Shown here: positions 1-39,964 of the stretch, piece after piece
Position numbering within the stretch: the stretch's first letter is position 1
How the letters are laid out: every line of letters begins with the position of its first letter
DNA from: Rhodanobacteraceae bacterium
GTDB taxonomy: Bacteria > Acidobacteriota > Terriglobia > Terriglobales > Acidobacteriaceae
Reading direction: 5' to 3'
NCBI GenBank assembly: GCA_025350865.1
Contig: JANXWZ010000138.1
Coordinates: 1 to 39,964 of the forward strand
DNA length: 39,964 bases
Notes under the pieces: generated by a model
Databases searched by the model: none
What the model saw: the letters and a program-made list of their open reading frames with translations, nothing else
Told to the model about the DNA's origin: nothing
Made by a program: the position numbers and the translations under genes

Positions 1-3
1 CAA

Positions 4-1605
4 ATGAAAATGACTGCGGAATATTCTCAGGATTCGCTCGCACCACGATCAACTGGACGAGCATGGAAACTGCGCCACGCGTTATGTGTTTTGGCGGCAG
101 GGGTGGTGATGTCAACCGGGTTGCAGGCTCAGGATTGGCCGGGCCATGGGTTCGACGCAAAGGGTGGTGCCTTCAATCCTAAGGAGTACGACATCTCGAT
201 CCAGAATGTCGGCAAGTTGGCGCCCAAGTGGACTTTCACTACCGGCGGCGATGTTTCCGCACGTGCCGCTGTAGTTCGGGGTGTTGCCTATTTCCCGGAC
301 TGGGCTGGAAATCTTTTTGCGGTGAATGCGGGTACCGGTGCGCAAGTCTGGAGCGTTCAGCTTTCGAGTTACGGCCTCGCGCCCGGCACTGTTTCGCGTA
401 CCACCCCTGCCGTGGTCAAGGGCGTGGTGTATCTGGGAATCCAGCAGGGTGCGTGGTTTCTTGCGATCGACGCACGGACGGGCAACCTGATATGGAAGAC
501 GCAGCTTGAGTCGGCCGATCCGTTTGCCGTGGTGACGGTTTCACCGACGGTAACGGACGGCGTCATTTATACGGGCGTGGCCTCGACCCAGGAAGCGATT
601 CCGGGCGCGGGTCCGGCGAATGCCAAGGGCAGTGTGGTCGCGCTGGATGCATCTACGGGTAACATTCTGTGGAAGACCTACATGACGATCAATGGCTACT
701 CTGGCGTTGGCGTGTGGGGCAGCGGCCCCGTTGTCAACGAGGAAGACAATCTTGTCTACGTCGGAACGGGCGACAACTACTCCACTCCGGTCGATCCAGC
801 GTATGTCTCCTGCATTGCCGGTGGTGGCACGGCGACGACATGCCAGTCGCCGAACAACCTTGTGGATGCGATTGTGGCGCTGAATACCAAGACCGGGAAG
901 ATCAAGTGGTCTTATCGTGCGTTGACCTGGAATCAATATGGAGCGGTAAGCGGCAGCGACTACTTCAACCTTTCCTGCCTCTACGGCATTCCAGGATGCC
1001 CTACCCCAACCGGGCCGGACTTCGACTTTGGTCAGTCTCCAAGCCTGATCACCTATGACGCTGGTCATGGCAAGAAGAAGACGATTCTGGGCGCGGGTAA
1101 TAAGAGCGGCATCTACTTTGCCTTCGATCCGGATACTGGCGCTTTGTTGTGGCAGACGCAGGTTGGCCCGGGTTCCGCACTGGGCGGCATGGAGTGGGGT
1201 TCGGCTACGGACGGTAAACGGATCTACGTTGCGGACGCCAACTTCTATGGGATTCCGTGGGGCGGCGGTAGTGCAGGGTTCTTTGCGGCGCTGGATCCAG
1301 CGACGGGAGCAATTCTGTGGACGACGGCAGATCCCAGCGGGGCGATCGACCTTGGTCCGCTGACAGTAGCGAACGGTGTGCTGTATGCACCGTCGGCCGC
1401 TGGTGGCGTGGGCGCTCCGACGATGCTGGCGATGGATGCAGCCACTGGCAAGGTCGTGTGGAGCTACGCTTCGGGTTCGTCCAGCATTGCTGGTGCGACG
1501 GTGTCGGACGGCACTGTCTACTGGGGAACGGGATATACCCACCTGGGATTGCCCGGAGTCACGGGCGGGCATACGTTCTACGCGTTCTCGATCAACGGCA
1601 AGTAG
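4..1605 (+). CDS. secreted PQQ-binding-like beta-propeller protein (polyvinyl-alcohol-dehydrogenase-like)
   Basis: The 533-residue product has a long basic N-region and a hydrophobic segment at about residues 24-42 ending LQAQ/DW, so it should be exported. At least seven repeats end in the blade signature D-x-x-TG-x-x-x-W (GAQVW, GNLIW, GNILW, GKIKW, GALLW, GAILW, GKVVW). This is the hallmark of the quinoprotein alcohol dehydrogenase-like propeller. Known relatives use PQQ to oxidise alcohols in the periplasm, and polyvinyl alcohol dehydrogenases add a cytochrome c domain. No CxxCH haem motif is visible here, so electron transfer would need a separate partner, or the protein may not be an enzyme (BamB-like scaffold). 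Four cysteines lie in two insert loops (SC...TTC and SCLYGIPGC). The start lies 4 bases from the window edge, so the ribosome site and any upstream gene cannot be judged. Monocistronic, followed by a hairpin terminator. Confidence 0.8.
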   Translation: MKMTAEYSQDSLAPRSTGRAWKLRHALCVLAAGVVMSTGLQAQDWPGHGFDAKGGAFNPKEYDISIQNVGKLAPKWTFTTGGDVSARAAVVRGVAYFPDWAGNLFAVNAGTGAQVWSVQLSSYGLAPGTVSRTTPAVVKGVVYLGIQQGAWFLAIDARTGNLIWKTQLESADPFAVVTVSPTVTDGVIYTGVASTQEAIPGAGPANAKGSVVALDASTGNILWKTYMTINGYSGVGVWGSGPVVNEEDNLVYVGTGDNYSTPVDPAYVSCIAGGGTATTCQSPNNLVDAIVALNTKTGKIKWSYRALTWNQYGAVSGSDYFNLSCLYGIPGCPTPTGPDFDFGQSPSLITYDAGHGKKKTILGAGNKSGIYFAFDPDTGALLWQTQVGPGSALGGMEWGSATDGKRIYVADANFYGIPWGGGSAGFFAALDPATGAILWTTADPSGAIDLGPLTVANGVLYAPSAAGGVGAPTMLAMDAATGKVVWSYASGSSSIAGATVSDGTVYWGTGYTHLGLPGVTGGHTFYAFSINGK

Positions 1606-1628
1606 CAGCAAGCAGGCAGCAAGTGACG

Positions 1629-1672
1629 GGCAGGTCCGCAGCAGAATTCAAGCTGCGGGCCTGTCTTTCTTG
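1629..1672 (+). terminator. Rho-independent terminator of the propeller gene
   Basis: A 14-bp stem (1629-1642 against 1652-1665, two G-U wobbles, 9-nt loop) is followed by TTTCTTGTG. It lies 24 nt after the stop codon of the propeller gene and before the next start at 1707. Confidence 0.75.
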
Positions 1673-1706
1673 TGATTGATCGACTGAGTCTGATCTGGAG
1701 ACATAA

Positions 1707-2606
1707 ATGGGGAAGAGGTTGGTTTCGGTGGGGAAGCCGTGCCTGTTGTTGGCGATGATGTGGGCAGGGTTGGGTGCGGCGCAGAATACGCATGGCGTCG
1801 CCGGAGACGCGGCGCATCCAGCAGGTGTGCTGACGGCGAACTATGTGAAGACGGGGCTGTATGTAATCTCGGGGGCGGGCGGCAACTCTGTATTGCGGCT
1901 GAGCGCCAACGGATTGCTTGTGGTGGACGGGAACCATGCCGAGAATTTCGACGAACTTCGGCGGAAGATTCGTCGATTGAACGAGCAGCCAGTGCGGGTG
2001 GTGGTGAATACGGATCACTTGGAAGAGCACACGGGGACCAACGCGCAGTTTCTAGCGGCTGGAGCGCGGATCTTGGGGCAGCAGAACGAGAAGGCGTTGC
2101 TGGAGAGCTACAACCCGCCGGGTGGGAAGATCGCGCCGCCAACGGACACGTTTGATCGCGAGCAAAAGCTGGCGTTTGGCCCTGTCGAGGTGCAACTTCA
2201 TCACTTCGGGAATGGCCGCACCAGCGCTGACACGGTCGTTTATTTTCCTGATCTGAAGGTTATTGCGGTGGGTGATTTGTATGCGGCGTCTCCGAATCCG
2301 GATTATGCGGCGGGGGGCAGCCTGGTAGGGTGGGGCGCGGCGCTTGGAGAGGTGCTGAAACTGGATTTTACGGTTGCCGTGCCGGGGCGCGGCGATGCGG
2401 TCCCGCGGGCAGAGTTAGAGGGGCTGAAGGCGAAGATCGACACGGTGGTTGCGCGTGGGCGAGTGCTGGTGAGTAGCGGTGTCGGGAAAGACAAGCTGAT
2501 GGCAGGGCTAAAGACGGATGATCCGGGGTTGGATTTGAAGTTTTCGCCGGAGCAGGTGGATGGGTTCTACCGGGAACTGGCGGCGGTGGAAAGGTCACAG
2601 CGGTAG
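1707..2606 (+). CDS. metallo-beta-lactamase-fold secreted protein with degenerate metal site
   Basis: The 299-residue product has a signal peptide (about residues 1-25, ending GLGAAQ). Its body resembles secreted MBL-fold hydrolases: LLVVDGNHAENFDEL, VVVNTDHLEEHTGTN, GNGRTSADTVVYFP, VIAVGDLY and AVPGRGDAV align with the five conserved blocks. The ligands are mostly replaced. The HxHxDH block reads D103-H-L-E-E-H108, the later GxxHTxGD histidine is R171, and the C-terminal PGHG histidine is R228. Only H108 and D190 of the usual zinc ligands remain. The fold is therefore probable but zinc-dependent hydrolysis is doubtful; it may be a binding protein or use another mechanism. It begins 34 nt after the preceding terminator, so it should have its own promoter. 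Confidence 0.75.
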   Translation: MGKRLVSVGKPCLLLAMMWAGLGAAQNTHGVAGDAAHPAGVLTANYVKTGLYVISGAGGNSVLRLSANGLLVVDGNHAENFDELRRKIRRLNEQPVRVVVNTDHLEEHTGTNAQFLAAGARILGQQNEKALLESYNPPGGKIAPPTDTFDREQKLAFGPVEVQLHHFGNGRTSADTVVYFPDLKVIAVGDLYAASPNPDYAAGGSLVGWGAALGEVLKLDFTVAVPGRGDAVPRAELEGLKAKIDTVVARGRVLVSSGVGKDKLMAGLKTDDPGLDLKFSPEQVDGFYRELAAVERSQR

Positions 2607-2725
2607 AGGGACTTCGGAATGGCCCTTCGCAACGCCAGGAACGAACAACGGCAGCTACAAAAGCAGCTCTCTGACCGGTTGACAAACAAATGGGGCACAC
2701 CAACCTTGGCGGTGGCCTGGCTCAG

Positions 2726-3271
2726 CTACGGGTTGGCGGCTAGCCATGTTTCGACTTCGGCGAGCGTTTGGATTGGAGTGTAGTTGCCGGGGCAGGGTGC
2801 GGCCTCGGTGCCAGCGATCAGGAAGGCGTGGCGGAGGCCGGCGGCGTTCGCGGCGGCGATGTCGGTACAGCGGTCGCCGATCATGATGGAGTGCGACAGG
2901 TCGAGGTCGAGGTCGGCGGCGGCGCGCAGCATCATGCCCGGTGAGGGTTTGCGGTCGGCGTGTTCGCGCCGGAACTCGCCTTCTCCGTGATCCGGATGGT
3001 AGGGACAGTGATAGACGGCGTCGAGGTGGATGCCTTCGTCTTGGAACTTGTCGCGGATGACGTCCATCAGGTTTTCAAAGTCCTGGGTGGTGTAGAGGCC
3101 GCGCGCGATGCCGGCCTGGTTGGTGACGATGACCAGGTGGTAGCCGAGGGACTGGGCGGTGCGGCAGAGTGGGAAGATGCCGTCGACGAAGCGGAGGTCG
3201 GCGGCGCGGTGGAGGTAGCCGACCTCTTCGTTGACTACGCCGTCACGGTCTAAAAACAGGGCTGGGGTCAT
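2726..3271 (-). CDS. gmhB: HAD-family phosphatase, D-glycero-D-manno-heptose-1,7-bisphosphate 7-phosphatase-like
   Basis: The ATG at 3271 is chosen because it forms an ATGA overlap with the stop of the upstream glycosyltransferase and starts directly at the HAD motif; a longer frame upstream is only the shadow of that neighbour. The 181-residue protein shows LFLDRDGVVNE (nucleophile D8, acid D10), VTNQAGIARG (motif II), K109 in DRKPSPGM and IGDRCTDI (motif IV), the layout of GmhB and histidinol-phosphate phosphatases. GmhB removes the 7-phosphate in ADP- or GDP-heptose synthesis in the cytoplasm. The structural zinc loop is altered: C89-P-Y91-H92 then H104-x-D106, where the usual form is CxH...CxC. 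Last gene of the rhamnose/glycosyltransferase operon, so a sugar for the surface polysaccharide is the likely target; other sugar phosphates are possible. Confidence 0.75.
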   Translation of the reverse strand: MTPALFLDRDGVVNEEVGYLHRAADLRFVDGIFPLCRTAQSLGYHLVIVTNQAGIARGLYTTQDFENLMDVIRDKFQDEGIHLDAVYHCPYHPDHGEGEFRREHADRKPSPGMMLRAAADLDLDLSHSIMIGDRCTDIAAANAAGLRHAFLIAGTEAAPCPGNYTPIQTLAEVETWLAANP

Positions 3272-4362
3272 TGGGGGCCTTGGAGGAGTGGGTTGAGGAC
3301 TGCGGCGGTTTGGGTGGCGCATTGGGCGTAGGTGAAGAGGGCGGCTTGGGTGCGGCCGGCGGTTGTGAGGGTGTCCATCAGGGGCTGGTCGGTGACCTGC
3401 AACAGGCATTGGATGAGGGATTCTGCGTTGTGGGGGTCAAAAAAGAGGGCGGCGTCTCCGGCGACTTCGGGGAGCGAGGCGGCGTTCGAGCATAGGACGG
3501 GGCAGCCGAGGTGCATGGCTTCGAGGATGGGCAGGCCGAAGCCCTCGTAAAGCGAGGGGAGTACGAGGGCGGCGGCTCCGGCGTAGAGGGCGATGAGTTC
3601 GGAGTCGGGGATTTCGTCGGTGAAGCGGACGCGGGGGCCGAGACTTTCGGCTTGCTTGAGGACCGCGTCGTCGTTGGTGCCGAAGCCGCGCATGCGTCCG
3701 GCGAGGACGAGGCGGTGAGGGAGGCAGGACTGGACCTGGGCGAAGGCTTCGAGGAGAAGCTTGAGGTTTTTGTTGGGTTTTACGTTGCCGACGTAGAGCA
3801 GGTAGGGGATGTTGTCGGGCTCGCGGTGGGGCGTGGCGTGGGTTTGCCAGGAGGCGTCTAGGCCCTGGTAGGCGACGGAGATTTTTGCGGGGTCGACGTT
3901 GAGGCGCTGTTGTAGTTCGCGGGAGGTGAACTCGGAGGCGCTGAGGATGGCGGCGGCCTGGGTGGTTGCGCGCTCGATGAGGAGTTTGGCGTAGGAGCGC
4001 TTGAGGGCGTTGCCGAGGATTTCGGGCAGGGCGAGCGGGGCGATGTCGTGGATGGTGACGGCCAGCTTGCCGGGGTAGACGAGGGGTGCGTTGAAGTGTG
4101 GGATCCAGAGGAGTTGCGTGTCGCGGTAGGCACCGCGTAGGCCGAGGAGTTGCTCGGAGACGCTGTAGATGGGGGCGTCGGAGGCCCATACTTCTACGCG
4201 CGGGTCGGCGAGCCAAGGAGAGCCGGCGAGGAGGTTGGGTGGGGCGATGACTCTGATGGATGTGGCGTGGAGCAGGGGGAGGAGCGGCGGGAGGAGGTTG
4301 CGGAGGTAGCGCCCGATTCCGGAGTGGCGGTACATCCGGAGATCGATGGCGATTCGGGTCAT
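3268..4362 (-). CDS. glycosyltransferase family 4 (GT-B fold)
   Basis: The start is the ATG at 4362 (MTRIAIDLRMYRHSGIGRY). Upstream in the same frame the translation is low-complexity Pro/Ser/Thr, a shadow of the GT2 gene. The 364-residue protein has the N-terminal acceptor domain with the glycine loop SGIGRYLRNL. Its C-terminal donor domain contains YVGNVKPNKNL, the base K in LAGRMRG and the E-x7-E donor signature SLYEGFGLPILEAMHLG, followed by LPEVAGDAALFFDP. Retaining mannosyl-, rhamnosyl- or glucosyltransferases of lipopolysaccharide and exopolysaccharide synthesis look like this; donor and acceptor cannot be read from sequence. It lies 40 nt after the GT2 gene and overlaps the gmhB-like gene by 4 bp, so the three should be translated from one message. 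Confidence 0.85.
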   Translation of the reverse strand: MTRIAIDLRMYRHSGIGRYLRNLLPPLLPLLHATSIRVIAPPNLLAGSPWLADPRVEVWASDAPIYSVSEQLLGLRGAYRDTQLLWIPHFNAPLVYPGKLAVTIHDIAPLALPEILGNALKRSYAKLLIERATTQAAAILSASEFTSRELQQRLNVDPAKISVAYQGLDASWQTHATPHREPDNIPYLLYVGNVKPNKNLKLLLEAFAQVQSCLPHRLVLAGRMRGFGTNDDAVLKQAESLGPRVRFTDEIPDSELIALYAGAAALVLPSLYEGFGLPILEAMHLGCPVLCSNAASLPEVAGDAALFFDPHNAESLIQCLLQVTDQPLMDTLTTAGRTQAALFTYAQCATQTAAVLNPLLQGPQ

Positions 4363-4402
4363 GAGGGGTCTTGATGGAAGTTTACGACAGGGGTGTTGGT
4401 AG

Positions 4403-5266
4403 TCAGGGGGTGATCCGGTTGTGGTGGTAGTCGTCGACGGCCTGGAAGAGGGTGCGGAGGGCGGGCCAGTCGCGGCGGAGGGCTCGTTTGGCGCTGCGCG
4501 AGAGGAGGAAGATGGCTTGTGCGATGACCGGGATGGGGGCGTGGCGGCGGAGGAAGGTGAGGCCGGAGATGGTGACGATGCGCTCCAAACGGAGGCTGCG
4601 GGCCCTCGGCTCTGTGGCGTCGCTGCCGCCCTCTTTGTGGAGGATGGCGGTGTTGGGGGCGACGGCGAGTTGCCATCCGGCTTGTTGGGCGCGGAGGCAG
4701 AAGTCGGCGTCCTCAAAGTACATGAAGACGCCTTCGAAGAGGCCGCCGAGCTGGTCGTAGCAGGCGCGCGGGATGAAGGCAGAGGCGAAGGTGATGTAGG
4801 AGCACGGGCCGAATGGCGTGGGGGCGAGGTAGTGCCAGTTGTAGGCGGACCAGAGGTTGATCTGGCCGCCGCCCCAGGCTTGAATTCGCGAAGGATTGTG
4901 CGCGTAATACAGGCTGGCGCCGATGACTCCGGCGCTGGGGTTGGCGAGGGCCGTGGCGACCAGTTGAGCGGTGGTGTCGGGCGGGGCGATGGTGTCGTTG
5001 TTGAGGAACCAGAGGAAGTCGGCGTCGGCGTGGCTCGCGCCTGTGTTGCAGGCTCGGGGAAAGCCGGCGTTTTCTGGGTTTGCAATGAATGTAGCCCAGG
5101 GGTGGGCGGCGCGGAGCTGGGCGAGGGAGTCGTTGGTGGAGGCGTTGTCGACGACGATGACGTGGAGGTTGGGGTAGGTTTGGGCGGCGAGGGAGGTCAG
5201 GCAGTCGGCGGTGTCGCGCCAGTTGTTCCAGTTGACGAGGATGCAGGCGACGGTGGGGGATTGCAT
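4403..5266 (-). CDS. glycosyltransferase family 2, rhamnosyltransferase-like
   Basis: The 287-residue protein opens with CILVNWNNWRDTADCL, then VDNASTNDS, ENAGFPRACN, the metal-binding FLNNDT (DXD equivalent) and the acceptor-side FEDADFCLRAQQAGW. This is the order found in GT2 enzymes of the WbbL/RfbF rhamnosyltransferase group. These inverting enzymes sit at the inner face of the cytoplasmic membrane and transfer dTDP-activated sugars onto lipid-linked saccharides. The adjoining dTDP-rhamnose genes support L-rhamnose as donor, but this is inference. It lies 71 nt downstream of rfbD on the same strand. Start ATG at 5266; no strong ribosome site seen. Confidence 0.85.
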   Translation of the reverse strand: MQSPTVACILVNWNNWRDTADCLTSLAAQTYPNLHVIVVDNASTNDSLAQLRAAHPWATFIANPENAGFPRACNTGASHADADFLWFLNNDTIAPPDTTAQLVATALANPSAGVIGASLYYAHNPSRIQAWGGGQINLWSAYNWHYLAPTPFGPCSYITFASAFIPRACYDQLGGLFEGVFMYFEDADFCLRAQQAGWQLAVAPNTAILHKEGGSDATEPRARSLRLERIVTISGLTFLRRHAPIPVIAQAIFLLSRSAKRALRRDWPALRTLFQAVDDYHHNRITP

Positions 5267-5337
5267 CTTGGTTAGGGTAATCGATCAGACCGAGAACAAA
5301 GGCATGATTCTCGAGCTGACAGCTTGGGAGCAGACAG

Positions 5338-6207
5338 CTATGAGCTTGTGGAAAGGGCGTTTAGGACTTTAGCGAGGGAGGTTTGCCAGGGGGGGAGTTG
5401 GAGGTTGAAGGTGTCGCGGAGCTTGTCGCAGTTGAGGCGGTTGTTGGCGGGGCGCCGGGCGGGGGTGGGGTAGGCGCTGGTGGGGATGGGGATGAGGGTG
5501 GTGGTGATGTTGGCGAGGCGGAGGAACTCGGTGGCGAAGCCGTGCCAGGTGGTTTCGCCCTGACTGGTGGCGTGGAAAATGCCGGATTCGGTGGGGTTGG
5601 CGGCGATGATTTGGGCGGCGAGGTTGGCGAGGTCGGCGGCGGAGGTGGGGGCTCCTGTCTGGTCGGCGACGATGCGGAGTTCGGGGCGGGCGGCGGCCAG
5701 CTTGAGGATCGTGAGGAGGAAGTTCTTGCCGGTGGCGCCGTAGACCCACGAGGTTCGGAGGATGATGTGGGCGGCTCCGGTGGCGGCGAGGGCCTGCTCG
5801 CCTCCCAGCTTGGACGCTCCGTAGACGCTGAGGGGGTGGGTGGGGTCGGATTCGAGGTCCGGGGTGGGTTTGGTGCCGTCGAAGACGTAGTCGGTGGAGA
5901 AGTGGAGGACGGAGGCGCCGATTTCGCGGGCCTCTTCGCCGAGGATACCGGGGGCGTCGGCGTTGATGGCGTGGGCGAGCGCGGGTTCGGACTCAGCTTT
6001 GTCGACGGCGGTGTAGGCGGCGGGGTTGATGATCCAGCGAGGGCGGTGAAGGCGGATGCAGGCGCGGATGCTGAAGGGGTCGGTGAGGTCGAGGTCGGCG
6101 CGGGTGGGGGCGAGGGCTCCGGGAAAAAGACTGAGGAGCGCGCTGCCGACCTGGCCGGTGGTTCCGGTGATGAGGAGGGTGTTGGTAGTGATCGGAGAGA
6201 AATCCAT
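5338..6207 (-). CDS. rfbD: dTDP-4-dehydrorhamnose reductase
   Basis: The enzyme performs the last step of dTDP-L-rhamnose synthesis, NAD(P)H reduction of dTDP-4-dehydro-L-rhamnose. The 289-residue product has the Rossmann motif ITGTTGQVGSAL, NPAAYTAVDKAES, STDYVFDG and the catalytic YGASK (Y-x3-K), all typical of RfbD/RmlD. The ATG at 6207 is preferred over an in-frame TTG two codons upstream; neither has a clear Shine-Dalgarno. It heads the rfbD-GT2-GT4-gmhB run and is separated from rfbA by about 375 bp that hold a pseudogene on the other strand. The last codons run into an AGCT-rich stretch (about 5313-5346). The pathway's epimerase RfbC is not in this window. Confidence 0.92.
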   Translation of the reverse strand: MDFSPITTNTLLITGTTGQVGSALLSLFPGALAPTRADLDLTDPFSIRACIRLHRPRWIINPAAYTAVDKAESEPALAHAINADAPGILGEEAREIGASVLHFSTDYVFDGTKPTPDLESDPTHPLSVYGASKLGGEQALAATGAAHIILRTSWVYGATGKNFLLTILKLAAARPELRIVADQTGAPTSAADLANLAAQIIAANPTESGIFHATSQGETTWHGFATEFLRLANITTTLIPIPTSAYPTPARRPANNRLNCDKLRDTFNLQLPPWQTSLAKVLNALSTSS

Positions 6208-6309
6208 GGGCAAGTGGTTTCAGGATACGCGAGCGTTTATATCGAGCGGGGCAAACCGATGTGGAACGCAACCCGGACGCGTCACTCCGCAACCTAAGGG
6301 GTGAAAACA

Positions 6310-6579
6310 ATGTGTGGAGGGAGTTTCATGAGTGAGCACAGCAGAATATCGAGGAGGCAGGTGATGGCAGGATTGGGAGCAAGTGTGGGAGCGGTTGCGA
6401 CGGGCAAGGCGGTCGCATAGGAAGCACCGAAGCCGGGTACCGGACAGCCGATGACTGATCCGACGACGAAGTATCCGCGGCCGCCTTTCAAGGGGCAGTT
6501 GCAGGAGTGGCCGGGTTTGGCGAGCAAGATGGATCCACGGCCGGAAGGCGAGACATGGGGCACCCGGACATCACGATAA
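6310..6579 (+). pseudogene. remnant of a Tat-exported short-chain dehydrogenase/reductase
   Basis: Reading frame 6310-6579 gives a Tat signal (SRRQVMAGLGASVGAVATG), then an in-frame TAG at 6418-6420 where a Gln codon would fit (AVA-stop-EAPKPG). It continues with PMTDPTTKYPRPPF, QEWPGLASKMDPRPE and a premature TAA at 6577. This N-terminal leader (TTKYPRPPF...QEWPG...KMDPRPDHGE) is, from memory of the family, specific to YghA-type SDR oxidoreductases; the whole Rossmann domain that should follow is missing. The break falls near 6550, where ATGGGGCACCCGG, resembling an intergenic repeat, begins. The gene is dead through a nonsense mutation and a 3' truncation. It sits between rfbA and rfbD on the opposite strand. 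Confidence 0.75.
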
Positions 6580-6582
6580 AGG

Positions 6583-7458
6583 TCAAAAGACGGGCTCTTC
6601 GAGAATGCGGAGGAGATATTTTCCGTATGTGGATTTGGCGATTTTCGTGGCCAGGGCCTTGAGGTGGTCGGCGTCGATGTAGCCGAGGCGGTAGGCGATC
6701 TCTTCGGGGCAGGCTACCTTCAGTCCCTGGCGGTGTTCGAGGGTGTGGATGAAGTTGGAGGCCTCGAGGAGGGAGTCGTGGGTGCCGGTGTCCAGCCAGG
6801 CGATGCCGCGGCCGAGGAGTTCGGTGCGGAGTTGGCCGCGTCCGAGATACCAGCGGTTGACGTCGGTGATTTCGAGCTCGCCGCGAGGGCTTGGCTTGAG
6901 GGACTCGGCGACGGAGACGACCTGGGCGTCGAAGAAGTAGATGCCGGTGACGGCGTAGCGGGATTTTGGCTTGAGGGGTTTCTCTTCGAGCGAGATGGCT
7001 TTGCGGTTGGCGTCGAACTCGACGACGCCGTAGCGCTCGGGGTCGAGGACCGGATAGGCGAAGACGGTGGCGCCGGAGGTCTGGGCTGCAGCTGTGCGGA
7101 GGGTTCTGGCGAAGTCCTGGCCGTAGAAGATGTTGTCGCCGAGGATGAGGCAACAGCCTTCGCCTGCCAGGAAGTCCTTGCCGATGAGGAAGGCCTGGGC
7201 GAGGCCGTCGGGGGAGGGCTGGACGGCGTAGGTGAGGGTGAGGCCCCACTGGTTGCCGTCGCCGAGCAGGGTCTGGAAGCGCGGGGTGTCTTCGGGGGTG
7301 GAAATGACGAGGATGTCGCGGATGCCAGCGAGCATGAGGGCCGAGAGCGGGTAGTAGATCATCGGCTTGTCGTAAACGGGAAGCAACTGCTTCGAGACGG
7401 CTTGCGTGACGGGGTGGAGGCGAGTTCCGGAGCCTCCGGCGAGGATGATTCCCTTCAT
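6583..7458 (-). CDS. rfbA: glucose-1-phosphate thymidylyltransferase
   Basis: It couples dTTP and glucose-1-phosphate to dTDP-glucose, the first step of dTDP-L-rhamnose synthesis. The ATG at 7458 overlaps the rfbB stop as ATGA, and the translation starts exactly at the nucleotidyltransferase motif [15 protein letters not shown]. Further family markers are [46 protein letters not shown] and [14 protein letters not shown]. The 291-residue length is normal. A long in-frame extension upstream of 7458 is arginine/proline-rich and is a shadow of rfbB. Feedback control by dTDP-rhamnose is known for the family but not readable here. Confidence 0.95.
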
Positions 7459-8579
7459 GATGTGGCTCCTCGCTGGGCGTAGTTCTGGTCGATCCAATGC
7501 TGATAGGCTCCGCTGGTGACGGATTCGATCCAGGCGGGGTTGTCGAGGTACCACTGGACGGTTTTGCGGAGGCCGGTCTCGAAGGATTCGGCGGGGAGCC
7601 AGTGGAGTTCGCGCTGGATCTTTCGGGCGTCGATGGCGTAGCGGCGGTCGTGGCCGGGACGGTCCTTCACATAGAGCAACAGCTTCGAGTGGGGGATATA
7701 GGGGCTGTCGGGGCGGAGTTCGTCGAGCAGGGCGCAGAGGGTGTGGACGACGTGGAGGTTGGCGCGCTGGTTGTTGCCGCCGATGTTGTAGGTCTCGCCG
7801 ACTTTGCCGCTGGCGAGGACGGTATGGATGGCGGAGCAGTGGTCCTCGACGAAGAGCCAGTCGCGGACCTGCTGGCCGTCGCCGTAGACGGGGAGCGGCT
7901 TGCCGGCGAGGGCGTTCGAGATCATCAGGGGGATCAGCTTTTCGGGGAACTGGAAGGGGCCGTAGTTGTTGCTGCAGTTGGTGATGAGGGTGGGGAGGCC
8001 GTAGGTGTGGTGCCAGGCGCGGACAAGATGGTCGGAGGAGGCTTTCGACGCGGCGTACGGGGAGTTGGGGGCGTAGGGGGTGTCTTCGTGGAAGGCGGGG
8101 TCGGTGGGGGAGAGCGTGCCGAAGACCTCGTCGGTTGAGACGTGGAGGAAGCGGAAGGTATCGCGGGCTTCGCCGGTGAGGGTCTCGTAATAGGCGCGGG
8201 CTGCTTGCAGCAGGGTGAAGGTGCCGTCGATGTTGGTGCGGAGGAAGGCTTCCGGGCCGGTGATGCTGCGATCGACGTGGGATTCGGCGGCGAAGTTCAC
8301 GATGGCGGAGGGCTGGTACTCGGCGAGGAGGCGGGCGACGAGGTGGGCGTCGCAGATGTCGCCGTGGACGAAGGTGTAGAGCGGGCTGTCGGCGATGGAC
8401 GCGAGGTTTTCGGGATTTCCGGCGTAGGTGAGTTTGTCTAAATTTAGAACGGGCGTGCCGCCCGCAACTCGCTGTATCACGAAGTTGGAGCCGATGAAGC
8501 CGGCGCCTCCGGTGACGAGGAGGGAGTGGGCTTTTGACGGAGGTGATTGAAGAGACAGTGCGAAGGACCTCGGGGACAT
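7455..8579 (-). CDS. rfbB: dTDP-glucose 4,6-dehydratase
   Basis: It converts dTDP-glucose to dTDP-4-dehydro-6-deoxyglucose using bound NAD. The 374-residue SDR shows the NAD loop [12 protein letters not shown] (about residues 22-33), [20 protein letters not shown] with the catalytic T-D-E, and the YxxxK motif [10 protein letters not shown]. The first 15-20 residues before the core are extra, so a slightly later start is possible, but the ATG at 8579 is the only ATG. First gene of the minus-strand operon; the divergent polymerase gene starts 83 bp away, so promoters for both must lie in 8580-8662. Confidence 0.95.
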
Positions 8580-8662
8580 GAACTGAAACGACTCGATCTA
8601 TTGAAGATATCGCGTTTCCATGCGGTGTCTCGCGAAATTGCTTTCGCACGAGGATTCTTCTA

Positions 8663-10036
8663 GTGTACGAAGATGCGGCCTGCCCGGTGGGTTCGGCGGT
8701 GTGCGGCGGAGGAAGTTTGGTCGGTCTAACTTATGCGATCGCCATTCTGTTCGGTCTTCAGTTCCTTTGGAGCTACTACTGGAACTGTTATCGCAAAGGC
8801 TACACGATGGATGTGTGGCACCTTTCCCTGCTGAACATGGCGTTCATCATCCACTTCATGCTGCCGTTCAGCCGCAGCGATCTGAACCGGATTTCACTGG
8901 GTGCGAGTCTGGAGCGTGCGCAGGATCACGTTACGCAGGCCTACCTGATCAGCGCACTCGGATATGCGGCGATTCTTGCCGGCGGATCCCTTTGGCGGGT
9001 CCACATGGGTATGGGTCTGCGGCGCGGGTTTGCTCGTTTCCTGGAGCTTCCCGCGCGAGGTCCACTGCTGCTGCTGCGCAGGCCCGGGCTGCTTCTGATT
9101 CACGGAGTGATCGCTCTGAGCCTGATCGCGGCGGTGTTGCTGTACTACTTCAGCGTGGATGGCTTTGGGTTCAATTTACGCGGTCTTCTCCTGGTGATCC
9201 CGGCGCTGCGACCTGTCGCACAGTTTGCTGCATTTTACTCAGTGTTGATCGGGTCGCTATGTTTGGCGCGCTACACGGTGTATCGAGAGCGATCGATGCT
9301 GATCGTGGTACTGCTGATCGTGGGTGGATTGCAATTCTACGGCGAGCGCTCGAACCTGCTTGCGTTGACGTTGCTGGCGGTAACGACAGGTCTGCTGAAG
9401 GCCGGAAGGCGAGTGCGTTTGTGGTGGCTGGTGGGAGGCGCCGTCAGCCTGTTGTTCCTTTCGATGCTGCTGAACGCGGTGCGTCAGCCCAATTTCTCGC
9501 TGACGCTGGTGCTGGCGAGGTTCGGGCTAGAGACGTTTTACGGCAACTCATTTTCTGACACGCGTGACTTTGCCCTAGTGCTGTCGTTCTGGGATGGCCA
9601 ACACTTTTACGGGTTGACCTACCTGGCGGGTCTGCTTGCCTTTATTCCACGGGCTTTGTCCCCATTCCGCGATCACTGGGCGATCGGCGTGGTGACCGCG
9701 ACCATGGCGGGGTTTTCGCCGACCGAGCATCCGGGCCTGCGGCCGGGGGTTTTCGGAGAGGCCTATCTCAACTTCGGGCTGGTGGGCGTCGTGCTGGCTG
9801 GCGTTCTGATGGGAAGCTGCATTCGTTTTGTCGATCTGCGGATGAAGCAGGCGCTGGCGAAGCTGCCGTCGAAGAGCCTGAAGGTGTTTTCGTACTACAT
9901 CCTGTTCACGTTTACGGCGGCTCTTCAGATAAGCTCCGGCGCATCGGCGGCGTACACGGTGACGCTGATTTTCCTGATCTCGTGGGTGCTGGTGAAGTTT
10001 GCGAACTTCCTGAAGCTGAGCGAGGTTGGTGCGTGA
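8663..10036 (+). CDS. O-antigen/oligosaccharide repeat-unit polymerase (Wzy-like)
   Basis: The 457-residue integral membrane protein has about ten to twelve hydrophobic segments (for example at about residues 22-40, 100-118, 148-170 and 245-270). It shows no cytoplasmic domain other than a short Arg-rich region at about 115-145. A long loop between later segments (about residues 285-370) contains [20 protein letters not shown] and the conserved-looking GEAYLNFG followed by a membrane helix. Topology and context between dTDP-rhamnose genes and wza/wzz support a polymerase that joins lipid-linked repeat units at the periplasmic face. Start is a GTG at 8663 with a weak GAGGA 9 nt upstream; a GTG at 8699 is an alternative. 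Wzy proteins are poorly conserved, so the name rests on topology, GEAYLNFG and location. Confidence 0.7.
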
Positions 10037-10060
10037 AGCCAAGTCCGCCGCCGGGTGAGT

Positions 10061-11266
10061 TTAGGGCCGGAGGCTGGGAGACTTGAGAGCGCCGCCCAGA
10101 GCCTGCAGGGATCTGGCACGTTCCGGGTCCTGGCGTAGCACTTCGAGCCGGTTGCGCCCAAAGACGAGCAGAACGGCGAACGCAAAACCCGCGATGAGGC
10201 CAACGAGCGAGATAAGCGCCCGGGAGGGTTTGGACTTGTGCAGTGGCAGTTGCGGATAATCGACGATCTGGACGCCGGGGGCGGCGGAAGACTCCTGCAG
10301 GCGGGCGTTTTCGTACTGCCTTGCCATCACGTCAAAGAGCACCTGGTGATACTTGACCTCGCGCTCGAGCTCGACGAAGCGGAGGCTGATGCCGGGGGCC
10401 TGGGCGGCTGTGAGGCCACTACCTGGCGCGGCTTTTGTCCCTGCGGCTCCCTGGAGCTGGCCAAGCTGACCCTCTTCGGTGGCGATTTCGGAGCGAAGGC
10501 GCTGGACGTCGGGGGACTGGTCGGTCTGACCCTTGAGAATGGCTGCCAAGGCGACCTGCTTGGCGCGGATGTCGGCCCGGGTGAGGTCGATTGCGGAGAG
10601 ACCGGAGCGGATCTGATTCTCCGGGGAGACGACTCCGCTGGCCTCCTGGACCTTTTTGAGTTCAACTTCCGACTTTTCAAGGTCGTTCTTGGCCCGCTCA
10701 AATTCCGTTTGAAAGATGGTGCGATGCTGGGCGGCGGCGCTGATGGCGAGGCGATCGTTGAGGTGGGCAAGCGCCGTCAGGTAACTGGAGGCGATGGCCT
10801 GGGCGAGTTTGGGGTCGCGAACCGTGACCGTAAGGGTGACGAATCCGGTGGCGTCGCTGGAGACCGAGGTGACGCTCCGCGCCAGGGTACGGGTCTGTTC
10901 GAGGTCCTTCGCCTTGAAGAAAGTCTGCAGGTCGTTGGCCTGGATGACCTCATCGAGGATGGAGTCGCTGGCCAGCAAACCGGAGTAGATGTTGCTGGAG
11001 GGGGGACGGAGGAGCAGGGCGAGCGGGTTGTCGGAAGGCGGAGCTTGCTCGACGGGAGGCAGAAAGACCGCTCGAGAGGTGAACTGCGGCGTCATGAGGA
11101 AGGCGATCACGAGGGCGACCAGAAATCCGCCAAGCGACATTGCGATGAGGAAGGGCCAGCGCCGGACAAACACGGTGGCGAAGGAGAGCAAATCGACCGG
11201 CGGACCCGAGGCGCTGGGATCGTTCCAGAAGTTGGTCGAGTCCATGATGGCCTGCTCTTTGTCCAT
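10061..11266 (-). CDS. wzz: Wzz-family polysaccharide chain-length regulator
   Basis: The 401-residue protein has a short cytoplasmic N-terminus, TM1 at about residues 36-58 (FLIAMSLGGFLVALVIAFL), and a large periplasmic alpha-helical region with heptad-like coiled coils (about 165-330). TM2 lies at about 350-370, preceded by the proline-rich PQLPLHKSKPSRALI, matching the Wzz P-x2-P...SKPSRA signature. No tyrosine-kinase domain follows, so it is a Wzz/PCP-type subunit without a fused autokinase. It sets chain length of the polymer made by the Wzy-like protein in the inner membrane. It lies 27 nt downstream of the export gene and is convergent with the polymerase gene, 24 bp apart. Confidence 0.88.
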   Translation of the reverse strand: MDKEQAIMDSTNFWNDPSASGPPVDLLSFATVFVRRWPFLIAMSLGGFLVALVIAFLMTPQFTSRAVFLPPVEQAPPSDNPLALLLRPPSSNIYSGLLASDSILDEVIQANDLQTFFKAKDLEQTRTLARSVTSVSSDATGFVTLTVTVRDPKLAQAIASSYLTALAHLNDRLAISAAAQHRTIFQTEFERAKNDLEKSEVELKKVQEASGVVSPENQIRSGLSAIDLTRADIRAKQVALAAILKGQTDQSPDVQRLRSEIATEEGQLGQLQGAAGTKAAPGSGLTAAQAPGISLRFVELEREVKYHQVLFDVMARQYENARLQESSAAPGVQIVDYPQLPLHKSKPSRALISLVGLIAGFAFAVLLVFGRNRLEVLRQDPERARSLQALGGALKSPSLRP

Positions 11267-11293
11267 TTCCGCTCAGGTTCCTTCGACTTACGG

Positions 11294-13789
11294 TTACTTC
11301 AATACGTTGATTGCCGCCGCGCCGAGCCCAAACTGACCGACGATGGATGAGATATCGAGCAGGTTACGGAGGATCGCGCGATGATCCAGTTGCGGCGGCA
11401 CGACGATGGTGTCTCCGGGGAACATGGTGGCGCGTTCGACGGGGCCGTACTGGCTGCTGTAGACGGAGCCATCGGCGCGCAGGATGAAGATGCGGCGCTT
11501 GTCGGCCTGACGGTCGGGGCCGCCGGCCTGGCGCAGGTAGTCCTTCTCGCGGCGACCGTACTGGAAGACGTAGGCGTTGGCGCTGTAGACTTGGCCCTCG
11601 ACGCTGATGGTGGCCGGGGTGCGCGGGATGACGAAGCGGTCGCCATCTTCGAGCGCAAGGTCGGGGATGCTGTCGATTCCGCGGCTGTCGGGTTTTAGCT
11701 CCAGCACGATGCGGCCGAGCGGCACCGCGCGACGCAGGCGGGCTACGGCCTGACGAGCGTCGATTGCGGTGGCGTTGGCGGCAGCGGCGTCGCGGTCATT
11801 GATAGCACGCTGATTGCTGTTCGCGTAGGTGGAGGAGATTTGGGCTTCGAGCGCGTCGGCGTACTCGTTGAGGCGCTGCTGCTGGACGCGGCGGGTGGAG
11901 AGGCGGGTGAACTCGGAGCCGTAGAGGTAGGCGTCAGGAGTGAGGCCGCCGGCGCGGGCGAGCAGGTGGCGAAGGGTTTCACCGGGCGCCACGCTGTAGA
12001 CGCCGGAAGCGATGAACTCGCCTTCGAGGCGGACGAAGCGGGTTTGCTGGACTGAAGGAACTTTCAGGTCGGCGGTGGAGAAGAAGGTGACTACGTCGCC
12101 GACGAGGAGTTCGAGGTTCTGGCTCTGGTCGCCGCGCAGGTAGAGGGCGCCGGGATTGAACGAGATAAGCGAGGTGGTGAGCGACTGCGCATCGAGGCGT
12201 TCGACGACGGCGTAGTTCCAGTCGAGGTCCGGGGCCGACAGGATGAGGTCAGTGGTGGCGGGGAAGGGGCTGTTGGAGACGGTGAGTGCGTCGCCGAGCG
12301 AGGTTCCCCCTTTGATACCGGGAGTGAGGCCGCTGGCTACGGCGTTCTCCGTCGACTGCGTGGCCGCGTTGCCGCGCAGGGCAAGGGACCCGGTAGACGC
12401 GGTGCCAACGGTGGTTTGGCCGCTGTAGTCGCCGATGGTGTTGCCGAGCCCGTTGCGGCGGCGATAGTAGTCGCGGGTGATGAGCTGATCCCGCGACGGT
12501 ACGAGGTCGCTGACCTTCATGTTGGGATGCCAGACGTAGCGGCCGGGCGCGGTGACATTGCCGCGCAGGGTCACGGCGTCGTTATAACGGTTGAGGATAG
12601 CCTCGACGGAGACGATGTCGCCGTTGGCGAGGATGACGTCCTTATCCTGGGGCACATCGACGATGCTGCGCATGGTGTGCTCGAAGATGCGCTCCAGCCT
12701 GACCTGGGTCCCGAGTGCAACGCTGGTCTGGCCGCCAGCCAACAGGATTGCCTGCTTGACGGTGAGGCCGGGGGCGGCTTCGTAGATCGCAGGATTGTTG
12801 ACGCTGCCGGTAACCGCGAACTGCTGGCCGACCGGCGGGATGAAGATGACGTCGCCGGGTTCGAGCGTCACATCCTTTGACTTATCTCCCTTGAGCAGGA
12901 GGTCGTAGAGGTCGAAGTGGACGACGGTATTGGGGCCGCGCTTGAGCTGGATGTCGCGCATGGTGCCCTGGGGGAGCGGGCCACCGGAGGCGAAGATGGC
13001 GTTGAGCAACGTGCTGAGCGAGCTGACCGTGTAGGCGCCGGGGCGGCGGGCGTCGCCGGTGACGTAGACCTGAATGGAACGGAGCTGGCCGAGATTTACC
13101 GTCACGTCGAAGTTGCGGTAGACGCGGTCGAGCTGGCTTTTGAGGAAGGCGGAAAGCTGGTCGTAGCGAACGCCGGCGACATGGAGCGTACCGACGAGCG
13201 GGAAGGCGATATTGCCGGTGCGGTCGACGACGAAGCTGCCCTGCTGATTGACCTGGCCGAAGAGCTGGATGCGGAGCTCATCGCCGGGGCCGATGACGTA
13301 GTCGGAGCCGACGGGGATGTCGGTGAGGTGGGCGAAGGTGTCGGGAACATTATTGAAGATAGCCGCGCCGAAGATGGGTAGCGTGGCTCCGACGGATTCT
13401 GCAACGAGGCGTTGAAATTCTGTGGGAATCTCGGGCTGGGCAGGCAGTTGAGTCGACTGATTCTCTCTTTGGTCGGTTGGGCGGCGATCGTTGGCGGCCT
13501 TTTGATCCGCAGCGAAGCCTTGAGACTGCTGCGTCTGCTGAGTCGCAGTTGTCACGACTGGAGTTGCGCTTAATGGCGTGGGCGCGGATGCCTGTGCCGG
13601 AGCGGCTGGAAGCTGAGCCTGAGCGGATGGGATGAGGAGAGGGAGAATCGACAGGCAGGCTGCCAAAGGGAGCGAAAAGATTCCACGGTGCGCGGCCGGA
13701 GGGATCGATCGAGGCTTCACGACTGCATTCACGGCCAAAGCTTTCCCGTTCTTCCTGCTCCGCTGGGTTGCGGAGAGGGTGAGGTACAT
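11294..13789 (-). CDS. outer-membrane polysaccharide export protein with multiple SLBB domains (Wza-like)
   Basis: The 831-residue protein has a signal peptide (IFSLPLAACLSILPLL...SAQA, cleaved near residue 59) and a Gln/Thr/Pro-rich linker. A polysaccharide-export domain follows at about 138-225 (SDYVIGPGDELRIQLFGQV). At least four SLBB-like units then appear, starting VYVTGDARRPGAY, FAVTGSVNNPAIY, VTLRGNVTAPGRY and FVRLEGEFIASGVY, with a final ISVEGQVYSANAY. Classical Wza is about 380 residues, so this is a long, multi-SLBB form. It should form the periplasmic/outer-membrane conduit for the polymer. No lipobox cysteine is visible. The ATG at 13789 has no clear ribosome site; GTG codons about 20 residues further in would give a more usual signal peptide. 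Confidence 0.88.
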   Translation of the reverse strand: MYLTLSATQRSRKNGKALAVNAVVKPRSIPPAAHRGIFSLPLAACLSILPLLIPSAQAQLPAAPAQASAPTPLSATPVVTTATQQTQQSQGFAADQKAANDRRPTDQRENQSTQLPAQPEIPTEFQRLVAESVGATLPIFGAAIFNNVPDTFAHLTDIPVGSDYVIGPGDELRIQLFGQVNQQGSFVVDRTGNIAFPLVGTLHVAGVRYDQLSAFLKSQLDRVYRNFDVTVNLGQLRSIQVYVTGDARRPGAYTVSSLSTLLNAIFASGGPLPQGTMRDIQLKRGPNTVVHFDLYDLLLKGDKSKDVTLEPGDVIFIPPVGQQFAVTGSVNNPAIYEAAPGLTVKQAILLAGGQTSVALGTQVRLERIFEHTMRSIVDVPQDKDVILANGDIVSVEAILNRYNDAVTLRGNVTAPGRYVWHPNMKVSDLVPSRDQLITRDYYRRRNGLGNTIGDYSGQTTVGTASTGSLALRGNAATQSTENAVASGLTPGIKGGTSLGDALTVSNSPFPATTDLILSAPDLDWNYAVVERLDAQSLTTSLISFNPGALYLRGDQSQNLELLVGDVVTFFSTADLKVPSVQQTRFVRLEGEFIASGVYSVAPGETLRHLLARAGGLTPDAYLYGSEFTRLSTRRVQQQRLNEYADALEAQISSTYANSNQRAINDRDAAAANATAIDARQAVARLRRAVPLGRIVLELKPDSRGIDSIPDLALEDGDRFVIPRTPATISVEGQVYSANAYVFQYGRREKDYLRQAGGPDRQADKRRIFILRADGSVYSSQYGPVERATMFPGDTIVVPPQLDHRAILRNLLDISSIVGQFGLGAAAINVLK

Positions 13790-14262
13790 TGTGTGCTTGC
13801 CCGAAGGCGACAGCCTGCGGTTAGTCTACAGAAAATTGAGGCGAATCCACCATGGAAGGCTGGGGAAGTCGTCTGACCGGCATAAAGTACATGGGTTGAG
13901 CAACATGGGGCTGATCGGAGGCTTTTTGCGGGAGTTTTGAGCTTAGCGGATTTTGCCATCGGGCCGTGTGCCGCAAGAAAATCGACAAAATTGTGACGGT
14001 GTCTGCACATTTTGACGAATTTCGCGTTACATTGAATCCAAGAGTGCTACAGGTTCGTCACCTGTCGCAGCCACAAATACATTCCAGTAGTGTTCGCGTT
14101 CGGTTCATACCTGTTCGCGCAGTGGTGTACCCGTACCTCCGCAGTTGCTGCATTGTGCTGTTGCTGTCCAGGCCTGTCAAACCTCGCTGTTCGTCTTTTG
14201 CGTAACGCCTCACATAGCCCCAACCGGCACTTGCTGTTTTCGTGTATCAGGAGAAGAATCTC
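13790..14262. promoter_or_regulatory. divergent intergenic region between the export gene and the aminotransferase
   Basis: No gene is supported in these 473 bp. The left part resembles coding-GC sequence without a convincing frame; the right half is less GC-rich. A hairpin ACAGGT-TCGTC-ACCTGT lies at 14049-14065, without a T-tract, so it is more likely an operator or leader element than a terminator. TTGACG at 14012 is a possible -35 without a good -10. The only clear signal is the ribosome site AGGAGAAG at 14249-14256. Promoters for both flanking genes must lie here but cannot be fixed by eye. Confidence 0.4.
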
Positions 14263-15540
14263 ATGACTTCCGACTTGCAGAACTGTATCCAAAATGGTGT
14301 GTCGCGCCGGTCTTTCCTGCGGACACTTGGAGCGGCCAGCGCGGCTGCGGCAACACTTCCTGCGATGGCTTATGGCCAGGCGCAGCAGGCAGGTCAGGCG
14401 GCTCGCCGTGCAGGCGGCATGTCCGACATGGGCGAGCGCACACCGCTGGCTGCGGATGTGGTCATCATCAGCTCCAACGAGAATCCGCTTGGACCGGCTC
14501 CGTCGGCTCTGACGGCTCTTTGCGACACGGCTTCGCTGGGCGGTCGGTACCACCAGGAGATCAGCGGCAAGGCAGTCACCGCGTTCAACGAGGCCTTTGG
14601 GCTGAAGCGTGGCTACTCGGCGCTGTTCCCCGGATCGGGCGGTCCTCTGGATCTGGCCCTGATGTCGAACATCGGCCCCGACAAGCCGCTCGTGATGGGC
14701 GACCCCAGCTATGAGCAGGGCACACGCGCTGCGATGACGATGAAGGCTCCGCTGTTCCCCGTGAAGCTGACCCCGACCTACGCGCATGATGTGAAGGCGA
14801 TGCTGGCGGCTCACCCGTCGCCTGGCGCTTACTATATTGTGAACCCGAACAATCCGACCGGCACGATGACCTCGAAGGCCGACATTCAGTGGCTGATCGA
14901 GAACAAGCCGAAGGGTTCAGTTGTGATCGTCGACGAAGCGTACCACCACTTCTCCACCGATGAGTCTGCGATCAGCTTCGTGGCTCAGGACAAGGACGTC
15001 ATCGTGATGCGGACGTTCTCGAAGATCTACGGCATGGCTGGCATTCGGGCTGGTTTTGCGGTTGGTCGTCCGGACCTGCTGCAGAAGCTGCAGAGCGTGT
15101 CGCCTGCGGGCCGCAGCCTGGCCAGCATCTCGATCGTCAGCGCTGCTGCTGTGACGGCGAGCCTGCAGGATAAGGAACTGGTTCCGCTGCGCCGCAAGAT
15201 CAACGGCGACATCCGCGAAGAGACGCTGGCCTTCCTCGCGAAGAAGGGCTACAGGGTTCTTCCTGGCTCGCAGGCGAACTTCTTCATGGTCGATGTAGGC
15301 CGTCCGGGCTCCGAGTTCCATCAGTCGATGCTGGCTGAGAAGATCTCGATCGGCCGCACCTGGGCTGCGCTGCCGAACCACGTTCGCGTCACTGTCGGCA
15401 CCAAGGACGAGATGGCGAAGTTCCAGACGGCGTTCGTCAAGTGCATGGACAAGAAGCCTGCCACGGCGAATGGCGCAGCCGCACTGCACCTGCCGGAGTA
15501 CCACATCCCGAGCGAGCTTTATCGCGGCGAGTTTGCCTAA
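14263..15540 (+). CDS. Tat-exported PLP-dependent aminotransferase, histidinol-phosphate-aminotransferase-like
   Basis: The ATG at 14263 is preferred because AGGAGAAG lies 6 nt upstream; an in-frame GTG at 14242 precedes that site. The 425-residue product starts with a twin-arginine signal (SRRSFLRTLGAASAAAATLPAMA). It continues with a fold-type I aminotransferase: SSNENPLGP, NPNNPTGTM, VDEAYHHF and the PLP lysine K254 in RTFSKIYGMAGIRAG, then a C-terminal Arg in PNHVRVTVG. The motif set matches HisC/class I-II enzymes. A Tat signal fits a cofactor-loaded enzyme acting in the periplasm, unlike biosynthetic HisC in the cytoplasm. The substrate is not predictable; an amino acid or amino-acid derivative is expected. 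A strong terminator follows, so it is probably monocistronic. Confidence 0.88.
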   Translation: MTSDLQNCIQNGVSRRSFLRTLGAASAAAATLPAMAYGQAQQAGQAARRAGGMSDMGERTPLAADVVIISSNENPLGPAPSALTALCDTASLGGRYHQEISGKAVTAFNEAFGLKRGYSALFPGSGGPLDLALMSNIGPDKPLVMGDPSYEQGTRAAMTMKAPLFPVKLTPTYAHDVKAMLAAHPSPGAYYIVNPNNPTGTMTSKADIQWLIENKPKGSVVIVDEAYHHFSTDESAISFVAQDKDVIVMRTFSKIYGMAGIRAGFAVGRPDLLQKLQSVSPAGRSLASISIVSAAAVTASLQDKELVPLRRKINGDIREETLAFLAKKGYRVLPGSQANFFMVDVGRPGSEFHQSMLAEKISIGRTWAALPNHVRVTVGTKDEMAKFQTAFVKCMDKKPATANGAAALHLPEYHIPSELYRGEFA

Positions 15541-15577
15541 GTCAGGCTGACTTACACGGTAACTCGCAACGCCACAG

Positions 15578-15610
15578 AGCCCTCCATCGCTGATGGAGGG
15601 CTTTGTGTTT
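15578..15610 (+). terminator. Rho-independent terminator of the aminotransferase gene
   Basis: A perfect 11-bp stem (15578-15588 with 15592-15602, loop GCT) is followed by TTTGTGTTT. It begins 38 nt after the aminotransferase stop codon. Confidence 0.9.
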
Positions 15611-15976
15611 AATTGCGCTTATCTATGCTTCGTCGGTAGTGTTAGTTATGACGATTATTCAGCAAATCTCGGTGTTTTGTACAAAATCAAGTTAATTCTT
15701 GTTGACACGCCGCAGTTGGTTCGATACCCTCAAAACATTACCAAAAATACATTGTTTAGATACCGTGAATCCAGGGCCCAGTCTCTGAGACTAGCTTGAA
15801 GTGTATCCAAACCTCGTCCGTGTCGGTAACTCGATACCGCGGCAATAACCCTTTGTGCGCCTTGTAAGACTACGTCGTGGTCAAGGTATGCAGAGCCTTC
15901 TCTTCTCTCTTCTTCTGAATTTTTATACTCGTCGACTTGCCGTAAATCGAAGTAGCCGCCTTGGAGGCTTTACCCG
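15611..15976 (+). promoter_or_regulatory. AT-rich upstream region of the oxidoreductase gene with candidate promoter
   Basis: No gene is supported in these 366 bp. It is clearly richer in A+T than the surroundings, especially 15610-15780. A TTGACA at 15702-15707 is followed after 17 nt by TACCCT at 15725-15730, a perfect -35 with a poor -10. If used, the leader would be about 240 nt. A short inverted repeat AGTCTC-T-GAGACT lies at about 15780. The ribosome site GGAGG at 15963-15967 ends the region. Confidence 0.4.
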
Positions 15977-17266
15977 ATGGACAGCAGCACCGCATCGCTT
16001 TTGCGTTCGATGAATCGTCGAAAATTCCTGCATGGTTCCGGTGCGCTTGCAGGCATGGGAGCACTTGGACTTACGGGTTGCGCGCCTGCCAGGCGAGTGG
16101 CTGCCCCGGCTGTCGGGACTGCGCCCCCACTTCCTTTCTATGACGAGTACACGCCGTTGGTGCCGATCCGGGCGCATGCGGATCGCATCTTCCGCATCAC
16201 GGTTTGCCTGCGGCCGTTCCGTGCGGCGGGTCCACGCAGAGACATTGAAAAGATCGGCAGCAAGACCATCGTGCACAACTACGGGCACGGCGGCAGCGGG
16301 TGGTCGCTCTCCTGGGGTGCGGCTGCGGGTGCGACCAAGAGTGCGATGGCGGCGGCTGAGGGTTCGAACGAAATCGCCCTGCTGGGCGCGGGTGCGATCG
16401 GCCTTACCTCGGCCACGATGCTGCAGCGCGCAGGTGCGAAGGTAACGATCTACGCCAAGGAGCGCGCGCCCTATACGCGCAGCTCACGAGCGACGGGCAG
16501 CTGGACTCCGGACTCGCGAGTGGCGCTTGCCTCGGCTGTGACGCCCACATTTGCGGCGGAGTGGGAAGAGATGGCGCGGGCTTCATTCTTCATGTATCAG
16601 AGCTACTACGGTATGGCGGGGACACCGATCGAGTGGACCGATCGCTGGGGGTTGAGCGACGCGCCTCGCCAGCCGGGAGCGCGCGCCGCTGGAGTCGATC
16701 CGAATGTGCGGACTGACAGGCCGGCTCCTGTGCATGACTTCATTCGCCTGAACGATCGCATTGCGGACCTTACGCCGCGACCCATTGTGATGCCGGCGGG
16801 ATCCACTCCGTTCCCGACGCCCTATGTCACTCGTAGTTCGTCCATGACGTTTAATGTGGCGGATTATTCTCGCCAGTTACTTACGGATTTTCTGATTTAT
16901 GGCGGCAAGATCGAGACGCGTGAGTTTCATTCGCCGCAGGAGCTGACGGAGTTACCGCAGAAGGTGATTGTGAACTGCCCGGGGTACGGCGGCAGGGCTC
17001 TGTGGGGCGATGAGTCGATTATTCCGGTGCGCGGCCAGATTGCGTGGCTGATTCCGCAGGAGGATGCGCATTACGGCCTTACCTACAAGGGTTTGAGTAT
17101 GTTGTCGCGGCGCGACGGCATCGTGATGCAATACAGCAAAGGCGGCGAGGATGAGGGGTGGAACGACACCAACGAGACTCCGGATCGCACATTTGCCGAA
17201 GAGGGCGTGAACGTGCTGGCCGAACTGTATAGCCGCATGGCTGCGATGAAGAAGAAGCCCGCTTAG
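15977..17266 (+). CDS. Tat/lipobox FAD-dependent oxidoreductase, circularly permuted D-amino-acid-oxidase-like
   Basis: The 429-residue product has the twin-arginine signal NRRKFLHGSGALAGMGALGLTGC, whose end LTGC is also a lipobox, so a membrane-anchored periplasmic protein is likely. The flavin motifs of the D-amino-acid oxidase family are all present but in rotated order. The block that normally ends the family, CLRPFRAAGPR (77-87) plus HNYGHGGSGWSLSWG (100-114), comes first. The FAD dinucleotide motif LLGAGAIGLTSA (135-146), which normally starts it, comes next. The chain ends after IIPVRGQ (about 348-354) and SRRDGIVMQYSKGGEDEGW. Oxidation of an amine or D-amino acid to imine with H2O2 or another acceptor is expected from the family; the substrate is unknown. 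GGAGG 9 nt upstream supports the start at 15977. It lies between an exported aminotransferase and a TonB receptor. Confidence 0.85.
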   Translation: MDSSTASLLRSMNRRKFLHGSGALAGMGALGLTGCAPARRVAAPAVGTAPPLPFYDEYTPLVPIRAHADRIFRITVCLRPFRAAGPRRDIEKIGSKTIVHNYGHGGSGWSLSWGAAAGATKSAMAAAEGSNEIALLGAGAIGLTSATMLQRAGAKVTIYAKERAPYTRSSRATGSWTPDSRVALASAVTPTFAAEWEEMARASFFMYQSYYGMAGTPIEWTDRWGLSDAPRQPGARAAGVDPNVRTDRPAPVHDFIRLNDRIADLTPRPIVMPAGSTPFPTPYVTRSSSMTFNVADYSRQLLTDFLIYGGKIETREFHSPQELTELPQKVIVNCPGYGGRALWGDESIIPVRGQIAWLIPQEDAHYGLTYKGLSMLSRRDGIVMQYSKGGEDEGWNDTNETPDRTFAEEGVNVLAELYSRMAAMKKKPA

Positions 17267-17353
17267 TTTTCTGGATTTCGGGATGGAGTGCAAGATCCCG
17301 AAGCCAGTGAAGTGGTAGCAGTTGCTGCAAAGTCCGCGTAACTCCTAGCAGGT

Positions 17354-17376
17354 AGCGCATCACCAAAAAATGCGCT
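17354..17376 (+). repeat. inverted repeat in the leader of the TonB receptor gene
   Basis: AGCGCAT (17354-17360) and ATGCGCT (17370-17376) flank an A-rich 9-nt loop, 57 nt before the receptor start. It could be an operator or a leader hairpin; no T-tract follows. Confidence 0.35.
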
Positions 17377-17432
17377 CATTTGATCGAACTAACTTGTTCC
17401 AGGATTTAGCAGATTTATTTGGAGGAGTCCTT

Positions 17433-20400
17433 ATGAAATTGTTCCGGTCATTCCAACTTCTATCGCTTCTGTTCATTGCACTGGTGTGCGGGTCGAGGCT
17501 TCAGGCTCAGACCAACTTCGGCAGTGTCCGCGGCGAAGTGAAAGATACACAAGGCGCAAGCATCCCGAATGCCAAGGTTACGCTTACGAACCAGGAGACC
17601 AAAGTGGAGCGCGTCTCGGCGACCAACGACAGCGGCATTTACCAGTTTGGTGGCGTCGATCCGGGAACCTATAAGGTCACGATCGGGATGCCGAACTTCA
17701 AGACCTTTGACTCGGCCGGCAATGTGGTGACGCTGGGCAGCATCGACACCGTGGATGCGGTGCTGACGCTTGGCGCGACGAGCGAGACGGTCGAAGTGAC
17801 TGCGGATACAGTGCAATTGAACACGGCGAACGCTTCCGGCGGCCAGACCTTCAGCGAGCAGCAATTGCAGGACCTGCCCAGCCTGGGCCGCAACCCGTTC
17901 CTCTTTGTGGCGCTGGATAGCAACGTCGTGACGTTGGGCGACCCACGCTATGTGCGCGCGGAAGACCAGACCGGCGGTTCCCAGGTCTCGGTTGCTGGCG
18001 CACCCAGCTTCACGAATAGCTATGTTGTCGACGGAATTCCGGTCTCTACTTCAGCCGGCGGATTGACCTTTGTTCCCTCGCCTGAGGGTGTGTCGGAATC
18101 CAAGGTGCAGGCCAACGCCTACGATGCGGAAGTAGGACGCACGGGCGGCGGCGTCTTCGCCACCTCTTTGAAGTCCGGCACCGCGCAGTATCACGGTGTT
18201 CTGTATGGGGAAACTCGTCAGACGCCATGGGCCGCGAATCAGTGGTACAACTTCAACGGTTCCCCGACGCCCGACAACACGACGTATCTTTACTCTGGGG
18301 CATTTGGAGGCCCGTTGCTTCCGGGCTGGGTGAAGAAGCCGCATTGGCTGGACAACACATTCTTCTGGGTTACGGAAGAAGGCTATCGGCAGGGTCAGCC
18401 GAATGTGAGCAACACTACGTCGTACTTTCTACCTACTGCGGCAGAACGGCTCGGCGATTTCTCCGCCTACGCTCCGAAGGATGGCAGCAAGACGACGTGC
18501 CCGAAGGATCCGACGACGAATGCACTGCTTCCCGGAATTGGGGGTGGCGCGTGCCAGATTCTGTATGACCCGACACAGCCATTCGCCGGGACTTCGCGGG
18601 GCGTGACCTTCCTGACGGAGTACGGTTCGAACAAGATCCCTACTGGAATGATCAGCGCGATCGGGCAGTATGTGGCGAATGCCTTTCCCGCACCGCAGAC
18701 GTCAACCATTTATGGCGCTGGCGCATACAACTACTCGAACGCCAACATCAGCTTCAAGACGCGGTCGGACGAGTATATCGGCAAGCTGGAGCATACCTTC
18801 GCGCCGTGGTGGACGGCTGCTGCTTCGTATGTCCATAACGCGATCCAAGAGCCCGCGCCCAACGTGATTCAGGCACAATACGCCAACGCCACCAAACTGT
18901 TACGCTATACGGATTCGACGGCTGTCAACAATACGTTCACGATCAATCCGACGACGCTGCTGACTGCTGCTTTCGGATTCAACCGATACTACAGCGCGGC
19001 GTTCCAGTACTCTAGCGGGTTTAATGCAGCTACGGGCTTTGGCGGGACGGGTTTCAGCAAAGCTTATGCCAGCCTGCTGCAGTCGCCGACCTTCCCAGGC
19101 TTCAGCTTTTCGAACTTCACCAACAGCGGATCGCTGGGGGCGTCGAACGGTGGCCCAACGGTGAATGCGTCGAACAATATCGCGATCGTGCTGTCGAAGA
19201 CGATCAATCGCCACAACGTCAAGGTTGGGTATACGCTGCGCGCGATGGCGGTTTATACCAATCCCACGGGCGGCGGTGCTGGTGCCTTCGTCTTCAGCGG
19301 TCAGAACAGCAACGCTTCCGGCAGTTCCACGAGCACGAACGGCTCGCTGGCTGTAGCCGATCTTCTGATGGGGCTGCCCTCGTCGGGGTCCTTGACGCTC
19401 AACACCGGCGTCTTCATCAACCAGGCCAAGTACAACGCCGTCTTCGTTCAGGACGACTTCCGGTTGAACTCGAAGCTGACCATGAACCTGGGTCTGCGCT
19501 ACGAGTATGAGCTTGGGCAGTCGGAACGCACCAATCGATTTACGGTTGGTTTCGATCCGAAGGCGACCGCATCGTATGTGAATGCGGCGGGTGCAACGGT
19601 GAACGTAAAGGGTGGTCTGGACTTCGCGGGAGTGGGCGGGGCACCGATCCACTGCTGCAATAACGGCCACACCAAGTTTTCGCCTCGGATCGGCGTGGCG
19701 TATCAGCCGTTCAAAAACACGGTGTTCCATGCGGGTTACGGCGTGTTCTACGCTCCGGTCGCAATCGCGACGGGCGCGACGGCGGGCTACTCGCAGGTCA
19801 GCACCTACAGCCCGGGCAAGACGACAACGGCGCTGGCTACAGGTCAGAACTCCTACTTATCCAATCCATTTGCGACTGGCGTACTTTTGCCGACGGGGAA
19901 CACGCTTGGCCCGCTCACCGGTATCGGCGGTCCACTGGGCAGCACGACGATTGCCTCAGCCGTGCAGGAGTTCGGTCGCCGCTATCCGTTCATGCAGCAG
20001 TATTCGGTGGATGTACAGCAGCACCTTCCATATGACGTGGTGTTCAAGGTCTCGTACATTGGAGCCCACGGGCGCAACTTCCTGAATGCAACCAACATCA
20101 ACCAACTTCCGGACAGCGTACTGGCTACTTACGCCGGGGGGACGACTAATCTTTCGACGCAGGTCACGAACCCGTATTACGCCACCAAGGTAGGGGGGCT
20201 CACTTCCACTGGCGTGTTGGCCGGAACCACTGTTGCACAGGGACAGCTTCTTTTGCCCTATCCTCAGTTCGGTTCAATCACGGTTGCGCGGTCCAGCGGA
20301 TATACGAACTACAATTCGCTGGCGCTGAAGGCGGAGAAGCGAACCAAACAGGGCTTGACGCTGCTCAGCACCTACACGTGGGCGTCGAACTGGGACAACC

Positions 20401-21143
20401 TGTGGTCGACGGGTTCGCAGATCTACAACAACTTTGGCCCGCAGGACGCAAACAATCCGAAGGGCGAATATGCACGCTCGCTGAACAGCATCCCGAACCG
20501 GTTTACGGCAGCTATCACCTATGAATTGCCGTTCGGCCGTGGCCGCAAGTTCCTGGCTCATCCCAGTGGATTTGCCGGCGGATTGCTGGAAGCGGCGGTG
20601 GGTGGTTGGCAGGTCAACGACGAGTGGGTGATCCAGAACGGCGTGCCGGTCTCGATTTCACAGTCGGCTCTTAGCTCCGGAACCTACGGCGTCACGGGCA
20701 TCGGCGGCACGGTACAGCGCCCGAACCTGGTTGGCGATATCCACTCGGCGTGCGGCTCCGGTCGTCCGCAGGGACGGTTGGGAGCCTACGGAACCGGATT
20801 GTCGGAGACGTCCTACCTGAAGGCCAGCGCGTATACGGCAGCCTTGCCGTATACCTATGGCAATGCACCCCGGACTCTTCCATGCCGGGTTCCGGGAACC
20901 AACAGCTCTTCCATCTCCGTCAACAAGACGTTCAAGATTCACGAGCGGTTCAACTTTCAGTTCCGCGCCGAGGCTTTGAACGCCTTCAACACGCCGCAGT
21001 TCGGCGCTCCGACCAGCACCTTGACGGTTGCGGGTACGGGTCTCGCGTCGGCTCCGACGGTGAACCCGGCCTCGTTCGGCAACATCACGACGACGGTTGG
21101 TTTTGCACGCATCATCCAGTTGGGAGGACGGCTTAGCTTCTAA
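17433..21143 (+). CDS. TonB-dependent receptor with N-terminal carboxypeptidase-regulatory-like domain
   Basis: The ATG at 17433 has GGAGGAG ending 6 nt upstream and begins a clean signal peptide (MKLFRSFQLLSLLFIALVC...LQAQ), so the in-frame ATG at 17370 is rejected. The 1236-residue protein has a carboxypeptidase-regulatory/Cna-B-like beta-sandwich at about residues 28-110 (GSVRGEVKDTQGASIPNAKVTLTN). A plug-like region follows (LPSLGRNPFLFVALDSNVV, VDGIPVS), then a very long beta-barrel with alternating aromatic strands, ending IIQLGGRLSF with the terminal Phe expected for outer-membrane insertion. Such proteins form large paralogous sets in acidobacteria and probably import oligosaccharides or peptides. 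The ligand is unknown. It lies 166 bp after the oxidoreductase gene and ends at a strong terminator. Confidence 0.9.
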   Translation: MKLFRSFQLLSLLFIALVCGSRLQAQTNFGSVRGEVKDTQGASIPNAKVTLTNQETKVERVSATNDSGIYQFGGVDPGTYKVTIGMPNFKTFDSAGNVVTLGSIDTVDAVLTLGATSETVEVTADTVQLNTANASGGQTFSEQQLQDLPSLGRNPFLFVALDSNVVTLGDPRYVRAEDQTGGSQVSVAGAPSFTNSYVVDGIPVSTSAGGLTFVPSPEGVSESKVQANAYDAEVGRTGGGVFATSLKSGTAQYHGVLYGETRQTPWAANQWYNFNGSPTPDNTTYLYSGAFGGPLLPGWVKKPHWLDNTFFWVTEEGYRQGQPNVSNTTSYFLPTAAERLGDFSAYAPKDGSKTTCPKDPTTNALLPGIGGGACQILYDPTQPFAGTSRGVTFLTEYGSNKIPTGMISAIGQYVANAFPAPQTSTIYGAGAYNYSNANISFKTRSDEYIGKLEHTFAPWWTAAASYVHNAIQEPAPNVIQAQYANATKLLRYTDSTAVNNTFTINPTTLLTAAFGFNRYYSAAFQYSSGFNAATGFGGTGFSKAYASLLQSPTFPGFSFSNFTNSGSLGASNGGPTVNASNNIAIVLSKTINRHNVKVGYTLRAMAVYTNPTGGGAGAFVFSGQNSNASGSSTSTNGSLAVADLLMGLPSSGSLTLNTGVFINQAKYNAVFVQDDFRLNSKLTMNLGLRYEYELGQSERTNRFTVGFDPKATASYVNAAGATVNVKGGLDFAGVGGAPIHCCNNGHTKFSPRIGVAYQPFKNTVFHAGYGVFYAPVAIATGATAGYSQVSTYSPGKTTTALATGQNSYLSNPFATGVLLPTGNTLGPLTGIGGPLGSTTIASAVQEFGRRYPFMQQYSVDVQQHLPYDVVFKVSYIGAHGRNFLNATNINQLPDSVLATYAGGTTNLSTQVTNPYYATKVGGLTSTGVLAGTTVAQGQLLLPYPQFGSITVARSSGYTNYNSLALKAEKRTKQGLTLLSTYTWASNWDNLWSTGSQIYNNFGPQDANNPKGEYARSLNSIPNRFTAAITYELPFGRGRKFLAHPSGFAGGLLEAAVGGWQVNDEWVIQNGVPVSISQSALSSGTYGVTGIGGTVQRPNLVGDIHSACGSGRPQGRLGAYGTGLSETSYLKASAYTAALPYTYGNAPRTLPCRVPGTNSSSISVNKTFKIHERFNFQFRAEALNAFNTPQFGAPTSTLTVAGTGLASAPTVNPASFGNITTTVGFARIIQLGGRLSF

Positions 21144-21170
21144 CTGCCGCCGCATCGCCGCAGGAGATGG

Positions 21171-21209
21171 AAGGGGGCACCGAGCGATCGGTGGCCCCTT
21201 TTGTTTTGA
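21171..21209 (+). terminator. Rho-independent terminator of the TonB receptor gene
   Basis: A 13-bp stem with one mismatch (21171-21183 with 21188-21200, loop GCGA) is followed by TTTTGTTTTG, 27 nt after the stop codon. Confidence 0.88.
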
Positions 21210-21318
21210 GGCCAGGTCGGATTATGGGTAGGGCCTTCAGCCCTCTGGCATCTCTTCCGCGCCGAACCTCGGCCTTCGGCCGAGGCTGGTATATCGGCGA
21301 GCCTTTGGCCCTCATGCT
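21210..21318. repeat. intergenic cluster of GC-rich hairpins (REP-like)
   Basis: Several short palindromes follow each other: AGGGC-CTTCA-GCCCT at 21230-21244, CCTCGGCC-TTC-GGCCGAGG at 21267-21285, and a GAGCCTTTGGCCCTC block near 21299-21313. The composition and stacking suggest a dispersed extragenic repeat; copy number cannot be checked within this window. Confidence 0.5.
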
Positions 21319-21383
21319 GGAGTGACTCCCAGAAGTAGATGGCGGTATTGACAGCTATGTGGAGACACCATAGTGTGTTGGCC

Positions 21384-22703
21384 ATGATCAAGAGTTGCTC
21401 AATTGCTGGTTTGCTGACGCTTTCTGCGTTGGCGTTGCATGCTCAGGCTCCTGCCACGCCACAGGCAACTGCGGCGCCTCCGCCGAGCGTGGTGGCGGGG
21501 ATTCCAGTGAACTATGACGAGGCTAAAACAGGAACGTACACGCTGCTCGATCCGCTGAAGTTCGACGACGGCAAGCCGGTGAAGACGGCGAAGGATTGGA
21601 TGGAGAAGCGGCGGCCGCAGATTGTCGCTTTGTTCGAGAGCCAGCAGTATGGCAAGGCTCCGGGGCGGCCCGCAGGCGAGAGCTTCGATGTGTATGACAA
21701 GGGCACGCTGGCGCTGGATGGCAAGGCCATCCGCAAGCAGGTCACGATCTATCTTTCCGGCGACAAACAAGGGCAGAGTATAGAGCTGGTGATGTATCTT
21801 CCAGCGGCGGCTAAGAAGGCTGTGCCGATGCTGCTGAGTATCAATTTTGGCGCGGTGCAGAGTGCGGTGGACGATCCGGGCATCAAGCCGGAGACGGTGT
21901 GGGATCCGAAGACGAATACGCGGATCGCTCCGAGTGGGCGCGGGTTTGGAAAGATCAACATCGCGGCGTTTCTGGATGCGGGAATCGGCGTGGCGACGTT
22001 CTATTACGGCGATGTCGATCCGGATTATCTGGATGGGTTTTCGAATGGGATTCGCGCCAAATATTCAAAGGCAGGGCAGGCGGAACGCGCGGGCGACGAC
22101 TGGGGCGGGATCGCGGCGTGGGCCTGGGGGATGAGCCGGGTGCAGGACTACTTTGAGACGGATAAGTCTGTCGATGCAAAGCGGGTGGCCATTCACGGCG
22201 TGTCGCGGCTGGGCAAGACGGTGATGTGGGCGGGGGCGCATGACCAGCGATTTGCGGCGGTGATTGCAAGCTGCTCGGGAGAGGGCGGCGCTGCGCTGAG
22301 CGCGCGGGATTACGGCGAGACTGTGGCGCATCTCACGGCGGCGGGGCGCTATCCGTACCAGTTTGCGGCGAACTACGGGAAGTGGGGTGGGTTCCCGGAT
22401 AAGGCTCCGATGGATGCAAATATGCTGGTTGCGCTGATCGCTCCGCGGCCTTTGCTACTGCAGACGGGGACGACGGACGTCTGGTCCGATCCGAAGGGGG
22501 AGTTCCTGGCGGCGGTTGCGGCTGGGCCGGTGTACAAGCTGCTGGGCAAGCAGGATCTGGGGACGGATGTTTGGCCGGCGGCGAAGGTGCCGATCTTCCA
22601 CGACCTGGGGTATTACATGCACGATGGCGGGCACGGCATGGTTCCGGGCGATTGGGATGTTTACGTGGAGTTTTTGAAGATGCATTTGCACTCGGAGCGG
22701 TAG
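21384..22703 (+). CDS. secreted CE15-type glucuronoyl esterase-like hydrolase
   Basis: The start at 21384 gives a clean signal peptide (MIKSCSIAGLLTLSALALHAQA); in-frame ATGs at 21339 and 21357 are possible. The mature part reads TYTLLDPLKFDDGKPVKTAKDW and WMEKRRPQIVALFESQQYGKAPG, typical of the CE15 N-terminus. The nucleophile elbow is GVSRLGKTVMWAGA (family form G-C/H-S-R-x-G-K, with Val here), then SGEGGAAL, IAPRPLLLQTGTTDVWSDPKGEF and the catalytic His in DGGHGM. CE15 enzymes cleave ester bonds between lignin alcohols and glucuronoyl groups of xylan. The acid in SGEGG lies three residues beyond the usual fungal Glu position, as far as can be judged by eye. About 440 residues is a normal length. 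No carbohydrate-binding module is seen. Confidence 0.85.
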   Translation: MIKSCSIAGLLTLSALALHAQAPATPQATAAPPPSVVAGIPVNYDEAKTGTYTLLDPLKFDDGKPVKTAKDWMEKRRPQIVALFESQQYGKAPGRPAGESFDVYDKGTLALDGKAIRKQVTIYLSGDKQGQSIELVMYLPAAAKKAVPMLLSINFGAVQSAVDDPGIKPETVWDPKTNTRIAPSGRGFGKINIAAFLDAGIGVATFYYGDVDPDYLDGFSNGIRAKYSKAGQAERAGDDWGGIAAWAWGMSRVQDYFETDKSVDAKRVAIHGVSRLGKTVMWAGAHDQRFAAVIASCSGEGGAALSARDYGETVAHLTAAGRYPYQFAANYGKWGGFPDKAPMDANMLVALIAPRPLLLQTGTTDVWSDPKGEFLAAVAAGPVYKLLGKQDLGTDVWPAAKVPIFHDLGYYMHDGGHGMVPGDWDVYVEFLKMHLHSER

Positions 22704-22764
22704 GGCGGGGGGAGGCGTGATCTTCAAGTTAAGAGTGGGCAGTTACGAGTTTTGAGTTAAAAAA

Positions 22765-22790
22765 GGACCCCCTCCGGAGGGGAGGGGGCG
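22765..22790. repeat. GC-rich palindrome preceded by an A-run
   Basis: CCCCTCCGGAGGGG at 22769-22782 is a perfect palindrome, preceded by AAAAAAGGA and followed by AGGGGG. On the minus strand it would read as a hairpin then a T-run, but no minus-strand gene ends here. It may be a dispersed repeat between the esterase and the kinase gene. Confidence 0.45.
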
Positions 22791-22899
22791 GATGAGTGAT
22801 ATCAACTGTCTGTGGCTAGCCGCCACTCCTTGAAGATATGCGGGGGCCGCTTACAACACATCCACCGAATGGTTGAATTTCGAGGATGCGCTTTCCGGT

Positions 22900-25578
22900 A
22901 TGCTCGGACGGATGCCGCGCTTTATTCCCAGATTGATCGCTATGTGCCTGCTATGTGTTGCAGCGGGTGCGCAGGATGTTCGCCGGCTGAGCATGCAGAC
23001 GTGGTCAATTGAAGAGGGGCTGCCGCAGAACAGCGTTCATGCGATTGCGCAGACCAGCGAGGGGTTTATCTGGGCGGGGACGGAGGCCGGGCTGGTGCGA
23101 TTCGACGGCGCAAAGTTCGACGTCTTTGGGCGCGGGTCTGACAAGGCATTTACGAGCGACGATATCTGCTGCCTGGTGGCGGGACCAGACGGCGGGTTGC
23201 AGGTCGGGACGAGCGATGGCGTGGTGGAGCTGCGGCACGGGAAGTTTGTGCGAGGTGGCGTGGCGCTGCCGGTTGCTTCGAGTGAGTGGACCTGGACGGC
23301 CAGCGAGGTTGTGCTGCAGCGGGGTTGGACGAGGCAGGTCTGGGGGGCGGGGCGCGAGCTTCCAGCGGGCCGGGTTGCCATCGTTTATGGGGACCGGAGC
23401 GGGCGGGCGTGGGTGGGGATGAACTCGGGGCTGGTGGTGATCGACCCGGCTACACGCACGGTGACGGCGGTGGAGGATTTGAAGGGGAGTTCGACCCTGA
23501 GCGTCTTTGAGGACCGCGAGGGCAGCTTCTGGGTGGGGACGGAGTCGTCCGGGCTGCACCTGTTGCGGCAGCAGAAGTTTCGGGGTATTGCGGGGCTGGC
23601 GGGGAAGGCGATCACCAGCGTGGCGGGGCAGGCCGATGGGACGATGTGGGTCGGGACGCGGGAGGACGGCGTGTATCGCGTGGTCGGCGACAAGGTGGAT
23701 GCGCCTGTCGCGATTCGCGCGCTGACGAGTGGTGTGGTGCTGGCCATGGCTTCGACCAACGACGGCGGGTTGTGGGTGGGGACGCCGGATGGGTTGAACC
23801 GGATCGACAAGAAGGGGCGGGTGCGGCAGATTACGGCGGCGACGGGGTTGCCGGATGATTATGTGCGGTCGCTGGCGGCGGATGTGGAGGGCGGGGTGTG
23901 GGTGGGGACTCGGCATGGACTGGCGCATGTGCGCGGGGATCGGGTGGATACGCTGACGAGTGCGGATGGGCTGGGCGGGGATTTGATCGGGGCGCTGCTG
24001 TTGGAGCAGGGCCGGGCGTTGTGGGTTGCGACGTCGGGTGGGCTGTCTTATGTAGGAGCCAATGAGAGTGTAAGGAATTTTTCGACCGGCGAAGGGCTGG
24101 CCACGCCGATCGTGACCGCACTGGGGCTGGATCGGCGCGACCGGATGTGGGCGGTGACGGATGATGAGACGCTTTCGGTGTTCGACGGAGGACGCTTTGC
24201 CGCAGTGACGAAGCTGGAGGGTTCCGGCGAGGTCGCGGGGGTGCAGGGCATCCGGTTCGACGGGATGGGGTCTTTGTGGGTGCGCATGGCACGCGGGATT
24301 GTGCGGATCGCGGGGACGCCGCTGGAGGCCTGCGCGGCCCGTAGGCCCTGCATGCTGGCCAACGATGCTGTGGTCCGTTTTGGTCCGGCGGATGGACTGC
24401 GCAACGATGAGGTGGTGCCGCGGGCGACGGCGCTGCCGTGGATGGCGGCGGATGGGCAGCTTTGGTTTCCAACGCGGTCGGGGATAGCGGTTGTCCAGAC
24501 GGGCACTCAGACGGCTGCGGTGCCGCCGCCTCCCGTGGTTGTGGAACGGCTGCTGGTGGATGATGTGGCGGTGGACCTGAGTACAGGCGAGCCGCAGCTT
24601 GGGTTTGGGCGGGCGCGATTGACGATGGAGTATGCCGGGCTGAGCTATCTTGCGCCGGGCGAGATGCGCTACCGGTATCGGCTGGCGGGGTTTGACCAGC
24701 GATGGATGGATGCCGCGAATCGGCGTTCGGCGACCTACACGAATCTTGCCCCGGGTTGGTACACGTTCGAGGTGCAGGCTCGGAACAACGATGGGGCGTG
24801 GACGCCGACGGGGGCGGCGTTGCGCTTTCGGATCGTTCCGCCGGTGTATCGCCGCTGGTGGTTTCTGCTGCTGGTAGCGCTGGCGATTGGGGCTGCGGTG
24901 TACGGGGTGTACCTGCTGCGGCTGCGCCGGTTGAGGACGCGGTTCGATGCGGTGCTGGCGGAGCGGAACCGCATGGCGCGGGAGATTCACGACACGCTGA
25001 CGCAGGACTTCGTGAGCACGAGTCTGCAGCTGGATATTGTGGCGCAGCAGCTGAAGCGCGGGCAGGTGGAGCGGGCGATCGAGCAGGTCAGGCAGGCACG
25101 CCAGCTTGTGACGGAGGGGTTGGCGGAGGCTCGGAGGAGCATCTGGGAGCTGCGCGCGAATACCTCGCAGGACACGTTGCCCACGCGGCTCACCAGATTA
25201 GCTCAGCGCGAGGCGTTTGCCGCGATTCATCCCGAGGTGAAGGTGCGCGGGGCGTATCGGGCGCTGGAGCCGCAGGTGGAGCGGGAGATTCTGCGGGTGG
25301 CGAATGAGGCTCTGATGAACGCGCTGAAGCATGCAGTGGCGCGCCAGACGACGGTTGATCTGTACTATTCGAGCGAAGCGGTGATGCTGACCGTCAAAGA
25401 TGATGGGGCGGGGTTCGACGTGGACGGCGGGGCGGCGAAGGAAGGACACTACGGGCTGGTGGGGATGCAGGAGCGGGCGTCGATAGTCGACGGCACGCTT
25501 GAGATTTTGAGCGCACCGGGGTTGGGGACTACGATCCTGTTGCGGGTACCGCTGGCTTTGGAGAAGGAACAACGATGA
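22900..25578 (+). CDS. hybrid-type propeller sensor histidine kinase (NarL/HisKA_3 class)
   Basis: The ATG at 22900 is chosen over an upstream in-frame TTG (22873); GAGGA lies 13 nt before it and ATG 22912 is an alternative. The 892-residue protein has a signal anchor (about 5-25). A two-component-regulator propeller follows with repeats such as LPQNSVHAIAQTSEGFIWAGT and LPDDYVRSLAADVEGGVWVGT (about 30-540), then a Y_Y_Y domain (about 560-640) and one TM helix (about 652-675, WFLLLVALAIGAAVYGVYLL). The HisKA_3 box REIHDTLTQDF carries phospho-acceptor H697; the ATPase has NEALMNALKHA and DDGAGFD, then GLVGMQERA. It should sense a periplasmic ligand, possibly a glycan, and phosphorylate the regulator it overlaps by 4 bp. 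Confidence 0.93.
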   Translation: MLGRMPRFIPRLIAMCLLCVAAGAQDVRRLSMQTWSIEEGLPQNSVHAIAQTSEGFIWAGTEAGLVRFDGAKFDVFGRGSDKAFTSDDICCLVAGPDGGLQVGTSDGVVELRHGKFVRGGVALPVASSEWTWTASEVVLQRGWTRQVWGAGRELPAGRVAIVYGDRSGRAWVGMNSGLVVIDPATRTVTAVEDLKGSSTLSVFEDREGSFWVGTESSGLHLLRQQKFRGIAGLAGKAITSVAGQADGTMWVGTREDGVYRVVGDKVDAPVAIRALTSGVVLAMASTNDGGLWVGTPDGLNRIDKKGRVRQITAATGLPDDYVRSLAADVEGGVWVGTRHGLAHVRGDRVDTLTSADGLGGDLIGALLLEQGRALWVATSGGLSYVGANESVRNFSTGEGLATPIVTALGLDRRDRMWAVTDDETLSVFDGGRFAAVTKLEGSGEVAGVQGIRFDGMGSLWVRMARGIVRIAGTPLEACAARRPCMLANDAVVRFGPADGLRNDEVVPRATALPWMAADGQLWFPTRSGIAVVQTGTQTAAVPPPPVVVERLLVDDVAVDLSTGEPQLGFGRARLTMEYAGLSYLAPGEMRYRYRLAGFDQRWMDAANRRSATYTNLAPGWYTFEVQARNNDGAWTPTGAALRFRIVPPVYRRWWFLLLVALAIGAAVYGVYLLRLRRLRTRFDAVLAERNRMAREIHDTLTQDFVSTSLQLDIVAQQLKRGQVERAIEQVRQARQLVTEGLAEARRSIWELRANTSQDTLPTRLTRLAQREAFAAIHPEVKVRGAYRALEPQVEREILRVANEALMNALKHAVARQTTVDLYYSSEAVMLTVKDDGAGFDVDGGAAKEGHYGLVGMQERASIVDGTLEILSAPGLGTTILLRVPLALEKEQR

Positions 25579-26201
25579 GCGAACCAATTCGTCTGCTGCT
25601 GGTGGAAGACCACATGATGGTGCGGCAGGGGCTGGTCGCGCTGCTTTCGAGCAGCGACGACATGGAGGTCGTCGGCTCAGTGGGCGACGGGCTGGAGGGC
25701 GTGGAGGCGTTCCGCAAGCATCGGCCGGATGTAACGCTGGTCGACCTGCAACTGCCCAAGCTCAGTGGCGTCGAGACGATCAAGCGGGTGCGGGCGGAGT
25801 TCCCGGAGGCGCGGTTTATTGTGCTTACGACTTTCGATGGCGAGGAAGATATCTATCGCGCACTGCAGGCGGGAGCTCGTGCGTACCTGCTGAAGGGCAT
25901 GCCGCTGGATGAGTTGCTGACGACGATCCACGCGGTGCACAAGGGCAAGCTGCATATTCCGGCGCCGGTTGCGGAGAAGCTGGCGCAGCGGGTGAGCGGG
26001 CAGGAGCTGACGGCGCGCGAGCTGAGCGTGCTGGAGCGGATTGTGGCGGGGCGGTCGAACAAGGATATTTCGGCCGATCTGTTTATTTCGGAGGCGACTG
26101 TGAAGACGCATATTAACAATCTGCTGGGCAAGCTGGGTGTCGCGGACCGGACTCACGCGGCGACAGTGGCGATTCAGCGAGGACTGGTGAGCCATCGATG
26201 A
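25575..26201 (+). CDS. NarL/FixJ-family response regulator
   Basis: The 208-residue protein has a receiver domain (VEDH acid pocket, phospho-acceptor D57 in LVDLQLP, T in VLTTFDG, K in YLLKGM) and a C-terminal LuxR-type helix-turn-helix (about 143-200, LTARELSVLERIVAG, ISEATVKTHINNLLGKLGV). It begins within the kinase stop codon (ATGA), the tight coupling expected of a cognate pair. Phosphorylation should drive dimerisation and DNA binding; targets may include the co-transcribed secreted gene or the adjacent CE15 gene, which is inference. Confidence 0.95.
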   Translation: MSEPIRLLLVEDHMMVRQGLVALLSSSDDMEVVGSVGDGLEGVEAFRKHRPDVTLVDLQLPKLSGVETIKRVRAEFPEARFIVLTTFDGEEDIYRALQAGARAYLLKGMPLDELLTTIHAVHKGKLHIPAPVAEKLAQRVSGQELTARELSVLERIVAGRSNKDISADLFISEATVKTHINNLLGKLGVADRTHAATVAIQRGLVSHR

Positions 26202-26716
26202 AAATGCTGTTGACGATTCTGCTGATGGGGGCTTCGATGGCCTGCGCGCAGGCTAAGCCCAGTGCCGCGAAGAGCGTGTGGACGACGGCTAGTCCGAAGC
26301 AGTTGCAGGCAGCTCTGCCGACCCGGGCGCCGGTGGAGAAGGAGCGGATTGAGACGGAGATGTCGTCGGCCAGCGGCGTGGTCGACGGGCGAGGCAGGGT
26401 GATTGCAGCGGTTGTTCTGATTACGGCGGGGTATGCGGCGCATGGCAAGTACTCGCACTATCTGCTGGCGCAGGCACCGCTGCGGATCGGGGGCGACATT
26501 CGGTTGGAAGCCGGCGAGTATGTCGTGGGGTGGGTGCGGGTTCCGGAGGGCCTGATGGTGCATGTGTACGACGCGGAGACGGGAAAGGATCGGGGCGCGA
26601 CGCTGGCCAAGCCGCAGACGGGGCCGGGGCCAGTGGTGCCGGTGAAGATCTGGCCGCCGGCGGAGCGGGGGATGATTCAGATTGGGCGGTTTATGTTGCC
26701 CTATGCGGTGGAGTGA
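26198..26716 (+). CDS. small secreted protein of unknown function coupled to a two-component system
   Basis: The 172-residue product has a clear signal peptide (MKMLLTILLMGASMACAQA). The mature part is mostly predicted beta: SASGVVDGRGRVIAAVVLITAGY, LEAGEYVVGWVRVPEGLMVHVYDAETG, then a Pro-rich stretch and GMIQIGRFMLPY. The GEYVVGW...VYDAETG pattern is loosely like small beta-sandwich periplasmic domains (DUF2911 comes to mind), but I do not recognise the family firmly. Its ATG overlaps the regulator stop (ATGA), so kinase, regulator and this protein should be made from one message. It might be a ligand-binding accessory or an output of the system. Confidence 0.75.
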   Translation: MKMLLTILLMGASMACAQAKPSAAKSVWTTASPKQLQAALPTRAPVEKERIETEMSSASGVVDGRGRVIAAVVLITAGYAAHGKYSHYLLAQAPLRIGGDIRLEAGEYVVGWVRVPEGLMVHVYDAETGKDRGATLAKPQTGPGPVVPVKIWPPAERGMIQIGRFMLPYAVE

Positions 26717-26894
26717 GGGCAACGTGTTGGTGGCGGTCCCACTCATCGAGATGAGACTGCGATGAACGGGGCACGGAGTTGTTGGTCGGTGGGCGGTCTC
26801 CATCTTTTGGTGGAGTGAGAAGCAATCGTTGGGTGGACTCTAAAGTTTTGCTTGCTGCCTATGATTCGTCTTGCCCCATGCGCGAGAGGAATCA

Positions 26895-27845
26895 ATGACG
26901 ATGAAGTTGAGGTTGGGCCATGCTCGGTTGATTGCATTGCTGGGAATTGTGGTGTTGGCCGCTCCGGTGATGAACGCCCAGACAATGGATGACGGCATCA
27001 TGCTGTCGAAGCTGAAGTACTGCACCGGTGTGTTTTACACCTACGACACCTGGGACCATTACTGGGAAGGTACGAACTTTCGCAGCAACGCGAACATCGG
27101 GGCGATCACGACGCGCAATGTGTCGTATGTGGGCAATTATGGGCTGACGGACCATGTGAATCTGCTGGTGAACGTGCCCTACATCTGGACGTCTGCGAGC
27201 CAGGGTGTGCTGCATGGGCAGCGCGGCTGGCAGGATGCGACGTTTGCCGCGAAGGCGAAGCTGTTGAGTGTGCCGGTCGGCAAGGTCGGTGCGCTGCGAG
27301 CAATCGGGGTGGTGTCGGGGTCGGTGCCGATGTCGGGGTATACGCCGGATGATCTTCCGCTGTCGATCGGCCCGCAGGATATGCAGCTTGGGGGACGCGC
27401 GACGTTGAACTACCTGGGGCACAACGGGGTGTACCTGAACGGCTCGACCATGTACAACCTGCGTGGCAATGTGACGCTGGCACGGCAGGAATACTTCACC
27501 AACGGGAAGCTCTACCTGAGCAACGAAGTCGCGATGCCGAATACCTTTGAGTACGCCGTCGGCGGAGGCTATCGCAAAAACGATACGACGCTGGTGGCGA
27601 CGTTCTCGCAGCATGAGACGCGGGGCGGGGGAGATATCCGGCCGCAGGATGCGCCCTTTGTTTCGAACCGAATGAACTATCAGCGCATCGGCGGCACCGT
27701 GACGATTCCCCTGCCGCGGGTTCACGATCTGCAGTACTGGATGATCTACAACTACACGTTGAACGGGCGCAACGTCGGGCAGGCGAACACCGCCACCGTC
27801 GGGATGCTGTACACCTTCGCGTTTGAAAAGCGAGGCCGCAAATGA
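26895..27845 (+). CDS. putative outer-membrane beta-barrel protein (phenol-degradation MetA-like family)
   Basis: GAGGAA 4 nt upstream supports the ATG at 26895 rather than the in-frame TTG at 26871. The 316-residue protein has a signal peptide (LIALLGIVVLAAPVMNAQ) and then alternating hydrophobic/polar strands rich in Tyr, Gly and Asn: YGLTDHVNLLVNVPYIWTS, LNYLGHNGVYLNGSTMYNL, FEYAVGGGYRKNDTTLVATF. It ends with VGMLYTFAFE. The YGLTDHVNLLVNVPY strand recalls the MetA-pathway phenol-degradation/putative transporter family, whose function is unproven. The stop overlaps the start of the haloperoxidase-like lipoprotein (ATGA), implying a joint role in the envelope. Confidence 0.65.
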   Translation: MTMKLRLGHARLIALLGIVVLAAPVMNAQTMDDGIMLSKLKYCTGVFYTYDTWDHYWEGTNFRSNANIGAITTRNVSYVGNYGLTDHVNLLVNVPYIWTSASQGVLHGQRGWQDATFAAKAKLLSVPVGKVGALRAIGVVSGSVPMSGYTPDDLPLSIGPQDMQLGGRATLNYLGHNGVYLNGSTMYNLRGNVTLARQEYFTNGKLYLSNEVAMPNTFEYAVGGGYRKNDTTLVATFSQHETRGGGDIRPQDAPFVSNRMNYQRIGGTVTIPLPRVHDLQYWMIYNYTLNGRNVGQANTATVGMLYTFAFEKRGRK

Positions 27846-29386
27846 AGTTCTCCTTACGCAAAATCACTTTGATGTTGGGTATTGCCGCTTTGACGGGGGG
27901 CTGCGGCAAGAGCATCACCTCCACCGAGACGCTGGCTGCGTACACGGCCAGCAACGCTGATGCCAACGCCGGGTCGTGGGCGATGATCGTGCTGTCCAGC
28001 CCGACACAGATTCCGGTGCCGGCTCCGGCGGCGGTGACGAGCCCGGCGTATCAGTCCGAGCTGACCGCGATCGAGACGGCGCAGGCGAGTCTGACAACGG
28101 ATCAAAAGGATGCGATTACGTACTGGAGTGCGGGCGGCGCGCTGCGGTGGAACGAGGAGATGCGCCAGCTAGTGGCGCGGCAGGATCTTCCGCCGTCGCC
28201 CAATCCGGACGGCAGCTATCCGGCGCCGAACCCCGCGAATCCGTTTGCGAACCCGCAGTTTCCGTTCAGCAATCCTCCGTATGCAGCCCGTGCATATAGC
28301 TACGCGGCTGTCGCGCAGTACGAGGCGCTGAAGGTGGCGTGGTATGCCAAATACCAGTACAACCGGCCGGCGCCGTCCAAGACCGACTCGAAGATCAAGG
28401 CGCTGATGCCGGACACGCAGGTGCCGTCGTATCCGTCGGAGGACGCGGTGGAGGCGGGGGTAAACGCGGCGATTTTGAAGCTGCTATTCCCGACTAACGC
28501 GGTCGAGATCGACGCCCTTGCGGCGCAGCAGCAGCAGGCAGCCCAACTGGCAGGGCGGGCGACGGCCAGCGACATCGCTGCGGGCCTGGCGCTTGGGCAG
28601 GCGGTGGCGACTGTCGTCTCGGCTCGCGCGGGGAGCGATGGATTCAAGGCGGCTGGGGGCAATGCGACGATCTGGGCCGGGCTCGCGGCTACCGCGACGG
28701 CCAAAGGTGAAGTTCCATGGATCAGCCAGGATGGCCCTCCCCGCCCTCCCATGCTGCCGCTGTTCGGGTCGGTGCAGGGCTGGATGATGCAGCCGTCCGA
28801 CTTCGTGAACGAGCGGCCCGCTCCGCCGCCGGGAACGCACTCGGCGGCGATGGCGACGGATTTGCAGGCAGTTCGCAGCGCGGTGGCGAACATCACGAGC
28901 GATCAGCTGGCGACGGTCTACAAATGGGCGGATGGGGTGAGCACGCCGACCCCGCCGGGGCACTGGGACTTCATCGCGGTACCTTACATTGTGGCTGCGA
29001 AGATGAGCGAAGTACGCACTGCACGGACGTTTGCGCTGCTGAATATGGCGATGCATGACGCGGGTGTGGGGTGCTGGGATGCGAAGTATTTCTACTTCAA
29101 TCCGCGGCCGTCGCAACTTGATCCGAACATCAAGACGTGGACTGGATTGCCGAATTTTCCGGCGTATGTTTCCGGCCACTCGGACTTCTCGGCTGCGGCC
29201 GCGGATGTTCTGTCGTACATCTTTCCGTCGGGGGTTTCCTACTTCAACGCCCAGGCGCAGGAAGCGGCCATGTCGCGGCTTTATGGGGGGATTCATTACC
29301 CGAGCGATATCTCGGCGGGGTTGACGCACGGAAAGCGGATCGGGGACTACACGGTTCGGTTTGCGAAGGCGGATGGGGCGAATTAG
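27842..29386 (+). CDS. PAP2/vanadium-dependent haloperoxidase-like lipoprotein
   Basis: The 514-residue protein starts with a lipobox signal (LMLGIAALTGGC), so it is probably anchored to an envelope membrane. The C-terminal part carries the complete acid-phosphatase/haloperoxidase triad of motifs: K415-x6-R422-P423 (KYFYFNPRP), S444-G-H446 (YVSGHSDFSAA) and S478-R479-x5-H485 (SRLYGGIH). These bind phosphate or vanadate and include the acid-base and nucleophilic histidines. The N-terminal 380 residues are helical, with an Ala/Gln-rich stretch (about 215-245), as in bacterial vanadium haloperoxidase relatives. Whether it halogenates or is a phosphatase cannot be told from the sequence. Overlaps the upstream beta-barrel gene by 4 bp. 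Confidence 0.85.
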   Translation: MKFSLRKITLMLGIAALTGGCGKSITSTETLAAYTASNADANAGSWAMIVLSSPTQIPVPAPAAVTSPAYQSELTAIETAQASLTTDQKDAITYWSAGGALRWNEEMRQLVARQDLPPSPNPDGSYPAPNPANPFANPQFPFSNPPYAARAYSYAAVAQYEALKVAWYAKYQYNRPAPSKTDSKIKALMPDTQVPSYPSEDAVEAGVNAAILKLLFPTNAVEIDALAAQQQQAAQLAGRATASDIAAGLALGQAVATVVSARAGSDGFKAAGGNATIWAGLAATATAKGEVPWISQDGPPRPPMLPLFGSVQGWMMQPSDFVNERPAPPPGTHSAAMATDLQAVRSAVANITSDQLATVYKWADGVSTPTPPGHWDFIAVPYIVAAKMSEVRTARTFALLNMAMHDAGVGCWDAKYFYFNPRPSQLDPNIKTWTGLPNFPAYVSGHSDFSAAAADVLSYIFPSGVSYFNAQAQEAAMSRLYGGIHYPSDISAGLTHGKRIGDYTVRFAKADGAN

Positions 29387-29428
29387 GCGCTTGTGCGTGC
29401 GGTAGTGCAAAAGCTACGACAACCGCAG

Positions 29429-29441
29429 ATCCCTGTGGGAT
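29429..29441. repeat. short hairpin of a REP-like stretch
   Basis: ATCCC-TGT-GGGAT lies in GCAGATCCCTGTGGGATGAC, of the kind found in dispersed intergenic repeats in such genomes. No T-tract follows, so a terminator role for the haloperoxidase gene is uncertain. Confidence 0.35.
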
Positions 29442-29477
29442 GACAAAAAAGACGACAGACAAAGGGACGAAAAACAG

Positions 29478-29505
29478 AAGAGGTGAGGCCATGGCCTCAC
29501 CTCTT
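29478..29505 (-). terminator. 28-bp perfect palindrome, terminator of the dienelactone hydrolase gene
   Basis: Fourteen bases at 29478-29491 are perfectly complementary to 29492-29505, with GGCCATGGCC at the centre. On the minus strand the hairpin is followed by CTGTTTTTCG, 20 nt past the hydrolase stop codon. It also lies in the convergent gap after the plus-strand operon and could stop transcription from that side less efficiently. Confidence 0.8.
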
Positions 29506-29525
29506 GTGTAATCGAGAGTGCGAGT

Positions 29526-30437
29526 TTAGGCGCGTGTGTATTTGTTAAACCAGTCGATGGTGCGCTGGAAGGCGAGATCGGCGGCGGCCTTGTTGTAGCG
29601 CTCCGGGGTGGCGTCGCAGTTGAAGCCGTGGACGCAGTTGGGGTAGATGTAGCCCTCGTGCGGGACGCCGGCGGCAGTCAGAGCCTTGTCGTAGGCCGGC
29701 CAACCCTGGGCCAGGCGGGTGTCGAGTTCGCCGTGATGCGCCATGATGGCAGCCTTGATCTTCGGGATATCGGCGTCGGCCGGTGGTCCGCCGTAGAAGG
29801 GTGCGGCTGCGGAGAGGTCGGCTCCCAGCCGGACGGCGAGCGTGTTCGACATGCTACCGCCGTAGCAGAATCCGGTGACGGCGATCTTGCCGGAGCAGTC
29901 GGGGCGCGCCTTCAGCCACTGGGCAGAGGCGACCATGTCTTCGGCCATCTTCTTGCCGTCGACCTTGGAGAACATCTGGCCGCCCTTGTAGTCGTCGCCG
30001 GGGAAGCCGCCGAGCGAGGTGAGGCCGTCGGGCGCGAAGGCCATGAAGTTCTGCATGGCGAAGCGCCGGGCGACATCTTCAATGTGCGGGTTGAGGCCGC
30101 GATTCTCGTGGATGACGATGACGCCGGGCAGCTTGGACGGCTTCTCGGAGCGGGTGTCGGCGCTGATGGGACGCACCAGATAGCCCTTGATGGAGCCGTT
30201 GCCGTTGGGCGAGGGAACGGTCTCGTAGCTGGCCTTGATGCGGTTGTCCGTGGGCGAGACCTGCTGGCCGGCCGCGTAGTTCGGCATCAGGGCTTCGACC
30301 ATCGCGGTCGTGGCCATGGTGCCGACGGCGATCTTCTGGATGCCATCCATGAACGCACGGCGCGTCACCCCGCCGTGGATGAACTTGTTGTAGAGAGCTA
30401 CAGCTTCGACAGGCACTTTGGGCTGGGTGGATTCCAT
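29526..30437 (-). CDS. exported dienelactone hydrolase family protein
   Basis: The 303-residue protein has a twin-arginine-like leader (GGVTRRAFMDGIQKIAVGTMATTAM, about residues 22-46) followed by an alpha/beta-hydrolase of the carboxymethylenebutenolidase type. Visible are IHENRGLNPHIEDVARR (E111), the cysteine nucleophile elbow GFCYGGS (C191), D239 in HHGELD and H270 in CVHGFN, the Cys-Asp-His triad of dienelactone hydrolases. The leader is less hydrophobic than a typical Tat signal, so export is probable but not certain. The substrate is unknown; an ester or lactone is expected. AAGGAG 8 nt upstream of the ATG at 30437 supports the start. Monocistronic with its own terminator. Confidence 0.85.
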   Translation of the reverse strand: MESTQPKVPVEAVALYNKFIHGGVTRRAFMDGIQKIAVGTMATTAMVEALMPNYAAGQQVSPTDNRIKASYETVPSPNGNGSIKGYLVRPISADTRSEKPSKLPGVIVIHENRGLNPHIEDVARRFAMQNFMAFAPDGLTSLGGFPGDDYKGGQMFSKVDGKKMAEDMVASAQWLKARPDCSGKIAVTGFCYGGSMSNTLAVRLGADLSAAAPFYGGPPADADIPKIKAAIMAHHGELDTRLAQGWPAYDKALTAAGVPHEGYIYPNCVHGFNCDATPERYNKAAADLAFQRTIDWFNKYTRA

Positions 30438-30539
30438 TGGGTAGGCTCCTTGGGTGCGAGCAGAATATCATCCTGCGGGGACATTCGGCACGGGGGGAAA
30501 CAGGCATTTCCGCTACACTCGAAGTGGCGGCAATGGCAA

Positions 30540-30560
30540 GGGCCCATAGCTCAATTGGTT
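30540..30560 (+). repeat. duplicated 5' end of the CAU tRNA gene (candidate attachment site)
   Basis: Twenty-one bases match 31818-31838, the 5' end to mid D-loop of the intact tRNA, with one difference: C instead of T at tRNA position 6. After this point the sequence diverges and no tRNA can fold. The C would pair perfectly with G67 of the acceptor stem, whereas the T in the intact gene makes a G-U pair, so this copy may be the original 5' end. TACACT at 30514-30519 may be its old -10 box. Confidence 0.7.
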
Positions 30561-30696
30561 TCCGGTTTAAGAATCTCTTGCGCTACCACGCCCGAACTCG
30601 ATGAGGTTTGGGGGGACTCGCCCCTAAGACGGCGCGATCAGTATGTTCGGACTGTATACTTTCGGTTGGCGTACCCATCGTCGAAAGAGAGTCTCC

Positions 30697-31305
30697 GTGA
30701 CCCAACGTACATTTCGTTACCGCATCCTGGTCGTCGACGACGAAGAAGCCCTCCGAAACATAGGCCAGCTCTTACTCGAAGCGCAAGGCTATGAGGTCGT
30801 CTGCGCTGAAGACGGCTTTGAAGGTCTAGCCGCCTTGAAGCAATCGCTTCCGGACATCATCATTTCGGACCTCCGGATGCCGAACATGAATGGATTTGAG
30901 TTCCTGTCCGTTGTCCGACGCCGTTTTCCCATTATTCCCGTAATTGTAATTTCGGGAGAATTCCTGGGCGTGTCTGTACCTGAAACCGTGCTCGCTGACG
31001 CTTTTTTTTCCAAAGGTGCGTACACGATTCCAGAACTCTTCGAGCGCATCGTCGATTTGTTGCATGAGCTTCCGACACGACCGAGAGTTGGTAAATCCGA
31101 TAAGGCTGCGGTATGGGTGATGAACAATAAAGGGACGGTCGCGGTCACTTGTTCTGAATGCCTCCGGACGTTTCCGGTAACAGGAGTGTCCGAAGGCGCG
31201 AACGAAGCGGACTGCGACTTCTGTTCGTGTCGGGTCCATTTTGAAATCATTGAGAAAGCTCCTAACAGAGACGCAATCCCGTCCAACGTTCCGTTAGCTG
31301 ACTAA
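30697..31305 (+). CDS. single-receiver response regulator with cysteine-rich C-terminal tail
   Basis: The GTG at 30697 starts six residues before the receiver core (RYRILVVDDEEALRN) and has AGAGAG upstream; an ATG at 30643 would add 18 Arg-rich residues and overlap a TATACT that could be a -10 box. The receiver shows the DDE pocket, phospho-acceptor Asp in IISDLRMPNMNG and the Lys in FFSKGAY. After about residue 135 there is no known DNA-binding domain. Instead a segment AVTCSECLRTF...CDFCSCRVHFEI offers two Cys-x2-Cys pairs that could bind zinc. It may be a phosphate sink or a regulator working by protein contact. It lies inside the candidate tRNA-associated element, with no kinase nearby. 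Confidence 0.8.
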   Translation: MTQRTFRYRILVVDDEEALRNIGQLLLEAQGYEVVCAEDGFEGLAALKQSLPDIIISDLRMPNMNGFEFLSVVRRRFPIIPVIVISGEFLGVSVPETVLADAFFSKGAYTIPELFERIVDLLHELPTRPRVGKSDKAAVWVMNNKGTVAVTCSECLRTFPVTGVSEGANEADCDFCSCRVHFEIIEKAPNRDAIPSNVPLAD

Positions 31306-31361
31306 GCTCGTCCGGCGGCACGTCGCTCTAACCCGTGGAGCAGTTCTGACGTGCCCAAAGT

Positions 31362-31808
31362 GTGGGATCCAGAGGGCGGAAACCATGCCATGAAACTTCT
31401 GCCGCTTTTCGACGAATGCTTGCAAGATTGAAAGCCCCCCAGACAAGGCAATCGCTGCGTCATTGCGCTTACGGCTCCGCCAAGTGTCCCCTTGTGCAAC
31501 TGGAGGGGGAATGCTGCACAGCGCAAGTATGCGAGTGGTTTCTACTTGGACGCGCTCCGAAGGCGTCCGACGAAGGTAGTCACACGTTCCTGACGCGCTT
31601 GGGAGAGGCTGGAGCTGATGCGTTTACAATTATGAGGCTGGCGGGGCATGCAAGCGTTGTGATGTCCCAACGGTACGTTCACCCAACACCAGATAGCTGC
31701 GAGACGGCTTTCAAGCGCTTGGAAGCGTTCAATGCGAGGTCTGTCGCCAAGATGGAAAGAAAAACGTCCCTACAAACGTCCCATCACGCATTCCGGCGGA
31801 CCGCGTAA
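31362..31808 (+). pseudogene. C-terminal remnant of a tyrosine recombinase/phage integrase
   Basis: Similarity begins only at about 31578: SHTFLTRLGEAGADAFTIMRLAGHASVVMSQRYVHP (split here as SHTFLTRLGEAG, IMRLAGHASVV, MSQRYVHP). It covers the second half of the catalytic domain, with GHAS and the nucleophile Tyr at about 31674. The catalytic His-x-x-Arg is lost, since R-H-T-F reads S-H-T-F and the residues before it (APKASDEG) are unrelated. The first 70 codons look non-coding. The fragment ends 9 bp before the intact tRNA gene. It cannot be an active integrase. Confidence 0.75.
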
Positions 31809-31817
31809 GTTGTTGAA

Positions 31818-31894
31818 GGGCCTATAGCTCAATTGGTTAGAGCAGCGAACTCATAATTCGTTGGTTCCAGGTTCAAGTCCTGGTGGGCCCACCA
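31818..31894 (+). tRNA. tRNA with CAU anticodon (Met-elongator or Ile2)
   Basis: The 77-nt gene folds into a full cloverleaf: acceptor GGGCCTA/TGGGCCC with one U-G pair, D-stem GCTC/GAGC, anticodon stem GCGAA/TTCGT with loop CTCATAA, T-stem CCAGG/CCTGG with loop TTCAAGT, and encoded CCA. G1-C72 and the anticodon stem exclude the initiator. The GGGCC-start and the TTGGT variable region resemble tRNA-Ile2, whose CAU is modified to lysidine, more than elongator Met, but sequence alone does not settle this. Confidence 0.95.
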
Positions 31895-31917
31895 AAGACG
31901 CATTCGAGGAGCGAATC

Positions 31918-32127
31918 ATGCCGGATGACGAACAGTGGGCTCCTAGAAAGCTGACTTCTGCGCAGGGCCAGCTGGAGCAACTCGCTTACTGGCAGAGCAA
32001 GACAATTCCGGAACGTCTTGCCGGGGCTACCGCGCTGACTAGACGCATGTACAAGATGCGAGGAATCGATCTCGATGCATTCGAAGCAGATTTCAGTCCT
32101 AGCCGCGTTTCTCGCCGCAAAGGTTGA
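31918..32127 (+). CDS. small protein paired with nucleotidyltransferase (possible antitoxin-like partner)
   Basis: The ATG at 31918 has GAGGA 7 nt upstream; the in-frame extension to 31861 runs into the tRNA and is rejected. The 69-residue protein (MPDDEQWAPRKLTSAQG, QLAYWQSKTIPERLAG, MRGIDLDAFEADFSP) is charged and helical, with no signal or membrane segment. Similar short W-x-x-RKL...QLAYW proteins precede a nucleotidyltransferase-fold gene in many genomes, from memory. It overlaps the next gene by 53 bp, implying co-translation. It starts 23 nt after the tRNA, whose promoter may also serve it. Function is not established. Confidence 0.7.
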   Translation: MPDDEQWAPRKLTSAQGQLEQLAYWQSKTIPERLAGATALTRRMYKMRGIDLDAFEADFSPSRVSRRKG

Positions 32128-32524
32128 CTACGCCGTCGTCGGTGGAGTGGCGGTGATTACCCACGGCTATGTGCGTACGACGAACGATCTGGATATCTTT
32201 ATTCGACCCACGGAAGACAATGCTCGGGCAGCTTTCGAGGCGCTACGGGGACTGGGCGTGCCGCTTGAAGGGTTGGACTACTCCGATCTTCTCGACGACC
32301 AGGAGCACCTTCGCTTCGGTCCCAACGAAGACCATATCGACATCCTCGCATCCATCGGCGAGATGCCGTTCGATCAGGTGTGGCGTAATCGAATTGAGAC
32401 CGAGATCGAGGGCTATCGGATTCCGTTCATTTCGAAATCGGACTTGATTGAGAATAAGCTACAGGTTGGACGGCATCGGGATTTGTCCGATGTCGAGGCG
32501 CTGGAGCGTATTTCTGAGTATTAG
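32075..32524 (+). CDS. nucleotidyltransferase-fold protein (DUF6036/MNT-like)
   Basis: The 149-residue protein has VDYAVVGGVAVITHGYVRTTNDLDIFI, split as the glycine motif VVGGVAV and the metal-binding NDLDIFI (D-x-D), the minimal nucleotidyltransferase signature. Then HIDILASIGEMPFDQVW, a third possible acid in HID, and KSDLIENKL near the end. Proteins of this kind act as AMP- or nucleotide-transferring toxins or antitoxins, or as resistance enzymes. AGGAA lies 9 nt before the ATG at 32075, inside the preceding small gene. The gene ends 26 bp before the pyrimidine operon, so some read-through into it is possible. Confidence 0.82.
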   Translation: MHSKQISVLAAFLAAKVDYAVVGGVAVITHGYVRTTNDLDIFIRPTEDNARAAFEALRGLGVPLEGLDYSDLLDDQEHLRFGPNEDHIDILASIGEMPFDQVWRNRIETEIEGYRIPFISKSDLIENKLQVGRHRDLSDVEALERISEY

Positions 32525-32550
32525 TCCGATGATCGAATGAGGAGCACCTG

Positions 32551-33816
32551 ATGGCGGCGGATGCGGGCCGGGTACTGGCAAATCTGGAAGGGTTACGGGC
32601 ACTGACCGGCGACGAGATGGGCGCGCAGCGGGTGGCGTGGACCCAGACGTGGCTTAAGGCTCGGGCGTGGTTTACGGAGCTGGTAAACGCGCTGCCGCAC
32701 CAGGATCGCATCGAGCGGCACTACGATGCGGCGGGCAATCTTTGGGTGACGCTGCGCGGGGTGAGCGATAGGGCGCTGGTGCTGGGGAGCCATCTGGATT
32801 CGGTGCCGAATGGCGGCTGGCTGGATGGGTGTCTCGGCATGTTGGCGGGCCTCGAGGTGCTGCGCTCGCTCAGTGAGGAGTATGCAGGCAGGCCGCCGGT
32901 AACGATTCGGCTGGTGGACTTTGCCGATGAAGAGGGGGCGCGGTTTGGGCGCAGTCTGCTGGGGTCGTCGGCGTTTGCGGGGACGCAGTCGGTGGAGGCA
33001 GACCGTATCAAGACAGATCGAGACGGCGTGACGCTGGAGGCTGCGCTGGCTTCTTGCGGAGTTTTGGTTGAACGGATTGGCGATGCGGCGGTTGAGCAGA
33101 AGAACGCCGCGGCGTATCTGGAGTTGCATATCGAGCAGGGGCCGGTGCTGGAGCGGATGGGGCTGCCGCTCGCGGTGGTCGCGGGGACCAAGGGTGTGGA
33201 GCGTCATGCGGTCACTTTTTTCGGACAGGAGGCGCATTCTGGGTCGACACCGATGACAGCACGGCGCGATGCGCTGGCGGCTGCGGCGAAGTTGGCGCTG
33301 GAGATTCGGCCGATTGCGATGAAGCATCCGGATGCGGTGGCGACGATGGGAAGCGTGAAGACGTTCCCGGGGATCGTGACTGCGGTGGTCGGGCGGTGCG
33401 AGACGACGCTGGATATGCGCGATCTGGGTGCGGGCGTGTTGGCGCAGATGTTTGCGGAAGTCAAAGCCGCAAGCGAGCGGTTTGCGGTTGAGGAAGGCTG
33501 CTCGGTCGAGTGGAAGCGCATCTGGTCGATTGAGCCGATCCCGTTCAGCGCGAAGCTGATGGGTTTTGCGGCGGAGGCAATTGAAGAGCTGACAGGGGCT
33601 GTGCCTCCACAGTTGCCGTCGGGGCCGCTGCATGATGCGGCGGAGGTTTGCCGGTGCGGGATTCCGACGGTGATGATGTTTGTGCAGTCGCTGAAGGGGC
33701 TGAGCCATAATCGCGAAGAAGATACGCGGCGGGAGCATTTGGAACTGGCTGTCGAGGCGTTTGCGAAGCTGGCTGCTAAGACCCTGGATTCGCTGCTGCA
33801 GGATTCTGCTGTCTAG
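32551..33816 (+). CDS. M20-family amidase, beta-ureidopropionase/N-carbamoyl-amino-acid hydrolase-like
   Basis: It should hydrolyse N-carbamoyl-beta-alanine to beta-alanine, CO2 and NH3, the third step of reductive pyrimidine degradation. The 421-residue protein has the binuclear-metal motifs GSHLDSVPNGGWLDG (H81, D92), DEEGARFGRS (E127, E128) and LELHIEQGP (H193). The dimerisation-domain signature AHSGSTPM and a C-terminal SGPLHDAAEV histidine complete the hydantoinase/carbamoylase family of M20. Allantoate amidohydrolases share these motifs, and only the neighbouring preTA and dihydropyrimidinase genes favour the ureido substrate. GAGGAG 7 nt upstream fixes the start. First gene of the catabolic operon. 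Confidence 0.88.
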   Translation: MAADAGRVLANLEGLRALTGDEMGAQRVAWTQTWLKARAWFTELVNALPHQDRIERHYDAAGNLWVTLRGVSDRALVLGSHLDSVPNGGWLDGCLGMLAGLEVLRSLSEEYAGRPPVTIRLVDFADEEGARFGRSLLGSSAFAGTQSVEADRIKTDRDGVTLEAALASCGVLVERIGDAAVEQKNAAAYLELHIEQGPVLERMGLPLAVVAGTKGVERHAVTFFGQEAHSGSTPMTARRDALAAAAKLALEIRPIAMKHPDAVATMGSVKTFPGIVTAVVGRCETTLDMRDLGAGVLAQMFAEVKAASERFAVEEGCSVEWKRIWSIEPIPFSAKLMGFAAEAIEELTGAVPPQLPSGPLHDAAEVCRCGIPTVMMFVQSLKGLSHNREEDTRREHLELAVEAFAKLAAKTLDSLLQDSAV

Positions 33817-33873
33817 TTGATTTCGATGATGCATAATCATCTCTCCCGTTCCGAATTTCCCGCAAGGAGAACG

Positions 33874-35205
33874 ATGAGCGAGCCGGTCACGTTTCATAAG
33901 CTAAGCCCCACACCGCCAGAGATGGCTGCGAAGTTCGGCGACCTGCATCCGCCGTTCGAACAACAGGCTGCGGTGGTGGAGTCGAACCGCTGCCTGTATT
34001 GTTTCGACGCGCCTTGCATGACGGCTTGTCCGACGCACATCGACGTGCCGAAGTTCATCAAGAAGATTGCGACGGGGAACCTGGCGGGCTCGGCGCAGGC
34101 GATTCTGGATGCGAATATTCTCGGGGCGAGTTGCTCGCGTGCGTGCCCGGTGGATGTATTGTGCGAGGGCTCTTGTGTGATGCATCGGTACAACAAGCAG
34201 CCGATTGAGATCGCAAGGTTGCAGCGGTTTGCGATGGATGCGTTCCATGCGGCTGGAGATCGGGTGCCGTTTGTGCCCCCGGCTGCGAGCGGCAAATGTG
34301 TCGCTTTGATTGGCGCGGGGCCGGCTTCGCTGGCTTGTGCGGCGGAGCTTCGGCGGCACGGCATTGCGGCGACGATTTACGATGCGCGACCGCTGCCTGG
34401 CGGGTTGAATTCGTATGGGATCGCCGAGTACAAGCTGCCGCTGGCGGAGAGCTTGCGCGAGATCGACATGATTCGGCGGCTGGGGGTGGAGTTTCACTTC
34501 GGGACGACGGTAGATTCGGCTCGGTTGAAGAAGTTGGAAGCGGCGCATGATGCGGTGTTCATCGGCGCCGGACTGGGGGCGATTCACAAGCTCGGTGTTG
34601 CGGGAGAAGATCTGCCGGGAGTGACGAATGCGCTCGATCTGATTGCCGGGTATAAGACGGGTGCGTTGACTCATATCTCTGAGCGGGTTGCTGTGATTGG
34701 CGCAGGTAATACAGCGATTGACGCGGCTAATGCGGCAGTCCGACTAGGCGCGGAAGAGGTATTTATGGTGTACCGGCGCGGGCCGGAGCAGATGTCGGCG
34801 TTTTCGTTTGAGTATGAGCATGCCAAGCAGGAGGGCGTGCGGTTTCACTGGTACAAGGGCATCACTGCGATTGAGGGGACAGACAGGGTCGACGGGATTC
34901 GCGTGACGTCGCTTGAGGTAAGTAGCGACGGGTCGCTCGTTGCGGTTGCGAGTAGCGAATTTTCTGTTCGCGTGGGAATGGTGGTGCTGGCGATTGGCCA
35001 GGCTACTCACACTGGTTTTCTTGGCGATGCCGGACTGACGATTGAGCGGGGTCGAATTGTGATTGACAGGGCTACCGGGCAGACCTCGAACGCAAAGTAT
35101 TTTGCGGGTGGGGATTGCACAAATGGTGGCCGCGAAGTAGTAGATGCGGTTGCAGATGGCAAACGCGCGGGGCGCGGAATCGCCGCATGGCTGGGTGGCA
35201 AATGA
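33874..35205 (+). CDS. preT: NAD(P)-dependent dihydropyrimidine dehydrogenase, PreT subunit
   Basis: The ATG at 33874 with AAGGAG just upstream is preferred to a TTG at 33817. The 443-residue protein starts with a ferredoxin-like domain with two cluster motifs: C40-x2-C43-x4-C48-x3-C52 and C87-x3-C91-x5-C97-x3-C101. An FAD domain follows (VALIGAGPASLACAAEL, about 133-150) and an NAD(P)H domain (VAVIGAGNTAIDAANAA, about 273). The end GGDCTNGGREVVDAVADGKRAG is the GltD/PreT signature. PreT passes electrons from NADH through FAD and Fe-S clusters to PreA, reducing uracil and thymine to the dihydro forms in the cytoplasm. It overlaps the following lipoprotein gene by 4 bp. Confidence 0.93.
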   Translation: MSEPVTFHKLSPTPPEMAAKFGDLHPPFEQQAAVVESNRCLYCFDAPCMTACPTHIDVPKFIKKIATGNLAGSAQAILDANILGASCSRACPVDVLCEGSCVMHRYNKQPIEIARLQRFAMDAFHAAGDRVPFVPPAASGKCVALIGAGPASLACAAELRRHGIAATIYDARPLPGGLNSYGIAEYKLPLAESLREIDMIRRLGVEFHFGTTVDSARLKKLEAAHDAVFIGAGLGAIHKLGVAGEDLPGVTNALDLIAGYKTGALTHISERVAVIGAGNTAIDAANAAVRLGAEEVFMVYRRGPEQMSAFSFEYEHAKQEGVRFHWYKGITAIEGTDRVDGIRVTSLEVSSDGSLVAVASSEFSVRVGMVVLAIGQATHTGFLGDAGLTIERGRIVIDRATGQTSNAKYFAGGDCTNGGREVVDAVADGKRAGRGIAAWLGGK

Positions 35206-35579
35206 GAAAGTGCTTCCTCTATATCGCCTTGGCCGCCACCCCGATGCTGGGGTGCTCGAAGCCGGACAAAATCGAACTAGTGAAATCGCCTAGATCGGAA
35301 ATTTTCTACACTATCGAGACGACCGACGGCGATGGCCCCATGTCATCGGGCTCGACTGATGTCTATGCCCATCTTCTGGTGAATGGGAAGTCTCAGAAGA
35401 GTCTGGTTCTTCACGGCTTATATTTGGAGGTCTCGAAGGTCCTTTGGAACTCGCCTTCTGACGTTAGCCTCTGTGTTCCGAGTGGTCTAACAAGCACCTA
35501 CCACAACGTGGTGAGCCTCAACGTTGGAAAGACTTACGTCACTATCCAAAACCACTTGGTGGATCATGAGTGCAGATAG
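35202..35579 (+). CDS. small lipoprotein of unknown function between preT and preA
   Basis: The start ATG at 35202 overlaps the preT stop (ATGA). The 125-residue product has a short lipoprotein signal (MRKCFLYIALAATPMLGC) with lipobox MLGC. The mature region, SKPDKIELVKSPRSEIFYTIETTDGDG, YAHLLVNGKSQKSLVLHG, VWNSP-like and SLNVGKTYVTIQNHL segments (position-wise in that order), suggests a small beta-sandwich. I do not recognise a family. Base composition is noticeably less GC-rich than preT or preA. A gene for an envelope lipoprotein inside a cytoplasmic dehydrogenase pair is unexpected; it may be a recent insertion that kept translational coupling. Confidence 0.7.
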   Translation: MRKCFLYIALAATPMLGCSKPDKIELVKSPRSEIFYTIETTDGDGPMSSGSTDVYAHLLVNGKSQKSLVLHGLYLEVSKVLWNSPSDVSLCVPSGLTSTYHNVVSLNVGKTYVTIQNHLVDHECR

Positions 35580-35611
35580 GACTATTGGCGGAACGGGGAA
35601 GGGAGCAACGC

Positions 35612-37045
35612 TTGCCAACGCTAAAGAATAACTTCGCCGGGATCGAGTGCATCAATCCGTTCTGGCTGGCGAGTGCGCCGCCGACTAACTGCGGCGAGCA
35701 GATTATGCGGGCATTCGATGCGGGCTGGGGCGGCGCGGTGTGGAAGACGATCGGCGAGCCGATTACAAACGTGAGTTCGCGCTATTCGTCGATCGACTTT
35801 GAAGGCCGTAAGATGATGGGGTTCAACAATATCGAGCTGATCTCGGACCGTCCGATAGAGACCAATTTGCGCGAGATTGCAGAGGTGAAGCGGCGGTATC
35901 CGAAGCATGTGGTGATTGCATCGTTGATGGTGGAGTCGAAGCGTGAGACGTGGCACGAGATGGTTTCTCGCGCGGAAGACGCGGGGGCGGACGGGCTGGA
36001 GTTGAACTTTGGATGTCCGCACGGCATGAGCGAGCGCGGCATGGGTTCGGCTGTGGGGCAGGTCCCGGAGTACGCCCAGCAGATTACGGAGTGGGTGAAG
36101 GAGAAGGCGCGGACACCGGTGATCGTGAAGCTGACGCCGAACATCAGCGACATACGCATGCCGGCGCGGGCGGCAAAGCGTGCCAAGGCCGACGCGCTGT
36201 CGGCGATCAATACGATCAATTCGATTACGAGCATCGATCTGGATACGTTTGAGCCAAGGCCGATGGTGGATGGCAAGAGCTCGCATGGAGGGTATTGCGG
36301 GCCGGCGGTGAAGCCGATTGCGTTGAACATGGTGCAGCAGATCCAGAGTGATCCGCTGGCTTGTTTGCCCACCTCAGGAATTGGCGGGATAGCCACGTGG
36401 CGCGATGCGGCTGAATTTTTCCTGCTGGGCTGCGGCAATGTGCAGGTGTGTACGGCGGCTATGCACTACGGATACCGCATCGTCGAGGACATGGCGGATG
36501 GGCTACTGAACTGGATGGGCGAAAAGGGATTTGAGACGATCGAGGACTTTCGGGGGTTGAGTCTGCCGAACGTGACGGAGTGGAAGCGGCTGAACCTGAA
36601 CTACCGCATCGTCGCGAAGATTCATGCGGCCAAATGTATTGGGTGCCAGCTTTGTTACACGGCTTGCTGGGATGGGGCACACCAGTGCATCCATCTGGAT
36701 CGGGCTAGCGGTGGGCTGCAGATGATTGAGACGGGGACAGACCCTCGGTATGCGCAGCACGAGCCGAATCCCCACGGCATGCCGACACCGGGGCAGGTGT
36801 TTGCGGCGTCCGGCAGGAAAATTACGATGACGCCGATCCCGAAGCTGGATATGAACGGCGCAGGCGTGAATTCATCTGTAACGCCGCTTGAACGTATTCC
36901 GAGGGTGGATCAGGATGAGTGCGTTGGGTGTAACTTGTGCTCGCTGGTTTGCCCGGTGGATGGGTGCATCACGATGGATCGGGTTGAGAATGGGTTGACG
37001 GCGGAGACGTGGGAAGAGCGGAGTGCAACGCCAACGAGGAGCTGA
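35612..37045 (+). CDS. preA: NAD-dependent dihydropyrimidine dehydrogenase, PreA subunit
   Basis: The TTG at 35612, six nt after GGGAG, begins right at the family N-terminus (PTLKNNFAGIECINPFWLAS); an in-frame GTG at 35570 overlaps the previous gene. The 477-residue protein is an FMN beta/alpha barrel of the dihydroorotate-dehydrogenase type (LELNFGCPHGMSERGMG, VKLTPNISDI). The active-site loop cysteine is in HGGYCGPAVKPIALN, and TSGIGGI with QVCTAAMHYG binds the phosphate. A C-terminal part has two 4Fe-4S motifs (C342-x2-C345-x2-C348-x3-C352 and C437-x2-C440-x2-C443-x3-C447). PreA holds the pyrimidine-reducing site and works with PreT. The 3-bp gap to the dihydropyrimidinase gene confirms one operon. 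Confidence 0.93.
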   Translation: MPTLKNNFAGIECINPFWLASAPPTNCGEQIMRAFDAGWGGAVWKTIGEPITNVSSRYSSIDFEGRKMMGFNNIELISDRPIETNLREIAEVKRRYPKHVVIASLMVESKRETWHEMVSRAEDAGADGLELNFGCPHGMSERGMGSAVGQVPEYAQQITEWVKEKARTPVIVKLTPNISDIRMPARAAKRAKADALSAINTINSITSIDLDTFEPRPMVDGKSSHGGYCGPAVKPIALNMVQQIQSDPLACLPTSGIGGIATWRDAAEFFLLGCGNVQVCTAAMHYGYRIVEDMADGLLNWMGEKGFETIEDFRGLSLPNVTEWKRLNLNYRIVAKIHAAKCIGCQLCYTACWDGAHQCIHLDRASGGLQMIETGTDPRYAQHEPNPHGMPTPGQVFAASGRKITMTPIPKLDMNGAGVNSSVTPLERIPRVDQDECVGCNLCSLVCPVDGCITMDRVENGLTAETWEERSATPTRS

Positions 37046-37048
37046 GCA

Positions 37049-38443
37049 ATGGGAATTCTGATTCAACACGGAACTGTCGTTAACGCGGACTCGACTGTAC
37101 AGGTCGATGTCCTCATCGAAGGCGAGAAGATTGCGGCGGTTGGCGCGGACCTTCCGGCGGATGGTCATACGCTTGTTGACGCTACAGGCTTGCTGGTGAT
37201 GCCGGGTGGGATTGATGTGCATACGCATCTGGATATGCCGTTTGGCGGGACGACCTCGGCGGATGATTACCTGACCGGGACGCGGGCAGCGGCGATTGGC
37301 GGGACTACTGCGGTGATCGACTTTGCCCTGCAGTCGCGCGGGCATACGCTGGCCGAGGCGCTGGCGACGTGGGATGCGAAGGCTGTCGGCAACGCGTGCG
37401 TGGATTACTCGCTGCATATGGCGATCACCGACCTTGGGCCAAACTTCGAGACGCTGGATGAGATGCAGGCGATGCTGGATCGCGGGGTCTCTACGTTCAA
37501 GCTCTTCATGGCCTATCCGAATGTATTGATGATCGACGACGGGCTTATGTTCAGGGTATTTCAGCGGGCCGCGAAGCTGAATGCGCTGTGCCTGATCCAC
37601 GCGGAGAACGGCAGTGCGATCGATGTCGTTGTGGCGCAGACTCTGGCTGCGGGGCATACGGCGCCGGTGTGGCACGCGCTCAGCCGATCCACACGGGCGG
37701 AGGCGGAGGCTACGCATCGTGCGATTGCGCTGGCCGATATGGCCGGGGCGACGGTGTACATTGTGCATCTGTCGAATGAGGATTCACTGCGCGAGTTGAA
37801 GCATGCACAGGAGCGTGGGGTGCGGGCACTGGCCGAGACGTGTACGCAGTACCTAGTGCTGTCGCTTGAGGAGCAGATGCCGGATGAGAGCTTCGAGGCC
37901 GCGAAGTATGTGTTCACGCCTCCGCTGCGCGAGAAGAAGAACCAGGCCAGACTGTGGGAGGCGTTGGCGGACGGTGCGCTGTGCGTGGTCTCGACCGACC
38001 ACTGTCCGTTTCGATTTGGGGATCAGAAGTCGTTGGGCAAGGATGACTTTACGAAGATCCCCAACGGCGGGCCGGGGATTGAGAATCGGATGCAGCTGAT
38101 GTGGCACTTTGGCGTAAACGCGGGGCTGATCTCGCCGGAACGGTTTGTGGCGTTGACGGCTGCGGAACCAGCTCGGGTGTTTGGCATGGATTCGAAGGGC
38201 GCGATTGCGGTGGGGAAGGACGCGGATATTCTGCTGTGGGATCCGAAGGCCGACTATACGATTTCATCGGCGACGCAGGCGATGGCGACGGACTATTCCA
38301 TGTTTGAGGGATGGCAGGTGAAGGGCAATGTCGCTAGGGTGTTCTCACGCGGCGAGTTGATTGTGGACGCAGGAAGGTTTATTGGTGAGCCGGGACGCGG
38401 GAAGTTTTTGAAGCGTAGAGCGAATGCGGGAGAGCTGTTTTGA
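37049..38443 (+). CDS. hydA: dihydropyrimidinase (D-hydantoinase)
   Basis: It opens the ring of dihydrouracil or dihydrothymine to the N-carbamoyl-beta-amino acid. The 464-residue cyclic amidohydrolase has H58-T-H60 in GGIDVHTHLDMP and the carboxylated lysine K151 in STFKLFMAYP. HAENGSAID and VHLSNEDSLREL supply further metal histidines, and STDHCPF carries the catalytic Asp. The tail GAIAVGKDADILLWDP, SMFEGWQVKGNV is typical of hydantoinases. GAGCTGAGCA before the ATG at 37049 gives a modest ribosome site. It overlaps the transporter start by 4 bp. Confidence 0.94.
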   Translation: MGILIQHGTVVNADSTVQVDVLIEGEKIAAVGADLPADGHTLVDATGLLVMPGGIDVHTHLDMPFGGTTSADDYLTGTRAAAIGGTTAVIDFALQSRGHTLAEALATWDAKAVGNACVDYSLHMAITDLGPNFETLDEMQAMLDRGVSTFKLFMAYPNVLMIDDGLMFRVFQRAAKLNALCLIHAENGSAIDVVVAQTLAAGHTAPVWHALSRSTRAEAEATHRAIALADMAGATVYIVHLSNEDSLRELKHAQERGVRALAETCTQYLVLSLEEQMPDESFEAAKYVFTPPLREKKNQARLWEALADGALCVVSTDHCPFRFGDQKSLGKDDFTKIPNGGPGIENRMQLMWHFGVNAGLISPERFVALTAAEPARVFGMDSKGAIAVGKDADILLWDPKADYTISSATQAMATDYSMFEGWQVKGNVARVFSRGELIVDAGRFIGEPGRGKFLKRRANAGELF

Positions 38444-39867
38444 TCGACGTTCCAGTGCCGCACGATAGCCGACTGTACAACGACGACCTTGCGCCGACGA
38501 CGCCTGCGCAGCGGACGTGGGGTACGTACAACTACATTGCGTTGTGGTTCTCGATGTCGATGGAGGTGACGACGTATATGCTGGCGTCGTCGTTGATTGC
38601 TGGCGGCATGAACTGGTACCAGGCGGTGGGGACGATCCTGCTTGGGAACCTGATCGTGCTGATCCCGATGCTGCTGAATGCTCATGCCGGGGCGAAGTAT
38701 GGAATACCGTTTCCAGTGTTTGTGCGGGCGAGCTTTGGGACGCGCGGGGCTAATATCCCAGCTGTGCTGAGAGCCGTGGTAGCGTGCGGCTGGTTTGGGA
38801 TTCAGTCGTGGATCGGCGGGCAGTCGATCTCCGCGATGGTGAATGTGCTGTGGCCCGCGACGGCTGCGATGCCGTCGGTCATCTGGATTTGCTTCCTCGG
38901 CTTCTGGCTATTGAACATGGTCGTCGTGTGGCGCGGGGTCGAGTCGATTCGCTTTCTGCAGAGTTTTTCGGCGCCGTTTCTGTTGGTGATGTCGCTGGCT
39001 CTGATGGCCTATATGACGAACAAAGCGGGTGGCTTTGGGCCCATGCTTTCGGCACCTTCGAAGCTCGCGACGACCGGGGCGTTCCTGCACTTCTTCTTTC
39101 CGATGCTGACGGCGATGGTGGGGTACTGGGCTACCCTGTCGCTCAACATTCCGGACTTTACGCGGTATGCGAAGTCGCAGGACTCGCAGATCTTCGGTCA
39201 GGCGTTCGGCTTGCCGGTGGCGATGACGCTGTACAGCTTTATCGGGATTGCGTGTACGTCGGCGAGCACGGTGGTGTTTGGCGAGGCGATCTGGAGCCCG
39301 ATTACTCTGCTGGGCAGATTTCATCAGCCTTGGATTGCGTTCATCGCGCTTATCAGTATTCTTACGGCTACATTGAATGTGAACATCGGAGCGAACGTAG
39401 TCTCGCCTTCCAATGATTTTTCAAATCTTGCGCCGAAGTATATTAGCTTCCGGACGGGTGGCTTGATTACGGGCTTTCTGGGGTTGGCCATGATGCCCTG
39501 GAAGCTGATGGCTTCATTCGGGAACTATATTTTCGGGTGGCTGGTTGGATATTCTGGATTGCTGGGACCGGTAGCTGGGATTATGGTGGCTGATTATTTT
39601 TTATTGCGGCACCGGCATCTCGAAGTGGCGGAGCTTTATAAGCGGAATGGTTTGTATGAGTATGGTTCGGGCTTCAATTGGAGGGCGATTGTGGCGTTGG
39701 TGGTTGGCGTTTTTTGCGCTTTGATTGGGGTGTTTGTGCCTAGGGTGCATTTTCTGTATGACTATGCTTGGTTTGTTGGGTTCTTTTTGTCGGCGGGAGT
39801 TTATGTGGTGTTGATGCGCGGGACAGAGGTTCGTGTTGGTGATAAGAAGGCGTACCCCCGGGGCTGA
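38440..39867 (+). CDS. NCS1-family nucleobase transporter
   Basis: The 475-residue membrane protein shows the NCS1 features: an N-terminal TWGTYNYIALWFSMSMEV, YGIPFPVFVRASFGTRGANIP, the substrate-site GWFGIQSWIGGQ and NIPDFTRYAKS. It ends with GPVAGIMVADYFLLR followed by two last helices, about twelve hydrophobic segments in all. It should import uracil, thymine or a hydantoin/allantoin-like ring with Na+ or H+. The start is a TTG overlapping the hydA stop (TTGA); a GTG five codons later is possible. It closes the pyrimidine operon. The final codons (AYPRG) lie within a GC-rich repeat-like stretch that continues past the stop. Confidence 0.9.
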   Translation: MIDVPVPHDSRLYNDDLAPTTPAQRTWGTYNYIALWFSMSMEVTTYMLASSLIAGGMNWYQAVGTILLGNLIVLIPMLLNAHAGAKYGIPFPVFVRASFGTRGANIPAVLRAVVACGWFGIQSWIGGQSISAMVNVLWPATAAMPSVIWICFLGFWLLNMVVVWRGVESIRFLQSFSAPFLLVMSLALMAYMTNKAGGFGPMLSAPSKLATTGAFLHFFFPMLTAMVGYWATLSLNIPDFTRYAKSQDSQIFGQAFGLPVAMTLYSFIGIACTSASTVVFGEAIWSPITLLGRFHQPWIAFIALISILTATLNVNIGANVVSPSNDFSNLAPKYISFRTGGLITGFLGLAMMPWKLMASFGNYIFGWLVGYSGLLGPVAGIMVADYFLLRHRHLEVAELYKRNGLYEYGSGFNWRAIVALVVGVFCALIGVFVPRVHFLYDYAWFVGFFLSAGVYVVLMRGTEVRVGDKKAYPRG

Positions 39868-39943
39868 AGCCGGGAACAACGGCAAATGCAACGGCAAAAG
39901 CGAAATACGGAGATTCTTCGCTTCGCTCAGAATGACGGTGGTT
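39847..39943. repeat. REP-like intergenic repeat overlapping the transporter stop
   Basis: The stretch has ACCCCCGGGGCTGAAGCCGG-type hairpins, a short tandem AACGGCAAA (twice, about 39877-39896) and ATTCT-TCGCTTCGCTC-AGAAT (about 39912-39931). These are stacked in the way dispersed extragenic repeats of acidobacterial genomes look. It includes the last five sense codons and stop of the transporter gene. Copy number is not testable here. Confidence 0.45.
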
Positions 39944-39964
39944 GTGGGTTGGGGTGGATTTAGG

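Follow-up and report, generated by a model that had tools for sequence, protein, structure and literature searches.

D-amino-acid oxidase (DAAO) and D-aspartate oxidase (DASPO), represented by the pig (1kif) and human (6rkf) enzymes, are the closest described systems to the flavoprotein considered here, which is encoded in a window of 39,964 nucleotides (the whole stretch of DNA that was analysed). The window protein shares with them its sequence homology, predicted fold, FAD motif, LRPxR and HNYGHGG blocks, and the position of the carboxylate-binding arginine. Unlike them, it has its chain opened elsewhere, carries a Tat/lipobox-type leader, and belongs to a group in which one active-site tyrosine is replaced. 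Glycine oxidase, sarcosine oxidase, and dye-linked proline dehydrogenase show the canonical order in model alignments, whereas the order is swapped in the window protein; to our knowledge these three enzymes also lack an HNYGHGG-type block. An RRxFL motif, a hydrophobic stretch, and an LTGC lipobox are common to the window protein and Tat-exported lipoproteins, among which we know of no permuted flavoprotein. Catalytic cores are seldom circularly permuted in nature.

The reading that we prefer, and consider very probable, is that the window protein is a natural circular permutant of the DAAO/DASPO fold which arose once, that most members of its family later gained a Tat leader, and that it is a predicted exported FAD oxidase or dehydrogenase. 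The superfamily is known, and the chemistry presumably so; the chain order seems to be undescribed. No curated model or solved structure was found for the permuted family, and NCBIfam gave weak partial matches only, far below cut-off. Among the matches listed in the open-licence PMC literature, the portions of text available held no account of a naturally permuted D-amino-acid oxidase. In those portions, one paper lists a 'D-amino acid oxidase' with the proteins that Asaia bogorensis releases (PMC12502724), and another concerns an unrelated heterologous enzyme (PMC8102297).

Chain order of the window protein

The gene lies on the forward strand at 15977..17266 and encodes a 429-residue protein, identified as a circularly permuted DAO-superfamily flavoprotein from the open reading frame list and Pfam. 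A probable ribosome-binding site, GGAGG at 15963..15967 (+), stands 9 nt before the ATG at 15977 and favours the 429-residue start; many relatives start at a methionine equivalent to residue 12. Homology to the family is evident from a Pfam DAO (PF01266) match of 67.1 bits against a cut-off of 27.9. The transposed former C-terminal block occupies residues 61-127 (16157..16357, +), as delimited by tblastn, phmmer, and pLDDT, and contains LRPFR at 78-82, HNYGHGG at 100-106, and a helix at 112-126. It is followed by the former N-terminal and central oxidase part at residues 131-422 (16367..17242, +), which begins with the FAD dinucleotide motif GAGAIG of the former N-terminus (residues 137-142; 16385..16402, +). 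The motifs IIPVRGQ (348-354) and RRDG (378-381) come late, a helix at 404-426 in the model secondary structure (17186..17254, +) forms the new C-terminus, and the chain stops after residue 429. The protein thus has both the GxGxxG motif and the LRPxR/HNYGHGG block (78-106) of the DAAO/DASPO family, but not the family's linear order, in which the FAD motif comes first and the LRPxR block last. This is the motif order that a preliminary description of the gene had reported, with the LRPxR/HNYGHGG block ahead of the FAD motif.

Comparison with canonical enzymes gave the same order. Each of 13 canonical bacterial enzymes (a fourteenth, L152, was left out of the set) matched the permuted gene in tblastn as two order-swapped pieces, with the N-terminal pieces inside 16331-17242 and the C-terminal pieces inside 16118-16354. 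One of them, L153, gave an extra third piece that is weak (E 0.007). A phmmer search of the PDB displayed three alignments to solved structures, all with swapped pieces; for the D-amino-acid oxidase 7ct4, query residues 71-123, 129-163, and 329-356 correspond to 320-372, 22-57, and 211-240. In a PDB profile search, none of the best 60 of 65 matches had the permuted order in one stretch; the best stretch of each fell in only one of the two parts. When all six frames of the window were scanned for the motifs, HNYGHG occurred once on the forward strand (16274) and HPYGHG once on the reverse strand (10838); further forward-strand LRPxR matches, at 21206 and 30293, are both far from the permuted gene. 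A second LRPxR/HNYGHGG block at the C-terminus, which the preliminary description had named as evidence against permutation, is absent. Both homologous blocks are present once each, swapped, with none missing, as in a natural permutant.

We next scored rotated forms of the protein against a profile of the 13 canonical enzymes. The window core (residues 61-429) scored 74.1 bits in native order and 124.6 bits after rotation to a start at residue 127; a slightly different core gave 73.9 and 119.4 bits. The best four rotation starts fall at 125-131, and the score declines to 107.6 bits at residue 111, 111.7 at 141, and as low as 53.3 elsewhere. The canonical enzymes L029 and L120, which both belong to the profile, scored highest at or beside their natural start. 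Rotation raised the score of 101 of 109 permuted proteins, with a median gain of 53.6 bits, and the best start lay no more than about 10 residues from the expected join in 101 of the 109 and elsewhere in eight. At least 290 of the 321 profile positions were spanned by none of the 109 natively and by 99 after rotation. Eight proteins (L010, L014, L077, L083, L112, L113, L144, and L146) showed no gain, and we suspect long tails or divergence as the cause.

The join itself, located by motif spacing and the model, lies at 16310..16369 (+) and connects helix 112-126, the former C-terminus, with the strand that starts at 132, the former N-terminus. His100 and Gly137 are 37 residues apart in the window protein, and the spacing is 34-40 residues in 103 of 105 permuted open reading frames. 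The join is as long as the tail and head of canonical L029 combined, as expected if the old termini were joined. In that case the FAD strand that was once N-terminal would follow the once C-terminal helix with at most a short added linker; the new opening probably lies between helix 404-426, which ends the central part, and the LRPxR strand.

Structure model

In the model of the whole protein, block 61-127 has block mean pLDDT values of 93-98, while residues 31-60 have values of 47, 45, and 65. Modelled alone, the N-terminal block folds poorly (mean pLDDT 69.7, pTM 0.42). Residues 131-420 superpose on DAAO 1-269, and sequential aligners left block 61-127 unplaced; judged by AlphaFold confidence, this block is probably packed in its canonical place. 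Folding of the block outside the FAD domain, a second outcome that the preliminary description had held would count against permutation, was not seen. Structure-search matches cover mainly model residues 128-422, so the absence of other folds among them is uninformative.

These results bear on whether the protein could be a conventional FAD domain whose true C-terminal part has been lost and which carries an unrelated or duplicated N-terminal extension resembling the LRPxR/HNYGHGG block. The best Pfam stretch agrees with such an arrangement, since it pairs only residues 133-405 with DAO positions 2-284 of 353. We nevertheless regard it as very unlikely: the N-terminal block is 36-55% identical to canonical C-termini in all 13 tblastn comparisons, every permuted protein inspected retains the arginines of this block, and the block is modelled very confidently in the whole protein but poorly alone. 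Readings in which the block is an added domain or a chance motif were rejected on the 13 of 13 canonical matches, the kept arginines, and the context-dependent fold.

Relatives and distribution

A scan of GTDB genomes, with seed patterns that include HNYGHGG, found at least 553 relatives. All of the best 80, which were kept by similarity to the permuted query and do not give an unbiased rate, have the permuted order; 69 are from Pseudomonadota, 7 from Acidobacteriota, and 1 from Verrucomicrobiota, and 3 have no assignment. In a sample of 297 genomes from the same phylum as the window, 41 match at E 0.001, weak partial matches counted. Motif order classed 109 open reading frames from loci L001-L111 (L001 being the window gene itself) as 105 permuted and 4 canonical. 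L007 and L008, in which His100 is replaced by threonine, were missed by the pattern and are permuted on inspection. Another permuted copy (L002, 47% identity), without a visible leader, is present in the window's own genome, and canonical enzymes occur in other Acidobacteriota (L028-L031, L117-L119). Both chain orders thus survive in bacteria, even in one phylum, so that relatives can be compared to see how order affects folding, FAD loading, and export. Naturally permuted scaffolds are also on offer for amino-acid biosensors and biocatalysts.

A plasmid search added leaderless permuted proteins from Nonomuraea (L112), Bradyrhizobium elkanii (L144), Rhizobium ruizarguesonis (L146), and Mesorhizobium (L145), the last split in two. 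Annotated plasmid copies carry just the name 'FAD-dependent oxidoreductase', and the permuted family is in this way concealed by automatic annotation. Viral contigs gave no match to the permuted protein. An assembly or gene-prediction artefact has a negligible probability: nothing was found in its favour, and it is ruled out by the recurrence of the same order on about 100 separate contigs, complete plasmids among them. The survey of homologues proposed in the preliminary description showed the swapped order in about 100 relatives, and circular permutation of a D-amino-acid-oxidase fold is well supported by these relatives together with sequence, profile rotation, and the model.

Two irregular genes were observed among these loci. 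On Mesorhizobium plasmid pOM4 (L145:4974-6037), the permuted gene consists of two overlapping coding sequences broken at the FAD motif, possibly by a frameshift. Another acidobacterial genome (L129, G152:C6:11155-12210) contains canonical-order oxidase fragments, the larger in a 733-codon open frame, perhaps a fusion.

Leader and order of events

The predicted Tat-type lipoprotein leader comprises residues 1-34 (15977..16078, +), with RRKFL at 14-18 and the lipobox LTGC, and is followed by the lipobox Cys35 and a tether of low model confidence at residues 35-60 (16079..16156, +; boundaries from pLDDT). Read by eye, the motifs are of the twin-arginine and lipobox kind that the preliminary description had assigned, but the Pfam TAT_signal score of 20.4 bits is below the cut-off of 22.7. 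A simple pattern, with start codons chosen to fit and run on permuted open reading frames only, found an RR motif near the start in 101 of 105 and a strict lipobox in 61. On inspection of the other four, L051 (cut by a contig end) and L052 have RR-type or partial leaders, and L002 and L072 have none. From its sequence, the window copy would fold and load FAD in the cytoplasm, be exported by the Tat pathway, and be tethered as a periplasmic lipoprotein.

A tree of 32 permuted proteins chosen from the 109 (rotated) and the 13 canonical enzymes places the permuted proteins on one side of a branch with support of 100/100. On the permuted side, the three leaderless proteins are the first to diverge. 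Two members of the tree set, L112 and L147, have an unusual amino-acid composition. If the root is assumed to lie at the canonical enzymes, the simplest course of events is a single permutation and, later, a single gain of the leader. The permutation is most simply taken to be older than the leader, because the leaderless proteins of Nonomuraea, Bradyrhizobium, and Rhizobium branch first. The permutant most likely arose once and then spread in bacteria, and most members would later have acquired a Tat leader, in many cases together with a lipobox.

The preliminary description had suggested that the permutation let the enzyme be exported. Selection for an N-terminus freed for an export signal would agree with the Tat-type motif in nearly all sampled permuted proteins and with canonical open reading frames mostly starting near their own FAD motif (the leader pattern was applied to permuted frames only). 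We consider it unlikely: export as the cause of the permutation is not supported, because leaderless permuted proteins exist and diverge first in the tree, and L002, the paralogue from the window's own genome, and L072 are permuted with no visible leader.

Active site

Arg79, which we take to be the equivalent of the substrate-carboxylate arginine Arg283 of the pig enzyme, is present in all 109 aligned permuted proteins and all 13 canonical ones, and Arg82 is kept in all 109 permuted proteins. Both arginines also occur in L007 and L008, and no locus from L001 to L111 was excluded for want of either. His100, His104, Trp113, and the FAD glycines are kept in all 109, the His motif having been used to select the sequences. 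The active-site tyrosine is replaced by Ser374 in the window protein, in an alignment column that presumably corresponds to pig Tyr228. In groups assigned by hand and partly sampled in the tree, this column is tyrosine in 10 of the 13 canonical enzymes, in all 3 leaderless proteins, and in 6 of 88 members of the window's group; a second acidobacterial group has histidine in 11 of 18 and tyrosine in 6 of 18. The GGT motif is altered in the window's group, which keeps Tyr366 in 84 of 88 and Ser180 in 88 of 88.

We consider FAD-dependent oxidation of a carboxylated amine to be the likely activity. With Arg79 binding the carboxylate, an amino acid or related carboxylated amine would be oxidised to the imine, whose hydrolysis would yield a keto acid; the electron acceptor would be O2, or a cytochrome c in some lineages. 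The change from tyrosine to Ser374 and the altered GGT motif mean, however, that D-amino-acid oxidation may be wrong for the window's group, which may act on something other than a free D-amino acid. In a variant of the permutation reading, this group consists of periplasmic, cytochrome c-coupled dehydrogenases that act on a different carboxylated amine, such as a peptide or an N-substituted amino acid. We rate the chances of this variant at slightly below even. The replacement of tyrosine by serine or asparagine, the changed GGT motif, the conserved Tyr366 and Ser180, and the presence of cytochrome c, peptidase, and beta-lactamase-fold neighbours argue for it, while the retention of Arg79 and the lack of an adjoining cytochrome c gene at the window's copy argue against it.

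Gene neighbourhoods

The 70 adjacent same-strand proteins of the best 80 loci include, as raw counts, 10 cytochromes c, 6 beta-lactamase-fold hydrolases, 5 TonB receptors, 3 S15 and 3 S9 peptidases (perhaps the same proteins), and 2 members of the D-Ala-D-Ala-carboxypeptidase family S11. Three MgtE and three HflX matches, apparently from three Bradyrhizobium loci, look incidental. Cytochrome c neighbours, those that could be named being in Acetobacteraceae and Sphingomonadales, were confirmed at L075, L104, L108, and L109, and CxxCH is present at L077, L078, L082, and L083. In acetic acid bacteria and Sphingomonas vulcanisoli, the cytochrome c gene follows within a few bases of the permuted gene (L075, L077, L082, L083, L104, L109, and Kozakia L113), which suggests that cytochrome c is the electron acceptor there. 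A RidA-family gene, of the imine-hydrolase type, occurs at one locus (L040) and would fit an imine product. In the intact rhizobial plasmid copies L144 and L146, the permuted gene is annotated between an FAD-binding oxidoreductase and a ThDP enzyme; Pfam identifies the L144 neighbours as a berberine-bridge-type flavoenzyme and a ThDP enzyme.

A more far-reaching version of the permutation reading, which we put forward as a tentative possibility, is that an ancient single permutation founded a large unnamed family of periplasmic, lipid-anchored flavin dehydrogenases. Their pocket would be remodelled, they would act together with secreted peptidases, and their electrons would go to c-type cytochromes rather than into H2O2; a leaderless sister group would operate in the rhizobial cytoplasm beside the ThDP enzyme and the berberine-bridge-type flavoenzyme.

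The window gene adjoins no cytochrome c, peptidase, beta-lactamase-fold, or RidA gene, and its sole comparable neighbour is an Oar-like outer-membrane beta-barrel protein with a carboxypeptidase-regulatory domain (17370-21143, +), 103 nt downstream. A Tat-leader PLP aminotransferase of the PRK09105/PtaA-like type (14242-15540, +) lies 436 nt upstream and scores 443.5 bits against PRK09105, just below the cut-off of 444. An operon of these two genes with the permuted gene was rejected: at tblastn E 1e-15 the aminotransferase recurs at 0 other loci and the Oar-like gene at 3, many loci having just 1.5 kb flanks. Looser blastp clusters tie the aminotransferase to 2 other loci.

Other genes were noted in passing. 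The Kozakia plasmid carries a second, canonical-order DAO flavoprotein (L113:262-1479) a few genes before the permuted one, adjoining beta-lactamase-fold and S9 hydrolases. Elsewhere in the window, 10061-13789 (-) contains polysaccharide export genes for Wzz/GNVR and Poly_export/SLBB proteins, and 21339-22703 (+) matches the fungal glucuronoyl esterase domain PF22244.
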